From Ktedonobacteraceae bacterium (GTDB taxonomy: Bacteria; Chloroflexota; Ktedonobacteria; Ktedonobacterales; Ktedonobacteraceae): DNA of 64,000 nucleotides. Within the stretch, counting starts at the first letter, position 1; every line of letters starts with the position of its first letter. Location: the NCBI GenBank assembly GCA_035653615.1, contig DASRBN010000030.1, forward strand, positions 62,001 to 126,000, written 5' to 3'. The notes below the pieces were generated by a model. That model ran no database searches. It saw nothing but the letters and a program-made list of their open reading frames with translations, and was not told the origin of the DNA. A program made the translations under genes and the position numbers. Shown here in pieces: positions 1 to 64,000 of the stretch.

Positions 1-2
1 CG

Positions 3-1193
3 CCGTGGGGGGTGCGTGCATGTTCGATTCTGCTACCGGATGAAAGTGGAGCGCTTACTGTACGCGCATCCGCCAATGGACTTGCAGCGATCAAGCCGGA
101 GGAACGTTCCTCTGATGAGGAAGCAACGTGTTCATGGGTACTCTCTCATGGCCAATCCGTAAAGCTGCACGAGACATCAACTTCTCTACAGAAGTCGGCT
201 TATACGCTGCGAGTTTCTGCAACTGGCAGGGCTGAACTCCCTGATTCACGTTACGCACTCTACCTGCTCCCACTCAGGGTGGGGCAAAAGGCCGTGGGCG
301 TCCTTCGTCTCAAGATCGAGGGGAACCCGCACTGGCTTTCTTCGGAGTCATCTCTAGATGATGAAAAAGAGCGCGCAAGCTCGCAGACAGCTTTCTTCTG
401 GACCTTCCTGGAACAGGCTTCGACGATGATTGAACAGGCGAGTTTGCGCCAGGAAACGATGCAGGTCGAGGTCTTGCGACGCACAGATGCCTTGCGTACT
501 GCCCTGCTTTCCTCTGTTTCGCATGATTTGCGCACTCCGCTAGCCTCGATAAAGGCAGCGGCCAGCAGTCTCCAGCAGGAAGATATGCAGTGGGATGAGG
601 AGGCGCGCCGCAGCTTTGCTAATACTATTGAACGTGAGGCTGATCGTCTCAATCGCCTTGTTGAGAACCTGCTGGATATGTCACGCATTGAAGCAGGTGC
701 GCTCAAGCCTGAGAAAGAGTGGTATTCGATCACCGCTTTGATCCAGGATGTGGTGGGGCGCCTGCAGCCGCTTTTACAGACAAGGGAGATACGAGCCTCT
801 TTGCCTGCTGATTTGCCACCGGTAAAGATAGATTATCTCTACATTGATCAGGTCCTGACAAATCTCCTGGAAAATGCCACGCGCTACACACCACCAGATT
901 CGCCGATTGATCTCAGCACGGCAGTGAAAAATAACTTCATACTTGTCAGCGTCGCTGATCGCGGCCCGGGCATTCCTGCCGGTGAGCGCGAGCGCATATT
1001 TGACAAGTTCTACCGCATACTTGGGAGCCAGCGCGATACGAGAGGATCGGGATTAGGTCTTGCTGTCAGTCGTGGGCTTATTGAAGCTCACGGAGGGCGT
1101 ATCTGGGTAGAGGCGCGTGAGGGGGGCGGCTCTGTGTTTCGTTTCACGCTTCCGCTTGAGAACATAGAAGAGGGACATTTCCATGATGAATGA
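3..1193 (+). CDS. KdpD-like sensor histidine kinase, C-terminal part (5' truncated by window edge)
   Basis: The reading frame is open to the window edge. The residues before the first possible start (P-W-G-V) match the same point in the GAF domain of the protein at 10196, so this is the 3' part of a longer gene. From the N-terminus it shows the end of a GAF domain, a HisKA dimerisation helix with the phospho-acceptor His in SHDLRTPLASIKAA (nt 522-524), and an HATPase_c domain with N-box (NLLENATRYTP), G1 (DRGPGIP) and G2 (GSGLGLAVSRGL). It should autophosphorylate and pass phosphate to the response regulator whose start overlaps its end by 11 nt. The architecture matches the C-terminal half of KdpD. 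The KdpD sensor/Usp half is not attached within the visible part and is encoded separately at 7516. Whether DUF4118 membrane helices lie upstream cannot be seen. Confidence 0.9.
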   Translation, partial: PWGVRACSILLPDESGALTVRASANGLAAIKPEERSSDEEATCSWVLSHGQSVKLHETSTSLQKSAYTLRVSATGRAELPDSRYALYLLPLRVGQKAVGVLRLKIEGNPHWLSSESSLDDEKERASSQTAFFWTFLEQASTMIEQASLRQETMQVEVLRRTDALRTALLSSVSHDLRTPLASIKAAASSLQQEDMQWDEEARRSFANTIEREADRLNRLVENLLDMSRIEAGALKPEKEWYSITALIQDVVGRLQPLLQTREIRASLPADLPPVKIDYLYIDQVLTNLLENATRYTPPDSPIDLSTAVKNNFILVSVADRGPGIPAGERERIFDKFYRILGSQRDTRGSGLGLAVSRGLIEAHGGRIWVEAREGGGSVFRFTLPLENIEEGHFHDE

Positions 1194-1881
1194 AGACGCG
1201 CACATTCTGGTAGTCGATGATGATATTGGTATTCAACGCGCTCTACAACGCAGCTTGAGCGCCTATGGCTATCAAGTGAGCACTGTCAGCACCGGTGAGG
1301 AGGCGCTGGAGGAAATTGCTCGGAAACGTCCCGACCTTGTTTTACTCGACCTGGGATTGCCCGGCATGAGCGGTCTGGAGGTGTGTGAGAAGATACGCAC
1401 CGGGTCCAATCTTCCGATCATCGTGCTTTCTATTAAGAACTCGGAACAGGATAAAGTCCGCGCGCTTGATCTTGGTGCCGACGATTACGTCTCCAAACCC
1501 TTTGGAATCAACGAGGTTCTCGCTCGCGTTCGTGTGGCGCTGCGCCATGCTACGCAGCGATACTCTGAGACGGAACAGGTTGTGAAAGCAGGTTCTTTGA
1601 CGATTGACTTTACGAAACGAAAAGTGCTGGTAGATGGACGTGATATCAAGCTTACACCGACCGAATATGAATTGCTGGCCGCCCTGGTGCAGCACAGCGG
1701 CAAGATCATGACGCGCCATATGCTGCTCTCTCAAGTGTGGGGGAATGGTTACGAAGCGGACGCGCATTATCTGCACGTTTATGTGGCTCACCTGCGGCAA
1801 AAGATCGAACCAGACCCGGCGCATCCATGCTTTATATTGACCATCCCTGGCGTCGGTTACCGCTTCAACTCAGAATTCTAG
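1183..1881 (+). CDS. kdpE: OmpR-family response regulator, KdpE-like
   Basis: The 232-residue protein has a receiver domain (acidic pocket DDD at 12-14, phospho-acceptor Asp56 in LLDLGLPGMSG, Lys in the SKPF motif) and a C-terminal winged-helix DNA-binding domain (LTPTEYELLAALVQHSGKIMT and the RxKIEPDP/GVGYRF end). Length and domain order are standard for OmpR/PhoB proteins. The ATG overlaps the kinase stop by 11 nt, which indicates translational coupling and a cognate pair. It lies immediately upstream of the kdpFABC cluster and resembles KdpE, so its likely role is turning on kdp under potassium limitation. The gene name rests on context as much as on sequence. Confidence 0.85.
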   Translation: MMNEDAHILVVDDDIGIQRALQRSLSAYGYQVSTVSTGEEALEEIARKRPDLVLLDLGLPGMSGLEVCEKIRTGSNLPIIVLSIKNSEQDKVRALDLGADDYVSKPFGINEVLARVRVALRHATQRYSETEQVVKAGSLTIDFTKRKVLVDGRDIKLTPTEYELLAALVQHSGKIMTRHMLLSQVWGNGYEADAHYLHVYVAHLRQKIEPDPAHPCFILTIPGVGYRFNSEF

Positions 1882-1908
1882 GTTGACACCCTATTCCTAT
1901 TGCTCATT

Positions 1909-1925
1909 TTGAGCAAACATTGAGA
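1909..1925 (+). promoter_or_regulatory. TTGAGC-type direct repeat upstream of the kdp cluster (candidate KdpE operator)
   Basis: TTGAGC (1909-1914) and TTGAGA (1920-1925) are spaced 11 bp start to start, the one-turn pitch used by OmpR/PhoB-family dimers. The first half also forms a dyad with TTGCTCA at 1901-1907. A -10-like GATAAT lies at 1968-1973 with a poor -35, as in activator-dependent promoters. Similar repeats occur at 9983-10031 and 13870-13917. The link to the KdpE-like regulator is inference. Confidence 0.4.
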
Positions 1926-2166
1926 TGCCGCATTATTCTTCTTAGTTCATCTTGATACGAAAAGCGCGATAATTGCTGTAAAGGTAAGATCAGTCAGTGG
2001 ATTAGTGTTTAGAGGCACTGCCCATGACGAGGCTCATCACGCTTTCGTGTCACATCCTTCTTATACCAGGGCCAGAGAGAGCCTGGCTCCTCAGTTCGGA
2101 AGTGGCAACAGACTTCGCAGGATGAGCCTTTGAGTGAGGAAATGTCCTGAAAAGGAGCCATGTATT

Positions 2167-2634
2167 ATGCCTGGAGCACAGATTCTCCTGGTAGAAGATG
2201 ACGATGTTCTCTGTGACGTTATTGGACGAAATTTGCATGCACGCGATCATACAGTGACCATGGCGCTGGATGTGCAAAGCGCGGTTGAATACTTGCGCAC
2301 AAAGGAATTTGACCTCATCGTGCTCGATATCAACCTGCCAGACCAGACGGGCTGGGATGTATTACGTGTGGCACGCCAGAAAGGATACATTCATCCAATT
2401 GAGGAAGATGGGAATAAGCTGCCGGTAGTAGTGCTCTCGGCAGTACGAGTAAGTCCTCACCGGCTGGCTGAATTCCGCCCATTGGCCTACCTGCCGAAAC
2501 CGTTTCCTATGGATGCGCTGCTGCGCCTGGCTGCCGGGGCTGCACAGCACGGGAAAGCTTCCTCACATAATGAGGAAGCAGATGCAGAGGGTTCTGAGAA
2601 CCCTCAAACAAACGAGGAGGAATTACATGCTTGA
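2167..2634 (+). CDS. Response regulator receiver-domain protein
   Basis: The start at 2167 follows AAAAGGAG at good spacing and gives 155 residues. Residues about 5-120 form a receiver domain with acidic pocket EDDD, phospho-acceptor Asp54 (VLDINLPDQTGWD), a conserved S/A region (VVLSAVRV) and Lys in YLPKPFPMD. After it there is only a short Glu/Asn-rich tail and no DNA-binding domain. The stop overlaps the start of the 27-residue peptide gene by 8 nt, so it belongs to the kdp operon. It could be a phosphate sink or a modulator of the kinase at 3-1193. Its precise role is unknown. Confidence 0.8.
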   Translation: MPGAQILLVEDDDVLCDVIGRNLHARDHTVTMALDVQSAVEYLRTKEFDLIVLDINLPDQTGWDVLRVARQKGYIHPIEEDGNKLPVVVLSAVRVSPHRLAEFRPLAYLPKPFPMDALLRLAAGAAQHGKASSHNEEADAEGSENPQTNEEELHA

Positions 2635-2710
2635 TGTGATTATCATCCTGGTCACCATTATCACGTTTGTCGCGTTCATCGGTTTCACCGAGGGCTGTGA
2701 GCGCCTGTAG
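2627..2710 (+). CDS. 27-residue single-TM peptide upstream of kdpF
   Basis: The ATG at 2627 has a strong ribosome site (GAGGAGG at 2614-2620) and overlaps the preceding receiver gene by 8 nt. The peptide is one hydrophobic helix (IIILVTIITFVAFIGF) followed by a short polar end with Cys (EGCERL). It precedes kdpF, whose ribosome site starts about 10 nt after its stop. Small one-helix proteins ending in a G/C-D/E-R-L-like tail are sometimes seen before kdpF in other phyla (recalled, not searched). An accessory or second KdpF-like subunit of the Kdp complex is plausible. It is too short for gene callers and is usually missed. Confidence 0.65.
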   Translation: MLDVIIILVTIITFVAFIGFTEGCERL

Positions 2711-2730
2711 CAAAAGAAAGAGGGAAAGTC

Positions 2731-2826
2731 ATGAACACCCCGCTGGAGTATATCCTGGTTGGCATCGTCACACTGGGTGTACTCATCTATCTGATTATCG
2801 CGCTACTAATGCCCGAAAAATTTTAA
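2731..2826 (+). CDS. kdpF: KdpF, small subunit of the K+-transporting KdpFABC ATPase
   Basis: This 31-residue single-helix protein starts at ATG 2731 after GAGGGAAAG. It has the typical KdpF form: a hydrophobic helix (YILVGIVTLGVLIYLIIALL) and a short end M-P-E-K-F resembling the A-E-x-F tail of KdpF. In the known complex KdpF packs against KdpA and stabilises it in the membrane. It lies 35 nt upstream of kdpA and directly after the 27-residue peptide gene, so five short-spaced cistrons precede kdpB. Confidence 0.85.
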   Translation: MNTPLEYILVGIVTLGVLIYLIIALLMPEKF

Positions 2827-2861
2827 TAGTGTCTTTTTCAACATAAGTGAGGTAAAGAATT

Positions 2862-4613
2862 ATGCCTGTAACACTCAATAGTGTCCTGCAGGTAGCCATC
2901 TTCCTGGTGATCGTGCTGCTGCTGACCAAACCGCTTGGCCTGTATATGTACAAGGTTTTCAATGGGGAGCGCACCTGGCTCTCGCCAGTCTTTGTCCCCA
3001 TGGAGCGTTTTTTCTACCGGCTCAGTGGAGTCAACCCGGAGGAGGAGCAGAAGTGGACAGGCTACATGATCTCCATCCTGATCTTCAGCGTGGTAGGCAT
3101 GTTGCTCCTATATGCTTTCGAGCGCACCCAGCAGTGGCAGGGGCCGTTCTTCAATCCGCAGGGCTTGCCCAACGTCGAGCCGCAGCTGGCCTTCAACACA
3201 GCTGCCAGCTTCACCACCAACACCAACTGGCAGAACTATACTGGCGAGCAGACCATGACCTACCTGACGCAGATGGCCGGTCTGTCCTTTCACCAGTTCG
3301 TTTCAGCAGGTGCCGGCATTGCGATGGCCGTGGCGCTGGTGCGCGGGTTAGCGCGCCGCAGCACCCAGCACCTGGGCAACTTCTGGGTAGACCTGACACG
3401 CGCTACACTCTACGTCCTGCTGCCTATCTGCGTGGTGGTCGCGCTGATCTTCGTCTCGCAAGGCATGATCCAGAACTTCAATGCCTATACTGTCGTACAT
3501 ACCCTCAATGGGGGAATGCAGACAGTCGCCCAGGGGCCGGTAGCTGCTATGGAGGCAATCAAGGATCTGGGAACGAACGGCGGCGGCTTCTTCAACGTCA
3601 ACTCGGCGCACCCTTTCGAGAATCCCAATGCCTTCACTGCCCTGATCATCATCCTTGAAGAGATCTCTATCGGCGCGGGCCTGTTCTATATGTTTGGCAA
3701 GTGGGTTGGCGATACGCGCCAGGGCTGGGTGTTGTGGATTGCCTCGGCCATTCTGTTTGTCGTCGGTCTGTCGATTGTCATCCCTGCCGAGCAGGCCGGC
3801 AATCCTATCCTGACCAGCCTGGGAGCGAACCAGCAGGTCAGCACGACACAGATGGGCGGCAATATGGAGGGCAAGGAGGTGCGCTTCGGCATCACTATCT
3901 CTTCGTTGCAAGAGGTGACTACGACCGCCACTTCGACCGGAACCGTCATGAGCTTCCACGACAGCTACACGCCGCTGGGTGGGCTGGTGCTCATTGCCAA
4001 CATGGCACTTGGTGAGATCATCTTTGGAGGGGTTGGCGCAGGACTATACTGCATGATCATGTTTGCCATCATCGCGGTCTTCATTGCGGGTCTGATGGTG
4101 GGTAGAACACCAGAATACCTGGGCAAGAAGATCGAGCGCAAGGAAATCATGATGGCGGTGCTGGCGCTGCTTGTCTCACCCCTGGTGATCCTGGGATTCT
4201 CCGCCGTTGCCATCGTACTTCCGGCGGGTATGGCCGGGCTTACGACGGGAGCCAATAATCTGGGGCCGCATGGCCTGACCGACATCCTGTACGCCTTCAC
4301 CTCGACCAATGCCAACAACGGCTCGGCTTTCGCCGGGTTGAACGGCAATAATCCTTTCTATAACTGGACGCTGGGCTTCGCCATGCTGATCGGACGTTTC
4401 GCCGAGGTCATTCCCTTGCTGGCTTTAGGGGGAGTGCTCGTCAAGAAGAGGGTCGTGCCGGCGAACCTGGGTACTTTTCCGACCACAGGACCGCTGTTTG
4501 TTGGATTGTTGATCGGTGTGATCCTGATCGTGGGCGCGCTGACCTTCTTCCCGGCCTATGCGTTGGGGCCAATTGTTGAACATTTGCTGATGCTGCAGGG
4601 GAGGACGTTCTAA
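2862..4613 (+). CDS. kdpA: KdpA, K+-channel-like subunit of the potassium-transporting ATPase
   Basis: The 583-residue polytopic membrane protein is of the usual KdpA length. Family signatures are clear: [16 protein letters not shown] near residue 60, [16 protein letters not shown], and the selectivity-filter segment [18 protein letters not shown] starting at Thr238. KdpA binds K+ in a channel-like pore and hands it to KdpB. The start at 2862 follows GAGGTAAAG. kdpB begins 1 nt after the stop, so the two are translated together. Nothing appears damaged. Confidence 0.98.
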
Positions 4614-4614
4614 G

Positions 4615-6813
4615 ATGCAGACCAATCAAACACAGCCTCAGATAGAGTCCGATAGCTTAGAAGTCAAACAATGGAAGACGCGACGCAAAGGGGATATCTC
4701 GATCTGGGACCCCAAGATCATCCGTACCGCCATCCCGGCATCGTTCCAGAAGCTCGACCCGCGCGTGCAGGTCAAGAACCCGGTTATGTTCGTGGTAGAG
4801 GTCGGTAGCGTTATCACCACTATCGAATTCGTGCGCCTGCTCTTTACCCGGCCCAGCGCTGGCTTTACCGGCAGCCAACTCGTGGCCGAGCGACTCTTCG
4901 TGCTGGCGGTGGCCATCTGGCTCTGGTTCACCGTCGTCTTCGCCAACTTCGCCGAGGCAATGGCTGAGGGACGCGGCAAGGCGCAGGCTGAGACGCTGCG
5001 CCGGGCACGCACCACGACGATGGCCAAACGCCTCGCCGGTCCCGACCGCTTCGGACCCGTGCAGGAAGTCACGGCCCCCGAACTGCGCAAGGGTGATCTG
5101 GTGCTCGTCGAGGCCGGCGATGTCATCCCTGGCGATGGGGATGTGGTAGAAGGTGTGGCCTCTGTCGATGAGTCGGCTATCACCGGCGAATCGGCCCCGG
5201 TCATTCGTGAGAGCGGCGGCGACCGCTCCGCGGTCACAGGTGGTACGCGCGTCCTTTCCGACTGGATCGTGGTCAAAATTTCGGCGAACCCTGGCGAAAC
5301 GTTCCTGGATCGGATGATCGCGCTCGTGGAGGGCGCGAAGCGACAGCGTACACCCAACGAGATCGCTTTGAATATCCTGATCTCCGCCCTGACCATCATC
5401 TTCGTGCTGGTGGTCGTCTCCCTTGAGCCATTCGCCATCTACTCAGGGCAGGCCGTCTCAGTTACCACGCTGATCGCGCTGCTCATCTGTTTGATCCCTA
5501 CTACCATTGGTGGACTGTTATCGGCCATCGGCATTGCAGGCATGGACCGGCTGGTGCAGCGCAATGTGCTGGCGATGAGCGGGCGCGCGGTGGAGGCGGC
5601 AGGCGATGTCGATGTGCTGCTCCTGGATAAGACTGGCACCATCACTATCGGCAACCGCCAGGCCACGCGTTTCATTCCGCTGCATGGAGTAGACGAACGC
5701 GACCTGGCCCGTGCCGCGATGTTGTCCAGTCTCTCGGATGAGACGCCCGAAGGTCGCTCGATTGTCACGCTGGCGAAGGAAAAATACGGGTTTACCGACG
5801 AGATCGATTCCTCTGCTACCTTCATTCCGTTCTCAGCCACTACACGGATGAGTGGTGTCGACCTGGATGGTGCTCATGCAGGCAATGGTGCTGTACCTGT
5901 GCATTCTATTCGCAAAGGTGCCTCCGATTCGGTTGCTGCTTATGTGGCCGAACATGGGGGCAATAGCAGTGACGAATTGAAAGTGATTGTCAATGGCATC
6001 GCCAGCGCCGGCAGTACGCCACTCGTTGTAGCTGAGACGGAGCCTGGCTCCAACGGTACAAAGGAGCGCGCGCGGGTGCTGGGAGTGATCGAACTGAAAG
6101 ACATCGTCAAGGGTGGGATGCGGGCGCGCTTCGATGAACTGCGCAAGATGGGCATCCGCACCATTATGATCACCGGAGATAACCCGCTGACCGCCGCGGC
6201 CATCGCTAAAGAATCGGGCGTCGACGATTTCCTGGCACAGGCGACACCTGAGACCAAAATGAAGCTGATTAAAGAGCAGCAGAGCGGCGGGCGTATGGTG
6301 GCCATGACCGGCGACGGTACCAACGATGCACCGGCCCTGGCGCAGGCGGATGTAGGTGTTGCCATGAATACCGGCACGCAGGCGGCCAAAGAAGCCGCCA
6401 ATATGGTGGATCTCGATTCCAACCCGACCAAGCTGATCGAGGTGGTCGAGGTGGGCAAGCAACTGCTGATTACTCGAGGTGCGCTGACCACGTTCAGCAT
6501 TGCCAATGACGTGGCGAAGTACTTCGCCATCATTCCGGCGGCTTTCTCGATCACGTACCCGCAGTTGCAGGCCTTGAATATCATGCACCTGGCAACACCG
6601 CACAGCGCGGTACTCTCAGCTGTGATTTTCAACGCTTTGATTATCGTAGCCCTGATTCCCCTGGCCCTACGGGGCGTGAAATACCGGGCCATTGGAGCAG
6701 GACCACTGCTACGGCGCAATCTGCTGATCTATGGCATTGGCGGCATCATTGTCCCGTTCATTGGCATTAAGGCCATCGACCTGATCTTGCAGGTGCTACA
6801 CCTGACTCTATAA
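4615..6813 (+). CDS. kdpB: KdpB, P-type ATPase subunit of the potassium transporter
   Basis: The 732-residue P-type ATPase carries the actuator loop TGES (190-193), the phosphorylation motif DKTGTIT with Asp338, the nucleotide-domain segment [23 protein letters not shown] and the hinge TGDGTND (565-571). It energises K+ uptake through KdpA. At about 50 residues longer than the common 680, it has a longer polar N-terminus and two small insertions in the nucleotide-binding domain (after VDLDG and after VVAETEPG). The key residues are intact. It is flanked tightly by kdpA (1 nt) and kdpC (25 nt). Confidence 0.98.
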
Positions 6814-6838
6814 GCAAAGGATACAAAGGATAGATAAA

Positions 6839-7477
6839 ATGAAGACGTTTTTGATCAAGTACCTGCGCCCGGCGGTGGCGCTGGCGATAATTCTGACCAT
6901 CGTGACCGGGTTCCTCTATCCAGGAGTGGTAACAGTGCTGGCGCAGGTACTCTTTAACCACCAGGCGAACGGAAGCTTACTCTGCAATGCGCAGGGCCAG
7001 GTAGTCGGCTCCGAATTAATCGGGCAGTACTGGACGCAGCTGAAGTACTTTCATGGACGGCCTTCGGCGACTGTCAACCCGGTGACAGAGAAGCCTGAGC
7101 CTTACGCAGCCGATAATTCATCGGCTTCGAACCTTGGTCCGACGAACGCGGCGCTTAAGCAGGATGTGCAGCAACGCATCGCGGCATTACAGGCGGAATT
7201 CAAGCAGGAGCATCTGCCGGTTCCTGCTGGCTCAGTGCCGGTTGATCTAGTCACCGCGTCCGGTTCGGGGCTAGACCCGGACATTTCGATTGCTGCGGCG
7301 ATGTACCAGGTGCCGGTTGTGGCGGCCGCACGCGGGATGAGCCAGCAAGCGGTCATGAATCTGATCACATCCAACGAGACGGGACGCTTCCTGGGCGTCT
7401 TCGGCGAGCCATATGTCAATGTTCTCACGTTGAACCTGGCTCTGGATGGGCCGAGCGCGAATGTACACCAGTGTTAA
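6839..7477 (+). CDS. kdpC: KdpC, potassium-transporting ATPase subunit C
   Basis: The 212-residue protein has one N-terminal membrane helix (ALAIILTIVTGFLYPGVVTVLAQVLF) and a soluble domain with KdpC signatures: GSELIGQYW, YFHGRPSA, ASNLGPTNAAL, VTASGSGLDPDISIAAAMYQVPVVA and FGEPYVNVLTLNLALD. KdpC is thought to act as a catalytic chaperone that raises the ATP affinity of KdpB. It is 25 nt after kdpB and 38 nt before the KdpD sensor gene, in the same operon. Confidence 0.97.
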   Translation: MKTFLIKYLRPAVALAIILTIVTGFLYPGVVTVLAQVLFNHQANGSLLCNAQGQVVGSELIGQYWTQLKYFHGRPSATVNPVTEKPEPYAADNSSASNLGPTNAALKQDVQQRIAALQAEFKQEHLPVPAGSVPVDLVTASGSGLDPDISIAAAMYQVPVVAAARGMSQQAVMNLITSNETGRFLGVFGEPYVNVLTLNLALDGPSANVHQC

Positions 7478-7515
7478 TGCTGCTGGACTGGAACGCAGCA
7501 TGATAAGATAGGGTC

Positions 7516-8835
7516 ATGATGGCTGAGCGACTACCTGACGAAGAACAACATAGGCGAGAGGAAGGGCGGCCCGACCCGGAGGAACTGCTCAGGCGCTATG
7601 GCTTGCGAGATAGCGACCTGGCCGCACCTTCTCCTGGCATGCCGTCGGAGAGTGGGCAGAATCAGAATGTCCTTACTCCCAGCCGGGTAACCTACCCACA
7701 CCGGCGCGGTCGGCTGCGCGTCTACCTGGCGGCGGCAGCTGGAGCAGGGAAGACCTATGCTATGCTCAATGAGGGGCACCGCCGCGAGGGACGAGGCACC
7801 GATGTGGTGATCGGCTATGTTGAGACGCACAAGCGCTCACAAACCGAATCACAGATTGGGGACCTGGAGATTATGCCGCGTAAGAAAGTGACGTACCGCG
7901 GGGTGACGCTCGAAGAAATGGACACCGAGGCAATTATTGCCCGGCATCCGAAAGTCGCGCTCATCGATGAACTTGCTCATACGAACGTCCCGGGTTCCAA
8001 ACATGCCAAACGTTACCAGGATGTATTGGAGATTCTGGATGCAGGCATTGATGTAGTAACGACGCTCAACGTGCAGCATCTTGAGAGCCTCAACGATACG
8101 GTGGCCAGTATTACCGGGGTGCGTGTGCGTGAGACCTTACCCGACTGGGTGCTGGACGGGGCTGACGAGGTGGAACTGGTCGATATCTCGCCATATGCTC
8201 TTCGCCAGCGCATGAAGCACGGAAATATCTATCCTCCAGAGCGCATTGATGCAGCTCTTAACAATTTCTTCCGTGAGGGGAATTTGACGGCGCTGCGCGA
8301 ACTGGCATTGATCCGCACTGCTGAAAAGACAGAATCCCAGCTGCAGGAATACATGACCGAGCATAAGATCGAGAAGCTATGGCCCGCGAGCGAACGGGTG
8401 CTGGTGGGTTTCGACACTCGGCCACAGAGCCGCCAGATCATCCGTGATGCCTGGCGGCTCGCCCATGGCCTGCATGCCGATCTCATTGCCGTCACAGTGC
8501 AGCCGGAGGGCTATATGGCTTTCACAAGCAAACTTATTGGATTACTCAAGTATGGTAGTAAGGCTAAGAAGCACAGGGAAGAGGCTCTGCAGCGCCTGGA
8601 ACAACATGCTTTGCTCGCAGAAGATCTCGGTGCCGAAGTCATCCGCACCAGTAGCAACGATATTGCCAGGAAGCTCGTCGAGGTGGCCCGTGAAAACCAT
8701 GTGACCCAGTTAGTGCTTGGCCAGCCCGCACGCAGCCGCTGGGAAGAGCTGCTGAGAGGCTCCATTATCAATCGTGTGTTGCGCCTGAGTTCGGAAATTG
8801 ATATTCATCTTGTACCCCAGGAAAGGGAAGAATAG
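7516..8835 (+). CDS. Stand-alone KdpD N-terminal sensor plus Usp domain, no kinase
   Basis: The 439-residue protein matches only the cytoplasmic N-terminal half of KdpD. After a polar leader (about 1-60) comes the KdpD domain with a Walker-A-like GAGKT (76-80), IDELAHTNVPGSKHAKRYQDVLEIL, TTLNVQHLESLND and RxETxPDWVLDGADEVELVDI. A Usp-like fold (about 290-435) follows. There are no membrane helices, HisKA or HATPase. Normal KdpD is about 900 residues with all of these parts. Short N-terminal KdpD proteins are known from cyanobacteria (Anabaena). It is the last gene of the kdp operon and probably senses K+ or nucleotide and acts on the separate kinase encoded at 3-1193. Confidence 0.92.
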   Translation: MMAERLPDEEQHRREEGRPDPEELLRRYGLRDSDLAAPSPGMPSESGQNQNVLTPSRVTYPHRRGRLRVYLAAAAGAGKTYAMLNEGHRREGRGTDVVIGYVETHKRSQTESQIGDLEIMPRKKVTYRGVTLEEMDTEAIIARHPKVALIDELAHTNVPGSKHAKRYQDVLEILDAGIDVVTTLNVQHLESLNDTVASITGVRVRETLPDWVLDGADEVELVDISPYALRQRMKHGNIYPPERIDAALNNFFREGNLTALRELALIRTAEKTESQLQEYMTEHKIEKLWPASERVLVGFDTRPQSRQIIRDAWRLAHGLHADLIAVTVQPEGYMAFTSKLIGLLKYGSKAKKHREEALQRLEQHALLAEDLGAEVIRTSSNDIARKLVEVARENHVTQLVLGQPARSRWEELLRGSIINRVLRLSSEIDIHLVPQEREE

Positions 8836-8850
8836 GTAGGCATAAATTTC

Positions 8851-9837
8851 CTATATCCACAGATGCGCAATAACCCATACCACGTAGATACAGAGCAGTA
8901 CCAGGCCAGGTACACGCCCAAAATGCCGTTTCAATACTCCAAAAAGCATACCCAGTGTGAGCAGGATCGTGAGTGGCATATCCAGGAATAGAATCGAGCG
9001 GTCAGAGAGCAGTCCTTGCCAGAACAACAAAGGCAACGCTATGCCAAGCGCCAGATTGATGCTGTTGCTGCTAAAAATTTCTTCTACCGATGCGGCGGCT
9101 TCATTTGTGCGTGCCAGGCTCACTGCCACGACAGTATTGGGCAATGATGTAGCCACAGCAAGTATCACTAAACCGGTAAATACCGAAGGCAGATGTAGAT
9201 CAGCAGAAACAACCTCCCCACTCTGTACCATCACTACGACGCCCAGCAGGGCTATGCCAAGTGCGAGCACAACCTCAGCGCTTAACCTGAAGATGTGAAT
9301 GGATGGTGATCTGCTCAGATGAGCCTGGCTATGAGTAGCCAGCGGTGATGCCGGTCCCGGATGAGAACGCCTGAGAATATGCACAATGAGCCAGGCGAAT
9401 ATCCCCAATACGATCAGGTTTGCAAGCAGCGTGAGAATGTGTGCCGGACCTGTCTCCCAGCTTTTAACGATTGACGGTGTCGTTGGAAGTAAAGCAATTA
9501 CTGCCTGGATTCCAAGCGTGATGGCCAATGCATACCAGCCGATGCCACGCGCATCCTGTGCTTCTTGAGCATTGAGCGTTATACCGGAAGTTTCATACGA
9601 GGCCAGCGCGCAGAGACCAAGGATAATAGCAATGTTGTAAATACTCGAACCCACAATGATACCTATGCCAACGTCGGCATGACTTGTGACGATGGCATCT
9701 ATAGAAGCTGCGTAATTAGGGATATTGGCTCCAATTGCGCTGAGCAGGCTCAGTATGCCTATCGAGAGGCCAAAAAGCTCGCACAGCGCCTCAAGCCGGC
9801 GTGTAAACCAGGCCGCAGCCCCCATCACAATGAACAA
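8851..9837 (-). CDS. CaCA-superfamily cation exchanger with altered alpha repeats
   Basis: The 328-residue product (from a TTG at 9837) has about ten membrane helices and two alpha repeats: IGANIPNYAASIDAIV...VGSSIYNIAIILG near the N-terminus and ATSLPNTVVAVSLART...SSNSINLALG in the second half. Canonical Na+/Ca2+ and H+/Ca2+ exchangers have G-x-S-x-P-E in each repeat. Here both acidic residues are Asn, so Ca2+ binding of the usual type is doubtful. The frame stays open upstream to 9963 and encodes a plausible first helix (LPVALLLFFASLFIVMG). A GGAGG lies at about 9889-9894 on the minus strand but no ATG, GTG or TTG follows it in frame, so the true start may be ATT or ATA near 9880-9888. It is convergent with the kdp operon (15 nt apart). 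Confidence 0.75.
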   Translation of the reverse strand: MFIVMGAAAWFTRRLEALCELFGLSIGILSLLSAIGANIPNYAASIDAIVTSHADVGIGIIVGSSIYNIAIILGLCALASYETSGITLNAQEAQDARGIGWYALAITLGIQAVIALLPTTPSIVKSWETGPAHILTLLANLIVLGIFAWLIVHILRRSHPGPASPLATHSQAHLSRSPSIHIFRLSAEVVLALGIALLGVVVMVQSGEVVSADLHLPSVFTGLVILAVATSLPNTVVAVSLARTNEAAASVEEIFSSNSINLALGIALPLLFWQGLLSDRSILFLDMPLTILLTLGMLFGVLKRHFGRVPGLVLLCIYVVWVIAHLWI

Positions 9838-9982
9838 TGAGGCGAAAAAGAGGAGCAGCGCAACCGGTAGTTGTGTGATTATCGCAATTCCTCCACGTAA
9901 GAAAAGTACCGGAGGGATAGAGCCTTGTACCTGTCCTCGCAGTATATCATAATGGCGTTTTCAAAACAAAAAAGCAGCTTTC

Positions 9983-10031
9983 CTAAGCATCTTTTGAGCG
10001 TCTTTCTATGTTTCATGAGTATTCTTTGAGA
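9983..10031 (+). promoter_or_regulatory. Paired TTGAGC-type direct repeats upstream of the DUF4118-GAF gene
   Basis: Two units, CTAAGC-N5-TTGAGC (9983-9999) and ATGAGT-N5-TTGAGA (10015-10031), have 11-bp pitch within each unit and 32 bp between units. The spacing is nearly the same in the site at 13870-13917. A -10-like TATAAA lies at 10047-10052, so the proximal repeat may take the place of the -35. Possible KdpE-like target by resemblance only. Confidence 0.35.
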
Positions 10032-10087
10032 ATATCACTGCTACAGTATAAAAGGAAACGATAGCAACCATAGCAAGGATTAGCTAT

Positions 10088-10165
10088 AGGGACAGCGCCT
10101 TGTGCCTGTCCTGCTCGGGGGCTCAGAACAGTCCTGTAGTGGCAGAGTCTGGCGCCTGTCATTCC
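10088..10165. repeat. Degenerate copy of the GGGACAG...GCCTGTCC intergenic repeat
   Basis: The segment contains GGGACAGCGCC-T-TGTGCCTGTCC followed by partial copies of the same words, and resembles the well-formed hairpin at 38286-38348. It lies in the 5' leader of the gene at 10196. Together with the repeat site above it fills the otherwise gene-free interval 9838-10195. Confidence 0.5.
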
Positions 10166-10195
10166 GGGGATTACAGATTCGAGGTAGATATTCTT

Positions 10196-11122
10196 ATGCA
10201 TGAAATAGAACGCATTCCGCAACTACCAGGGCAAACAGAAACACCCTGGCAAAAATATCTCATCGATAGCCTGCTGGCTGTGGGAGGAACGTTAGCCGTT
10301 ACAGGCATTATTTACGCTTACCATTTATATCCAACCATTCCCAACATATCGATTGTCTACTTACTGATTATTCTGCCCCTGGCGACTAAGCGTGGTCGTT
10401 ATTCAGCGCTACTGGCTTCTGCGGTTGCCTTTCTCTCGTTCGATTTTTTTCTCGTGCCGCCATTGTATACCTTTAACATATCCCGTTGGGAGGAATGGAT
10501 TGCCCTGTTTGTCTTTTTGGTAACGGCCCTGATTGCCAGCCAGCTAGCAACAGTATCACGGGAAAGTATCGAACAGGCCTGGTTACACGAGCGTGAGGCA
10601 CAGATCCTTTATGAAGTTGGACGTGTCCTCAATATAACGGACAGACTTGATGAACAACTCAATAGCATTGTCCTGGCTCTCGAACGGGTATTTCACCCAT
10701 GGGGTGTGCGCGAGTGCGCATTACTGCTCCCTGACGCGGACGGCAGACTACACGTTCAAGCAGATGCTCCCATTCGCATCGAGCAATTTACCCTGTCGCC
10801 TGATGAGTTAATGGTAGCGCAAGAAGTGCTGGTCCAGGGAACTATGAGGGAAAAGAACCAGGCCTCATTGGCTTCTCAGTCCACTTCTTCGGGCCAGAAT
10901 CTGATCTTGTATTTGCTTCCCCTTAAGACCGCTAATCGCGTACTCGGTGTGCTTTGTTTGCGTGCTGACCATGAAGCGCCGTGGATTACGAGCGCGCAAC
11001 ATCCCCAGGAAGGGCCGAATTTTGAACGTGCTACCTTTTTAAGAATGTTTCTTGATCAAGCCATCCTGGTAATTGAAGAGGCACGCCTGCGCACACACGC
11101 CATCTCAAACAACGAAGGTTGA
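10196..11122 (+). CDS. DUF4118-GAF membrane sensor protein lacking a kinase domain
   Basis: The ATG at 10196 follows GAGGTAGA and gives 308 residues. About 20-130 is a DUF4118-type four-helix membrane domain as in KdpD (short loops; FDFFLVPPLYTFNI). This is followed by an amphipathic linker (ESIEQAWLHEREAQILYEVGRVLN) and a GAF domain (about 160-300) closely resembling that of the kinase at 3-1193 (HPWGVRECALLLPD). The protein stops where HisKA would begin. It looks like a KdpD middle section without sensor head or kinase tail. It could form mixed dimers with the true kinase or be a remnant. The gene is intact in frame, which favours function. Confidence 0.8.
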   Translation: MHEIERIPQLPGQTETPWQKYLIDSLLAVGGTLAVTGIIYAYHLYPTIPNISIVYLLIILPLATKRGRYSALLASAVAFLSFDFFLVPPLYTFNISRWEEWIALFVFLVTALIASQLATVSRESIEQAWLHEREAQILYEVGRVLNITDRLDEQLNSIVLALERVFHPWGVRECALLLPDADGRLHVQADAPIRIEQFTLSPDELMVAQEVLVQGTMREKNQASLASQSTSSGQNLILYLLPLKTANRVLGVLCLRADHEAPWITSAQHPQEGPNFERATFLRMFLDQAILVIEEARLRTHAISNNEG

Positions 11123-11129
11123 CGTGCCA

Positions 11130-11813
11130 CTAAACGGTTGCGATAACCCTCTCCGGCTCTCTCGTTTCTCCACTATTGACTGAAGAATGATGTCCAGGGC
11201 TTAGCACCAGCACTTCGCATGGCGCATTCTTCAACACATAATCAATCGCCGGGTTCACCTGCTGCACGTTTCCTCGCCCTCGGATAGATGTCCTCGCGAT
11301 GAGGATTATATCCACCGCTTCCTCCTCTGCCTCCCGCACAATCGCTGCCCCCGCATTGCGCGCCTTCAGAATGCGGCGGCTTATTCTATGGCCATTTTTA
11401 GTTCCGCATTGGTGCGCTACAGCCTCGGCGCGTTCCAGCAATTCAAGGGCGTACTTTTCATCTTCTTCCACATGCGCGTTTATCGGTAATGTAAAGGGCA
11501 CTTCGATCACCGCCAGCAGGACCGCGCTGCCATTTCTCTGCCGTATCATTTGGGCCGCTAATGCAACGATGCGATCTGTGGCCTCACTCTTCGCTAAAAT
11601 CGGCACAAGTATGCGCGTCATCCTGTTCACCGAACGGATTGCCTGGTGTGCAGTCCTGGTGCGTTCCGTCTCCTTCGGCAGTCGTAACATCCAACCAAGG
11701 ACTCCTACAATAGAGGCCATAAACGCTATAGCGATCAGTACACCGATGAAAGTGATCTGTAGCGCATTAGTAGCGGCTGCCATGTTGTTCATTACCAGCA
11801 TATCCAGGCTCAC
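11130..11813 (-). CDS. Membrane-tethered universal stress protein (Usp) domain
   Basis: The 227-residue protein starts with a single strong membrane helix (about 19-43, ITFIGVLIAIAFMASIVGVLGWML). A Usp/HUP-like domain follows (about 65-210: RILVPILAKSEATDRIVALAAQMI, ILIARTSIRG, EVLVLSPG). The usual ATP-binding glycine motif of UspA is only partly kept. The start overlaps the stop of the upstream 2-TM gene by 4 nt (ATGA), and it ends the APC-permease operon. A Usp domain attached to the membrane next to a transporter suggests control of that transporter by nucleotide, as Usp domains do in some exchangers. That is inference. Confidence 0.75.
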   Translation of the reverse strand: MSLDMLVMNNMAAATNALQITFIGVLIAIAFMASIVGVLGWMLRLPKETERTRTAHQAIRSVNRMTRILVPILAKSEATDRIVALAAQMIRQRNGSAVLLAVIEVPFTLPINAHVEEDEKYALELLERAEAVAHQCGTKNGHRISRRILKARNAGAAIVREAEEEAVDIILIARTSIRGRGNVQQVNPAIDYVLKNAPCEVLVLSPGHHSSVNSGETREPERVIATV

Positions 11814-12040
11814 TTTCTTTTCCGCGACGATATGCCTTGATTTTGTTTATTCTGCGCATAAGCACGTAACCTCACCACACCCAACGCCACAAAAGCCATG
11901 CCAAGCACAATCAATGTCCACGCCTGCAGGCCGAACATCGCCGCTCGCATCATGATGATCAGGCCCAGCGGAATAATCAGCACGCTCACCAGTACCCGGT
12001 AGCGTTCGCGCAAAGATGATGGCTGTGATTGCTGCTTCAT
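11810..12040 (-). CDS. Small two-helix membrane protein in the APC-permease operon
   Basis: This 76-residue protein has a charged N-terminus, two hydrophobic helices (VLVSVLIIPLGLIIMM and AWTLIVLGMAFVALGVVRL) and a basic tail (SSRKRK). Both ends overlap neighbours by 4 nt, so it is translationally coupled between the APC permease and the tethered Usp gene. No family is recognised. A small accessory subunit of the permease is plausible. Confidence 0.7.
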   Translation of the reverse strand: MKQQSQPSSLRERYRVLVSVLIIPLGLIIMMRAAMFGLQAWTLIVLGMAFVALGVVRLRAYAQNKQNQGISSRKRK

Positions 12041-13734
12041 GCTTTTCCTCCTTTGTGCTTCCTGTTGTGATTCCCATTCGAAGGCAGTGGAACATCCAGC
12101 ACCTGCGTTCCAATCGGCAACTTGCTCTCGATCTCCCGCTCTCCGTGCAGGCGGCGTTTGCGTGCTAAATTCTCTTTCAGCTCATCGGCAAGCTCATATT
12201 CGCCCGCGTCTTCATACACATGCATCTGCTCCTTTTCCCAGTTCCGTTCCAGCGACTTTGTCACCGGCAGTTTATTGCGCCGCCGGTGCCAGATGTAGAT
12301 CAGCAAGCCCATAATAATCCAGGCCGGGCCCGCGATGCGCCCAATCGCATGTGTCAGAACAACCAGCGCCAGAATGCTGCTGATGCCCAGGAAGCCCAGG
12401 ACGCCGACGATAGGCAAGAGGCGAGTTTCACCATCTTTGCCCCGGAAACGCAGATTCAAAGGCACTTTAAATGGTCGTGGTGTCCACGGGTCGATAAAAC
12501 GTAGCACCAGCAACGAGACGAACACCAGCATGTAAGCGGTCGCAGCTCCAAATGCATACATGTTGCCAAGCACATCGTAAGCGTTGGGTGATAAACCCGC
12601 CAGCCACAGTTCTATCAGCGCAATGCCGGAAAAGACCACCAGTGTGCGAATCGGCGTGCGAAACTTCGGGTGTACCTTTGAAAACCAGCGTGGCAGCAAG
12701 TCGAATCGCGCCATCGAATAAGTGATGCGGGAAGCGCCGAATACCCCTGCATTGGATGAAATCAGCACCAGTGTTGCTCCTAGCATCGCTACATACGGCC
12801 CGGCGACCAGGCCCAGCACGGGTATATGGCTGGCCAGCCACGCAATAGGGTCGCCATTGTGTTGAGCAAAGGATTGCCACGGCAGCATCGCCAGGCTCAA
12901 ATTTGAAAAAGCCAGCGCGTAGATCAATACGGTCAGAATCAATGCGATTGATGTGCGTGGCACCACCTTACCGGGGCGAATGGTCTCCTGGCTTGCCTGG
13001 CTGATCGACTCAAGCCCTACGAACGAGATGATCGCCAGCGAGGCTCCATATGCCAGGTGAAATGGATCAGGCCATTGCGTGAGCATCTGGTGAACGAGCA
13101 TCGACGGATTGAACGCGAAAAGGAAGCCGAAGAACAGGATCGATGATTCGCTGATCACATCGAGCGCGCCCAGAATCTCGTTAAATTTTGAAGATTCGCG
13201 CACGCCGATAATATTCAGGCACGTCAGAAAGACCACAAAGATCGTAGCTTCTAGAATCAAAAAGGGTTGTACTCCCGGAAAGGTAATGCCAAGCAGGCTC
13301 ATATTTATATGGGTATCAAGTGCCGGGATGAAGAAATTGATATAGCCGGCGGATGCCAGGGCAAAGAGCGAGATATCGATGGTAAAATCGAGCAGCACTG
13401 CCCAACCGGCTACAAATCCCCAGAAGTCGCCTAACCCGCGCAGAACGTAGAATTGACCCCCTCCGGCCATGGGATAGGCTGCCGCCAGCTCTGTATAGGC
13501 CAGGCCAACCATCACGTAAACCAGGCCCGCAAAAAGAAAGGCGACGTTTGTAGCTCCTTGAGCCGCCGCCATCACAATGCCGAGTGCCACGTACACATCG
13601 GCTCCTACATCCGCGTATCCCCAGGTATATGAGCCCCAGACGCCAACAGCGCGTCTCAAACTATGACTTTCTTGTTCTGTTTCGGCAACTGCGCCGGATG
13701 CAACAGCCGCGTCCGGCGCCGTTTTGCTTGCCAT
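12037..13734 (-). CDS. APC-family amino-acid permease
   Basis: The start at 13734 is chosen because GGAGG lies just upstream on the minus strand; the 30 codons before it lack such a signal. The product is 565 residues with about twelve membrane helices. APC signatures are visible: GYADVGADVYVALGIVMAAAQG, YTELAAAYPMAGGGQFYVLRGLG, SFVGLESISQASQETIRPGKVVPR and FGASRITYSMARFDLLPRWFSKVHPKFRTPI. It should be a proton-coupled amino-acid or polyamine transporter; the substrate is not readable. The C-terminal about 80 residues are cytoplasmic and charged. It heads a three-gene operon and is divergent from kimA, sharing a 306-bp control region. Confidence 0.88.
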   Translation of the reverse strand: MASKTAPDAAVASGAVAETEQESHSLRRAVGVWGSYTWGYADVGADVYVALGIVMAAAQGATNVAFLFAGLVYVMVGLAYTELAAAYPMAGGGQFYVLRGLGDFWGFVAGWAVLLDFTIDISLFALASAGYINFFIPALDTHINMSLLGITFPGVQPFLILEATIFVVFLTCLNIIGVRESSKFNEILGALDVISESSILFFGFLFAFNPSMLVHQMLTQWPDPFHLAYGASLAIISFVGLESISQASQETIRPGKVVPRTSIALILTVLIYALAFSNLSLAMLPWQSFAQHNGDPIAWLASHIPVLGLVAGPYVAMLGATLVLISSNAGVFGASRITYSMARFDLLPRWFSKVHPKFRTPIRTLVVFSGIALIELWLAGLSPNAYDVLGNMYAFGAATAYMLVFVSLLVLRFIDPWTPRPFKVPLNLRFRGKDGETRLLPIVGVLGFLGISSILALVVLTHAIGRIAGPAWIIMGLLIYIWHRRRNKLPVTKSLERNWEKEQMHVYEDAGEYELADELKENLARKRRLHGEREIESKLPIGTQVLDVPLPSNGNHNRKHKGGKA

Positions 13735-13869
13735 AGATATTCCTCCAGAATGATCATAGGGGTGACCCTTGTGGTCGCCCGCTCTTGCCGGCTGGGACAG
13801 ACAATGCTGCTGGCAGTACAGCATTCAGTCTTATTTGATGGTAATGGTATAACACTTCTTGTGTTTCAG

Positions 13870-13917
13870 GCTCAAAAAATGCTCAAGAAGTTCGTTAAAA
13901 CTCTCAAAAATGCTCAA
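13870..13917. promoter_or_regulatory. Paired GCTCAA/TTGAGC direct repeats between the APC permease and kimA
   Basis: GCTCAA-N5-GCTCAA (13870-13886) and TCTCAA-N4-GCTCAA (13902-13917) lie 32 bp apart. Read on the minus strand they are TTGAGC repeats. The proximal one sits 18 bp from TATACC (13851-13846), a likely promoter of the permease operon. On the plus strand they end 27 bp upstream of the kimA -35. One regulator could therefore control both directions. The rest of 13735-14040 shows no riboswitch-like structure that I can recognise. Confidence 0.45.
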
Positions 13918-13944
13918 GAAAGGGATTTTCTCCGGCAAATTTAC

Positions 13945-13974
13945 TTGATAGGGAAACTGATAACTGACTATACT
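13945..13974 (+). promoter_or_regulatory. Sigma-70-type promoter of kimA
   Basis: TTGATA (13945-13950), an 18-bp spacer and TATACT (13969-13974) form a good vegetative promoter. Transcription would start near 13981, leaving a leader of about 60 nt to the ATG at 14041. Confidence 0.55.
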
Positions 13975-14040
13975 GGAATCAGCTACTTTAGCCTATATCT
14001 CGCTTGCTTGACAGGCGTTAAAGAACAGAGGGTGCTATCA

Positions 14041-16164
14041 ATGGACGCTGAAAACAGCCAGGATAAGCCAATCCAGAAGGACGATGAGGCTAGCAGCCTC
14101 ACCGATCAAAACGTGATCCTGGTTGAGGAGGATGACCCGACGCTTTTGTCTCGTAAGGAGGTCTTAAGAGGCAGTTTGCCAGGTAATGAGCGTGTGCGCA
14201 TCGTGCGTCCAAATCAGCGCGCGTTTCGACGCTTAAGCACAGGTATGCTCGAAGCGACCGAGTTAACCCAAACCCCACAGGCTGGTTTATCGCGTGGCAT
14301 ATATAGGATCCGTCGCCTGCTGATCGGGCCTGCACTGACCAACGCCCAGGGGGAACATGAGCGCCTGACAAAATTCAAAGCCCTGGCCGTTCTTTCGTCC
14401 GATGCCATATCTTCGGTGGCATACGCGACCGAAGCCATTCTCATCACCCTGGTGGCAGCCGGGTCAGGCTATCTGGGACTGACTCTGCCGATTAGCTTTG
14501 CGATAGTCCTGTTGCTGGCTATCGTCGCCACCTCCTATCGCCAGACCATTCCCGCCTATCCCAATGGCGGCGGCTCATATATCGTAGCGAAAGATAACCT
14601 TGGCACGCTGCCGGGCCTTGTTGCTGCCGCTTCGCTGATGATCGATTATGTGCTAACCGTCTCCGTCAGCATCTCTTCCGGTGTGCAGAATCTGGCCTCG
14701 CTTTTTACCGTGCTGGGGCCACACGTCGTCATCATTGATGTCGCGCTGGTCATTCTCGTCACTATTGTGAACCTGCGAGGCGTGCGCGAATCTGGCTCCA
14801 TCTTTTCAATCCCTACCTACATTTTCATTGGCAGCGCGCTGTTGTTGATTATCGTAGGTGTGATCAAATCCTTTTTTATCCAGCACAATCCTGTCATTGG
14901 GCATTTCCAGTATGTGAAAGCCATCGAACCAGTTACCATCTTTCTGATTCTCAGATCGTTTGCCTCTGGTTGTTCGGCGATGACGGGCGTGGAAGCAATT
15001 TCTAATGGCGTGCCAGCTTTCAAAAGGCCGGAACCGCGCAATGCAGCGATCACATTGACCTGGATGGCTGTAATTCTTGGTACCCTCTTCATCGGCATTA
15101 CTTTTCTGGCCACATCCTTTCATGTTGAGGCGAACGCGGCTGGCAATCCTACCGTCATAGCCCAGATAGCCGCTGAGGTATTCTCAGGGCCGCTGTACTT
15201 CATGTTCCCGATCTTCCAACTTGCCACCCTGCTGATTTTGACACTGGCCGCCAATACCAGCTACTCTGACTTCCCGCGCCTGGCCTCGCTGCTGGCGCGA
15301 GATCAATTTCTGCCACACCAGTTCTCCTTCAGGGGTGATCGCCTGGCCTTCTCTACGGGTATCATCTTTCTGGCGGTTCTGGCGAGTCTGCTACTGGTTG
15401 TCTTTAACGGAAATACGACACAACTCATCAACTTGTATGCCGTCGGTGTCTTTATGTCGTTCACGCTCTCACAGAGCGGAATGGTGCGTCACTGGTGGAG
15501 ATTACGCCGCACGCAGAAGGGCTGGCAGCGCCGCCTTGCCATCAACGGACTGGGCGCATTTACTACACTGGTAGTGAGCCTGGTGATAGCGTCAACAAAA
15601 TTTCTCGAGGGTGCCTGGATCGTCGTTCTGCTGATTCCCTTGCTGGTGCTGATGTTTGTTGCCATCAACCGTCACTACCAGAAGGTGGAGCGGGAACGCG
15701 TCGTCGATATTCCGATCCACCCAAGGGACATTCGCCATCGTCTGATTGTGCCCATTGCCGGATTAGACCGGGCCGCTATCCAAAGTCTTGCCTACGCACG
15801 CTCAATCACACCGCATGTCACTGCTGTGCATATCGCAATCAATGAGGATGATGCTACCCGGACCCGTGATGCCTGGCAACAGTGGCAAAAACAACTGAGC
15901 GAGGATGAAGAGACGCACCTGATTATCATAGAATCGCCGTACCGTTCGCTGACGCGGCCCCTGCTGGCTTACATTGATACCGTCCATGAACTCTTCCCCA
16001 ATGATACGCTGACCGTGATTCTGCCGGAATTTGTCGTTTCACACTGGTGGGAAGGCATTTTGCACAATCAAACGGCTCTGCGCCTGAAAGCGGCCCTGCT
16101 CTTCAGACCAGGAATCGTCGTGACGAGCGTTCCGCAGCATCTGAGAAGCCGAATCAAGAAGTAG
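14041..16164 (+). CDS. kimA: KimA-like potassium importer (APC superfamily)
   Basis: The ATG at 14041 follows AGAGGG and gives 707 residues. From about residue 110 the protein parallels Bacillus subtilis KimA (YdaO) throughout: LTKFKALAVLSSDAISSVAYATE, YPNGGGSYIVAKDNLGTLPGL, FASGCSAMTGVEAISNGVPAFK, LAANTSYSDFPRLASLLARDQFLP and the cytoplasmic C-terminal end (SPYRSL, ILHNQTALRLKAALLF, VVTSVPQHL). KimA is a high-affinity H+/K+ symporter inhibited by c-di-AMP through its C-terminal domain. An extra polar N-terminal extension of about 100 residues is unusual. Placement near kdp supports a potassium role. The assignment comes from recalled similarity. Confidence 0.85.
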   Translation: MDAENSQDKPIQKDDEASSLTDQNVILVEEDDPTLLSRKEVLRGSLPGNERVRIVRPNQRAFRRLSTGMLEATELTQTPQAGLSRGIYRIRRLLIGPALTNAQGEHERLTKFKALAVLSSDAISSVAYATEAILITLVAAGSGYLGLTLPISFAIVLLLAIVATSYRQTIPAYPNGGGSYIVAKDNLGTLPGLVAAASLMIDYVLTVSVSISSGVQNLASLFTVLGPHVVIIDVALVILVTIVNLRGVRESGSIFSIPTYIFIGSALLLIIVGVIKSFFIQHNPVIGHFQYVKAIEPVTIFLILRSFASGCSAMTGVEAISNGVPAFKRPEPRNAAITLTWMAVILGTLFIGITFLATSFHVEANAAGNPTVIAQIAAEVFSGPLYFMFPIFQLATLLILTLAANTSYSDFPRLASLLARDQFLPHQFSFRGDRLAFSTGIIFLAVLASLLLVVFNGNTTQLINLYAVGVFMSFTLSQSGMVRHWWRLRRTQKGWQRRLAINGLGAFTTLVVSLVIASTKFLEGAWIVVLLIPLLVLMFVAINRHYQKVERERVVDIPIHPRDIRHRLIVPIAGLDRAAIQSLAYARSITPHVTAVHIAINEDDATRTRDAWQQWQKQLSEDEETHLIIIESPYRSLTRPLLAYIDTVHELFPNDTLTVILPEFVVSHWWEGILHNQTALRLKAALLFRPGIVVTSVPQHLRSRIKK

Positions 16165-16212
16165 GGATAGGTGCCTGGCGCCCATCCTTGACAACGCCTG
16201 TACCCATTCCTG

Positions 16213-16248
16213 GCTGTAGGGACAGGCACCAGACCCTGTCCCTACAGC
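16213..16248. repeat. Palindromic repeat, GCTGTAGGGACAGG arms
   Basis: Arms of 14 bp at 16213-16226 and 16235-16248 are perfectly complementary with an 8-nt loop. The words GGGACAGG and GGCACCAG link it to the repeats at 10088 and 38286. Placed 49 nt after kimA it may also act as a terminator. Confidence 0.6.
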
Positions 16249-16335
16249 ATTGCTCAATTTGCCATGAGAGACCTGGTGATGCTCCAGAAGTTCCCAGAAC
16301 GGGAGACGCCCACGTGATCTCTGGAGCGCGTGAGA

Positions 16336-16421
16336 GATTCTTCCCCGTTCACTCCGCTCAGGGCTTCGGCTCCTGCGCTCAGAATGACAGGCTCCCTCAT
16401 TCTGAGCGCAGGGAAGAATCC
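16336..16421. repeat. Palindromic repeat of the ATTCTTC...GCGCTCAGAATGACAGG family
   Basis: Perfect 16-bp arms (16372-16387 and 16397-16412) enclose a 9-nt loop. An outer pair, GATTCTTCCC (16336) and GGGAAGAATC (16412-16421), extends the structure. The same words occur at 32385-32513 and 49890-49998, which marks a dispersed intergenic family. With the repeat at 16213 it accounts for most of the 388-bp gap before the next gene. Confidence 0.7.
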
Positions 16422-16552
16422 CCGACCAACCTGTGAGAAATCCAGCAGAAGAAACCCCTCGACGCGGTGATGCATCTATGGTAGACTTATTTTGCTCTGA
16501 AATGGGCATGATGTGGGGTGATACAGGGTACCTGCAAGACTGAGGAGTCACC

Positions 16553-17776
16553 ATGAATGCTCAAGGCACACATGCTTTTAAAGATACGCAGCCGGCCCGT
16601 CTGATTGCAGTAGGCAATCGGATCAATCTGCATGCCGCGGTCAGCGAAAATAGTTTTTCAGAGGAGTTAGAGCGCATTATTGGGCTGGCTATGGAACACC
16701 TTGCGCAGGACCGACCCAACCTGGTCGTGCTGGGTGAGATCCTGGGATTGCCACTTGCATTAACCGGAAAACGTGGCTATTTATCCCGGCGCATGCATAC
16801 CTCGAATGTGGCAATGAGCATGCTGGCCCTGGCATATGGCCGCCGTATATTTCATTATCGTCGAATGTACCCAAATATTTCTCTTGTACGCGCCTTGCTG
16901 CTCTCGCTCTCAGATAGAATGTATCGTCCCTTTACAACAACGCTGAGCCGGCTTGCCGCAAAACATAACATTTATGTATCCGCAAGCACCATAGTTCCAC
17001 ATGTCAATTGTTCAACTTCTCTGACGGATGTTGTCAGATTGGGGCGCCGCACAGAAAGCAAAGTCTACCTGCCGGGTGGGCCAGAAGTGTACAATACCGC
17101 ATTCTTGTGGGGGCCGGATGGAACGCTGATCGGGACGACTGACAAGGTGTTTCTTACCGAAAGTGAAAAATCAATCCTGGATTTGACTCCTGGAAACCTG
17201 GAATGCGTGCAGGCATTTGATACCGAGATGGGGAAGGTCGGTATGGCGATCAGCCTGGATGCCTTTACACCTGAGTACCTGCGGAAATTGGATAGCCTGG
17301 GAACGCGGATTGTAATCCAGAATGATGCCAATGATACAATATGGGCAGGGCCTTGCAAAACCTGGGAGTGGCAGCCGCAGGAATGGCTCAACTCTGTGCT
17401 TGGTTCCCTGCAAGACGATTATCCCAACCTGTACTATAATGTATGCGCCATGCAGGTAGGAAACTTTTACGATATTCCGTTTGATGGGCAATCCACCATC
17501 ACGATGAAAAGCGAGGATGAACCCGACCCGCAGTGCAATTTTGTCGGAAACGAGGGATTCGTGCATACCGTTACGGGCAAACCAATGACAGGAGCAATCC
17601 TCGCCATGTCGCCCTGGGTTGTTGAAGACCCTATTCGCACAAAACCCGGCTTGACACTCGAGGAACGCCGGGCGGCTCTAGAGCAGGTGGGAAGACAACT
17701 CCTGCCGGGTGGCTCGCGTGCCAATCAGTATTGCGAATCGGTGATCTGGGCCGATGTTGAGGTTCCAGTGCCGTAA
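16553..17776 (+). CDS. Nitrilase-fold (carbon-nitrogen hydrolase-like) protein without the catalytic Cys
   Basis: This 407-residue protein starts at ATG 16553 after GAGGAG. It has the order of elements of the CN-hydrolase superfamily: Glu62 in LVVLGEILGLPL, Lys198 in TTDKVFLTESEK and the nucleophile-elbow segment GKVGMAISLDAFTPEYLRKL. In active enzymes the last segment has Cys in I-C-Y/W-D; here it is Ser234. The protein is longer than the usual 270-350 residues, with inserts around 75-130 and 310-360. It may be a pseudoenzyme or use Ser differently. It stands alone, 152 nt before the MoxR gene. Confidence 0.6.
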   Translation: MNAQGTHAFKDTQPARLIAVGNRINLHAAVSENSFSEELERIIGLAMEHLAQDRPNLVVLGEILGLPLALTGKRGYLSRRMHTSNVAMSMLALAYGRRIFHYRRMYPNISLVRALLLSLSDRMYRPFTTTLSRLAAKHNIYVSASTIVPHVNCSTSLTDVVRLGRRTESKVYLPGGPEVYNTAFLWGPDGTLIGTTDKVFLTESEKSILDLTPGNLECVQAFDTEMGKVGMAISLDAFTPEYLRKLDSLGTRIVIQNDANDTIWAGPCKTWEWQPQEWLNSVLGSLQDDYPNLYYNVCAMQVGNFYDIPFDGQSTITMKSEDEPDPQCNFVGNEGFVHTVTGKPMTGAILAMSPWVVEDPIRTKPGLTLEERRAALEQVGRQLLPGGSRANQYCESVIWADVEVPVP

Positions 17777-17928
17777 GCTTGACCCTTGCGCTTTCTTGCC
17801 TGAGACGATAGAATAAGAGAGGTTCCACATGTTCGGTGCAGTGGGATCATGCAGGATTGGTTTATCGTCCCCTATCCCAGCCATGCATTCCATGTAGCCC
17901 ACCCCAAGAAAGGTAGCAAATAAGCGGA

Positions 17929-19332
17929 ATGACCATTATGACCCGACCTCACACCATTGGTGAGTTGCGAGAAAGTGGATATAAAGTTCTCTCTGTCAAA
18001 GAAGAGATGCGGAAAAATCTGATCGCGAAGATTCGGAAAGGGGAAGAACTCTTCCCTGGGATTATCGGCTACGAGGATACTGTGATCCCCCAGGTCGAAA
18101 ATGCCATTCTCTCCGGCCAGGATATCATCTTTCTGGGCGAGCGCGGCCAGGCTAAGACGCGTATGGCCCGCAACCTGGTCAACTTGCTTGATGATGAGAT
18201 TCCGGTAATTGCCGGGTGCGAAATTAATGATAATCCCTATGAGCCTATCTGTAAGGCTTGCCGCGATAAAGTTGAAGAGAAAGGTGATCGTGTAGAAATC
18301 GCCTGGCTGCCTCGTGATATGCGCTATGGCGAGAAGCTGGCCACTCCTGATATCACCATCTCTGATCTTATCGGCGAGGTAGACCCCGTGCGTGTCGCAG
18401 AGGGGCGCTATCTCTCCGACGAATTGACGATTCACTACGGCTTGATTCCTCGCACCAACCGTGGCATCTTCTGCATTAATGAATTGCCTGACCTGGCCGA
18501 ACGTATCCAGGTTGGCCTGCTGAATATTATGGAAGAGCGCGATGTGCAGATTCGTGGCTACAAGATTCGTTTGCCGCTGGATGTCTACGTGGTCGCCAGC
18601 GCCAACCCCGAAGATTATACCAACCGCGGGCGTATCATTACGCCATTGAAAGACCGTGTCGGCTCCGAGATTCGCACGCACTATCCGCTCACGACCGAAC
18701 ACGAGATTCAGATCATGGAGTCTGAAAGCACCCACTTCACGACCGAGGGCTTAGAGATCATCTTCCCCCAGTTCATGAAGGAAGTGATCGCGGAAATTAC
18801 GCAGCAGGCACGTCGCAGCAACGACATCAGCCAGCGTTCTGGCGTTAGTGTGCGTGTCTCCGTCGCGAACTATGAGAACGTTCTCAGCAATGCTTGCCGG
18901 CGCGCGTTGCGCCTCAAAGAGCGGCAAGTTGCTCCTCGCGTGAGTGATCTTTCCGCCATCATAGCCTCGACGAGTGGTAAAATTGAGCTTGATACGGTGG
19001 GTGATGTCAAAGAGGAGCGCATCGTTCAGAAGCTCATCAATGCCGCAATCCTCGAAGTTTTTGGTGAATACTTTGAAGTGCGTGAATTTGAACAACTGGT
19101 AGCGGGCTTCGAGCGCGGCCTGAACGTCCAGGTAGGCGATGATTTGCCATCCATGGAATATGTCACCCAACTCTCGCGGGTTGGTGGTTTGAGCAAAGCC
19201 GTCGACAAGCTCAATGGACGAGGTAGCCCCGCCAGTATCGCATCCGCCGTCGAGTTTATCCTCGAGGGCCTGCACTTGAACCGTCGGCTTAATAAGGATG
19301 AAGTGAACGGCAAGACTCGCTACCGGCGCTAG
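17929..19332 (+). CDS. MoxR/magnesium-chelatase-type AAA+ ATPase
   Basis: The 467-residue AAA+ protein has Walker A GERGQAKT (70-77), a Walker-B-like segment GIFCINELPDL (Glu185), sensor-1-like VVASANPEDYTNRGRIITPLKDR and a lid region. It resembles MoxR/ChlI-like ATPases, which use ATP to remodel partners or help insert metals, normally with a VWA protein. Such a protein is encoded 11 nt downstream. A Cys pair (CEINDNPYEPICKAC) lies between Walker A and B and might bind metal. ATG codons at 17929 and 17938 are both possible starts. Confidence 0.85.
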   Translation: MTIMTRPHTIGELRESGYKVLSVKEEMRKNLIAKIRKGEELFPGIIGYEDTVIPQVENAILSGQDIIFLGERGQAKTRMARNLVNLLDDEIPVIAGCEINDNPYEPICKACRDKVEEKGDRVEIAWLPRDMRYGEKLATPDITISDLIGEVDPVRVAEGRYLSDELTIHYGLIPRTNRGIFCINELPDLAERIQVGLLNIMEERDVQIRGYKIRLPLDVYVVASANPEDYTNRGRIITPLKDRVGSEIRTHYPLTTEHEIQIMESESTHFTTEGLEIIFPQFMKEVIAEITQQARRSNDISQRSGVSVRVSVANYENVLSNACRRALRLKERQVAPRVSDLSAIIASTSGKIELDTVGDVKEERIVQKLINAAILEVFGEYFEVREFEQLVAGFERGLNVQVGDDLPSMEYVTQLSRVGGLSKAVDKLNGRGSPASIASAVEFILEGLHLNRRLNKDEVNGKTRYRR

Positions 19333-19343
19333 GAAATACTTCC

Positions 19344-21539
19344 ATGTTCAAACGCTTTTATAAGAACCGTTACGGTTACTCGCGCTGGGACGGCACCCAG
19401 CGCATCGAGGGACTGGATGCCGATGATATCCTCAATGCGCTCTCCGATGACTACATGGAGGGCGGCAACCTGCAGCAGGCGCTTCAACGCCTGATGCGGG
19501 ACGGCATCCGTACCGAGGATGGCCAGCGTACCATGGGCCTGCGCGAGATGCTCGAGCGTATGCGCAACATGCGCAACCAGCAGCTAAATCGCTATAACAT
19601 GGCCTCAGGCGTGATGGATGATCTGCGCCAGAAGCTCGAAGAGATCAAGCAACTGGAGCGCCAGGGCATCCAACGCCGCCTGGATAATGGCTCCGGGCAA
19701 GATCAGCAATCGTCCCAACCATCGGGCCAGCAGCCGTCCGAGGGGCAGGAGCAGGACGGCCAGCAGCAGCCATCAGGTCGTCCACAGGCTGGGAGCCAGA
19801 CTCCATCTGGAAGCCAGCAATCAGGACAGCAGGGTGAAAGTGGCAGTCAGTCGGGACAGTCCGACGAGGGCAGCGACGATTTGACGCCTGAGCAAAAGCG
19901 CAAGATGCTTGAAATGATTGCGAAGCGCAAGCAGGACTACCTGGATAAACTGCCACAGGATATTCCCGGCCAGATCAAGGGACTCTCCGAATATGACTTC
20001 ATGGATGACGAGGCGCGCGAGAAGTTCAAGGAACTGCTGGAGAGCCTTCAGCAGCAGATGATGCAACAGTTCTTCCAGGGCATGCAGCAGTCGTTGCAAA
20101 GTATGACGCCAGAAGATATCGCCAGGCTGCGCGAGATGATTCGCGATCTCAACAAGATGCTGCGCGAGCGCCAGCAGGGATTGGAACCTGACTTCGACTC
20201 GTTCATGCAGAAGTATGGCGATTACTTTCCCGGCGTGAATTCGCTCGATGATCTGATCGAGCAGATGCAGCAGCAGATGGCGGCCATGCAAGGCATCATG
20301 GACAACCTCTCGCCGGAGCAGCGGCAAGAGTTGCAGGACCTGATGGAACAACTGATGGGCGATGATCGCATCCGTGTTGACCTGATGGAACTGGCGCAGA
20401 ATCTCGAAGCCATCGCTCCGATGGAGGATATACGGACGCGCTTCCCATTCCGCGGCGGTGAATCGCTGCCTTTTAACGAGGCCATGCGCATGATGAGCCG
20501 CTTGCAGCAAATGGAGGGGTTAGAAGACCAGCTCCAGGAAGCGCGACGACTGGATAACCTGGAAGCCATCGATAGTGAGAAGGTCAAAGACCTGCTAGGA
20601 GATGAGGAGTATCAATCAATCGAGCAATTGAAAGAACTCATGAAGGTGCTGGAGGAGGCCGGCTATATCCAGAAGAAAGGCAATCGATGGGAATTGACCG
20701 CTCGCGGTATCCGCAAGATTGGCCAGAAGGCGCTCCAGGACATCTTCAACAAGCTCAAGCGTGATGGCTTTGGCCGGCATATCAGTCCATTCAGGGGAGT
20801 AGGCGGCGAGCGCACCGATGAAAGTAAGGCCTATCAATTCGGCGATCCATTCCTGCTTGACCTGGAAAAGACGTTAATGAACGCGCTGCACCGCCGCGGT
20901 GTAGGCACTCCGGTCACTCTGCAAAAAGAGGACTTTGAGGTGTACCGCACGGAGTTCACTACCCAGTCTTCTACCGTTCTGATGATCGACCTTAGCATGA
21001 GTATGGTCTACAATGGGTGCCAACCTGCGGCGAAAAAGGTCGCGGTCGCCCTGGAAAGCCTGATCCGCTCGCAGTTCCCGCGCGACAACCTGTATGTTGT
21101 CGGTTTCTCTTTCCTGGCGCGTGAATACAAGCCGGAGGAACTGGTAGAGATGGGGCGCTACGATAACAGCACCGGCACGAATATGGCGCATGGCCTGATG
21201 CTGGCCCGGCAATTGCTGGCGCGTCACCGTGGCGTGAACAAACAGATTATCATGATTACCGATGGTGGCCCAACCGTGTGGTTGGAGAATGGTGAATGGC
21301 AATTCGGCTATCCGCCAAACCCATTCGCCGAACAGCAGGCACTGTTAGAGGTGCAGCGCTGCACGCGCGAGGGCATCACCATCAATACCTTCATGTTGGA
21401 AGATGATCGATGGATGGTTGCTTTCGTCAACCAAATGGCATCGATCAATCATGGTCGTACATTCTATGCAGATAAGAACAACCTGGGTGAATACCTGCTG
21501 GTTGATTATCTGAATAGCAAGAAGAAGTTCATTGCGTAA
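19344..21539 (+). CDS. VWA-domain partner of the MoxR-type ATPase
   Basis: The 731-residue protein has a middle rich in Gln, Ser and Gly (about 110-180), charged Met/Gln-rich helices (200-420), and a C-terminal von Willebrand A domain with MIDAS residues DLSMS (549-553), a Thr in the NSTGTNMAHGL loop and ITDGGP. It pairs with the AAA+ protein encoded 11 nt upstream, as in CobS/CobT and MoxR-VWA pairs. The Gln-rich linker resembles that of CobT-like subunits. The target (metal insertion or protein maturation) is not visible. The stop overlaps the rsmG start by 8 nt. Confidence 0.85.
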   Translation: MFKRFYKNRYGYSRWDGTQRIEGLDADDILNALSDDYMEGGNLQQALQRLMRDGIRTEDGQRTMGLREMLERMRNMRNQQLNRYNMASGVMDDLRQKLEEIKQLERQGIQRRLDNGSGQDQQSSQPSGQQPSEGQEQDGQQQPSGRPQAGSQTPSGSQQSGQQGESGSQSGQSDEGSDDLTPEQKRKMLEMIAKRKQDYLDKLPQDIPGQIKGLSEYDFMDDEAREKFKELLESLQQQMMQQFFQGMQQSLQSMTPEDIARLREMIRDLNKMLRERQQGLEPDFDSFMQKYGDYFPGVNSLDDLIEQMQQQMAAMQGIMDNLSPEQRQELQDLMEQLMGDDRIRVDLMELAQNLEAIAPMEDIRTRFPFRGGESLPFNEAMRMMSRLQQMEGLEDQLQEARRLDNLEAIDSEKVKDLLGDEEYQSIEQLKELMKVLEEAGYIQKKGNRWELTARGIRKIGQKALQDIFNKLKRDGFGRHISPFRGVGGERTDESKAYQFGDPFLLDLEKTLMNALHRRGVGTPVTLQKEDFEVYRTEFTTQSSTVLMIDLSMSMVYNGCQPAAKKVAVALESLIRSQFPRDNLYVVGFSFLAREYKPEELVEMGRYDNSTGTNMAHGLMLARQLLARHRGVNKQIIMITDGGPTVWLENGEWQFGYPPNPFAEQQALLEVQRCTREGITINTFMLEDDRWMVAFVNQMASINHGRTFYADKNNLGEYLLVDYLNSKKKFIA

Positions 21540-22260
21540 TCTATTCGCTGAGGGCTTGCGCCGGCTCGGTCTCGAGCTAACCGCGCAGGAGTTGGAACAG
21601 TTTGAGCGCTACCGCCAGGAACTGCTCGACTGGAATACACACATCAACCTGACTGCGATAACGGATCCAGAGGAAGTGTTAGTCAAACACTTCCTCGATT
21701 CTTTATCGTTACTGCTGGCTTATGACAATCCTCAGGCGCGTTTGCTTGATATCGGAGCCGGCGCAGGTTTCCCAGGTCTGCCCTTGAAGATTGTGCGTCC
21801 GTCGTGGTCAGTAGTATTGTTAGAGGCCACCGGCAAGAAAGTGACCTTCTTGCAGCATGTGATTGAAACGCTGCAACTGAAGGAAGTGGAGGCTGTACAT
21901 GGACGTGCTGAAGAACTGGCGCGCAAACCCGAATATCGTGCGAGGTTTGATGTAGTGGCAGCTCGCGCGGTTGCTGCTCTACCATCGCTGTTGGAATACG
22001 CCGCGCCTTACTGCCAGGTTGGAGGACAGATCATTCTTTTCAAAAAAGGCGAGATCACTGAAGAACTGGAACAGGGAAAACGGGCGGCGAAACAACTTGG
22101 CGCATCCTTTAAGTCAGATATTGTTGTGAATTTGCCGGGGCTGGAAGATGGACGACGTCTCCTGGTATGGGAGCAGCAGAAAAGTTGCCCGGGGCAGTTT
22201 CCCCGTAGTGGCTCCCAGATGGCGAAGAAACCACTGGGAGAGGATGCAGCTCATGGCTAA
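21532..22260 (+). CDS. rsmG: RsmG, 16S rRNA (guanine-527-N7) methyltransferase
   Basis: The 242-residue protein begins with TTG inside the end of the VWA gene. It matches RsmG/GidB from its first residues (LRRLGLELTAQELEQFERYRQELLDWNTHINLTAI), with the SAM-binding loop LLDIGAGAGFPGLPLKIVRP (Asp73 onward), DVVAARAVAALPSLLEYAAP, and the typical end (PGQFPRSGSQMAKKPL). It methylates G527 of 16S rRNA using S-adenosylmethionine. Translational coupling to a MoxR-VWA module is unusual for this gene, which more often sits near mnmG or parA/parB. Confidence 0.95.
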   Translation: MRNLFAEGLRRLGLELTAQELEQFERYRQELLDWNTHINLTAITDPEEVLVKHFLDSLSLLLAYDNPQARLLDIGAGAGFPGLPLKIVRPSWSVVLLEATGKKVTFLQHVIETLQLKEVEAVHGRAEELARKPEYRARFDVVAARAVAALPSLLEYAAPYCQVGGQIILFKKGEITEELEQGKRAAKQLGASFKSDIVVNLPGLEDGRRLLVWEQQKSCPGQFPRSGSQMAKKPLGEDAAHG

Positions 22261-22281
22261 ATGTACTCTCATTACGAGCAG

Positions 22282-22422
22282 TCAATGTGCTAGAAATCTG
22301 CCCCTGTCGAAGATGCCACCAAAAAAACGGCTTACCATGCGAACAACAAGGGTGATAATCATGCCCTTAAGAATCCATTCCCAGAGGGGTAACTGGCTGT
22401 TACGTTTCCTTGCTTTGAACAT
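22282..22422 (-). CDS. 46-residue single-TM protein, paralogue of the protein at 22994-23125
   Basis: The ATG at 22422 follows AGGGAGAAAGG on the minus strand. The peptide has a basic start (MFKARKRN), LWEWI, one membrane helix (GMIITLVVRMVSRFFGGIF) and a basic end. It aligns over most of its length with the 43-residue product at 22994-23125 (MF.A..RN...LWEWI...VVR.V.R). The shared pattern and good ribosome sites show that both are real genes. No function is known. The 250 nt upstream (22423-22673) hold nothing else recognisable. Confidence 0.6.
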   Translation of the reverse strand: MFKARKRNSQLPLWEWILKGMIITLVVRMVSRFFGGIFDRGRFLAH

Positions 22423-22673
22423 GGGAAATACCTTTCTCCCTGCACAGAATGTTGCATGCAGATGCTTCATATTGTATTACGTGTGCAAGAGCTAAAAAAT
22501 AGCAAGCCTGCATACAACTGTGGAAGATAGTTTGGGCTACGGCTTCGTTCATCCCATGCACGATAGTTCTATCAAATTCATGCTCTTCAGACAGAGGATG
22601 AGTTTATCGCGAGCATTCAAAGGCTTGAGACACCTCTATGCTGAAGAGCAAAAAGGCGGCGCGTCGTCCTGCT

Positions 22674-22955
22674 TCAGGTATTTAAAGTCATTCCTGGCTT
22701 CTCTTTCGCTACTTCTTTCTCCTCGATGCTCTTTCCTTGCGGCGTCTGTGCGGCCTCGGAAATTTTCTCACGGTACTGGTAGAGGTAGTCGAGCAGTGAA
22801 TAAGCGGCTTGTGCATTAAGACTTACTTGCTCGTTGGGATTATCTTCGGAAGCAATGCGCAGTTCTGCATTGACGAACTCGAATCTCCAACCATGCACGC
22901 TCATCGGCGCAATATTCACCGTATTTTCTGTCGTCTGTGTAACATCCATATCCAT
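22674..22955 (-). CDS. 93-residue acidic hypothetical protein
   Basis: The ATG at 22955 has GAAAGGAG at good spacing. The protein has a compact N-terminal part (VHGWRFEFVNAELRIASEDNPNEQVSLNAQAAYSLLDYLYQYREKI) that looks like a small folded domain, and a charged tail. It has no membrane helix and no family I recognise. It lies between the two paralogous tiny membrane protein genes on the same strand and has a palindrome over its promoter region (22970-22985), so the three may form one regulated unit. Confidence 0.6.
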   Translation of the reverse strand: MDMDVTQTTENTVNIAPMSVHGWRFEFVNAELRIASEDNPNEQVSLNAQAAYSLLDYLYQYREKISEAAQTPQGKSIEEKEVAKEKPGMTLNT

Positions 22956-22969
22956 GTCATACTCCTTTC

Positions 22970-22985
22970 TACCAATCGATTGGTA
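22970..22985. promoter_or_regulatory. 16-bp perfect palindrome, candidate operator
   Basis: TACCAATCGATTGGTA is a perfect dyad immediately upstream of the ribosome site of the minus-strand gene starting at 22955. It overlaps a -10-like TATACC. Position and symmetry suit a homodimeric repressor site such as those of TetR or MarR proteins. No candidate regulator gene is adjacent. Confidence 0.5.
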
Positions 22986-22993
22986 TACTATGT

Positions 22994-23125
22994 CTATCTT
23001 CTCCCGCGGAAAAAGCCGCGTATGAGACGGCGCACTATACGAACCACGATGACGACGATGATACTCTCAACGATCCATTCCCAGAGGCGTGACATTATGC
23101 CATTGCGCCTGTTTGCCCTGAACAT
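22994..23125 (-). CDS. 43-residue single-TM protein, paralogue of the protein at 22282-22422
   Basis: The ATG at 23125 follows CAGGAGA. The product has a basic start (MFRANRRN), RLWEWIVE, one hydrophobic helix (SIIVVIVVRIVRRLI) and an Arg-rich end (RGFFRGRR). The helix has regularly spaced Arg residues, as in small membrane-active or complex-binding peptides. Similarity to the 46-residue product 570 nt away supports a real duplicated gene. The function is unknown. Confidence 0.6.
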   Translation of the reverse strand: MFRANRRNGIMSRLWEWIVESIIVVIVVRIVRRLIRGFFRGRR

Positions 23126-23199
23126 AGCTCTATCTCCTGGCTGCAAAGCATTTTCTGTACAGGTACCTTTTTGTTTAACACGTATGTGAGAGGTAGGAA

Positions 23200-23811
23200 G
23201 TGGCAGAACTGCACTATAAGCTGGACAACCAATCCTTGCCACACTATAATTTAGGCATGATACAGCAACACATTTTTGAAAACCTGGATGTGCCTGAGCG
23301 ATTCAAATGCCAGATCCTCTCATTTTCGCGCATCGAATGGCCTGAGCTGTTTTCTGGAACGAACAGGTTACGGGATTGGACGACAAAGCCCGAGATGCAT
23401 CCCGTTACGTTTCTTCTGGAAGAGGAGGGTATCCTTATCAGCCATTTAGAGGTTGTCTGGAAAATGCTTTCCCATGGGCAGGAAGAATATAAAGCATATG
23501 GATTGACAGGCGTGTTTACCTATCCAGCCTTTCGGAGACAGGGATATGGCCTGCAACTGGTTCGATCAGCCAGAGATTACATTGAGCGCAAAAGGGATGT
23601 CGATATCGTGATCTTTCATTCCACCGTCAAAGGATTTTACGAACAAGCGGGATTTGAACGTATGGATAACCTGATCACTCTTATAGGAGATTTGCTCAAT
23701 CCTGAGAAAAGCTCCGAAACAGCTTTTATGCTCTTTCTATCCGAAAAAGGGAAACGCGCTAGAAAGAGTTTTGTAACGGGGCCGCTATACTTTGGCGAAA
23801 AAACCTGGTAA
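23200..23811 (+). CDS. GNAT-family N-acetyltransferase
   Basis: The protein (203 residues from GTG 23200, or 184 from ATG 23257) has the GNAT core: a beta strand into LTGVFTYPAFRRQGYGLQLVRSARDYI, where R/Q-x-x-G-x-G/A is the acetyl-CoA pyrophosphate loop, followed by VIFHSTVKGFYEQAGFER, the usual C-terminal F-Y-x-x-x-G-F motif. The acceptor substrate is unknown. GTG 23200 overlaps weak AGG-rich ribosome sequences. ATG 23257 is preceded by a TATAAT, so the start is uncertain. Confidence 0.75.
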   Translation: MAELHYKLDNQSLPHYNLGMIQQHIFENLDVPERFKCQILSFSRIEWPELFSGTNRLRDWTTKPEMHPVTFLLEEEGILISHLEVVWKMLSHGQEEYKAYGLTGVFTYPAFRRQGYGLQLVRSARDYIERKRDVDIVIFHSTVKGFYEQAGFERMDNLITLIGDLLNPEKSSETAFMLFLSEKGKRARKSFVTGPLYFGEKTW

Positions 23812-23826
23812 GGCCTTTTCTTCCCC

Positions 23827-24213
23827 TTAGAATCTCCAATCGGTGCGCGTGCCAACGGTGCCATATTCCCACGTCATCACGTGTTTCACATGCACGCGGT
23901 ACAGGTCGCAGTTTTCCTGAAATATCGTATCACTGGCACCACTATGCGGGTCTACATACTTCTCGGCATAAGCAGAGTCGATACGTTTCAACTCTTCCGG
24001 GTCTGATACTATCTCCACGTATCCTTCCAGGATGATCACATCATCTCCATCCCCGGCATGGACAACAATCCAGGGCTGTTGAGCGAGATTTTTCGATTTT
24101 TGCATATCGCGCCTGCTGATGAAATAGATGCTGGTGCCGTCCCAGACGAACCAGACGGGTACGGCATGGGGACGACCATCCGGGCGCGTTGTACTGATCC
24201 AGATGGAGCGCAT
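23827..24213 (-). CDS. Pyridoxamine 5'-phosphate oxidase-fold (PPOX/F420-type) flavoprotein
   Basis: The 128-residue split-barrel protein has TTRPDGRPHAVPVWFVWDGTSIYFISRRDMQKSKNLAQQPWIVVHAGDGDDVIILEGYVEIVSD, typical of small PPOX-class proteins that bind F420, FMN or haem. Relatives usually have about 15-20 more N-terminal residues. Here a stop lies ten codons upstream of the only ATG, so the N-terminus is short. It is likely an F420- or FMN-dependent reductase of unknown substrate. It is convergent with the GNAT gene (15 nt apart). Confidence 0.75.
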   Translation of the reverse strand: MRSIWISTTRPDGRPHAVPVWFVWDGTSIYFISRRDMQKSKNLAQQPWIVVHAGDGDDVIILEGYVEIVSDPEELKRIDSAYAEKYVDPHSGASDTIFQENCDLYRVHVKHVMTWEYGTVGTRTDWRF

Positions 24214-24297
24214 TGCCTTCAGAGGTAAATCAACTTTGCGTCAGGGAATGTGACCGGGCATGTATCTTTTCCTTACGAGTGCATGCAAAATTGAAAC

Positions 24298-25626
24298 CTA
24301 TCGTATCGCGTTCCTGGGATAGCGCGCATCATACTCCGGGGTGGCCAGCATATCCTGTACCTGGATCGTCCTACCCCGTTGCGGGCTGACCGAGACCATC
24401 GCAATGGGCGTTTCGATCAAGGTTTCCAGGCGTTTCAAGTAATTTTTCGCGGCTGCCGGCAGTTGTTCGTAAGAACAAACGCCTGTGGTATCACACTGCC
24501 AGCCTTCAACCTCCTCGTAAACAGGCTCGCAGGCGGCGAGGGCGGTTTGTGTGGCGGGTAGGCTGTGGATGAGCTTGCCGTGAAGCTGGTAAGCGGTACA
24601 GATTTTGATGGTTGGAAGTGTGTCGAGAACATCAAGCTTGGTGATGACGGCGGCATCCAGGCCGTTGAGCTGGGCGACAAAGCGACCGGCAACGGCATCG
24701 AACCAGCCGCAGCGGCGCTCCCTGCCGGTATTGGTACCATATTCATGCCCACGTTCGCGCATCAATTGGCCGGTGCCATCAAAGAGTTCGGTAGGCATGG
24801 GGCCGCTGCCGACACGTGTGATATAGGCCTTGTAGATGCCGATAACGCGATTGATGGAGCGTGGCGGCAATCCTGCACCTGCGGAAGCGTTGGCGGCCAT
24901 TGTCGAAGATGAGGTAACGAAAGGATAGGTGCCGAAATCGATATCCAGCAGCGCGCCCTGGGCGCCCTCCAGAAGAATGGTTTTGCGCTCAAAGAGCGCA
25001 TCATGCAGCATTGCCTGGGTATCGGCGATATGCGAGCGTAATTGCTGGCCGTAACCGAAGTACTCGCCATGGATTTCTTCAAGCGAGAGCGGCGGTTGCC
25101 CATAGATTTCTGTAATCATGCGATTCTTTTGTTGTAGGATGCTGGCGAGCTTACCCCGGAAAGCGTCGACATCGAGCAGGTCTGCCATGCGGATGCCGAT
25201 GCGGGCATGCTTATCAACATAGGCGGGAGAAATGCCCCGCTGCGTACTGCCGATCTTGTCCGCGCCACGAGCCTCTTCCTCAAGGCGGTCGAGCAGAAAA
25301 TGATAGGGCATCACCACGTGTGCCCTTTCACTAATATAAAGCCGGGATGTATCTATACCCCGGCTTTGTAGCTCTTGCATTTCAGCGATAAGGCCCTTGG
25401 GGTCCACCACGACACCATTGCCGATAATGCATGTGGTGTTGGGAAAGAGTATACCTGATGGCACGAGACGAAATGAAAATTCTCCTTTCTCATGCACCAC
25501 GCGGTGTCCCGCATTGCTCCCTCCCTGGTAACGGACGACGAAATCCGCATGCATTGACAACTCATCTACAATCTTCCCCTTGCCTTCGTCTCCCCATTGG
25601 GCTCCGATGACTGCTACAACGGCCAT
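24298..25626 (-). CDS. purA: PurA, adenylosuccinate synthetase
   Basis: The start at 25626 has GAGAGGG upstream and gives the normal N-terminus MAVVAVIGAQWGDEGKGKIVDEL (442 residues, family size 425-460). Other signatures are QGGSNAGHRV, GSTQRGISPAYVDKHARIG, the long ATLEGAQG-like segment (LLEGAQGALLDIDFGTYPFVTSSS), TGRERRCGWFDAV and the IMP/GTP-binding end. It joins IMP and aspartate using GTP, the first step to AMP. It stands alone. The 15 codons upstream are not needed. Confidence 0.97.
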   Translation of the reverse strand: MAVVAVIGAQWGDEGKGKIVDELSMHADFVVRYQGGSNAGHRVVHEKGEFSFRLVPSGILFPNTTCIIGNGVVVDPKGLIAEMQELQSRGIDTSRLYISERAHVVMPYHFLLDRLEEEARGADKIGSTQRGISPAYVDKHARIGIRMADLLDVDAFRGKLASILQQKNRMITEIYGQPPLSLEEIHGEYFGYGQQLRSHIADTQAMLHDALFERKTILLEGAQGALLDIDFGTYPFVTSSSTMAANASAGAGLPPRSINRVIGIYKAYITRVGSGPMPTELFDGTGQLMRERGHEYGTNTGRERRCGWFDAVAGRFVAQLNGLDAAVITKLDVLDTLPTIKICTAYQLHGKLIHSLPATQTALAACEPVYEEVEGWQCDTTGVCSYEQLPAAAKNYLKRLETLIETPIAMVSVSPQRGRTIQVQDMLATPEYDARYPRNAIR

Positions 25627-25718
25627 AGCGTATTTTCCCTCTCCGCTTCTAGTGTTATCCGATTTGTCCATCTGCTATAGTACGTTATGCGCTTCTCAGG
25701 TGTCAAATATTTCCGGTA

Positions 25719-27011
25719 CTACGGTGTTGCCTGCTGGAACTGGAATCGGCCCAGCATGTATTCGAAATATTGCGTATTGGCGGCATCAAATTGGCTAGTA
25801 GATGCCTGTAATTCGATAATGTAGGCCAATCCCTGGTGTACGGTAGCGTAGACCTCAATCTGTTCCTGCTGGTTATTTACCTGGTAAGACGCGATTTTAT
25901 ACACCCAGTTTTCGCCAGCAATGGTTGTGCTTGAAGACGATGTTGGCGGCATATAGCCAGGTTGTGAAGCAAAATTATTCAAATCATTATCAACCAGTTG
26001 ATCTGCTGTACCTGTTGCCGGCCCCGGCGTTTTGAAAGCGGCAAACATATCTGGCGAGGTTGGATTGGTGAACTGTATACCGGTGTTATCTGAAGTGGAT
26101 GCCTCTTGCCATCCAGCAGGATATTCGACTATATAGCCTTTTTGTGTGCATGTGGTATCACACCATGTGAAACCCGGGTCAGGTGGCGTCGAGGTAGCTG
26201 CCGGAGATGGCGATGGTGATGGAGTGGGAGACGGCGTCGAAGAGGCCGTGGGGCTTAACATTGGAGACGGGTTGGATGCCGCCGTTGCCGTAATAACGCT
26301 TGTAGGATGGGAAGCCGTTTTGTTATGGGCTTTAGATGAATTATTATGCAGCAGGTAGATCGCTCCAAAAGCGGCAACGGAAATGATTGCGACTGAGAGA
26401 CAGATGCAAATGATGATGAGGACGGTGTTATTCTGTTTTTTCTGTGGCGGAAAGTCTGGGGGCCTCTGGTAGTTCTGGCCATTGATAAATGGCGGAGGCG
26501 GTGAATACATCGTGGGCGGACTTGCATAGTTGCTCGCCTGAAAAGGACTCATAGATTGACGGTACTGATTAGCGCCCGGAAATTCCCCAGGATTTGGCCT
26601 ACCTATAAACATCTGCGGTTGTTGTGGATAGCCCATCTGAAAGTTCTGATTATTGCTGGCTGCTAAGGAGGACATCGCCTCGGTAGCCTCGTTATAAAAG
26701 CCGGACTGCTGCTGTGGCTCAGATGAGGCAATGATGGGCGAACTGGAATATAAGGGCCCAGACGGCGCAGATTGACCGCCTCCATAAAAGGTATGGGAAG
26801 GGGAACTTGAAGGATGCATTCCTGAGTTGTATGCATTGGGTATTGAGGGCGGGAGCGAACCATATCCGTTGCTCAAAGCTCCGCTGGGCATTGATTGTGA
26901 ATTCATCAACTCAGTTGGCTGCGCAGGCGGTATATTAGGTGTTCCACATTGTCCACAAAATGTTTCACCTGGGCCGACCTCATTACCGCAGTTAGGGCAT
27001 CTCATTGCCAT
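25719..27011 (-). CDS. Zinc-ribbon protein with one membrane helix and extracytoplasmic C-terminal domain
   Basis: The start at 27011 (AGAGGA upstream) gives 430 residues. The order is an N-terminal zinc ribbon (CPNCGNEVGPGETFCGQCG), a Pro/Ser/Tyr/Gln-rich cytoplasmic stretch (about 25-190), one membrane helix (VLIIICICLSVAIISVAAFGAIYLL), a Ser/Thr/Pro stalk and a C-terminal globular domain of about 150 residues beginning near FTWCDTTCTQKGYIVEYPAGWQEA. This architecture is common in Ktedonobacteria, often in several paralogues. The function is unknown; a sensor or adhesin-like role is possible. Confidence 0.7.
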   Translation of the reverse strand: MAMRCPNCGNEVGPGETFCGQCGTPNIPPAQPTELMNSQSMPSGALSNGYGSLPPSIPNAYNSGMHPSSSPSHTFYGGGQSAPSGPLYSSSPIIASSEPQQQSGFYNEATEAMSSLAASNNQNFQMGYPQQPQMFIGRPNPGEFPGANQYRQSMSPFQASNYASPPTMYSPPPPFINGQNYQRPPDFPPQKKQNNTVLIIICICLSVAIISVAAFGAIYLLHNNSSKAHNKTASHPTSVITATAASNPSPMLSPTASSTPSPTPSPSPSPAATSTPPDPGFTWCDTTCTQKGYIVEYPAGWQEASTSDNTGIQFTNPTSPDMFAAFKTPGPATGTADQLVDNDLNNFASQPGYMPPTSSSSTTIAGENWVYKIASYQVNNQQEQIEVYATVHQGLAYIIELQASTSQFDAANTQYFEYMLGRFQFQQATP

Positions 27012-27126
27012 ATGTTGCGTTCCTCTTCCCTGTTGCCTCATGAGATTGTTCATTCCATTACCGGCGTCCATTATAGCTCATAGATGTGTTCTTGGCTACC
27101 CATTTGACCGAATGTCTCATAAGGGG

Positions 27127-27654
27127 TTAAGGTATGTCATCGAACGGCTTTTCGGTCACCTCTTCAAAGTGAATAGGGATGCGTCTCAATCCCTCGCCCT
27201 CATAATGATGATAGGCTACGAAAGACGAATCCGGCAACAATCGCAAATGACGTTGTACCTGCTGTAATAACGTTGGATTGCGGTCAAATGGTCCGCTAAT
27301 AATCAACCATATCCAGGGAATCTGCTGTTCAACGTTGACCCGTTTCATATTCTGGCGATCGGTGCTGCTGGCGACGGCCAGTCCCGTCGGATGACTATGA
27401 TAGACCCCTACAATCTCGCCTGGATGCTCGATGTCAACGGCCAGCAAATCTTCAGGAGCAAATTCGAAGTAAACGGGTGAGTCAAAAATATTGCGCAGGG
27501 GATATGCCTGCTCAATAAACCAGTTCCCATCATCATCTCTTCTTCCCAATAGAACCCCGCACGCCTCGATGAACTGGCGTTTATGGACATCCAGCAGCAT
27601 CGTTTTCTGGGCGCTAATACTGATGTGAACGAACACTCTACTGTTTTCTCGCAT
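27127..27654 (-). CDS. JAMM/MPN-type zinc metalloprotease domain protein
   Basis: The 175-residue protein has the complete JAMM metal site: Glu30 (FIEACGVLLG), His86 and His88 (GVYHSHPTG) and S-x-x-D (Ser96 to Asp99). Bacterial JAMM proteins cleave isopeptide or peptide bonds, often for sulfur-carrier proteins or small ubiquitin-like tags. No E1-like, ThiS or Ub-like gene is adjacent. The downstream neighbour is the zinc-ribbon membrane protein, 115 nt away on the same strand. The substrate is unknown. Confidence 0.85.
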   Translation of the reverse strand: MRENSRVFVHISISAQKTMLLDVHKRQFIEACGVLLGRRDDDGNWFIEQAYPLRNIFDSPVYFEFAPEDLLAVDIEHPGEIVGVYHSHPTGLAVASSTDRQNMKRVNVEQQIPWIWLIISGPFDRNPTLLQQVQRHLRLLPDSSFVAYHHYEGEGLRRIPIHFEEVTEKPFDDIP

Positions 27655-27755
27655 ATTCTATCAAAGAACGCTTTCTATCCACTTCGAGAGATTTGTGCAT
27701 ATCTTTATACTATCATACGTGGGTGAATTGTGTGAGAATAAACACGACAAGAGCC

Positions 27756-29027
27756 TTATGTGGTCGGCTCCTGGTGGCTCTTGCGCAACGATGGAGTGGC
27801 GATTACTACTGAGACGATGGCTAGAGCAATAATCAATGCCCCGGCAGCATAAGTCTGAAAGTGGCCCCACTCTGTATAGACCAGGCCACCGAGCAGGGGG
27901 CCGAGAATCATCGCGATTGACTGGATTGACTGGCCCGCGCCACCTACCCGGCCTTGCTCACCCGGCCCGACCATGCGCGAGGTTAATCCGCGCAGCGCGT
28001 TTTCGACCAGCCCACCGGAACCCGCGAAGAGAATGACACCTGCTACGAGCAGGATTGGCGAGGCAAACAGCGCGATGGAACCGAGCAGCAGATAGCTGAT
28101 TGCTACCAGAATCAATGAACTGATGCTGAGCTTTACATCGCCGAAGATGGTGATCAACCTGCCCACCAGGATGCCCTGCACGACGATATCGACCACTCCT
28201 ACCGTCGTCGCGATGATTCCTGCTTGAGTAGCATTCCAGCCCAGGCTATCCTTCATCAAAATGGTGAGCGTGGCCTGTAGCATCGCAAACGGCAAGGCGT
28301 AGAAAAAAGCGGCCAGCAATAGCCAGCGCAGATTTGCTAGCCGGAACACGTCGTTCATTTGTTTGAGTGGATTCAGGTCGCGTAGCCGAATTGCCGCCAC
28401 GCGATGCTCTTTGTTCAAGCTCTCGGGCAGGAAAAAGAAACCCCAGGCGATATTGAGCAGGATGACTCCGGCAGCTACGAGAAAGGGTGTGCTATAGTTG
28501 ACAGTCGCCAGCAGACCACCGATGGCAGGCCCAACCATAAAGCCGACTCCTGAGACGCCGCCGATCATACCGAAGTATTTGCCGCGCTCCTCCGGCTTCG
28601 TAATATCGGCGATGTAGCCGAAAAGAACGCTGAAGTTGCCACCCGTCAGGCCATCGATGATGCGTCCCAGGAAGAGTACCCAGAGCGAGGCTCCTAAACC
28701 AAAAAGTATGTAGCCGACTGCTGAACCGAGCAGGCAGATGAACAGGATCGGACGGCGTCCAAAACGGTCGCTCAGCAGGCCCAATCCTGGCGCTGCGATC
28801 ATCTGGCAAATGCCATAACTTGCTGTTAACCATGAGACGACCAGCGCGAGATTGTTCGGATTACTCAGGTGTCGCAATGTCATAAACGGCACAACGGGTC
28901 CTACAATCGTCATGCCCATTGTATTTAAAAATGCCATGACCATGAGAAAGAGCAGCGCCTTGCGTCCCGGAGCAGCTTTTGTGCTGTCTGCATTCTCTGT
29001 TGGCGTAGAGACTTCTGATACATTCAT
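27756..29027 (-). CDS. MFS multidrug/TetA-like efflux transporter
   Basis: The start at 29027 lies 7 nt after GGAGGA and gives 423 residues with about twelve membrane helices. Motif A is clear (GLGLLSDRFGRRPILF, loop 2-3), as is a motif C-like region (GGVSGVGFMVGPAIGGLL) typical of drug/H+ antiporters. TetA-like exporters of this type extrude drugs or metabolites. It follows the MalT-like regulator at 29135 on the same strand (107 nt), which may control it. Confidence 0.88.
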   Translation of the reverse strand: MNVSEVSTPTENADSTKAAPGRKALLFLMVMAFLNTMGMTIVGPVVPFMTLRHLSNPNNLALVVSWLTASYGICQMIAAPGLGLLSDRFGRRPILFICLLGSAVGYILFGLGASLWVLFLGRIIDGLTGGNFSVLFGYIADITKPEERGKYFGMIGGVSGVGFMVGPAIGGLLATVNYSTPFLVAAGVILLNIAWGFFFLPESLNKEHRVAAIRLRDLNPLKQMNDVFRLANLRWLLLAAFFYALPFAMLQATLTILMKDSLGWNATQAGIIATTVGVVDIVVQGILVGRLITIFGDVKLSISSLILVAISYLLLGSIALFASPILLVAGVILFAGSGGLVENALRGLTSRMVGPGEQGRVGGAGQSIQSIAMILGPLLGGLVYTEWGHFQTYAAGALIIALAIVSVVIATPSLRKSHQEPTT

Positions 29028-29134
29028 GTACATGTCCTCCAATCGAATTGCATTGTTTTGTATCATGGTCTCTACTGTACCTGGTGAAAGGACGAACTGG
29101 CATCATGCATGAGGATGATTTGCCGGATGATTTT

Positions 29135-32100
29135 TTAGACCAGTTCAAGCTGCCTGGCAAGGGCGCTAGCCTCGACACGGTTGTTGACGTTCAGTTTGCG
29201 ATAGATACTCTGTACCTGCGTTCGTATCGTATTGACCGACACGACCAGTTCGCGTGCAATCTCTGCATTGGAGTTTCCTGCCGCGAGCAGACGCAGGACT
29301 TTCTGTTCCTGCGAACTTAAAGGCTCTATCAGTACTGTGGTAGGTTGTGTGTTTTGCTCTGATGTGCCGATTTCCCTATCAAAAGCGTGGAGGATGCGAC
29401 GCGCGTAGGCCAGTACAATTTTCTCGTGTATTTGAGGTAAGCATCCGTGCAAGAGGTTGGCCAGTTCCTCGCCTTCATTGAGGTAAAGGCGCATATAGTT
29501 CTCGCCGTGCGTGAGTTTTAATAGTTGCAGTAATTGCTGCTGCGCTTTCTCACGCGATTTCTGTTGGAGATACGCTAGCGTCAGTACCATCCGAATTTCC
29601 ATCCAGAAGTACAGGTGGCCGCTTTGCTGTGTTGCCGCACTTAAGGAATCGAGCCGCTCTATTGCCTCGCCAATCGCTCCTTGCGCAAGAAACAAACGAG
29701 CTTGTAGCAACTGCTCGCGCTGCCGCTGTAGTAATGGTAGAGGTTCTTCACGTTGCTTGATACTTGCAAACCAGCGTTCAGGACCGACGTGGTCACCGCT
29801 CATGAGTTGCAAGCGCGTCAGCGTGGCCTGTACTTCTCGATAGAGGTGGTAGCTGTGAGGCGTGCTGAACGTTGTTTTCCCGGTCAACCACGCCAGGAGA
29901 CGTTGTTGTGCCTGTTTGCTCTGACCCTGCGCGTACTCAATCAGCGCCAGTCGCATCGTTGCCAGGGCCAGAAACTCTTCCACATTCATCTGCTCGCCAA
30001 TTTCCAGGGTCTCCTGTACAGCCTGCTGTGCCTCTTCCAGATTGTTCCATTGATAGGCAATTTGTGCCAGCCCCAACTGCGAACGAGCAATATCGTCAAA
30101 ATCCCCCTGCGCCCGGGCCTCGGCCTGCATCTGGTGAAACTGCTCAGCCGCGTGATGAAGCTCTCCCTGCTCTAAACTTACCCAGCTGAGCATGCCGCGA
30201 GTCGCACGCGCATAGATGACATTGCCCTGTTGTTCATTAAGTGTCAGTGCCTCAAGCAGGTAGGTGCGCGCGTGTTTCAGCTGCCCGTCAACCATCTCTC
30301 CCATTACGACCACCGTCAGAGCAATACTGCGCCAGGTGCGTCCTTCAGGCGGGAGCCATGCCAGCGCCTGTTTGGCCCATGTGACGGCCTGGAGCATTTT
30401 TCCTTCTTGACGCGCTAGTAGTGCCCGGAAAGCGAATACTTCGGCCAGCTTCGCGGTGTTATTGGCATCACGCCATTGTTGTTCCGCCACTTGCAGCAGG
30501 GAATAAATACGCTCTTTGCGGTCTGAAGCACGTGGGTCTTCCATGAGTTTAAAAAGCAGGGTCATGGCGTAGTGCAAACAAAGGTAGGGGTTGCGTTCCA
30601 GCACTTCTTGCGGCAGGCATTCCAACCAGCGATTCAAGCTATACACCTCCGGGATGGTTGGCATAATGCTCTGCTGTTTGTCCTCGATGAACTGCTGGAT
30701 AAGATTGGCGGAGCGGGTAAAGTCAGCAGCATAAAGCGCGGTTTCAATTGCCTCGACCAGCAGTCCATGCTGCTCGTACCACAGGCTTGCCGCGGCAGCA
30801 AGGGCGCGCAATCGCTCATCTCCCAATCGTTTGCGAGCTTCTTGCTGCATTGCATCAGCAAAGAGAGATTGATAGCGTCCCCACTCTCCTGTAGCGTTTA
30901 ATGGTATCAGAAAAAGATCGCCTCCATATAGTGCCGCGAGCCGCTGCGTGCTGTCATTGCGCTCCAATACCGCATCGCAAAGCGCGGCTGCCAGGCGAGG
31001 AAAGATGCATGTCTGTAGCAGAAACTCTTGCAGGTCTTCCGGTAGTGTCCGCAGCACTTCGTTCAGAAAGTAATCCTGGATTCTCCAATAACGGCCTGAA
31101 AATGCCTCCAGCGTGTGCTCAAATTCTTGCTCGCTTTTCACAAGAGGCAACGTTCCGGAGAGCAGGCGTATACCCGCGGGCCAACCCTCCAGTTTATCGT
31201 ATATCTGGCGCAACACTTTTTCTGAAAGTGGGAAAGGGAGTTCCTGCTCGAAAAAAGTGCGCGTCTCTTCTCGCGAAAACCCCAGGTATGGCGGGTAGAT
31301 TTCCAGCAGCTCGTTACGCGCGCGCAGGCGGGTCAAAGAGAGAGTAGGGTCTCCACGCATAAGCAGGAACACGTGAAACGAAGTGGGCAGGTGCTCAAGG
31401 AAAAAAGCGAGTGTTTCACGCAGCGGCGGCGAGCTAATCGTATGAAAATCATCCAGAATCAGGACACCAGGTTGTTCAAGCTGGCTTAACTCGTTCAATA
31501 GAGCGATCAGCATCATTTGCAGAGGCTTGAAAGGTGGCAACCGGTTTGCCAGCAACAATTCAAGCGCCTCCTTGCCGAAGTCTGCTTGAAACTTCTGGCA
31601 AGCCGCAATGATGTAACGCCAGAAGCGAATGGGATCGTTATCGCCCTCATCCAGGGCAACATAGGCGATACGCGCAACGTCCTGGTCTGTGCCTCTTTCC
31701 GCAATCCATTGAGCAACTGCAGTTGTCTTGCCATAACCTGCTGGGCTGGAGATGATGGTCAATTTGTGTTCGAGACCTTTATCCAGCAGTTCCAGCAAAT
31801 GCTCGCGTTTCAGAAGTGATTTCTGGCTGCGAGGTGGCTGTAGTTTGGGCATCAAGAGTGGTTCGAATTGTACAGGACTGAAAGCAGGGGAAGCGTTCTC
31901 AGAGGGCTGGCCAGTTTTCACCTCATCCCACTGTGCTAATAGGGTTGAGATTTCTTCCAGTCGTTCCGCGTTCAATTGCACGCTGCGACCGGCGTAACGC
32001 TTCACCATCTGCTTTCCATGGCGTTGATAAGCGTACCAGTAATCATCTTCACCACGGCTGCGCTTCTCTTTCAACAAATTGATCTGTCCATTGCGACCAT

Positions 32101-32248
32101 GAAAGGCAAACGAGCGATGGGCTGCGAGCCATTGCTGCCAGTATTCTTCATCTGACAGCAAATGTGAAGCTCCGCTTTTCGACTCGGTTAAAAGATACCT
32201 GTCTTCCTTCTGGGACCAGATTACGATGTATTGTGCTGTCTTCGGCAT
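29135..32248 (-). CDS. MalT-like STAND transcriptional regulator, LuxR family
   Basis: The 1037-residue protein has an N-terminal segment of about 130 residues with no name known to me (YWYAYQRHGKQMVKRYAGR), a STAND ATPase with Walker A SPAGYGKT (168-175) and ILDDFH (Walker B), a TPR-like helical array (about 480-930) and a C-terminal LuxR HTH (LSSQEQKVLRLLAAGNSNAEIARELVVSVNTIRTQVQSIYRKL). Members bind an inducer in the TPR region, oligomerise with ATP and activate transcription. Likely targets are the adjacent MFS gene or the GH63 gene upstream. Confidence 0.9.
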   Translation of the reverse strand: MPKTAQYIVIWSQKEDRYLLTESKSGASHLLSDEEYWQQWLAAHRSFAFHGRNGQINLLKEKRSRGEDDYWYAYQRHGKQMVKRYAGRSVQLNAERLEEISTLLAQWDEVKTGQPSENASPAFSPVQFEPLLMPKLQPPRSQKSLLKREHLLELLDKGLEHKLTIISSPAGYGKTTAVAQWIAERGTDQDVARIAYVALDEGDNDPIRFWRYIIAACQKFQADFGKEALELLLANRLPPFKPLQMMLIALLNELSQLEQPGVLILDDFHTISSPPLRETLAFFLEHLPTSFHVFLLMRGDPTLSLTRLRARNELLEIYPPYLGFSREETRTFFEQELPFPLSEKVLRQIYDKLEGWPAGIRLLSGTLPLVKSEQEFEHTLEAFSGRYWRIQDYFLNEVLRTLPEDLQEFLLQTCIFPRLAAALCDAVLERNDSTQRLAALYGGDLFLIPLNATGEWGRYQSLFADAMQQEARKRLGDERLRALAAAASLWYEQHGLLVEAIETALYAADFTRSANLIQQFIEDKQQSIMPTIPEVYSLNRWLECLPQEVLERNPYLCLHYAMTLLFKLMEDPRASDRKERIYSLLQVAEQQWRDANNTAKLAEVFAFRALLARQEGKMLQAVTWAKQALAWLPPEGRTWRSIALTVVVMGEMVDGQLKHARTYLLEALTLNEQQGNVIYARATRGMLSWVSLEQGELHHAAEQFHQMQAEARAQGDFDDIARSQLGLAQIAYQWNNLEEAQQAVQETLEIGEQMNVEEFLALATMRLALIEYAQGQSKQAQQRLLAWLTGKTTFSTPHSYHLYREVQATLTRLQLMSGDHVGPERWFASIKQREEPLPLLQRQREQLLQARLFLAQGAIGEAIERLDSLSAATQQSGHLYFWMEIRMVLTLAYLQQKSREKAQQQLLQLLKLTHGENYMRLYLNEGEELANLLHGCLPQIHEKIVLAYARRILHAFDREIGTSEQNTQPTTVLIEPLSSQEQKVLRLLAAGNSNAEIARELVVSVNTIRTQVQSIYRKLNVNNRVEASALARQLELV

Positions 32249-32384
32249 TGACGTATATTATCTCTCTTATTTTTGCTCCCCAACAAATCCTTGTGGATGA
32301 TTATATGCCGGAAAGCAATAGAATACAAGCCGATGATGACCCACACGTGGAGAAGATCAGGATGCGAAGCGACAGTGCCCGGGA

Positions 32385-32513
32385 GATTCTGAGCGCAGCG
32401 AAGAATGACAGGTTCCGGGATATGCCGGGGATTCTTCGCTGCGCTCAGCATGACAGGCCCCGGACACACTTGGCTGTCTCTGGGGCCTGTCATGCTGAGC
32501 GCAGCGAAGAATC
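32385..32513. repeat. Long palindromic repeat, perfect 32-bp arms
   Basis: Arms 32430-32461 and 32482-32513 are perfectly inverted over 32 bp with a 20-nt loop. A third partial copy in the orientation of the right arm occupies 32385-32412. The core word, ATTCTTCGCTGCGCTCAG, is shared with 16336-16421 and 49890-49998. It lies between the GH63 and LuxR genes, both on the minus strand, and would act as a strong terminator if transcribed. Confidence 0.85.
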
Positions 32514-32550
32514 TCTGCCCATCTTCTGTGAAATCAGCCAGGAAAAAAGA

Positions 32551-35268
32551 CTAAGAAGTCAAAATCTCCTGCTCAAGCGCCTGCTCTTGCACGGAAATCT
32601 GTCCCTGGTACTCGCCGCTGTAGATCAGCAGGTTGGCGACCAGGCCGGTCCAACCTGTCTGGTGGTTGGCACCGAGACCAGCTCCGTTATCACCATGGAA
32701 GTATTCGTAGAAGAGCAGCAAGTCGCGCCAGTTGGGATCGCGCTGGAACTTCTCGACACCGCCGTGTACGGCCCGGCGCCCATTCTCGTCGCGCAGGAAG
32801 ATGTGCGTCAGGCGGCGCGAAAGTTCGACGGCGATCTCCGAGAGCGTCATGAGCTTGCCTGATCCGGTAGGAAACTCAACTTTGAACTCGTCGCCATAGA
32901 AGTGGTAGAAAGCCCGCAGCGAGTTGATGATCAGGTAGTTCAAAGGGAACCAGATGGGACCGCGCCAGTTAGAGTTGCCGCCAAACAAAGCGGTGGTCGA
33001 CTCGGCAGGTTCATAATCGATGGTGTGGATCGTGTCATCCAGCGCGAGCGAGTAAGGATGATCCTTGTGATAGCGCGAAACGGAGCGCAATCCATATTCT
33101 GAAAGGAATTCCGCCTCGTCGAGCATCACTTTCAGGATGCGTGGCAGCTTGTCCCTGTTCACGATGGCTAGCAACATATGCTGGCCGTGTTCATCGCCCG
33201 CTACTTGCTCGACATGGTTGTTAATATCTTCCCAATTGTTGATGAACCACTCCATGCGCTTTTTAAAACTGGGCAGTTGATCGATGAGGTCTGATTCGAG
33301 GATACAAATGGCAAACAATGGGATCAGGCCAACCATTGAACGCACCCGAAGCGGTAGTTTCATTCCGTCCTTGCTGTGCAGGACATCGTAATAGAAACCG
33401 TCCTCCACGTTCCACAGTTCGATACCATCTGTCCCCATATCATTCATGGCATGAGCGATGTAGACAAAATGCTCAAAGAATTTGCTGGCGATATCACTAT
33501 AGGCGCGATTCTCCTTTGCCAGTTCAAGGGCAATCGTGAGCATGTTCAGGCAGTACATAGCCATCCAGCTGGTGCCATCAGATTGTTCCAGGTGACTGCC
33601 ATTAGGCAACATGGTGTTGCGATCAAAGACTCCTATATTATCCAGGCCCAGGAAACCGCCCTGGAAGACATTCTGGCCCTCGTAGTCCTTGCGGTTCACC
33701 CACCAGGTAAAGTTCAGCAGCAGCTTCTGGAAGACCTTTTCCAGGAAATCGCGATCTCCTTTGCCGGTCGCATGCTTCTCGATCATATAGACATGATAGG
33801 TCGCCCAGGCATGTACGGGCGGGTTCACATCGCTGAAAGCCCATTCATAAGCCGGTATCTGGCCGTTGGGGTGCATGTACCACTCGCGTAGAAACAGGAT
33901 GAGCAGGTCTTTCGCGTAGGCAGGATCGATGAGCGAGAGCGTGGTGCAGTGGAAAGCCAGGTCCCAGGAAGCATACCATGGGTATTCCCATTTATCGGGC
34001 ATTGAGATCACATCGGAGTTATAGAGGTGTGTCCAATCGTGATTGCGTCCATGGAGGCGTTGTGGCGGCGGAGGTGGCTGAGCGGGATCGCCCGTGAGCC
34101 AGGTTTTGACATCATAGTAGTAGAACTGTTTGCTCCACAACATGCCGGCGAAAGCCTGCCGCACAACGCGCTTTGCGTCATCTGAGAGACTATCAGGAAT
34201 GATCGTACCATAAAACTCGTCGGCCTCACGCTGGGCCTGCGTGAACATGTTTTCAAAGGTATCATCAAACGGCAGAAAATCTTCTGGATGCGCTTCAGCA
34301 AAGCGCATCTTTACGATGCGTGTTTCACCAGGAGCCAGGGTGAGGTGATAATGGGCCGCTACCTTGGTACCTGTTTCAGCCGGATTGATGGCGTCCTGCT
34401 TGCCATGCACGATGTAATCGTTAATGCTGTCTTTGACGTAGGGGCTGGCGTTCGGAGTGCCGTAGAGCCGCTGGTTATTGGTTTCGTTCTCGGTGAAAAG
34501 GAGCGGGGGCGTTTCATCACAGTACAGCCAGCGTTTTCCATAGTATTCATGCTCGGTCTTCACCACGCAGTATGACTCCATCAAGAGCGGTGGATGATAG
34601 TGGCTGAGTGAAGGACGAGGCGCGTTAATTTCCCACGACCACGTATTGCGAAACCAGAGCGTTGGCAGCAGATCAAGTGTGGCAGTATCCGGGCCGCGAT
34701 TGATGATGGTGTAACGGATCAATATATCTTCGGGGCCGGCTTTGGCATATTCAACAAAGATATCGAAATAGCGATCCTCGTCGAAAATGCCGGTATCAAT
34801 CAATTCATATTCGGGCATAGCGCGATCCCGGCGCCTGTTTTCTTCGACCAGTTGTGCGTAGGGATAGGCGGCCTGCGGATATTTATACAGGTATTTCATA
34901 TAGCTATGAGTAGGCGTGTTGTCGAGATAATAGTAATATTCTTTGACATCTTCGCCGTGGTTGCCTTCCGGGCCGCTTAAGCCAAACAGGCGCTCTTTGA
35001 GAATGGGGTCTTGCCCGTTCCAGAGTGCCAGGGCTAAACAGATATACTGGTGGCGGTCGCAGATGCCGGCCAGCCCGTCTTCTCCCCAGCGATAGGCTTT
35101 CGAGCGAGCTTGATCGTGCGGGAAATAATCCCAGGCCGTGCCATCCGGGCTATAATCTTCACGTACCGTTCCCCAGGCACGTTCGCTGACATATGGTCCC
35201 CAGCGCGTCCAGTAAACGCTGTGCTGCTCTGTTTGCTGAAGTCTTTCGTGTTCGGGTGTGGTGGTCAT
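32551..35268 (-). CDS. GH63-type glucosidase
   Basis: The start at 35268 (AAGGAAGGA upstream) gives 905 residues. The N-terminal part has the conserved bacterial GH63-like blocks [45 protein letters not shown] and [20 protein letters not shown]. The C-terminal (alpha/alpha)6 barrel has [63 protein letters not shown] and [14 protein letters not shown]. No signal peptide is seen, so it acts in the cytoplasm, probably on alpha-glucosides or glucosylglycerate-like solutes. The exact substrate cannot be read. Confidence 0.88.
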
Positions 35269-35487
35269 GAGTTGTCTATCCTTCCTTTCCATCTTCCAGG
35301 TGATGTGTTTTTCTCACATTGTACTAGATAGACAAAGAAAGTCAAAAATTGTTACGAGAAGACAAAAGGTGTTCCAATCCTTGAAAGCCTGCATTTGATC
35401 ATTGGCCTGAATATTCATGTGATATTCTGGTAGAAAGGTTTGGAGAAAAAAAGTATGGGCCGATATGAAAATTGTGAAGGAAATGAT

Positions 35488-36408
35488 ATGCGTACTGAAA
35501 TCAAAGATGCTCATGAACGAATAGCAGGCTATGTACGAACAACACCGATTATGCATCTTGAAGCAGGAGCATGGGGACTCGATGCACACGTGGTGTTGAA
35601 ACTTGAACAACTCCAGCATACCGGGTCATTTAAGCCACGCGGAGCATTCAATCGTATCCTGAGTCATGAAGTCCCGGAAGTGGGTGTAATTGCTGCATCC
35701 GGCGGCAATCATGGTGTAGCTGTCGCCTACGCTGCAAGGCAGTTGGGATATCGCGCAGAAATATTTGTGCCGGAAGTGTGTCCCCCTGTAAAAGTGCAGC
35801 GCCTGGGGGATTATGGAGCGCAGGTATATCTGGTAGGAGCGACCTATGCCGAGGCATTGCTGGCAAGCCAGGCACGTGCAGTCGAGACGGGTGCGCTGGT
35901 GATTCATGCCTATGACCAGCCCGAAGTTGTTGCTGGTCAAGGTACACTTGGGTGTGAATTTGCGCGACAGGTTCCCAATCTTGATACGGTCCTGGTAGCA
36001 GTGGGTGGAGGAGGTCTCATTGCGGGTGTAGCGGCCTGGTTCGAGGGCAATGTGCGCGTTATTGGTGTAGAGCCGATATCTGCGGCGAGCATGGCAGCCG
36101 CGCTTCAAGCAGGAGAACCGGTCGATTTCAATGTGGGAGGGGTAGCCGCGGATTCTTTAGGGGCCAGGCGTGTCGGAACGTTGGCGTTTGATTATGTGAA
36201 ACGCTATGTTGATCGCGTTGTCGTTGTTCAAGACGAGAGCATCCGGGCAGCTCAGCGCGTCCTGTGGAACGACCTGCGGCTTGTGGCGGAGCCAGGAGGA
36301 GCAACCGCCGCTGCCGCGCTAATCAGTGGAGCCTACCAACCGGCACCGGGCGAGCGAGTTGGTGTGGTAATATGCGGAGGCAATACTGATCCCGGCCAGG
36401 TTGTATGA
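35488..36408 (+). CDS. Threonine/serine dehydratase (PLP fold II)
   Basis: ATG 35488 has GAAGGAA upstream and gives the usual family N-terminus (MRTEIKDAHERIAGYVRTTPI); an upstream ATG at 35455 is also possible. The 306-residue protein has the PLP lysine in SFKPRGAF, the substrate loop ASGGNHG, the phosphate-binding GGGGLIAG and the C-terminal SGGN-like ICGGNTD. It deaminates threonine or serine to 2-oxo acids. There is no ACT regulatory domain, so it is of the catabolic or short type. tag follows after 21 nt. Confidence 0.88.
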   Translation: MRTEIKDAHERIAGYVRTTPIMHLEAGAWGLDAHVVLKLEQLQHTGSFKPRGAFNRILSHEVPEVGVIAASGGNHGVAVAYAARQLGYRAEIFVPEVCPPVKVQRLGDYGAQVYLVGATYAEALLASQARAVETGALVIHAYDQPEVVAGQGTLGCEFARQVPNLDTVLVAVGGGGLIAGVAAWFEGNVRVIGVEPISAASMAAALQAGEPVDFNVGGVAADSLGARRVGTLAFDYVKRYVDRVVVVQDESIRAAQRVLWNDLRLVAEPGGATAAAALISGAYQPAPGERVGVVICGGNTDPGQVV

Positions 36409-36429
36409 AAAGGAAAGAGCATATTTATT

Positions 36430-36975
36430 ATGGCAACGAGTTACTGTGAAGCAGCGCAACTGAATCCCCTGCACAAATCCTATCATGATACTGAATATGG
36501 CTTCCCGTTGCGTGACGACGCCACTTTGTTCGAGCGCCTGGCATTAGAGATCAACCAGGCAGGCCTCTCCTGGCTTACCATCCTGAAGAAAAAGGATGCC
36601 TTTCACCGGGCATTTGATGGTTTCGATATTGATCGTGTGGCAGCATATGGTGAGAAAGATGTAGCGCGGCTCCTGGCCGATGCGAATATCATACGCAATC
36701 GTTTGAAAATAAACGCGGTGATTGAAAATGCGCGCAGGCTGCAAACGCTGTGTGAAGAATATGGATCGTTCGCTGCGTGGCTGGATCAGCATCATCCAAA
36801 AACGATGGCAGAGTGGCAAAAGCTGTTCAAGAAAACGTTTGTCTTTACCGGTGGCGAGATTGTGCGTGAGTTTCTGGTAAGTGTGGGATATTTGCCGGGC
36901 GCGCATGATCCGTCCTGCGTGATTTATGAACGGATTGCTGAATTGAAACCCGCATGGATGCAGGCTGGTGGTTGA
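36430..36975 (+). CDS. tag: DNA-3-methyladenine glycosylase I
   Basis: The 181-residue protein matches Tag: CEAAQLNPLHKSYHDTEYGFPLRDDATLFERLALEINQAGLSWLTILKKKDAFHRAFDGFD, then VFTGGEIVREFLVSVGYLPGAHDPSC. The zinc-binding set appears kept (Cys6, His of YHDTEYG, and the H-x-x-x-C at the C-terminus). It removes 3-methyladenine from alkylated DNA. It is likely co-transcribed with the dehydratase. Confidence 0.93.
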   Translation: MATSYCEAAQLNPLHKSYHDTEYGFPLRDDATLFERLALEINQAGLSWLTILKKKDAFHRAFDGFDIDRVAAYGEKDVARLLADANIIRNRLKINAVIENARRLQTLCEEYGSFAAWLDQHHPKTMAEWQKLFKKTFVFTGGEIVREFLVSVGYLPGAHDPSCVIYERIAELKPAWMQAGG

Positions 36976-37016
36976 GGGTAATGCCGGACCACACTCATTG
37001 GCGGCCCGGCAAGTTT

Positions 37017-37514
37017 TTAATGGCGGTCTCGCTCGTGATGCTCTTTCACCATCTCGATCACGATTGCCAGTGCGAGGATAAACGGTGCATCGACGTTGGG
37101 GGCGACATCAACGGCGTAGCTGTCGCGGAAGAGCGAGAACTGGCGACCAATCTGCGCTAGCAAATTGCCTTGATCATCGCTCACAGTGAAATTCCAACGC
37201 CATATATCGCCATCGACGTGGAACACGATGCCGTTTTCTCCCTCCACCTTGAAACGCTCGCCAAAAAAGCGGAATTGCTCGTGTACATCGGCCCACAGCT
37301 GGCCGTTGCGATAGATCTGGTAGTGCGGCAGAAGCGACAGGATGCGCTGTTTGATATGCACCAGTTCCTGGCCGGTATAGCGATCGAACATCACCAGGTC
37401 ATCGCCGATGTGGAAAAATTTGCCGCGCACCTCAAAGACGGGATTGCCGGCATCGTCGCGAATGACAAATGCCTCTGTCAGGCTCCATGCGCGTTCTCGT
37501 AAGTGATATCGCAT
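37017..37514 (-). CDS. LURP-one-related (LOR) family protein
   Basis: The 165-residue protein has the Tubby-like beta-barrel pattern of LOR proteins: MRYHLRERAWSLTEAFVIRDDAGNPVFEVRGKFFHIGDDLVMFD, then ELVHIKQRILSLLPHYQIYRNGQLWADVHEQF, and a single C-terminal hydrophobic helix (DAPFILALAIVIEMV). Plant members act in defence and related phospholipid scramblases share the fold; the bacterial role is unknown. It is convergent with tag. Confidence 0.85.
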   Translation of the reverse strand: MRYHLRERAWSLTEAFVIRDDAGNPVFEVRGKFFHIGDDLVMFDRYTGQELVHIKQRILSLLPHYQIYRNGQLWADVHEQFRFFGERFKVEGENGIVFHVDGDIWRWNFTVSDDQGNLLAQIGRQFSLFRDSYAVDVAPNVDAPFILALAIVIEMVKEHHERDRH

Positions 37515-37550
37515 CGATTGTAGGTTTCCTTCCTCTTTTGTATTGCGTTG

Positions 37551-38219
37551 TTACGATTTCAGAAATTGCTCCATAGTAAAGTTTCTCAGGTCGCCGATAT
37601 GTAATACGTGAATGTCAGGACTAAAGTTGTCCGGCACCTGTTTCGCATAGTGTCCCTGTTCAACGAATACCGTCGTCAATTTCTTACCCATAAGGGCCTT
37701 GGAGTCAACCAGGATATCCGGCTTATCATCAATCATGACGTAGTGATCGGCAGGATACTTCTGGAGAATCTCTTCCAGGTGCTGTTGCTTGTGCGTATAG
37801 ATCAGAACGCGGCCCTCCACACTTTCTGCCAGATCGCTGCGAAAAATCTTCTCGGACTGAAAGAATTGATCGCCATCGGAGACAATGACCGTCAGTCCCA
37901 TCGAGCGAAGATGCTGTAGCGTTTCGAGGGTATGAGGATACAGGGCATTATAGAATGGGTAGTTGTCAAAGATCGATTCCGCGTGAAGAAAGGTCTGCTC
38001 GTCCAGTTCGGAAAGCGGGATTTCTTCACGCAGCCGGCGAAAAGTGAGGGGTATGTCGACGACGCTCCTTTCTTTACGCACCGCTTCATAGAGTTCCCAG
38101 AAGCGGGCAGCTAATTTCGGCCCTAGCTCCACTTCAAGATGTGTGCTGAAATCCTCTTTCACTTTATCGTTATCGATCAGCGTGTTATCGACATCGAGTA
38201 AGAATACCAGTGTTGGCAT
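37551..38219 (-). CDS. HAD-superfamily hydrolase
   Basis: The 222-residue protein has the four HAD motifs: DVDNTLIDND (nucleophile Asp near residue 9), SDGD (motif II, VIVSDGDQFF), Lys in the FRSDLAE region and MIDDKPDIL (motif IV). The cap is helical (about 20-90), typical of subclass I phosphatases. The substrate is unknown. The ribosome site AGGAAATTT precedes ATG 38219. Confidence 0.85.
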   Translation of the reverse strand: MPTLVFLLDVDNTLIDNDKVKEDFSTHLEVELGPKLAARFWELYEAVRKERSVVDIPLTFRRLREEIPLSELDEQTFLHAESIFDNYPFYNALYPHTLETLQHLRSMGLTVIVSDGDQFFQSEKIFRSDLAESVEGRVLIYTHKQQHLEEILQKYPADHYVMIDDKPDILVDSKALMGKKLTTVFVEQGHYAKQVPDNFSPDIHVLHIGDLRNFTMEQFLKS

Positions 38220-38285
38220 AAATTTCCTGCTTTCTTTAAAAAATATCGTTACCTCTTACTTCTATCACTGTTGACCGGCATCAAA

Positions 38286-38348
38286 TAGGGACAGCGCCTG
38301 GTGCCTGCCCTCATCAAGGCTCAGGACAGGCACCAGGCGCTGTCCCTA
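38286..38348. repeat. Palindromic repeat, 25-bp arms, GGGACAGCGCCTGGTGCCTG family
   Basis: Arms 38286-38310 and 38324-38348 are inverted with a single mismatch and a 13-nt loop. This is the best copy of the family also seen at 10088-10165 and 16213-16248. The remainder of the 371-bp gap (38349-38590) is AT-rich and shows no gene that I can see. Confidence 0.85.
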
Positions 38349-38590
38349 CGGGGATGGTGAACTCGACATCCCTTATTACCGCATCTGGTTGTGAACATTC
38401 ATATTTGCGCTTACTAAGATGATTACGCCAGCACGAGTGTAAGGGATGATGGCTCCTTGTGTCAAGGAAAAAGCTCCTGCCTGCTTATTTCTCGGAAAAA
38501 GAATAGTCCATAAGGCTTGAAACACCGTATACCGGTATATACTCTCACGTCATCAATTCGTACAATGGAATGCCAGGGAGGTAAGACACT

Positions 38591-38965
38591 ATGAAGAGCA
38601 AAGATATACCGAAAAAGGCGGCGATTTATGCCAGGGCTGATGGCTTTCCATTAGCATATGAATCCGGTTCTCTGACATCGCAAATTGATTTGAATACTCA
38701 ATACTGTAAGAAGCATGGCTATGCAATTGTGGCTGTTTTCCAGGAGATAGCTACCGGCGCAATTTCTGAGAGGGTCGAGTTTTTAAAACTCAGGCAGGCA
38801 CTGGAGGAACATGCATTTGATGTAATTGTCGTCTCCTCATTTGATAGACTCAGTGAAGATCGTTCAATTGTCCAGGCTTTTATTATTGAGGCAGAAGGAA
38901 AAGGTTATTGGGTTGAATCGGTAACTGAACCAGAGATTGATATACAGGAGGAATTGCTGGCATAG
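38591..38965 (+). CDS. Solo serine-recombinase catalytic-domain protein, nucleophile missing
   Basis: This 124-residue protein (ribosome site GGGAGG) follows the resolvase N-terminal fold: KAAIYARADG, SLTSQIDLNTQYCKKHGYAIVAVFQE, TGAISERVEFLKLRQAL and FDVIVVSSFDRLSED. In active enzymes the first strand ends Y-x-R-V-S with the nucleophilic Ser; here it is A-D. The Arg-rich active-site segment is also altered (ISERVEF instead of S-x-x-R-P). There is no DNA-binding domain. It is therefore unlikely to recombine DNA. It may be a domesticated regulator or a decayed fragment, but its frame and ribosome site are intact. Confidence 0.7.
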   Translation: MKSKDIPKKAAIYARADGFPLAYESGSLTSQIDLNTQYCKKHGYAIVAVFQEIATGAISERVEFLKLRQALEEHAFDVIVVSSFDRLSEDRSIVQAFIIEAEGKGYWVESVTEPEIDIQEELLA

Positions 38966-39102
38966 GTATCCCTCTTTGGCTTCGCCAGGGGCCTGAACCG
39001 AAGGTCATATAGAGCTTGAATTTTGCTGCACCATGAAACCTCTTGTGATACAATGGGATGTAGTAGCTCATTATTTGTATACTTTACCGCACGAGAGACA
39101 AA

Positions 39103-39363
39103 ATGAAAATTCTGTTCCAAAGTAGAGATTTTGTGAGCATTGATGGAGCAGGACTTGGTTTCAATAGCAGGCGACCGGCAGGTAGTCCCTGGCATTTTCA
39201 GGGAAAGGTGCATCATCTGCAATGGCAGGGTAATTATGAGTGTCATTGGAAAGGTCCAGAATTGTTCTGGACGGTATATGGTGATGACCGCCTGCTCCGG
39301 CTTGCGGAGGCCTTGAAGTCCCGGGGGTATGTCGTGGAAGTGAAACAAGATAAAGAGCCATGA
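39103..39363 (+). CDS. 86-residue hypothetical protein coupled to an ATP-grasp ligase
   Basis: The ATG at 39103 follows CGAGAGAC. The protein is soluble and rich in Trp, His and Gly (FNSRRPAGSPWHFQGKVHHLQWQGNYECHWKGPELFWTVYGDD), ending in a short helix (RLLRLAEALKSRGYVVEV). Its stop overlaps the ATP-grasp start by 4 nt (ATGA), so the two are translated together. No family is recognised. It may be a partner of the ligase, or less likely its substrate peptide. Confidence 0.65.
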   Translation: MKILFQSRDFVSIDGAGLGFNSRRPAGSPWHFQGKVHHLQWQGNYECHWKGPELFWTVYGDDRLLRLAEALKSRGYVVEVKQDKEP

Positions 39364-40631
39364 ATAGAACAAAAGAGAATATTCCTCAGCGGGTATTGCT
39401 GTTGATGTCTCCTGCCACCTACCGGGCTGGAGCTTTTTTACATGCCGCCAGGGATCTGAATCTTGAGGTTGTGGTGGGCATTGATCTTCCAGAAACGCTC
39501 GCCGATTACTGGCACGTTCCGCTGGGCATCGATTTTGCCGATCCCGAAGCGTCGGTTCAAACCATTGTCGAGTTTGCGCAGGAACATCCGCTCGCGGCCA
39601 TTCTTTCGGTCGATGATAGCGCAACTGAACTGGCGGCACTTGCCAGCGCGGCCCTGGGGTTGCCCTGCAACTCGCCAAAAGCAGCAGAGGCGGCCCGCGA
39701 TAAACTGCTGATGCGCACATTGATGTCGGCGGGTGGCGCTCCCTGCCCTGTTTTCCGGCCATTTTCGCTGGGTGATGATCCCGCCTGGATTGCCGGTCAG
39801 GTAAGCTATCCATGTGTCTTAAAACCGCTGCGTCTTTCGGGCAGCCGGGGAGTGATACGTGCCAACAATGTTGATGAATTCATCGCAGCCTTCCATCGTC
39901 TCAAGCGCATTCTGGTTGCCGAGGGCAATTCGGCCTATGAAACCTCTTTTCTGGTAGAGGACTTTATCCCCGGCTTTGAAGTTGCCCTGGAAGGCATCCT
40001 GACATATGGACAATTGAAGGTGCTGGCGCTCTTCGATAAGCCCGATCCATTGGATGGCCCTTTCTTTGAAGAGACCATCTATGTGACGCCCTCGCGCCTG
40101 CCTGCCAGGGTACAGGCGGAGATTGCGCGCTGTGTATCCATTGCGGCGGCATCGCTTGAATTGCGCGAGGGGCCGGTACATGCCGAGTTGCGTGTCAACG
40201 AGCAGGGTCCCTGGATGCTGGAGATTGCTGGACGTTCCATCGGTGGATTGTGTTCGACCATCCTGGAATTTAGCTCTGGTATGTGCCTGGAAGAACTGAT
40301 CCTGCGTCACGCTATCGGTGAGAAAATTACCAACGTTGAACGCGATCAACACGCCGCGGGCGTAATGATGATCCCGATTCCTTCTGCCGGCATACTCAAG
40401 GGCGTGCATGGTGTTGAAGAAGCTGAGAAAGTGCCGCTCATTACCGGCGTTGAGATTACCGCAAAGTTGAACTATCCTCTCATGCCCTTACCAGAAGGAG
40501 CCAGTTATCTCGGCTTCATCTTTGCGCGCGGCGATACTCCTGTCGAGGTGGAAGCGGCTATTCGCAAGGCGCATAAGTTGTTGCGGTTTGAGATCCGGCG
40601 GGAAATCCCCGTATTAGGACGGAGCTTGTAA
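39360..40631 (+). CDS. ATP-grasp ligase, carboxylate-amine type
   Basis: The 423-residue protein has an N-terminal Rossmann-like domain (RVLLLMSPATYRAGAFLHAARDLNLEVVVGID), the ATP-grasp core (DKLLMRTLMSAGGAPCPVFRPF, YPCVLKPLRLSGSRGVIRANN, FLVEDFIPGFEVALEGIL), a Mg2+-binding segment (HAELRVNEQGPWMLEIAGRSIGG) and a C-terminal LAL-type domain. It resembles L-amino-acid ligases (BacD/YwfE-like) and carbamoyl-phosphate-synthase-like ligases. It probably joins an amino acid or peptide to a carboxylate through an acyl phosphate. The substrate is unknown. Confidence 0.87.
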   Translation: MNRTKENIPQRVLLLMSPATYRAGAFLHAARDLNLEVVVGIDLPETLADYWHVPLGIDFADPEASVQTIVEFAQEHPLAAILSVDDSATELAALASAALGLPCNSPKAAEAARDKLLMRTLMSAGGAPCPVFRPFSLGDDPAWIAGQVSYPCVLKPLRLSGSRGVIRANNVDEFIAAFHRLKRILVAEGNSAYETSFLVEDFIPGFEVALEGILTYGQLKVLALFDKPDPLDGPFFEETIYVTPSRLPARVQAEIARCVSIAAASLELREGPVHAELRVNEQGPWMLEIAGRSIGGLCSTILEFSSGMCLEELILRHAIGEKITNVERDQHAAGVMMIPIPSAGILKGVHGVEEAEKVPLITGVEITAKLNYPLMPLPEGASYLGFIFARGDTPVEVEAAIRKAHKLLRFEIRREIPVLGRSL

Positions 40632-40697
40632 GTTCCGCCGCGCTTGAAAAGGAATAAAATAGCTGCCTCTGCGGTTTCGATACTATGATCAGGTTAT

Positions 40698-40797
40698 GCA
40701 CATTGCGAGAGGCGATCTTCATATGCGAGGGCCAGCACCAAAGCAACTGGTGCTGGCCCTCGCATGTAGCTACTCGAGATAGCCACTCTCAATGTGC
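40698..40797. repeat. Nested palindrome of about 100 bp
   Basis: Inner arms 40724-40740 and 40748-40764 are perfectly inverted over 17 bp (core GCGAGGGCCAGCACCA) with a 7-nt loop. Outer arms GCACATTG (40698) and CAATGTGC (40790-40797) with GAGAG/CTCTC extensions enclose it. The double symmetry looks like a small mobile palindromic element rather than a plain terminator. The rest of 40798-40980 shows no gene. Confidence 0.75.
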
Positions 40798-40980
40798 GAC
40801 ACTACTATCAGTAAGCAATGCCGCAATGCTGAGATTATGCTTAACTTTCAGCTTCGTATTGCTTGAAACTGTATAAGTTTTCGCCTCTCAGTAATTCTTG
40901 GGATTACACGATTTTATGACAGAAAACGTTTCAAGGGAAAATGATAGATTTTATGGATATATACGAGGGAATGAATAATC

Positions 40981-41328
40981 ATGGTTGAGACGTATCCGAC
41001 CGACCGCGCATCATTGGAACGCGATTGCAATAGAGAATACTTTATTGCCGGCGGACCCGGTGGCCAGCACCGCAATAAGGTTGAGACGGGCGTCCGCCTG
41101 ACCCATCGTCCAACCGGCATCGTGGTGACAGCTACTGAACGCCGCTCGCAACATGCCAACCGTGAAATGGCTTTTGAGCGTATGGCCGAACGCCTTGAAG
41201 AGCGGCAGCGTGTCGTGAAGCCGCGCACAGCAACACGGCCTACGCCAGCCAGCCGCGTGCGCCGGCTTGAGACGAAACGGCGTACAGGCATGGTAAAGAG
41301 ACTGAGGTCGGCTCAGGTGGAAGAGTAG
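40981..41328 (+). CDS. Class I release-factor-like protein (ArfB/PrfH type)
   Basis: The 115-residue protein contains the peptidyl-hydrolase motif GGPGGQHRNKVETGVRLTHRPTGIVV, followed by RRSQHANREMAFERMAERLEE and a basic tail (ETKRRTGMVKRL). It has only the GGQ domain and no stop-codon recognition domain, as in ArfB, which frees stalled ribosomes by inserting its basic tail in the empty mRNA channel. It is shorter than E. coli ArfB (140). It ends 8 nt before the convergent PQQ-propeller gene. Confidence 0.87.
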   Translation: MVETYPTDRASLERDCNREYFIAGGPGGQHRNKVETGVRLTHRPTGIVVTATERRSQHANREMAFERMAERLEERQRVVKPRTATRPTPASRVRRLETKRRTGMVKRLRSAQVEE

Positions 41329-41335
41329 TACTATA

Positions 41336-42421
41336 CTACGCCTGGAGCGCATAGACGTTATCATCATTCGAGCCAATATAGACTGTCCCGTTCACTACTG
41401 CTGGTGAGGATTCAACAGGACCGCCCGTCTTGAAAGCCCACTTCTTTTTGCCGGTCTTCACCTTAATGTCATAGACCTTGTGATCTTCTGAGCCAACATA
41501 GATGCTGCCGTTGACCACTGCCGGTTTGGCGATCACAATACCCCCTGTCGCAAAAGCCCGAATTTCGGTTCCAGCAATGGCATCAATAGAGTAGATTTTG
41601 TGGTCATTCGAGCCGATATAGACCGCATTATTGACTATAGCAGGTGAAGATTGAACAGACCCACCTGTTTTGAAAGCCCAGGTTTCGGCACCGCTGGCTT
41701 CATTGATGGCGTAGACGTTGTCATCATTTGAGCCAATATAAACGATACCGTTGGCTACTGCCGGGGAAGATACAACAGGTCCACCCGTTGCGAAAGTCCA
41801 CACCTGTGTGCCTGTAGCAGCATCGAGAGCATAGACGTTGTCATCACCTGAGCCGACAAAGAGCAGGCCGTTATCCACAGTAGGGGAAGATACCACATAT
41901 GAACCTGTCTTGTAGCTCCATATTTCAGTTCCAGTCGAGGCGTCTAGCGCGTAAATATTATGATCGTCTGAGCCGATATAAACGACGCCGTTGACGACTG
42001 TTGGAGAGGAGCCAATAATTGAGCCGGTCGGGAACGTCCAAATTACGGTTCCGCTTGTGGCGTCCAGCGCATACACATTGTGATCATATGAGCCAATATA
42101 GACGACGCCGTTGACGACTGCCGGAGAAGATTGATAAATTGGGCCACCCGTCTTGAAGGCCCAGATCTGTGCGCCGGTAGCAGCATCCAGCGCGTAAACA
42201 TTATCGTCTGCTGACCCGACATACACAACGCCATTGACTACTGCAGGTGAGGAGGATACATAGTTACCTGTCTTGAAAGACCACTGCTCCGCTCCGCTTT
42301 TTGTTGGCATGGCCAGGGCCAATGGACTTCCTAATCCGAGCAGGCCCAGCAGCACACATACTGACAGAATAGCCACCTGAACACTGCGAACGACTCTAGC
42401 TTTTGCTGGCACTATCATCAT
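41336..42421 (-). CDS. Secreted or membrane-anchored PQQ-like eight-bladed beta-propeller
   Basis: ATG 42421 follows GAAAGGA and gives a 361-residue protein with a signal peptide (basic start, then VQVAILSVCVLLGLLGLGSPLALAM). Eight repeats of about 40 residues follow the pattern W-x-F-x-T-G-G...SSPAVVNGVVYIGS-DDNVYALDA-x-T-G. The repeats are very alike at protein and DNA level, so they expanded recently or are homogenised. Such propellers bind partners in the manner of BamB or act as quinoprotein dehydrogenases. No catalytic residues for PQQ are obvious. Confidence 0.85.
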   Translation of the reverse strand: MMIVPAKARVVRSVQVAILSVCVLLGLLGLGSPLALAMPTKSGAEQWSFKTGNYVSSSPAVVNGVVYVGSADDNVYALDAATGAQIWAFKTGGPIYQSSPAVVNGVVYIGSYDHNVYALDATSGTVIWTFPTGSIIGSSPTVVNGVVYIGSDDHNIYALDASTGTEIWSYKTGSYVVSSPTVDNGLLFVGSGDDNVYALDAATGTQVWTFATGGPVVSSPAVANGIVYIGSNDDNVYAINEASGAETWAFKTGGSVQSSPAIVNNAVYIGSNDHKIYSIDAIAGTEIRAFATGGIVIAKPAVVNGSIYVGSEDHKVYDIKVKTGKKKWAFKTGGPVESSPAVVNGTVYIGSNDDNVYALQA

Positions 42422-42586
42422 TTTGTTTCCTTTCTCTACATCTCTTTCGCTCCCCCACGAAAGAATCGCATCAAGCAAAAGAGAAAGTTACTGCGGGTGT
42501 AAGCATCTCTGCGAAAACGATCGGGATACGGAGAAGTACAATTTTAGTAATCCCCCTAGAGAGAATAGTTGATGAGATATCATTTG

Positions 42587-42922
42587 TCAATAATTTAAAT
42601 ATTCCGTAGGATATTTGTTTTGACGATGAAAATGTACGCAAATCCGGCATGTCAGATGTTTCTGGTTGCCTTTTGAGGTCTGTACCAGCAGGGCGCGTTG
42701 TCCAATGGCAAACTTCGGCTCCGTCCCGATGCCGAGCAGCCCCGGTTCGTGTTCTTTAAAGATGTTATGGAATCCAGCGGCGCGCAACTGTGCCATAGTT
42801 GTCCATTGCTGCCCATCGTGTCCAATGTACTGGCGCTCGTCCTGGCAGATAGGGCATCCTGATGGGGGCGCCTGGCTTTGTGGAAACTGCGTTCCGCATG
42901 TCTGGCAAATCCAATGTTCCAT
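42587..42922 (-). pseudogene. Truncated MBL-fold hydrolase: zinc-ribbon N-terminus only
   Basis: From ATG 42922 (ribosome site GAGAGGA) the 111 residues begin with a rubredoxin-like zinc ribbon (WICQTCGTQFPQSQAPPSGCPICQDERQYIGHDGQQWTT) and FKEHEPGLLGIGTEPKFAIGQRALLVQT. That is the start of a known group of metallo-beta-lactamase-fold hydrolases. After QTSKGN the usual continuation into the MBL domain is lost and about 25 unrelated residues precede the stop. No MBL segment follows. It is most likely a decayed gene, though a free zinc-ribbon protein is possible. Confidence 0.6.
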
Positions 42923-43269
42923 GGATGTGTTCCTCTCTATGAAAAACCTTCTCGTAGAACCATTAAAGAGTATACCATGCTCTTGCGGATTGCTGCCGAA
43001 AAGCACATGGAGCGGCCTCACTCTAAACTGTTACGGTAATATCAAAAGCAGATGAAACTCAGTTGAGCTGAAAAAATAGAGTTTCCGTCAACTGAAAAAA
43101 GCTGGTGAAAGGCTCACGGCGGTGATATTGCTCCGATTGCATGCGTAGTATAAAACGATGTAGTTATCTGATCAGCGCAGATTGGCGTTTTTTTCTCTTG
43201 CCCCCAACGTATGAGTATGCTACACTGAACACAAGGTAGCAGTGTATTGCTCCTGGAAGGAGTCGTTGC
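42923..43269. other. Gene-free interval before the LevR-like gene
   Basis: No coding region is supported here. An inverted pair CAGTTGA (43060-43066) and TCAACTG (43088-43094) separated by 21 nt, each followed by GCTGAAAAAA- or AAAAAAGCTG-like sequence, is the only structure noticed. The LevR promoter is probably in the last 60 nt, where TATGCT lies about 50 nt before the start. Confidence 0.3.
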
Positions 43270-46200
43270 GTGCTCCGCAAAGATCGTGTATACGAGGCAT
43301 TGCGATCCTTGTGCGCACAGCGACCGGCACAAAGTAGTGTTTTGCGTCGTCATACAGGCTTCAGCGCGGAAGAAGTAGCCCAGCAAGCTCATGTAGATCG
43401 TACAAATGCCAGCCGTGACCTCAATTTGCTGGTGCAAGAAGGGATGGTCGAGCGTATCCCCGGTCGTCCCGTGCTGTTCACGGTCAAGACGCCTTTTGCC
43501 GGTTTCGAGCCAGGCGGGCACAATGGAAATAGTGAGAATGGCATCAGGCGTGGCACACAATTAGAACTTCCTGATGAATATGCTCCCACCCCGGTTTCAG
43601 ACGAAAGCTACAACTCCTCGCGTTTCGTTGGCATTTCGCCACTGAAAGTCACACATGAGCCTGGGAAACCTCCTGCTATCGCGGCCTCGGTTCAGACGGG
43701 GGCCGTGGTTACCAGCTTCGATACATTGATTGGCGCCGCGGGAGGGTTGAAGGTTGCGGTACAGCAGGCGAAGGCCGCGATGCTCTATCCTCCGCGAGGT
43801 TTGCATACCCTGCTGTGCGGTCCAAGTGGTGTTGGCAAAACGACCTTTGCCCGTCTGATGCATTCCTTCGCGCTTGAGCTCAAAGCGCTGCCTCCCGATG
43901 CTCCGTTCATCAGCTTCAATTGTGCCGACTATGCTGGTAATTCACAATTGCTGATGGCGCACCTTTTCGGCGTTATGCGTGGGGCCTATACCGGCGCCGA
44001 CCGTGACCGCGAAGGACTGGTCGAGCAGGCGCATAGGGGCATCCTTTTCCTCGATGAGGTACATCGCCTGCCGCCCGAAGGCCAGGAGATGCTGTTTTAC
44101 CTGATGGATCGCGAGCGCTTCCGGCGCCTGGGAGATGTGCGTGAACGCCAATCCTCACTGCTATTGCTGGCCGCGACGACAGAAGACCCCGCGACAGCGC
44201 TGCTGCCGACATTCCGGCGGCGCATTCCCATGACCATCAACCTGCCCGGCCTGCACGAGCGCACCATGATGGAACGCTACGAGTTGATTCGGGCTTTCTT
44301 TACAACTGAATGCAGCAGCATTGGAACGAACATCCATGTCGAACCGCAGGTGTTAAGGGCGCTGCTGCTTTATGAGTGTCCCGGCAATATTGGTCAGCTG
44401 CGCACCGATGTGCAGCTCACATGCGCCAGGGCTTACCTGGAGTATCGCACCCAAAACCTACCCGAATTGAATATACATCTAGGCGTCTTGCCAGACCATG
44501 TACGGCGTGGCCTGCTGCGCACGGCTGAACTGCAGCGCGGCCTTGAATCGGTCCTGCACCTGTTAGAGGCTACGCATATCTTTACGCCGACGGGCCTGAG
44601 CCTTGATAGCCTGCCCGAATCGGCTTCCGACCTGTATGATACCATCAGCGCGGACCTCAACCGCTTAAGGAACAGCGGACTACTGGAAAGCGAAATTAAC
44701 CGGCTGTTACATCTCGATATTCAGCACTACTTCCAGCGTTTTGCCCATGAAGTTACGAAGGAATGGCAGGATGCGGCTGCCAATTTGATTGATGAGCGTA
44801 TCGCGTTAATCAGTCGTCGCATCGTACAGTTCGCGGAAGAGCAACTGGCGCGCACCTTTCCAGAAAAGCTGGCCCTGGTGCTGGCAATGCACCTGACCAG
44901 TACGCTGGAACATATGGCGAACGGGCGACAAATTGCGGGATTATCGATTCAGTCCGTGCGTCGCACCTATCCAATCGAGTACGAGGTTGCTCGCGCGGCC
45001 CTGTTACAATTTCGTTCCTCGCTCGGAGTATCCCTACCAGAAAGCGAAACAGATGTGCTGGCCGTGCTGCTGGCGAATGCCGATGCGTTATTGAGCAGCG
45101 GGCAAGCAACAGTGGGTATCGTGGTGGCGGCCCATGGTCACGGCATCGCCGCGGGCCTGGCGGAACTGGCGAATACCCTGGTTGGTGTGAGCCTGGTACG
45201 CTGGGTAGAACTGACGCTGGAGCAGTCGCCGGATGAATTGCTGAGCCAGGTTGTACATTGGGTGCGGGTTGCCGATCAGGGTGGTGGAGTCCTGCTGCTG
45301 GTTGATTTTAGCTCATTGTTGTCCCTGGGCGAACTGGTAACAAGGCAGACAGGCGTCCAGGTTCGTACTATCGCTAATGTTTCCGCTCCACTGGTAGTTG
45401 AGGCAGTGCGCCGCGCGCAGCGTTCCGGCCATCTGACGCTCGATGAACTGGCGTCGAGTCTCACGCTGCCGCGCTCCATCAATAGCACTGGCGGCAATGA
45501 ATCATCGATTGCTAGAAGGCAGGAATCGGCTCCTCTGAGAGAGCTATCTTATCAAAATGGATCGGGAGATGCTCGCTTTATCCAGGATAAGACGCCGCGC
45601 GTCATTCTCTCGGTGTGTCTGACAGGCTTCGGTAGCGCAACCAAGATAGCGGAATTGATAGAAGAGCGCCTGCCAGGACTGCGAGAACAGGGGGTAGAGG
45701 TTATCTGTATGGACATCAGTCTTTCAAGTAAGACGGAGACGGATGTGCAGCGCCTGGTGGGAGATCGTAGCGTTGTCGCGGTTGTGGGGACGATCAATCC
45801 GCACCTGGAAAGTTATCCTTATATCGCCCTGACTGATTTCCTTTTTGGGGATGGGGTTGCCCGGCTGCGGACGCTGCTCGGTGATACATTGATTGATCCT
45901 GCCCTCATCCAGCCGCCAGAGGAAAAGGTAAATGGCTATACCACTACGACAGCACACGATTCTGGCGTGATCGGAAGCACGCCCGCGTTTACGCAGCGCA
46001 GCGACTTATTGCGTGAGATCTCATTTACGCTCAGCCAGCAACTCCTATTTCTCAATCCTGTCAAAGCGATGCCACTGATCGAGCGCATGATCGAACTGAT
46101 CGAGGTCGAGGTGGGTGAAACATTCGATATCGATGTGCTCGCGGGATTGATACTGCACCTGGCGTGTATCCTGGAACGTGGAACCCAGCTACAGGGAATG

Positions 46201-46380
46201 CTGGTCAGCGAGACGGTTCGTATCCAGGTGGAACAGCAGTTTGCGCGCGAATTGAGTATCTGCCGCCGCGCTCTACAGATTCTGAGCGCGCAGATAGCGC
46301 GTCCTTTGCCTGATGAAGAGGCGTATAATATTGTTGGGATTCTCAGGCAGGTAGATATCTTCAGCATCAATCCGGTGTAG
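43270..46380 (+). CDS. LevR-like sigma-54-dependent activator with PRD and PTS-like domains
   Basis: The 1036-residue protein (GTG start 43270, ribosome site GGAAGGAG) has an N-terminal HTH (about 1-75), a sigma-54-type AAA+ domain (Walker A GPSGVGKT 184-191, sigma-54 contact loop GAYTGA 238-243, ILFLDEVHRLPPEGQ), a first PRD-like region (LVLAMHLTSTLEHMANGR), an EIIA-Man-like domain (IVVAAHGHGIAAGLAEL), an EIIB-Gat-like domain (VCLTGFGSATKIAELIEERL) and a final PRD (LAGLILHLACILERGTQLQGM). This is the LevR layout. PTS phosphorylation of its histidines should tune activation. Targets are probably the two -24/-12 promoters at 46512 and 52442. Confidence 0.93.
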   Translation: MLRKDRVYEALRSLCAQRPAQSSVLRRHTGFSAEEVAQQAHVDRTNASRDLNLLVQEGMVERIPGRPVLFTVKTPFAGFEPGGHNGNSENGIRRGTQLELPDEYAPTPVSDESYNSSRFVGISPLKVTHEPGKPPAIAASVQTGAVVTSFDTLIGAAGGLKVAVQQAKAAMLYPPRGLHTLLCGPSGVGKTTFARLMHSFALELKALPPDAPFISFNCADYAGNSQLLMAHLFGVMRGAYTGADRDREGLVEQAHRGILFLDEVHRLPPEGQEMLFYLMDRERFRRLGDVRERQSSLLLLAATTEDPATALLPTFRRRIPMTINLPGLHERTMMERYELIRAFFTTECSSIGTNIHVEPQVLRALLLYECPGNIGQLRTDVQLTCARAYLEYRTQNLPELNIHLGVLPDHVRRGLLRTAELQRGLESVLHLLEATHIFTPTGLSLDSLPESASDLYDTISADLNRLRNSGLLESEINRLLHLDIQHYFQRFAHEVTKEWQDAAANLIDERIALISRRIVQFAEEQLARTFPEKLALVLAMHLTSTLEHMANGRQIAGLSIQSVRRTYPIEYEVARAALLQFRSSLGVSLPESETDVLAVLLANADALLSSGQATVGIVVAAHGHGIAAGLAELANTLVGVSLVRWVELTLEQSPDELLSQVVHWVRVADQGGGVLLLVDFSSLLSLGELVTRQTGVQVRTIANVSAPLVVEAVRRAQRSGHLTLDELASSLTLPRSINSTGGNESSIARRQESAPLRELSYQNGSGDARFIQDKTPRVILSVCLTGFGSATKIAELIEERLPGLREQGVEVICMDISLSSKTETDVQRLVGDRSVVAVVGTINPHLESYPYIALTDFLFGDGVARLRTLLGDTLIDPALIQPPEEKVNGYTTTTAHDSGVIGSTPAFTQRSDLLREISFTLSQQLLFLNPVKAMPLIERMIELIEVEVGETFDIDVLAGLILHLACILERGTQLQGMLVSETVRIQVEQQFARELSICRRALQILSAQIARPLPDEEAYNIVGILRQVDIFSINPV

Positions 46381-46486
46381 GGTGCTTACCGATTTTGGTA
46401 GTGAAAATTCATGATCAGCTCCACGTTCATTGCCGGAGTAGTTTGTCAAACTGTATGATAGCATTCCTGCTCGGTTTTCCTCAAAG

Positions 46487-46527
46487 TGTGCTATGTGTGT
46501 AGCACAGATTTTGGCATGATTATTGCA
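46487..46527 (+). promoter_or_regulatory. Sigma-54 promoter of the PTS genes with adjacent dyad
   Basis: TGGCATGATTATTGCA (46512-46527) fits the -24/-12 consensus TGGCAY-R-N4-TTGCW exactly. Six nt upstream is GTGTGTAGCAC (46495-46505), part of a dyad TGTGCTA-N6-TAGCACA (46487-46506). The same 16-mer with the same 6-nt spacing to GTGTGTAACAC occurs at 52425-52457. Transcription should begin near 46538, about 100 nt before EIIB. Confidence 0.85.
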
Positions 46528-46636
46528 ATGTATATAAGTGTACCCAGATGGTTTCGAAAATCGGTTTTATGGAAGGCTGCATAGCACAACTTCCAGGCGG
46601 GAACGTGATATTCGGAACCCGTGAGGGGGAGTTGTC

Positions 46637-46969
46637 ATGATACGGGTTTTGATTGTATGCAGCTGGGGAATGTCCACCAGCTTACTGGTGGAGAGCATGC
46701 TTGCGGCAGCCGTGGCGCGAAAGTACGAATTGACAGTTGAGGCGTTGAGCGCTGGTGAGTACGCGGCGAAAGTGGAAGAATGTGATGTTGTGTTGATCGC
46801 GCCACAGATTCGACATTTGCGCAAAGGTATCGAGAAGCTGGCGCAATCGGTAGGCAAGCCGGTGGCGATGATTGAGCCTTTTCATTATGCGACGATGAAT
46901 GGGCAGGCAGTGCTTGAACAGGTACTGCACCTGCTGGCGAGTAAGCAGGAAGGAAAGCAGGAAGCATGA
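46637..46969 (+). CDS. PTS system EIIB component, lactose/cellobiose type
   Basis: The 110-residue protein begins MIRVLIVCSWGMSTSLLVESM, with phospho-accepting Cys8 in the C-x-x-G-M-S-T-S loop typical of Lac-family EIIB. ATG 46637 lies 7 nt after GAGGGGGAG. It receives phosphate from EIIA and gives it to the sugar during transport by the EIIC encoded next, with which it overlaps by 4 nt. No EIIA gene is present in the window. Confidence 0.93.
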   Translation: MIRVLIVCSWGMSTSLLVESMLAAAVARKYELTVEALSAGEYAAKVEECDVVLIAPQIRHLRKGIEKLAQSVGKPVAMIEPFHYATMNGQAVLEQVLHLLASKQEGKQEA

Positions 46970-48300
46970 GCATGATGATTGAGCGTGGCAGCGACTGGGT
47001 CGAACGCTACCTGGTTCCGCCGCTTGGCGCACTGGCAAGTAACGTTTACTTGCAGGCCGTGCGCGACGCTTTCATTATTTTTACGCTGCCCTTGATACTC
47101 GCCGGTAGCCTGTTCCTTATAATAGCGAATCCACCGATCCAGGCGCTGGCTAACCTGATCGCGCCCTACCAGAGCCAGGTACTCGTACCATTTCAGCTTT
47201 CATTCGGGCTGATGGCATTGTTCCTATCCTTTGGCGTCGCATATAGCCTGGCACAGTACCGTCGTACTGAGCCGGTGCAACCTGGTGTGCTGGCAATGGT
47301 CTTGTTCCTGGTGGCAAGCATGCCGGTACGCGACTTGACAACACTCAGTCTGGGCGACATTCTGCCGTACCTGGGTGGCGAGGGATTGCTGGTTGGTATA
47401 TTAGTCGGCATTTTGACGACCGAGGTGGTACGGCGCTTCCGTGGGTCGCGCTTTACGATCCGCTTGCCGAAAAGCGTACCGCCCAACGTCACACGCGCAT
47501 TCGAGGCCCTGGTGCCGGCTGTGCTATTGCTGACGTTTATCTGGGCGCTAGAGTGGTTTGTCAGCTCGCATACTTTTGTAGGAACGGATGGGCATCTTCA
47601 TCAACTGACGATTCCGATCCTGCTCGAGCGCATATTTCAGCCACTGATACTGGTTCAGGATAGCTATCCGGCGGCCTTAATAGAGATTGTCTTGATGATG
47701 TTGCTGTGGTCGGTAGGCATTCACGGCATGAATGTAGTAACGGCCATAGCGTTGCCATTCTGGCTGGCGACGTTGACGAATAACGCGGTAAATCATGGAC
47801 ATGGGATTGTGACCGAGCCATTCTTCCATATATTTGCGCACTTAGGAGGTTCGGGCGCGACCTGGCCGCTGGTCGTTTATATGCTGCGCTCGCGTTCGGC
47901 CCAATTGCGCACTGTGGGCAAAGTCGCGCTGGGGCCGGCGATTTTCAATATCAATGAACCGGTGACATTTGGTGTGCCCATGGCGCTCAACCCGATCATG
48001 ATGATACCATTTGTATTTGTGCCGGTAATCATTGTCACTATTAACTATTTCGTGTTTACTGTCGGGCTGGTGCATGTGCCGGTGGTGTTGCAACCCTTTA
48101 CCGTTCCCATCGGACTCAGCGGGTTCGTAGCGACTGGAGGCGACATTAGAGGAAGCCTGCTCCAGTTCTTCGATCTTGCTGTCTCCGCTCTTCTATATTA
48201 TCCGTTTTTCAAGGCCTGGGAGCGTGTGCTTGTAGCACGTGAGGAGGCTGCCAGCCAGCCGGAGGAAAGTGCAAAACCTGCTCCGGTCGGAGTTGGCTAG
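46966..48300 (+). CDS. PTS system EIIC permease, lactose/cellobiose type
   Basis: The 444-residue protein has about ten membrane helices and EIIC-Lac/Cel signatures: YLQAVRDAFIIFTLPLILAGSLFLIIANPP, LLWSVGIHGMNVV, and FNINEPVTFGVPMALNPIMMIPFV, the conserved N-x-N-E-P sugar-binding segment. It moves an oligosaccharide or beta-glucoside across the membrane while EIIB phosphorylates it. It is coupled to EIIB by an ATGA overlap. The actual sugar is unknown; the regulon context suggests glucan breakdown products. Confidence 0.94.
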   Translation: MSMMIERGSDWVERYLVPPLGALASNVYLQAVRDAFIIFTLPLILAGSLFLIIANPPIQALANLIAPYQSQVLVPFQLSFGLMALFLSFGVAYSLAQYRRTEPVQPGVLAMVLFLVASMPVRDLTTLSLGDILPYLGGEGLLVGILVGILTTEVVRRFRGSRFTIRLPKSVPPNVTRAFEALVPAVLLLTFIWALEWFVSSHTFVGTDGHLHQLTIPILLERIFQPLILVQDSYPAALIEIVLMMLLWSVGIHGMNVVTAIALPFWLATLTNNAVNHGHGIVTEPFFHIFAHLGGSGATWPLVVYMLRSRSAQLRTVGKVALGPAIFNINEPVTFGVPMALNPIMMIPFVFVPVIIVTINYFVFTVGLVHVPVVLQPFTVPIGLSGFVATGGDIRGSLLQFFDLAVSALLYYPFFKAWERVLVAREEAASQPEESAKPAPVGVG

Positions 48301-48361
48301 CTTCTTTAAGATTACCCGGAGTCAGAAAGGAGGCTTTATTCACACGATTATTGCGAAAGGA

Positions 48362-48411
48362 GACCTGGTTTCCGGTCAACTATTGTGTTGTATCATGACC
48401 ATTCCGGTCAT
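48362..48411. promoter_or_regulatory. Two GACC-N-GGTC dyads upstream of the sugar-binding protein
   Basis: GACC-TGGTTTCC-GGTC (48362-48377) and ATGACC-ATTCC-GGTCAT (48395-48411) share TTCCGGTCA. They lie about 80-130 nt upstream of the start at 48490 and may bind a dimeric repressor of the ABC operon. No LacI-type gene is nearby. Confidence 0.35.
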
Positions 48412-48489
48412 ATCATGTGCATCTTTTGCATGCAGGTTTTCGACGTGGGAGGCCTGCGAAGATGCAGCGAGGAAGGAAAGGACGAGTTT

Positions 48490-49647
48490 ATGATGAACTT
48501 ATTTGGGCGGCGAAATAAAATGTTTGCCGCGCTTGCTGGACTGGTTCTATTCAGCGTTTTGTTCGCGGCCTGCGGCAGCGCCAATAACGGTGGTAGCGGT
48601 AGCGGCAGTGGTAGTGGCAGCACTACCGTAACCAATGGGAAAGGATGCAAGAAGATTGGCGTGCTCTTGCCCGAGACGGCCACCTCGGCTCGCTGGGATA
48701 CCTATGACAGGCCATACCTGATCAACGATATCAAACAACAGCTTCCCGGCGCTTCCGTAGACTATAACAATGCCCAGGGTAGCGCAAGCACCCAGATGAC
48801 GCAGGCGCAGGCTGATCTGACAAAAGGCGATTGCATTCTGGTAGTTGCTCCATCCGATAGTGTCGGAGCGGCTGCGATAGTGTCGGCGGCGAAGGTGAAG
48901 AGCGTACCGGTAATTGCTTACGACCGCCTGATCTATAGCAACGACCTCAACTACTATGTCTCGTTCGACAACGTCAAGGTTGGCGAGCTACAGGGCCAGT
49001 ATATTGCCGATCACTACAAGAGTTATGTGTCTCCGGGCCATAACAACCTCGTGATGATCGATGGCGCGCAGACCGACAACAACGCACTCCTGTTTGCTAA
49101 GGGCGCTCATAATATCCTTGATCCGCTGATTGCCAGTGGCGCACTGAAGAAGGTGTACGAGAAGTACACGCCAAACTGGGACAATCCAACTGCCGAAACC
49201 GAGATGCAGGCTGCGCTGGTACAGACTCAGAACAACATCCAGATCGCATATGTCGCCAATGACGGTATGGCGGGTACGGTTATCGCCGCACTTAAGGCTG
49301 TGAAGCTGAACGGGAAAGTGCTGGTTACCGGTCAGGATGCAACCGTTGCCGGTCTGCAAAACATTCTTGAGGGCAACCAGGCCATGACCGTCTACAAGGC
49401 TATCAACAAAGAGGCCATGGCGACTGCTCAACTCGTGGCTGCGATCAGCAATGGCACCGATACTTCTACCATCGTCAATGGTCAGACGACCATTCCCCAA
49501 ACAGGTGGCGCTAACATTCCGTCTGTGCTTGAGACGCCGGTGGCTGTTGATAAAACCAACATCGCTTCTACAGTTATCGCCGATGGTTTCGTGACCAAAG
49601 ACCAACTCTGCGCGGGTCTGCCTGCCGGAACGGGCGGTATCTGCTAG
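48490..49647 (+). CDS. Xylose-type sugar ABC transporter substrate-binding lipoprotein
   Basis: ATG 48490 follows AGGAAAGGACGAG and gives 385 residues with a lipoprotein signal ending VLFAAC (lipid-attached Cys) and a Gly/Ser linker. The mature part is a periplasmic-binding-protein fold of the XylF/ChvE group: GVLLPETATSARWDTYDRPYL, LVVAPSDSVGAAAIVSAAKVKSVPVIAYDRLI, FDNVKVGELQGQYIADHY, and VTGQDATVAGLQNILEGNQAMTVYK. It captures a monosaccharide outside the membrane for the ATPase (50085) and permease (50919). Confidence 0.93.
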   Translation: MMNLFGRRNKMFAALAGLVLFSVLFAACGSANNGGSGSGSGSGSTTVTNGKGCKKIGVLLPETATSARWDTYDRPYLINDIKQQLPGASVDYNNAQGSASTQMTQAQADLTKGDCILVVAPSDSVGAAAIVSAAKVKSVPVIAYDRLIYSNDLNYYVSFDNVKVGELQGQYIADHYKSYVSPGHNNLVMIDGAQTDNNALLFAKGAHNILDPLIASGALKKVYEKYTPNWDNPTAETEMQAALVQTQNNIQIAYVANDGMAGTVIAALKAVKLNGKVLVTGQDATVAGLQNILEGNQAMTVYKAINKEAMATAQLVAAISNGTDTSTIVNGQTTIPQTGGANIPSVLETPVAVDKTNIASTVIADGFVTKDQLCAGLPAGTGGIC

Positions 49648-49696
49648 CTGGGTATCAGAGTCAGAGGCAGCATGTCTCCATGATATGACTGCCCAT

Positions 49697-49752
49697 CCCT
49701 ATTATGATAGAGGCCAAACAGCGCCCTATCATAGTAGGGCCCCTTTTGAGGC
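49697..49752 (+). terminator. Hairpin after the substrate-binding protein
   Basis: CCCTATTATGATAG (49697-49710) and CTATCATAGTAGGG (49726-49739) are inverted with one mismatch, and CCCCTTTTG follows. It may limit read-through to the ATPase/permease genes so that more binding protein is made, a common arrangement in sugar ABC operons. Confidence 0.6.
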
Positions 49753-49889
49753 TGTTCTATGAATGGAGATACCTCTTTCAAGTATCTGGTTCATGCAAAA
49801 AAACAGGTATTTCGCGGTGATGTGATATACTTTGTTTAACTTGGGCAAGGTTCAATTTTCACGAAAGAGTGCTTGACGGGTTCAACACG

Positions 49890-49998
49890 CCAACCGTGTC
49901 ATTCTGAGCGAAATGAGCCGAAGCACTGAGGAACGAGGGGAAGAATTTATCTCGCCCGGCACCGAGATTCTTCGCTCCGCTCAAAATGACACGGTTGG
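49890..49998. repeat. Palindromic repeat of the ATTCTTCGC/TGAGCG family
   Basis: Arms 49890-49910 and 49978-49998 (CCAACCGTGTCATTCTGAGCG and its complement) are inverted over 21 bp with one mismatch. The loop contains AAGAATTTATCTCG and GAGATTCTTCGC typical of the family. It sits between the binding-protein gene and the ATPase gene, inside what would otherwise be one operon. Confidence 0.8.
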
Positions 49999-50084
49999 CC
50001 GTGTCAAATGCATTTGAATCATGCCATAACATCGTATCTGGCAAAGCGGAATCAAGTTCAACTCTTATTTACAAGGAGGGCCAG

Positions 50085-50915
50085 ATGGCCGATAGTATTA
50101 CACCTTCGGTTGGGTCAACCTCATTTTCCACGTCGCGTGGTACGCCCATCCTGCAGATGCGCGGCATCACCAAAAGTTTTGGCGCTGTACGTGCCCTTGG
50201 TGGTGTCGATTTTGAGGTCTACGCGGGTGAAGTCGTTGCTCTGGTTGGTGATAACGGCGCGGGTAAATCGACGCTTGTTAAGGCCATCGCAGGTGTTGGT
50301 CCTGCGGATAGTGGGGAGATTTTTGTAAATGGTACGGAAGTCAAAATAACCAACCCCCAGACCGCCAATCGGCTGGGCATTGAGACGGTCTATCAGGACC
50401 TCGCGCTGTGTGATAACCTGGATGTCGTCTCAAATCTCTTCTTAGGTCATGAAGAACTCTCTCCATGGAGATCACTCTCGGAAGTCCCTATGGAAAAAAA
50501 GACGCTGGAGGTTTTACGTACTCTGGACGTCAAGCTTCCATCCATTCGTTCGCTGGTGGCCTCGCTTTCGGGTGGCCAGCGACAGTCTATCGCGGTGGCT
50601 AAATCGTTGCTGCGTAAAGCCAAAGTAGTGCTGCTGGACGAGCCAACGGCTGCTCTCGGTGTAGCGCAGACGCGCCAGGTACTTAACTTGATCCTGCGGC
50701 TGCGCGATCAGGGCCTGGGAGTGGTGGTCATTTCCCATAACCTGGCCGATGTGTTCGAGGTTGCCGACCGGGTCATTGTCCTGCGCCTGGGCAAGCGCGT
50801 TGCAACCTTTGATGTAAAAAATACGACTTCTGAGCAGGTTGTCGCCGCCATCACGGGCGCAGAATTTGGCGAACTGATGTCGAGTGGCGGCAATGGCGCT
50901 TCAGAGGGGAGGTAA
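50085..50915 (+). CDS. Sugar ABC transporter ATP-binding protein, single-NBD form
   Basis: ATG 50085 follows AAGGAGGG and gives 276 residues. One complete ATP-binding domain is present: Walker A GDNGAGKST, Q-loop YQDLAL, signature LSGGQRQSIAVAKSLL, Walker B VVLLDEPTAALG and switch His (VVISHNL). XylG/RbsA/MglA ATPases normally carry two fused NBDs (about 500 residues), so this is the short FrcA-like form that works as a homodimer. It energises the permease encoded 3 nt downstream. Confidence 0.94.
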   Translation: MADSITPSVGSTSFSTSRGTPILQMRGITKSFGAVRALGGVDFEVYAGEVVALVGDNGAGKSTLVKAIAGVGPADSGEIFVNGTEVKITNPQTANRLGIETVYQDLALCDNLDVVSNLFLGHEELSPWRSLSEVPMEKKTLEVLRTLDVKLPSIRSLVASLSGGQRQSIAVAKSLLRKAKVVLLDEPTAALGVAQTRQVLNLILRLRDQGLGVVVISHNLADVFEVADRVIVLRLGKRVATFDVKNTTSEQVVAAITGAEFGELMSSGGNGASEGR

Positions 50916-50918
50916 CTC

Positions 50919-52208
50919 ATGGGCGATATTATCGAGCAGAATCAGACGCCGGAACCTTCCGAGGCGTCTCAGGTAGATGCGTTTGGCGCTGACAAGCAGT
51001 CATTCTCGGCTGCCGCGGTTGAAGTACCTTCGTATACGCCGCGCCAGACATTTGGTCAAATCTTGCGCGGTGATCTCGGATTTATACCTGTCATCATTAC
51101 GCTGGCGATCGTCGTCATCTATTTTGCCATTGTCACCGGCGGAGTATTTCTTTATCCAGAGAATATCTCAAACCTGGTCGGACCGCAGATTGGCGCTGTT
51201 GCCATTCTCGGACTGGGAAGCATTCTGGTGTTGTTATTGGGTGAGATTGATCTCTCGGTTGCTTCTGTCAGCGTGCTTTGCGCTGTCATCATGGCTATAC
51301 TTTCAGAGCGGAGTGGCGCTCCCACCTGGGTTGCTATAGGGGCGGCGCTGGTGGCAGGTGCGCTGATTGGTCTCATCAATGGATTCTTTGTCGCGGTCTT
51401 GCGCGTGCCTTCCTTTATTGTGACGCTCGCAGGTTCAATTGGCTACGCCGGACTGCTCCTGCACCTGTTAAACGGCCAGGCAACGCTTCCCATCAGAAAT
51501 CCTTTTATTGACGCTATCGCCGGCAGCTCCCAGAGTTTTTTACCGGATAGCCTGGGTATTGGGTTGCCTGCTTTAGGCGTAATCCTCTATGCTGTTGGTG
51601 TCATTTACGGCTATGTGAGTCGTAAGAGAGCCGGGCTGAGAACGATGTCAACCACTCGCCTGATTGCTCAGATTGTATTAGTTGCTGTCCTGGCTGTAGT
51701 GGCAGTCGGGGTCCTTGAGAGCGAGCATGGTGTACCATACACAACGGCGCTTTTCGTTGGATTGATCATATTATTCTGGCTCATTCTAACGAAAACTCCC
51801 TTTGGGCGCCATATTTATGCAGTGGGTGGTAATGCCGAAGCTGCTCGCCGCGCCGGTATCAATGTGGTAGGCATACGAATTGCTGCTTTTACATTGTGTT
51901 CAGTTGTTGCGGCTATAGGGGGTATCGTTGCGGCTTCATATGGTAATTCCGTGGCAAGTCAAATCGATCCTACCCTGCTGCTAAACGCCATTGCTGCTGC
52001 CGTCATCGGAGGTGTCAGCCTCTTTGGTGGCCGTGGTTCCGTCTGGGCCATTATACTGGGCGTACTCATCATCGGTGGTCTGATAAACGGCTTGTCCCTG
52101 CTGAGCCAGGGAACTGATGTATCGGAGATGGTAGAAGGTATCGTACTGTTGTTCGCTGTAACCGTGGATGCGGTTTTACGCCGATTACAGGCCCGTACGG
52201 GCAGGTGA
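50919..52208 (+). CDS. Xylose-type sugar ABC transporter permease
   Basis: The 429-residue protein has a polar N-terminus (about 1-50) and about ten to eleven helices of the BPD_transp_2 family: LGLGSILVLLLGEIDLSVASVSVLCAVIMAILSERSG, VLRVPSFIVTLAGSIGYAGL, TKTPFGRHIYAVGGNAEAARRAGINV and ANAIGGVSLFGGRGS-like LLNAIAAAVIGGVSLFGGRGSVWA. It forms the channel with the ATPase encoded 3 nt upstream. Length and motifs match XylH. Confidence 0.94.
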   Translation: MGDIIEQNQTPEPSEASQVDAFGADKQSFSAAAVEVPSYTPRQTFGQILRGDLGFIPVIITLAIVVIYFAIVTGGVFLYPENISNLVGPQIGAVAILGLGSILVLLLGEIDLSVASVSVLCAVIMAILSERSGAPTWVAIGAALVAGALIGLINGFFVAVLRVPSFIVTLAGSIGYAGLLLHLLNGQATLPIRNPFIDAIAGSSQSFLPDSLGIGLPALGVILYAVGVIYGYVSRKRAGLRTMSTTRLIAQIVLVAVLAVVAVGVLESEHGVPYTTALFVGLIILFWLILTKTPFGRHIYAVGGNAEAARRAGINVVGIRIAAFTLCSVVAAIGGIVAASYGNSVASQIDPTLLLNAIAAAVIGGVSLFGGRGSVWAIILGVLIIGGLINGLSLLSQGTDVSEMVEGIVLLFAVTVDAVLRRLQARTGR

Positions 52209-52239
52209 CGTGTTCATAAAATGATCATGTCAAAGGTGC

Positions 52240-52317
52240 CGGGCAAACTTGATATTGCCCGGTGCGAGGCCGATGAATCGGCCCCTACGGTGGTTTCACC
52301 TCTCGTAGGGGCCGATT
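52240..52317 (+). terminator. Double hairpin after the sugar permease
   Basis: A first stem, CCGGGCAA (52240-52247) with TTGCCCGG (52255-52262), is followed by a second, AATCGGCCCCTACG (52276-52289) with CGTAGGGGCCGATT (52304-52317), both perfect. The second ends in TTTTA. It probably ends the ABC operon. The GGGGCCGATT word is typical of dispersed repeats and may be one too. Confidence 0.65.
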
Positions 52318-52424
52318 TTATGTTATCGATACTTCAATGTCACAAAAGCGAAATCTCTACCGTACAATATTCAGTATGCCTGTTTTATGGATCGAGCCGC
52401 TCGTATTTTGATGATGAATAGTAA

Positions 52425-52457
52425 GTGTGTAACACGCTATCTGGCATGATTATTGCA
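52425..52457 (+). promoter_or_regulatory. Sigma-54 promoter of the glucoamylase gene
   Basis: TGGCATGATTATTGCA (52442-52457) is identical to the element at 46512-46527. GTGTGTAACAC (52425-52435) precedes it at the same 6-nt spacing. After the -12, TATCTAAGAGTGTTCCA resembles the first transcribed bases of the PTS promoter. Transcription should begin near 52468, giving a leader of about 165 nt that includes the dyad TTCCA...TGGAA. Confidence 0.85.
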
Positions 52458-52631
52458 CTATCTAAGAGTGTTCCATGTATTTGGAAGATCAAGTGTGTAG
52501 TGTGTCATTTCCACTTTCTCCATTGCTTATTTGTTTGATTTGTAGCACAGCAATAAAGATGAGGGGCATTACTCTTCTGTCCTGCCAGCAATTGCTAAAT
52601 GGACTCGATAAGTGAAAGGGAGGGCTTTCAC

Positions 52632-55508
52632 ATGCATTTCTACTCACGGCACCGCCAACTTTGCCTGCGTTCGACGCAACTGATTTCTGTGACGTTCATT
52701 CTTATGCTCATGTTTGCCAGGTTCGCGGGAACTGCGCTGGCGGGTGGTACTGCTCCTGGAGGGCCAGGAGCTTCGTCCGACTGGACTCCTTCCAACAATA
52801 CCATTTTGGGGACGGCAGCCAATACAACCAGCGATGTCTGGTTTACCGGCTATAATGGCATCATCGGCGAGGTCTTCTATCCGACCGCCGATACGCCCAA
52901 TACGACCGATTTGCAGTTTCTCATCGGCGATAGTGGTCACACCTGGGTGGATGAAGAGAAGGCCGATACGACCTCCCAGGTGCAGCTCTACAATAATCAC
53001 TCGCTTGCCTGGACGGCGACCAATACCGCGAAGAATGGCAAGTATAAAATCATCGAGACCATCTATACCGATCCGGCTCGCAACTCGCTCATCGAGCAGA
53101 CCACCTTTACGGCCCTGACCGGCAATCTGTCCAACTACCTGTTGTATGTGCTCTACAATCCGACCATGCATGATGCCGGCAATAATAACAGCAGCTCTAC
53201 GCAAGTTTATGGTGGCAGGACCATGCTGGTGAGTACGGATTCATCGGGCAACTACGCCAGCGCGCTCGCTGCATCGTTCCCTTATCAATCCGGCATGACC
53301 AGTTCGGGCTTTGTAGGCGTGAACGATGGCTGGACAGATCTGAAAGGATCGAGTAACTGTGGCAGCCAGATGTGTCCTGACTATAGCATGAGCTACACTT
53401 ATAGCGCCGCGAATAACGGCAATACCGCGCAGACCGGTCAAATAGACCTGTCCGATGGTGGCACAATCAATTTAACGACTACTACCAGTGTCACCTTCAA
53501 TCTCGTCCTCTCATTCGGACAGAATGGTGGTGGCAATTCCGCAACGACAAATGCCGAACAGACGCTGAACGGCACGTTGGGCGATAACTCGAATATGCTT
53601 GCCACCTACGTCTCACAGTGGAATACGTTCGATAACAGTCTGAATATTCCGCCCGCGGTTGGCAGTACCCAGGCGATACAGCAGGCCCGCCAGCAGGAAT
53701 ATTATCTGGCGGCAAACACGCTCAAGGCGGCGCAGGATAAGCAGACGGGTGCTTTTGTGGCCGGCCTGGGTACGCCGTGGGGCGAGTCGAACGGTGATAG
53801 TGATGCAGGTGGCTATCACCTGGTGTGGGAACGCGATATGTATGAATTTGCCAGCGCATTGATCCTGGCGGGTGATACCGCCGATCCGAAGCGTGCGTTA
53901 CTATGGGCATTCAACAGCCAGCAGCAGTCGGATGGGCATTTCCCACAGAATAGCTATGTCAGCGGGGTTCCATACTGGAACGGCATTCAGATGGACGAGC
54001 AGGCTTTCCCCATCATCCTGGCCTGGAAACTGGGCGTTACCGACAATACCAACTACCAGAATCATATCAAGCCCGCCGCGAACTATATCGTAGAACATGG
54101 TCCGTGGACCGGTGAGGAACGATGGGAGGAGAACGGTGGCTACAGCCCATCGACCATCGCGGCTGAAATTGCCGGGCTGGTCGCCGCGGCCTCTATCGCC
54201 GGAACCAACGGCGATACGGTAAACCAGGCGCGCTACCTTAACTATGCCGATTATTATCAGGCAATGGTACCCGACTGGACGTTTACGACCAGCGGTTCGC
54301 TCGGCGGAGGCTATTACTTCGAGCGTATCGACGATGATGCTAATCCCAATGATGGGCATAACCTGACACTTGCCAACGGCGGCGGCACCTATGACGAACG
54401 CTCGATTGTCGATGCCGGTTTTCTCGAACTGGTGCGCCAGGGGGATATGCCCGCCAATTCTCCCTATGTCACGCTGTCGTTGCCCGTGATCGATTCCACT
54501 ATCAGCCAGGTCGTGAACGGGAACCGTTACTGGTATCGTTACAATCACGATGGCTACGGGGAACATTCCGATGGCTCCGACTATAATGGTACGGGTATAG
54601 GGCGGCTCTGGCCGATCTTCTCAGGCGAGCGCGGCATCTATACCATCGCGACGGGTGCGAGCGCCGATGCGTATCTGACGGCCATGACGGCTGCTGAGAA
54701 TGGCTCCGGCATGATACCTGAACAGGTCTGGGATAATGCAGCCCCCAGTGGCTACACGCCGGGAACGCCGACCAAATCGATGGACCCGCTCAACTGGGCC
54801 ATGGGCGAGTTCATCACGCTGCTGATGTCCGCGAGCAGCAATAGCATCGCCGATGTCGCTTCTATTGTTTCGAGCCGCTACGTGACGAATGCCTACCAGC
54901 CACATGCCGGCTGGACGGTTGACTACGACAGCAGCCAGCTTTACCAGGGCAAAGCGCTCACCATCTTCTACAACGGCTACCTGAGTTCAGGCAGTCACGT
55001 TTACCTGCATTGGGGTGAAAATAACTGGCAAAATGTTGTGGCTGTTGATAAGCCGATGGTCAGGCGCGCGGATGGCTTCTGGCAGACGACGATCAGCGTG
55101 CCTACCGATGCCACGCAGATCAATTTCGCTTTTGACAACGGCTCGGGCAGTTGGGATAACAATGGGGGCGGGAACTGGAACGTCTCGATTGGCAGCGCAG
55201 GCCCATCACCGGCGCTTGCTACCCCGGTCATGAGCTTTCCCTATGTGCCGGTGCAAGGCCAGCAGGTTAAGATCATCTATAATGGCTCACTGGCGGGCAG
55301 TGCAACCAGCATGACCATGCACTGGGGCTATAATGGCTGGAACAGCCCTACCGATGTTGCCATGACGAAGCAAAACGACGGCTCATGGCTGGGCGTTGCT
55401 TTTCTGCCGCAGGCTGCTAATCAGCTAAACATGGCCTTTTATAATCAGAGCGGCGTCTGGGATAATAATGGCGGCAGTAACTATAACATGAGCGTGTCGC
55501 AAAGGTGA
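52632..55508 (+). CDS. Secreted GH15 glucoamylase with two CBM25-like starch-binding modules
   Basis: ATG 52632 follows GGGAGGG and gives 958 residues. A signal peptide (LISVTFILMLMFARFAGTALA) is followed by an N-terminal beta-sandwich typical of bacterial glucoamylases, then the GH15 (alpha/alpha)6 barrel with WGESNGDSDAGGYHLVWERDMYEFASAL, GVPYWNGIQMDEQAFPIILAW, the catalytic-acid region GEERWEENGGYSPSTIAAEIAGLV and PLNWAMGEFITLLMSA. The last about 190 residues are two repeats ending WDNNGGGNWNVSI and WDNNGGSNYNMSV, a CBM25 pattern. It releases glucose from starch or related glucans outside the cell. Confidence 0.95.
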   Translation: MHFYSRHRQLCLRSTQLISVTFILMLMFARFAGTALAGGTAPGGPGASSDWTPSNNTILGTAANTTSDVWFTGYNGIIGEVFYPTADTPNTTDLQFLIGDSGHTWVDEEKADTTSQVQLYNNHSLAWTATNTAKNGKYKIIETIYTDPARNSLIEQTTFTALTGNLSNYLLYVLYNPTMHDAGNNNSSSTQVYGGRTMLVSTDSSGNYASALAASFPYQSGMTSSGFVGVNDGWTDLKGSSNCGSQMCPDYSMSYTYSAANNGNTAQTGQIDLSDGGTINLTTTTSVTFNLVLSFGQNGGGNSATTNAEQTLNGTLGDNSNMLATYVSQWNTFDNSLNIPPAVGSTQAIQQARQQEYYLAANTLKAAQDKQTGAFVAGLGTPWGESNGDSDAGGYHLVWERDMYEFASALILAGDTADPKRALLWAFNSQQQSDGHFPQNSYVSGVPYWNGIQMDEQAFPIILAWKLGVTDNTNYQNHIKPAANYIVEHGPWTGEERWEENGGYSPSTIAAEIAGLVAAASIAGTNGDTVNQARYLNYADYYQAMVPDWTFTTSGSLGGGYYFERIDDDANPNDGHNLTLANGGGTYDERSIVDAGFLELVRQGDMPANSPYVTLSLPVIDSTISQVVNGNRYWYRYNHDGYGEHSDGSDYNGTGIGRLWPIFSGERGIYTIATGASADAYLTAMTAAENGSGMIPEQVWDNAAPSGYTPGTPTKSMDPLNWAMGEFITLLMSASSNSIADVASIVSSRYVTNAYQPHAGWTVDYDSSQLYQGKALTIFYNGYLSSGSHVYLHWGENNWQNVVAVDKPMVRRADGFWQTTISVPTDATQINFAFDNGSGSWDNNGGGNWNVSIGSAGPSPALATPVMSFPYVPVQGQQVKIIYNGSLAGSATSMTMHWGYNGWNSPTDVAMTKQNDGSWLGVAFLPQAANQLNMAFYNQSGVWDNNGGSNYNMSVSQR

Positions 55509-55539
55509 GCAAATAGTTGGTATCATAGGTGTTAAGATA

Positions 55540-55624
55540 CCATGCAGAACGACCACCAGGGTATGCCTCTATCCCACACGCTCCGTATAGGGTAGGGGCG
55601 TATCCTGGTGGTCGTTCTGCATGG
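55540..55624. terminator. Palindromic terminator-like repeat after glucoamylase
   Basis: Arms 55540-55560 and 55604-55624 are perfectly inverted over 21 bp (core CATGCAGAACGACCACCAGG) with a 43-nt loop. The loop edge GGGTAGGGGCG-TATCCTGG recurs in part at about 60016-60035, so this may be another dispersed palindrome as well as a terminator. Confidence 0.7.
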
Positions 55625-55708
55625 ATGCTGTACTGAGGGACTCCCAATTTTTTTGTCGTATAATGCGCAATGTAAGACAAAGCAATAAAGATTGGTAGGT
55701 ATTGATAC

Positions 55709-56269
55709 GTGTTTTATCGCTTACTGAAACATCTGGTTGGTATCTGCTTTAACCTCCTGAATTTCGTGCTTGGCGGAAACCTGCCCCCATTAGGATGTGT
55801 GACTGTGATTGTGGAAGAGCAAGGGCGTTACCTGCTTATCAAGCGCCCCCGTGGAAAATTGTCGTTCCCGAGCGGTTTCATACGTTGGCGTGAATTGCCT
55901 ATTCAGGCAGCAAGGCGGGAGTGTTTTGAAGAGACGGGCTTGCGCTTGCAGATTGAGCCTGAAGATCTTATCACCTGTTACGCGCACATTGGGCAGCACA
56001 TCGATACATTGAGTACGCTAACACTTGTCTATAGTGGCAAAGTCACCGGCGGCAGGCTACGCGGAAGTATCGAGGGACAGGCTTACTGGCTGGATGAGAA
56101 GGAGATGAGGAAAGACCTGGAGAGGCGCAGCGAAATATTACTCGTAGATTATTTACAGTTTCGTGCGAGGCGTGCGGAAGCTCATAATTCCGGTGCGACC
56201 TTACAAGAATCGGTAAAGGAGAGTTCCCATGATAGCGACGTTGAAGGCCCGGTTAGGCGAGAAGGTTAG
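55709..56269 (+). CDS. Nudix hydrolase
   Basis: The 186-residue protein starts at GTG 55709. After a hydrophobic N-terminus it has the Nudix box G-x5-E-x7-R-E-x-x-E-E-T-G (GFIRWRELPIQAARRECFEETGL, near residues 58-80). It hydrolyses nucleoside diphosphate-linked compounds, or oxidised nucleotides if MutT-like. The last 41 nt overlap the start of the next gene. Confidence 0.88.
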   Translation: MFYRLLKHLVGICFNLLNFVLGGNLPPLGCVTVIVEEQGRYLLIKRPRGKLSFPSGFIRWRELPIQAARRECFEETGLRLQIEPEDLITCYAHIGQHIDTLSTLTLVYSGKVTGGRLRGSIEGQAYWLDEKEMRKDLERRSEILLVDYLQFRARRAEAHNSGATLQESVKESSHDSDVEGPVRREG

Positions 56270-57572
56270 CGACGATCCGGCAATTCTGGAGTCGCATGGC
56301 AAGGATGCCAGCTATCCTAGAATGATACCGCCGCTGGCAGTAGTCTATGCCGGGTCGCTAGAAGATGTACAGGAGACGCTGGCATGGTGCCGCGAAAATC
56401 ATATACCGCTCATTCCATATGGCTCCGGTAGCAGCCTTGAGGGACAGATTATTCCTCATGTTCCGGCGATCACCCTGGATTTTTCGCGTATGAAGCGCGT
56501 GCTTGAGATCCGCGCGGAAGATTTTCTGGCGGTGGTTGAGCCTGGCATTACGCGTGAGGAGCTCGAAAAGGAGTTGCAGGATACGGGCCTGTTTTTCCCG
56601 GTAGACCCGGGTGCCAATGCCTCGCTCGGTGGCATGGCGGCAACCAATGCCAGTGGCACCACTACAGTTCGCTATGGTGGCATGCGCCAGAACGTCGCGG
56701 AACTGGAGGTCGTGCTGGCAAATGGGCAGGTGCTGCGCTTAGGCCGCTCTGTGCGCAAGACCAGCAGCGGTTATGACCTCAAGGATCTGTTCATCGGCTC
56801 AGGCGGAACGCTTGGCATCATCACGCGTCTCGTCCTGCGCCTGCATCCCGTGCCGGTGTTTATCCATACCATGCGCGTCTTCTTTCCAGGGCTGGAAGAG
56901 GCGGCTCATGCGGCTTATCGTATCATGGCCAGCGCGCTGCCGGTTGCGCGACTCGAATTGCTCGACGAACTCAGCCTCAAGTTTATCAATCAGGATTTAA
57001 AGCAGCATTATCTGGAGAAACCGGCGCTCTTCCTGGAATTTCACTCTTCGGTTGCCGAGGCCATCGAGGAGGAATCGCACCTGGCCGAGAAACTGGTAAA
57101 AGCGTCAGGCGCGCTGAATATTCATGTGGCTCGCAACGCGGAGGAGCGCATGACGCAGTGGGAGGCTCGTCACCAGTTCTACTGGGCGTTCGTGCATTGC
57201 AATCCTGACCGCCTGTACTATACGACCGATGTTGCCGTACCGCTTTCTCGCGTACCTGAACTGGTGGGATATGCTCAAGAATTGTTGCGGGAAATGCACC
57301 TGGAGGGTAGTATTGTTGGTCACGTCGGCGATGGCAATTTCCATACCCTCGTCGCCACGTTGCCCGAGGGCTATCACCTGGCCGAAGAATATTCCGCGCG
57401 ACTCGTCGAACGTTCTTTGGCTCTGGGCGGCACCGCAACCGGAGAACACGGGGTTGGATTAGTAAAGAAGCGGTTTATGGAGGCCGAGCATGGTCCAGCG
57501 CTTGAATGGATGCGGCAGATTAAGGTGCTCTTCGACCCCGATGGGATATTAAATCCAGGGAAGATGCTGTAG
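56229..57572 (+). CDS. FAD-linked oxidase, D-lactate dehydrogenase/glycolate oxidase GlcD type
   Basis: The 447-residue flavoprotein begins at ATG 56229 (GGAGAG upstream) inside the Nudix gene. The N-terminal FAD_binding_4 fold has LIPYGSGSSLEGQIIP, DPGANASLGGMAATNASGTTTVRYG and DLKDLFIGSGGTLGIIT. The C-terminal FAD-oxidase domain ends with VGHVGDGNFHTLV and TGEHGVGLVKK...KVLFDPDGILNPGKM. It oxidises a 2-hydroxy acid such as D-lactate or glycolate. No iron-sulfur partner is adjacent. Confidence 0.93.
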   Translation: MIATLKARLGEKVSDDPAILESHGKDASYPRMIPPLAVVYAGSLEDVQETLAWCRENHIPLIPYGSGSSLEGQIIPHVPAITLDFSRMKRVLEIRAEDFLAVVEPGITREELEKELQDTGLFFPVDPGANASLGGMAATNASGTTTVRYGGMRQNVAELEVVLANGQVLRLGRSVRKTSSGYDLKDLFIGSGGTLGIITRLVLRLHPVPVFIHTMRVFFPGLEEAAHAAYRIMASALPVARLELLDELSLKFINQDLKQHYLEKPALFLEFHSSVAEAIEEESHLAEKLVKASGALNIHVARNAEERMTQWEARHQFYWAFVHCNPDRLYYTTDVAVPLSRVPELVGYAQELLREMHLEGSIVGHVGDGNFHTLVATLPEGYHLAEEYSARLVERSLALGGTATGEHGVGLVKKRFMEAEHGPALEWMRQIKVLFDPDGILNPGKML

Positions 57573-57698
57573 GTAATATAATTTCGATTCCCACCGGGAG
57601 GTCGTGAAAGGGTCCAGTTCCTGCCGCCTCTCCATAGGGAGGGAGCGTATCCTGCAAATCCGAGAAAGTCCGGTGGAGAGGCAATAGACAGCTTATGG

Positions 57699-57704
57699 TA
57701 TAAT
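57699..57704 (+). promoter_or_regulatory. Extended -10 promoter of the SARP gene
   Basis: TATAAT at 57699-57704 is preceded by TGG, an extended -10. Transcription would start near 57711, about 25 nt before ATG 57735. Upstream, CCACCGG and CCGGTGG (about 57591 and 57670) may form a hairpin after the oxidase gene. Confidence 0.45.
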
Positions 57705-57734
57705 CTCTGTGATATATGATTAGTGGTTTTGGCA

Positions 57735-58112
57735 ATGCGCTCGAAGGACTATCACTCACGGGAAGCAAACGGGTTTCGTATATGCAGCGTAGTGGAGTAT
57801 CTGAGAGGAAGAGAAGCATTGAAAGATTCTCCGTATTTAAGGAAAACTGTTTGTCCAGGTCTACCCCCGGCTATTCTTCACCGTGATGCACTGGTGCGTC
57901 GGCTCAGCGACGCTATTATCGGACCTGCATCCGCACCGGCGGGGAATTTTCCCTACAAACTCGTCTTGTTACATGCTCCGGCGGGCTATGGCAAAACAAC
58001 GCTGCTTGCCGATTTCTCCCGGAGGAACATTCTCAGGCGCTCCCTTTACTGGCCGCGGCAGAGGAGGTCATTGCCGGTCAATTATCAGAATCTGCTGAAG
58101 GCGCGTTTCTAA
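57735..58112 (+). pseudogene. N-terminal STAND-ATPase fragment of the SARP regulator (frameshifted)
   Basis: The about 125 residues contain LRKTVCPGLPPAILHRDALVRRLSDAIIG and Walker A LLHAPAGYGKTTLLADF, the usual opening of MalT/AfsR-like STAND regulators. Right after LLADF the frame runs into unrelated residues (RRNILRRSLYWPRQRRS) and stops. From about 58016 the neighbouring frame instead encodes PEEHSQALPLLAAAEEVIAGQLS, which continues into the gene at 58115. Most of the ATPase domain, roughly 250-350 residues, is therefore deleted and the junction is frameshifted. Confidence 0.7.
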
Positions 58113-58114
58113 CC

Positions 58115-59995
58115 TTGCAAGCAGAAATTATGCTGCAGCGCGCACGTGTGTTGTCGCGCCGTGGTGACTATCAAGAAACACAAAAACTCTGCCAACAGGT
58201 GATCGCAGCTCTGCCGGAGGGCGAAGTGAAGCTGCAAGTAGCAGCCCATATGCGTTTAGGGGTATGCGCAGCTATATTATGTAATTTTCCCATGGCAATT
58301 TCTCATTTACAGAAGGCCCTGCAACTGGGAGATGCAGAGGCAAATCCGGGGCAGGTAGCAGATGCGCATGCCACATTAGGGAACGTCTATGGATTAATGG
58401 AGAAGCCCGCTCTTGCTGACTATCATAAGTCACGTAGTATGAGCCTGCGTCAGGGAACGAATGATGTCTGGGGGAAAATCTACGATCTGATTCGGTTGGG
58501 AGTTAGTCAGAAGGATCAGGGCATGTATGCTGACGCGGAAGCTACGCTGATGCGGACGCTGGCAGAATCCAGATCCCTGCATTTTTTAGGCGGGCAGGCT
58601 TATTCCCTGGATAACCTTGCGGAACTTTACCAGGAGCAGGGATTCTATGAGCGGGCGTTGAAGGCAGGCGAGGAAGCGGTGGCTCTTGCAAGACAGGTGA
58701 AAGACGATATGTATTTGCTCAATGGCCTGCTCTGTGATCTGGCTATGACCTATCTTTACATGGGAGACGCGGTAACAGCCAATTTGCTGATAGCCCAGGT
58801 AGAGTTGCGCAATTCTGCTCGTGAAACTTTTGGTGATGAACGGATAAACTATGAACTCGCGTATAGTACGATACTACTCTACCAGCATCGGTATGATGAT
58901 GCCAGAGCCAATCTACTCACCCTTACTGCAGTGCTGGATTCAATTGGAATGAAGCGGGAGCTTCTGCTGGCACTGATTCGCCTGTCGGCCTGCTATCTGG
59001 CACAAAATCAGCCCGGCAATGTGGTACTCTATTTGAAACAGTTTGCTTCGTTACTTGCTACGAGTGAACCCTATGTGCCGCTTGTTTACAGTGAGCTGCG
59101 TCGTTTGCCACTCGTGGAGCAGGCTATCAAGACTTTCCCGGAATTGTCCCAACTGCGCACATTACTTCACCTGGAAGCTGAGACGCAAGAAGCAAAAGAT
59201 ACTTCCGAGACGCGCTTACCGGTGACGCAGCCACTAACCGCACCTGGTGCCCGGCAACTCCGCATCCTGGCATTAGGTGAACCGGCGGTATTCATTCGTG
59301 AAAAACCCGTTACGCGCTGGCGTATGGCACGAGCAATGGAGCTCTTCTTTTTCCTGTTCGACTGTGACCGCCCGGTGCGCAAAGAGCAGATCCTTACCGC
59401 TCTCTGGAGCGAAGTTGATGAGCAGGTAGATCGCACATTTCACTCCACGATCTATTATCTGCGCAAGGTGCTGGGCGAGTCCTGCCTTGTCTCCAAGGGT
59501 GGAAGCTATTGGCTTGACCTGGCTTCTCCATATGGAAGCGAAATCTGGTATGACGTTGCCAGGTTCCAGGAAAGCTACGAGCGTGCGAAACAGGCGCTTG
59601 CCAGGAACGATGAGGATGGAGCGCAAGAGGCATTTGAAGCCATGATAACCCTCTATCGCGGCGATTATGTGCAGTCGTTCTATAGCGATTGGTGCCGCGC
59701 CCGACGCGATGAACTACGCCGCAACTATCTCGATGCGCGACACCATCTGGCGCATATCGCCTGGCGTAGGGAACAGTATGATGCAAGCGCCGAACACTGG
59801 CGGCAAATGCTGGCCCTGGACGATTGTCTCGAAGAGGCTCACTATGGGCTGATGCGCTATTATCTGCACGCCGGCAAGCGTGGTTTAGCCTTGCGCCAGT
59901 ACCAGCGCTATCGTGAAACCTTACAACAAGAACTTGGTGTCCAGCCAGGTCCGGCCATCCAGGGGCTTTATCAACGCCTCGTCACCACTTCTTAG
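58115..59995 (+). CDS. SARP-type regulator: TPR and BTAD part, ATPase lost
   Basis: The open frame (626 residues from TTG 58115; true start unclear) begins in helical TPR-like repeats (about 1-350: YQETQKLCQQVIAALPEGE, LGNVYGLMEKPALADY, YSLDNLAELYQEQGFYERAL). It ends with an OmpR-like winged helix (RQLRILALGEPAVFIREKPVTRWRMARAMELFFFLFDC) and a BTAD domain (YDVARFQESYERAKQAL...ELGVQPGPAIQGLYQRL). Normally this C-terminal DNA-binding part sits in one protein with the STAND ATPase, whose start survives at 57735. The fragment could be translated alone as a small SARP. Confidence 0.8.
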   Translation: MQAEIMLQRARVLSRRGDYQETQKLCQQVIAALPEGEVKLQVAAHMRLGVCAAILCNFPMAISHLQKALQLGDAEANPGQVADAHATLGNVYGLMEKPALADYHKSRSMSLRQGTNDVWGKIYDLIRLGVSQKDQGMYADAEATLMRTLAESRSLHFLGGQAYSLDNLAELYQEQGFYERALKAGEEAVALARQVKDDMYLLNGLLCDLAMTYLYMGDAVTANLLIAQVELRNSARETFGDERINYELAYSTILLYQHRYDDARANLLTLTAVLDSIGMKRELLLALIRLSACYLAQNQPGNVVLYLKQFASLLATSEPYVPLVYSELRRLPLVEQAIKTFPELSQLRTLLHLEAETQEAKDTSETRLPVTQPLTAPGARQLRILALGEPAVFIREKPVTRWRMARAMELFFFLFDCDRPVRKEQILTALWSEVDEQVDRTFHSTIYYLRKVLGESCLVSKGGSYWLDLASPYGSEIWYDVARFQESYERAKQALARNDEDGAQEAFEAMITLYRGDYVQSFYSDWCRARRDELRRNYLDARHHLAHIAWRREQYDASAEHWRQMLALDDCLEEAHYGLMRYYLHAGKRGLALRQYQRYRETLQQELGVQPGPAIQGLYQRLVTTS

Positions 59996-60123
59996 AGCGC
60001 GGTTCACCTGCCTTGGGCAACCTACTGAGGGTAGGGGCGATCCTGGTGCTGGCGGCCGCCCAGGAATTCCATCTGCTTTAAGCCCCCATGAAATGACGCT
60101 GCCCTTCTTCGAAATCTTGCCAA

Positions 60124-60193
60124 CTGCGAAGAACCTGCGAATTTTCCACCAAAAAAACCTCCAACTGCGAAGAATCTGCGAAATCGATGCGAA
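60124..60193 (+). promoter_or_regulatory. CTGCGAA heptamer repeats at 11-bp pitch (candidate SARP sites)
   Basis: CTGCGAA occurs at 60124, 60135, 60165 and 60176, with ATGCGAA at 60187. Steps are 11 bp within groups, each a heptamer plus a 4-nt spacer. The two groups are embedded in a 22-nt direct repeat (60120-60141 and 60161-60182, one mismatch). This is the published geometry of SARP operators, here between a SARP gene and its presumed target operon. Confidence 0.5.
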
Positions 60194-60253
60194 TGATGCG
60201 TTGAACCATGTCATGTATGCTTCCCCCAACGGAACGGAGAGGTAACGCTCAAA

Positions 60254-60287
60254 AGTAACGTTTGAGTAACGGTATGTGCTCTATACT
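60254..60287 (+). promoter_or_regulatory. Promoter with AGTAACG repeats abutting the -10
   Basis: AGTAACG (60254-60260), TTTG and AGTAACG (60265-60271) repeat at 11-bp pitch, with another GTAACG at 60242. The -10 TATACT (60282-60287) is 10 nt after the last repeat and there is no good -35. SARP-activated promoters place the last heptamer about 8 nt from the -10. The start would be near 60294. Confidence 0.5.
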
Positions 60288-60316
60288 CTCCTCAAGATGA
60301 ATGACAACACGAATGT

Positions 60317-60344
60317 GCTGAAGAATACCGGGTTATTCTTCAGC
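60317..60344 (+). promoter_or_regulatory. Leader hairpin just before a ribosome site
   Basis: GCTGAAGAATA (60317-60327) and TATTCTTCAGC (60334-60344) are perfectly inverted over 11 bp with a 6-nt loop, 8 nt upstream of GAGAAGGAG. It may stabilise the mRNA or affect translation of the gene at 60365. The rest of 59996-60364 is covered by the repeat sites above. Confidence 0.5.
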
Positions 60345-60364
60345 AAGGATGCGAGAAGGAGTAC

Positions 60365-60619
60365 ATGAGCGTGGATACATCCAACCTCCAGCATCGATCA
60401 CACCTGTTTACAGTCCGCATCTGGCAAGAAGAGGTCGGAGCAGGTCAGACAGAACTGCGAGGCAAAGTGCAATTATTGACCAGCGGCGAAGTGCGCTACT
60501 TTCGCGAATGGAGCGCGCTGGTACCACTCCTGCACGCGATGTTGTCAGAATCTCAATCAGAAGAGCAGCAATTACATACTCACCTCTCACCTGTTCACGA
60601 TGGAAATGAGTTAGTATAA
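60365..60619 (+). CDS. 84-residue conserved small protein
   Basis: ATG 60365 follows GAGAAGGAG. The protein has a compact beta-rich pattern, HRSHLFTVRIWQEEVGAGQTELRGKVQLLTSGEVRYFREWSALVPLLHAML, followed by a polar tail. Similar small proteins (LRGKVQ...SGEVRYFR-W-L) recur next to regulators and transporters in Ktedonobacteria as far as I recall. The function is unknown. It is the first gene of an apparent operon with a membrane protein and a MacB-like exporter. Confidence 0.7.
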   Translation: MSVDTSNLQHRSHLFTVRIWQEEVGAGQTELRGKVQLLTSGEVRYFREWSALVPLLHAMLSESQSEEQQLHTHLSPVHDGNELV

Positions 60620-60650
60620 ACACTCGAAAAGGAAAGGTGAAGGTGTTCAG

Positions 60651-61073
60651 ATGGCAAGCGTAAGAACAATGCAAATTGTAGGTATCGTTCTCATGGCTGC
60701 TGGATGGGGATGGGCAGGAGCGAACTTTACCCCCAGCGGCTCAGACTGGTGGAATTATTTTCTCCATACCGTCCCTATCGTGATCTTGCTGGTCTTCAGT
60801 CCTTGTCTTTTTAGCGTTTCAGATGACCCTGAAGCGCCTGGTTCGAATGGCGAATGGGCAGGCATCGGCCTGAGCATTTTTGCCGGCATCAGTCTCCTGG
60901 GTTTAAGCGTAGGCATTATCTTCGGAGCGATTAACCCGAATGGAGCCTTCGGCGTAGCCACATCCGGAGATTGGGTGGTCATTGTTGCTCTTATCCTGGG
61001 TGATCTTCTGTGGTTAACGGCGCAGTTCTCTTCTCGCCCTCATCGTGCGGAGATCGAATCAGCGAGCAACTAG
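60651..61073 (+). CDS. 140-residue membrane protein, four helices
   Basis: ATG 60651 starts 31 nt after the small protein gene, with GGAAAGG upstream. Four hydrophobic segments are visible: IVGIVLMAAGWGWAGANF, YFLHTVPIVILLVFSPCLF, IGLSIFAGISLLGLSVGIIFGAI and WVVIVALILGDLLWLTAQF. The C-terminus is short and polar. No family is recognised. Placement upstream of the ABC exporter suggests a shared operon. Confidence 0.75.
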   Translation: MASVRTMQIVGIVLMAAGWGWAGANFTPSGSDWWNYFLHTVPIVILLVFSPCLFSVSDDPEAPGSNGEWAGIGLSIFAGISLLGLSVGIIFGAINPNGAFGVATSGDWVVIVALILGDLLWLTAQFSSRPHRAEIESASN

Positions 61074-61098
61074 CATTCATAGGAATCGTAAAGTACAG

Positions 61099-61126
61099 CT
61101 CCCCGGCAGGAATCCTTGTCGGGGAG
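61099..61126. repeat. Intergenic hairpin before the ABC ATPase gene
   Basis: CTCCCCG (61099-61105) pairs with CGGGGAG (61120-61126) with a 14-nt loop. It is followed by A-rich rather than T-rich sequence, so on the plus strand it is more likely an mRNA processing or stability element than a terminator. Confidence 0.4.
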
Positions 61127-61163
61127 AGGCAGGCAAAAAACAAGAGAAAGGTATGGAAAACAT

Positions 61164-61910
61164 ATGAAGACATTTGAATCCGAAAACGAGCAAAAATTCA
61201 ATGCAGAACAAAAAGTTGTTATGGACGTGAGGGATATCACAAAAAGTCTCCCCCTCGGTCGGGAGCGAATCGAGATACTCAAAGGGATCAGCTTCCAGAT
61301 TATGAGCGGGGAGTTCGTTGCCATCGTCGGCCCTTCCGGTTCGGGCAAGAGCACTTTGCTGGGGATTATCGCCGGGCTTGATAATCCCACGACTGGCCAG
61401 GTATTCATCGATGGCGTCGATATCACGCGCATGAGTGAGGGCAGGCTGGCAACGGTACGCAACAGCAAGATCGGCATGGTCTTCCAGGCGTTCAACCTCA
61501 TCCCGACGCTGACGGCGCAGGAGAACGTCGAGGTTCCGCTCTATGTTGGCAGGCATAAAGGCTCTCCCTCTGCGCGGGCGCGTGAATTGCTGACCCTGGT
61601 TGGACTCTCTCACCGCTTCGATCATCGACCCAACCAGCTCTCCGGCGGCGAGCAGCAGCGCGTAGCGATTGCGCGCGCATTGGCTACCGACCCGGCCCTG
61701 GTGATTGCAGATGAGCCGACCGGCAACCTGGATGCACGCAATGGTGAAAACGTCCTCAAACTGATCGCCGATTTACGCGCCCAGACCGGCAAAACCTTTA
61801 TTATCGCTACCCATGATCCGGTCGTTGCTTCACATGCCGACCGCGCCATTCGCATCGTCGATGGCAAGATCGCCGAGATCGACCCGTCTCTGGGTGTTAT
61901 CACGCAATAA
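61164..61910 (+). CDS. MacB/LolD-type ABC transporter ATP-binding protein
   Basis: ATG 61164 gives 248 residues. The domain has Walker A GPSGSGKSTLLGIIAG, Q-loop VFQAFNLIPTLTAQENV, signature LSGGEQQRVAIARAL, Walker B LVIADEPTGNLD and switch THDP. The spacing and the PTGNLD/FNLIPTLT motifs define the LolD/MacB/FtsE group, which powers FtsX-type permeases for export or mechanotransmission. The permease is encoded 94 nt downstream. Confidence 0.94.
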   Translation: MKTFESENEQKFNAEQKVVMDVRDITKSLPLGRERIEILKGISFQIMSGEFVAIVGPSGSGKSTLLGIIAGLDNPTTGQVFIDGVDITRMSEGRLATVRNSKIGMVFQAFNLIPTLTAQENVEVPLYVGRHKGSPSARARELLTLVGLSHRFDHRPNQLSGGEQQRVAIARALATDPALVIADEPTGNLDARNGENVLKLIADLRAQTGKTFIIATHDPVVASHADRAIRIVDGKIAEIDPSLGVITQ

Positions 61911-61929
61911 CTTTTTCTAAAAAACGCTT

Positions 61930-61969
61930 GCCTGCCGGAGTACGGCCAGCAGCCAATTTACCGGCAGGC
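61930..61969. repeat. Hairpin between exporter ATPase and permease genes
   Basis: GCCTGCCGG (61930-61938) and CCGGCAGGC (61961-61969) are perfectly inverted over 9 bp with a 22-nt loop. It may set different levels of the two subunits by mRNA processing. Confidence 0.45.
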
Positions 61970-62004
61970 CGGTACAGCTAAATACTATAAAGGAGAAGAC
62001 GAAC

Positions 62005-64000
62005 ATGAAAGCATCTGTGTTCTTAAATTACACCACACGCTCTCTGCTGCGCGGCGGACAGCGTACTCTACTGGCGGTGTTTTGTGTAACGGTGGGTGTT
62101 ATGGCGGTAGTGGCCCTGCAACTGGTGGGTTACATGCTGCAAAATTCGCTTTCGGGCAGCGCGCGCGAGGCCAACGGCGGCGATATCGCGATTATGGCGC
62201 AGGGCGCTCCGCTCAAGTCCAGCGACCTGGCTTTCTTCAACAGGCTCAAGGACGATGGCACGATCACGAACTACAGCGCCATTATTCAGGAGAATGGAAC
62301 ACTTAACAACGCGGCCTCTTCGGTGCAGTCTTTCAACATCGAGGCCGTCGATCCCAACAACTATCCATTGGTCTCATCGCCATCGTTTGTCGCGCCTTCC
62401 AATGGGAGTGTTGCCGGGCTGCTGGCCAATGACCAGGTGATTGTCACGCAGAATTTTCTCTCGACCTACCATAAGCAATTGGGTGATACCTTCAACGTGT
62501 ACGTCAAAACGTACACGGGTACGGGCCAGACGATACCGGTAAAAATTGCCGGGGTAGTGGCTAATACAGGTCTGTTCGCGCAGGCCGGCAATCTATTGCT
62601 CATCTCGGCGTCCGACTACCTGGCATCTGCCCCCGCTTCACCGGCGGTCTATACGCTCGTAGATGTCACAACGGCGGATCAGGCTCATACTGATATGGCG
62701 GTCAAGGCTATCAGCGCGCAATTCTCGCTCGTTGGCATTCAGACGGCTACAGATGTGCTCAAGTCTCAGCAGTCTACGATTGACCTGGTTAGCAAATTCC
62801 TGAAGATCACAGGTTTGCTCGCGCTACTGATTGGCGGAGCTGGCATCATCAATACCATGCAGGTGCTGCTCTCACGGCGCAAGACCGAGATCGCGATGCT
62901 CAAGACGGCAGGCTATCATCGCCGGGACCTCTACTTGCTCTTCGGACTGGAAGCTGGACTACTGGGACTGGTTGGCGGCATTATCGGAGCTATTGCCGCT
63001 ATAGGCGTCAGCTACCTTGTTCGCATCGTGGTACAAAACACCGGCACCAACATACCTTTCGTACTCAATCCGGGCCTGATACTCGGCGGCGTAGCAATCG
63101 GCTGCGTAACGGCGCTGATCTTCGGACTTCTGCCCATCGCCCAGGCGGCCAATATTCGCCCATTGAGCGTGCTGCGCGAGCTTGAGAATAAGAGCGCGGG
63201 CGGGCGCATTATGACGGTCATCTTGCTGGTGTTGTGTTCGATCCTCTTCTGCCTGCTGGCAATCGTCATTCTGGATAACAATATCGTGCTTGGGGTAGCG
63301 GTCACGTATGGAACGTTCGTGTTCCTGCTGCTGCTGGCCGGCATCTTCGGTCTGATTGTACTGGCCGTGAGCAAATTGCCGGTTCCTGAACATGTACACT
63401 TTATCCAGGTGCTGCCGTTGCTGTTGGGCATAGGCGTCTCGGTGCTGTTGTACCAGTTCGTGCCAATATTCGGCATTGTCCTGCTGCTTCTCACATTGCT
63501 GGGCGTTGGCCTGGTATTCCTGCCGAAGCGTCAGAAGGTCAATGTGAAGATGGCCCTGCGCAACCTTGGACGGCGGCGAGCGCGCACAACGGCAACCCTG
63601 CTGGCTATGTTTATCGGCATCTATGGTATTGGCTTAACCGTGGGTATCGGCCAGGACCTCAGGTCGGTGATCATTGACACGCTGAAACAGTATACGCCAT
63701 ATAATCTTGTGGCGACGACTACCGGCAACGATACGAAAGCTCTTGCAGCGCACTTAAACAGCATTCCGGGACTCGATGGGAGCCGCGAGGATCCGTTCAC
63801 CGCGACTATTCCGGTTGCGATCAACGGCCAGCCCGTTCAGCAGGCGCTTCCAAAGGGTATAAATGGTCAGCAAGATCTCAGTATGCTGGGTGGAATTGAG
63901 GGCTATGACCTGGCGCATACCGTTCCCGCGCAGCAGATTGTCAGAGGTCGCAACCTGAATGCCGGCGATGCCAATAGCAACAATGTGCTGGTCAGCCAGA
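62005..64000 (+). CDS. FtsX-type ABC exporter permease (3' end beyond window)
   Basis: ATG 62005 follows AAGGAGAAG. The frame is open for 665 codons to the window end. The N-terminal helix (TLLAVFCVTVGVMAVVALQLVGYML) is followed by a MacB-PCD-like extracytoplasmic domain (about 50-250) and an FtsX core of three helices (ITGLLALLIGGAGIINTMQVLLSRRKTEIAMLKTAGYHRRDLYLLFGLEAGLLGLVGG). A second half begins VNVKMALRNLGRRRARTTATLLAMFIGIYGIGL with another extracytoplasmic domain. It is therefore a double-FtsX permease likely about 800-1000 residues long. The cargo is unknown. Confidence 0.92.
   Translation, partial: MKASVFLNYTTRSLLRGGQRTLLAVFCVTVGVMAVVALQLVGYMLQNSLSGSAREANGGDIAIMAQGAPLKSSDLAFFNRLKDDGTITNYSAIIQENGTLNNAASSVQSFNIEAVDPNNYPLVSSPSFVAPSNGSVAGLLANDQVIVTQNFLSTYHKQLGDTFNVYVKTYTGTGQTIPVKIAGVVANTGLFAQAGNLLLISASDYLASAPASPAVYTLVDVTTADQAHTDMAVKAISAQFSLVGIQTATDVLKSQQSTIDLVSKFLKITGLLALLIGGAGIINTMQVLLSRRKTEIAMLKTAGYHRRDLYLLFGLEAGLLGLVGGIIGAIAAIGVSYLVRIVVQNTGTNIPFVLNPGLILGGVAIGCVTALIFGLLPIAQAANIRPLSVLRELENKSAGGRIMTVILLVLCSILFCLLAIVILDNNIVLGVAVTYGTFVFLLLLAGIFGLIVLAVSKLPVPEHVHFIQVLPLLLGIGVSVLLYQFVPIFGIVLLLLTLLGVGLVFLPKRQKVNVKMALRNLGRRRARTTATLLAMFIGIYGIGLTVGIGQDLRSVIIDTLKQYTPYNLVATTTGNDTKALAAHLNSIPGLDGSREDPFTATIPVAINGQPVQQALPKGINGQQDLSMLGGIEGYDLAHTVPAQQIVRGRNLNAGDANSNNVLVSQ

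Follow-up and report, generated by a model that had tools for sequence, protein, structure and literature searches.

The 369-bp gap between a BTAD-domain gene and an 84-aa ORF (p84) carries two sets of heptamer repeats, and it raises the question of which regulators these repeats serve and which genes they control. The gap lies within a 64-kb stretch of DNA (the window; C30:62001-126000) from the 6.6-Mb genome of a soil Chloroflexota bacterium. SARP switches turn on antibiotic genes in Streptomyces. An initial annotation had interpreted both arrays as SARP-type operators and by implication paired them with the BTAD gene upstream. We favor, at a probability of roughly three in four, a reading in which the gap holds two tandem activator-dependent SARP-type promoters, P1 and P2, each with its own half-site code and its own regulator; binding, activation and the pairing of promoters with regulators are predicted from sequence. 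Coordinates are given in Table 1.

Table 1. Features of the gap and its surroundings (positions are those of the window unless a contig is named).
Feature	Position	Strand	Remarks
STAND NTPase remnant (P-loop), other frame	57810..58050	+	tblastn, four intact homologues
TPR - OmpR-type wHTH - BTAD part, clade-T regulator	58115..59995	+	Pfam BTAD 1.2e-24; AfsR 8hvr 4.6e-8
P1 operator: CTGCGAA 60124/60135/60165/60176, ATGCGAA 60187	60124..60193	+	2 + 3, 11-bp pitch within groups
Degenerate third slot of last P1 group (GCGTTGAACCA)	60198..60208	+	placed by register
P1 -10-like hexamer TATGCT	60216..60221	+	22 nt past last TGCGAA
P2 operator: GGTAACG 60241, AGTAACG 60254, AGTAACG 60265	60241..60271	+	pitch 13 then 11; conserved before p84 homologues
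P2 -10 hexamer TATACT	60282..60287	+	AACG ends exactly 10 nt upstream; spacing invariant, 11 loci
p84, small protein, 84 aa	60365..60619	+	first gene of the operon
Multi-TM protein, 140 aa	60651..61073	+	
ABC exporter ATPase, MacB/LolD type	61164..61910	+	profile matches
MacB-like FtsX permease, 906 aa	62005..64000	+	runs ~725 nt beyond window end
Convergent AfsR-like large SARP	C30:127520-130810	convergent, behind exporter	1.5 kb beyond window end

The downstream unit is as initially annotated, with p84, a multi-TM protein and a MacB-like exporter in series, and the permease proves to extend past the window to its full length. A homologue of the multi-TM protein also lies behind p84 at one other locus (L042), and a copy of the ATPase with 81% identity does so at another (L046). 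The exporter resembles MacB/LolD systems in combining an ATPase with an FtsX/MacB_PCD permease; it differs in the length of its permease and scores far under the NCBIfam MacB cut-offs. Beyond the permease are a DinB-like gene and then a convergent gene for a 1096-aa wHTH-BTAD-NTPase-TPR protein. No RNA families were found in 59000-62100, and a terminator search of the region returned a single hairpin, on the minus strand. The p84 leaders (60288-60364 in the window) have a pyrimidine-rich start (CTCCTC) that in several genomes can pair with the Shine-Dalgarno region. Since CTCCTC possibly lies upstream of the transcription start, this pairing may be coincidence. In the window, the leader also contains a 12-bp hairpin at 60316-60345.

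The heptamers stand exactly where they were first placed, and TATACT, 10 nt past the last AGTAACG, lies in a region without a sigma-70 -35/-10 pair. Exact 7-mer pairs at an 11-bp pitch number three in the full 64 kb of the window, and none of them lies outside the gap. Dinucleotide shuffles of the gap gave a mean of 0.033 such pairs, with 12 of 5000 shuffles reaching three; chance does not account for the pairs. At the remaining pitches from 8 to 44 bp the gap contains no pairs, except at 30 (one), 39 (one) and 41 (nine). The 41-bp signal is a duplicated 22-nt unit, CCAACTGCGAAGAA[C/T]CTGCGAA, and the CTGCGAA copies might on that ground be a functionless local tandem duplication. This is highly improbable, because independent loci next to related regulators show the same half-site, pitch and distance to the -10. 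Two elements go beyond the earlier list, namely a third AACG heptamer (GGTAACG), 13 bp upstream of the AGTAACG pair, and the second -10-like hexamer, TATGCT. Motif statistics across genomes were obtained by pattern searches with reversed-pattern controls. Elsewhere in the same genome, exact CTGCGAA pairs occur twice more, inside an NRPS gene and an ABC-F gene; both are in coding sequence and were taken as chance occurrences.

P2 takes the form (N)AACG(N)T, three times over, 10 nt ahead of TATACT. The comparison covered the upstream regions of 11 p84 genes in nine genomes and several genera of the family. The pattern [AG][AG]CG-N7-[AG][AG]CG-N10-TA[CT]A[CG]T is present in 11 of 11 regions, where shuffles expect 0.0003 loci, and P2 is therefore conserved in every orthologous promoter of the set. 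Conservation begins at the first AACG and extends about 20 nt past the -10; bases further upstream are near random. The afs box consists of two 11-bp repeats at -40 to -30 and -29 to -19, and in SARP targets the 3' repeat lies 8 bp from the -10 (PMC10936776). With TATACT set as -12 to -7, AGTAACGTTTG (60254-60264) and AGTAACGGTAT (60265-60275) fall exactly on the two repeat spans of the afs box. Read as TAACGTT and TAACGGT, the repeats have the pitch of 11 and the 8-bp distance to TATACT of a SARP promoter. The first pitch of P2, which is 13 and not 11, counts against the match.

ECF sigma factor promoters typically have AAC-containing -35 elements, with a -35/-10 spacing that is usually 16-17 nt. 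The AACG block does contain AAC and could in principle be an ECF -35 with no activator site. We consider this very improbable and rejected it on spacing, as AACG ends 10 and 21 nt ahead of the -10. AACG is also repeated two or three times at a fixed pitch, the -10 is sigma-70-like, and the block tracks with a SARP gene. Promoters of the P2 type also occur before genes other than p84 in related genomes, examples being two in G003:C481 and three in G019. AACG promoters without p84 (L122-L126; G008:C703, G003:C481, G019:C148, C443 and C754) precede, by eye, genes for membrane proteins, a pair with an SDR-like protein, a DUF2231-like membrane protein and an FHA-domain protein. With gene calls made by eye, these promoters suggest a wider regulon.

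The convergent protein behind the exporter has the domain order of a large SARP, with an N-terminal OmpR-type wHTH followed by BTAD (5.1e-22, residues 101-242), a central NTPase (AAA_16, 5e-23) and C-terminal TPR (TPR_12, 7.5e-12). Residues 16-247 align to the structure of Streptomyces coelicolor AfsR (8hvr, E 3.2e-8). Against the NCBIfam AfsR equivalog model (NF053617) the protein scores 35.9 bits, where the cut-off is 1430. Judged by these matches, it is homologous to AfsR and not an AfsR orthologue. Within the family, p84-linked genes encode most of the proteins that match it at 42% identity or more; most others are at or below 40%. The p84-linked SARPs form one clade with 100/100 support. 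Row A_L057+ of the tree is mislabelled, being the TPR-BTAD gene of the window entered via an overlapping locus, and five rows marked T are small SARP-like neighbours.

The distribution of this SARP clade follows that of p84. Of 29 family genomes, nine contain the small protein, and each of these also has a member of the clade; among the 20 genomes without p84, one (G024) has an intact-looking member and one (G013) a broken one. Where sequence downstream of p84 is available, most loci carry the SARP in convergent orientation after the cargo. At the p84 locus of G016 a C-terminal remnant of the SARP is all that is present, and in G019 the p84 contig stops short of the place where the convergent gene would be and has a SARP of a sister clade upstream. 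What lies between p84 and the SARP is variable cargo, which includes the exporter, an alpha/beta-hydrolase membrane protein, multicopper-oxidase-like genes and small membrane proteins. Upstream of the convergent SARP genes there are no AACG or other 11-bp repeats bar one weak pair, and there is thus no sign of autoregulation. On these sequence comparisons, the regulator of P2 is likely to be the convergent AfsR-like SARP rather than the gene upstream of the gap.

P1 takes the form TGCGAA-N5-TGCGAA-N22-TANNCT, which is common to several loci beside related regulators. Its 11-bp repeats stand ahead of the -10 as three half-sites and a degenerate slot, with TATGCT at N22; where this slot sits, relatives carry TGTAAAG, TGTTAAG or TTGCAAG in register. 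A pattern search of 29 genomes gave 13 matches, compared with 3 for the reversed pattern. A TGC[GT][AG]A pair at 11-bp pitch lies within 500 bp downstream of 8 of the 18 clade-T genes, the group to which the gene upstream of the gap belongs (shuffle mean 0.036; 6 of 492 background windows), and 10 of the 18 have no downstream array. The intact paralogue in the same genome, one of the eight, is followed by CTGCTAA/CTGCTAA and then GTGCGAA-N22-TATCCT. Because similar arrays are found beside relatives of the upstream gene, we assign the CTGCGAA array to that gene's family; a view of the array as unconserved was dropped when these arrays were found. CTGCGAA arrays are absent upstream of p84 orthologues in other genomes, and control of p84 by P1 may therefore be particular to this strain. 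The expectation that the 11-bp pitch is kept in orthologous intergenic regions thus holds for AACG before p84 and fails for CTGCGAA, which is conserved beside the regulator instead.

The gene upstream of the gap does encode the OmpR-like wing and BTAD first attributed to it, but this copy is internally deleted and frameshifted. Intact clade-T relatives are 1100-1150 aa long and combine an NTPase and TPR with a C-terminal wHTH-BTAD. In tblastn comparisons, intact homologues match the local gene in frame 1 up to residue 82-128 and in frame 3 from residue 459-490; about 360 residues are therefore missing, including most of the NTPase domain. The remaining TPR-BTAD frame stays open for 626 aa. Its wHTH and BTAD together make up a SARP domain, which differs from the N-terminal domain of a classical SARP in its position and is C-terminal in all intact relatives. 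The local gene may be a pseudogene, a short active (deregulated) form or an assembly error. The SARP domain of AfsR on its own activates in vitro (PMC10936776), so a short clade-T form could act.

Several small genes lie near the intact clade-T regulators. Small ORFs resembling Os1348-family NHLP RiPP precursors are found directly behind three of them: L150 (contig C6 of the same genome), L154 and L106. NCBIfam NF038399 matches two (L154 at 1e-15, L150 at 1e-12), and the L106 call was made by eye. These ORFs raise the suggestion that the regulators may serve peptide gene clusters. Short or small membrane peptides also lie directly behind TPR-type regulators, at +350 (L155), +399 (L153), +298 (L150) and +157 (L107) from the stop. 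Two of these peptides end in DPWP and one in PYPWS, and one has an internal DPWP; they are possible signalling peptides. In clade-T clusters (L138, L139, L145, L147 and L149), TGCGAA promoters also precede genes for ~280-aa small SARP-like wHTH proteins and for ~360-aa proteins that resemble, by eye, tyrosine recombinases.

A single regulator might still account for both arrays. The TPR-BTAD gene adjoins them, its product ends in a SARP domain, and the 11-bp pitch is common to the two, so this protein could bind both and drive the operon. We regard this as improbable. Elsewhere p84 loci keep the AACG promoter without a TPR-BTAD gene, intact TPR-BTAD relatives bear arrays of the TGCGAA and not the AACG type, and the local copy is damaged. 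Recognition helices also differ consistently between the two regulator groups, with ..NLR[KQ]xxxxLRQ.. in clade A and ..[FL]HST[IVL]YYLRK.. in clade T, which fits separate half-site codes and does not prove them. Conservation, pitch, the spacing to the -10 and the homology of the regulators to AfsR all support the initial identification of the arrays as SARP-type operators, and we retain it for putative sites with predicted binding. The pairing of both arrays with the upstream gene is not retained, since CTGCGAA fits the family of that gene and AACG goes with the convergent SARP.

In the two-promoter arrangement that we favor, P1 and P2 would both read into the p84-exporter operon. P2 would be switched on by the convergent AfsR-like large SARP (wHTH-BTAD-NTPase-TPR, about 1090 aa). 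SARP protomers would sit side by side on the 11-bp repeats, replacing the -35 and docking sigma region 4, as has been shown for AfsR. P1 would be the operator type of the upstream TPR-BTAD family, the local regulator being either dead or a deregulated short form. P1 would still be in use and would serve p84. There is a substantial chance, though short of an even one, that P1 is instead a dead relic whose regulator has no NTPase and whose served gene is gone, with P2 alone controlling p84. The local regulator has a frameshift and has lost ~360 aa, and elsewhere the array sits before small peptide genes and not before p84. Against this, P1 retains five clean half-sites and a well-placed -10, and the open TPR-BTAD frame has been kept. 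The SARP domain of AfsR is active alone in vitro (PMC10936776), and the intact paralogue, with its similar array (CTGCTAA), might bind P1.

p84 itself has no match in Pfam or NCBIfam. Its structure model (pLDDT 82) has three strands and a helix and finds no match in the PDB below E 0.001; our best guess is a putative small accessory protein of the SARP circuit. A phylum-wide profile search was positive in 21 of 400 sampled genomes. Among 18 distant p84 upstream regions, from outside the family, six have a pitch-11 5-mer pair followed 7-13 nt later by TANNNT (shuffles, 0.118), and each of the remaining pitches between 8 and 14 yields none or one. A BTAD gene lies within 8 kb at 13 of 17 distant p84 loci, where genome density (98 matches in about 54 Mb) predicts ~0.5, and is absent from that range at the other four. 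The repeat letters at distant loci vary (GGACG, GGATC, AGACG), and co-evolution of regulators with their sites would be expected to produce such variation. We tentatively suggest, at close to even odds, that p84 marks a Chloroflexota-wide SARP module made up of an AfsR-like activator, an 11-bp-repeat promoter and exchangeable membrane or export cargo, here with a captured second SARP input. If so, the second input would have been captured from a C-terminal-BTAD, NTPase-TPR system, and one operon would carry two separate SARP codes.

The closest known system is AfsR and the afs box at the afsS promoter of S. coelicolor, which has a large SARP with wHTH, BTAD, NTPase and TPR and 11-bp direct repeats that replace the -35 in register with the -10 (PMC10936776). 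The system described here differs in its often three repeats with a first pitch of 13, its non-orthologous regulator and its phylum; the AfsR target is afsS, and here it is p84 with varied membrane cargo. The PimR operator at pimM in Streptomyces natalensis (a SARP-LAL regulator) likewise has three heptamers separated by 4-bp spacers, and there is a second operator that is a doublet (PMC5930380). PimR differs in its consensus (CGGCAAG), in joining an N-terminal SARP to a guanylate-cyclase/LAL-like half and in serving both operators as one regulator. Like clade T, MalT-like STAND regulators place an NTPase and a TPR sensor before the DNA-binding domain at their C-terminus; this domain is a LuxR HTH in MalT-like proteins and an OmpR-type wHTH with BTAD in clade T. 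A literature search, with most subscription papers outside its reach, returned no SARP operators from Chloroflexota; those described in the papers covered are from actinomycetes.

The mechanism is the known SARP mode. What varies is the phylum, the C-terminal SARP architecture with an operator of its own, the presence of two codes in tandem within a single gap, and p84 as a marker. The locus yields two separable half-site codes, each with a likely regulator, and its promoter geometry can serve as a query in other genomes of a phylum that has been little studied. Operators of the same geometry accompany SARP domains located at the C-terminus of NTPase-TPR proteins, and p84 represents a small protein family that tags SARP modules.
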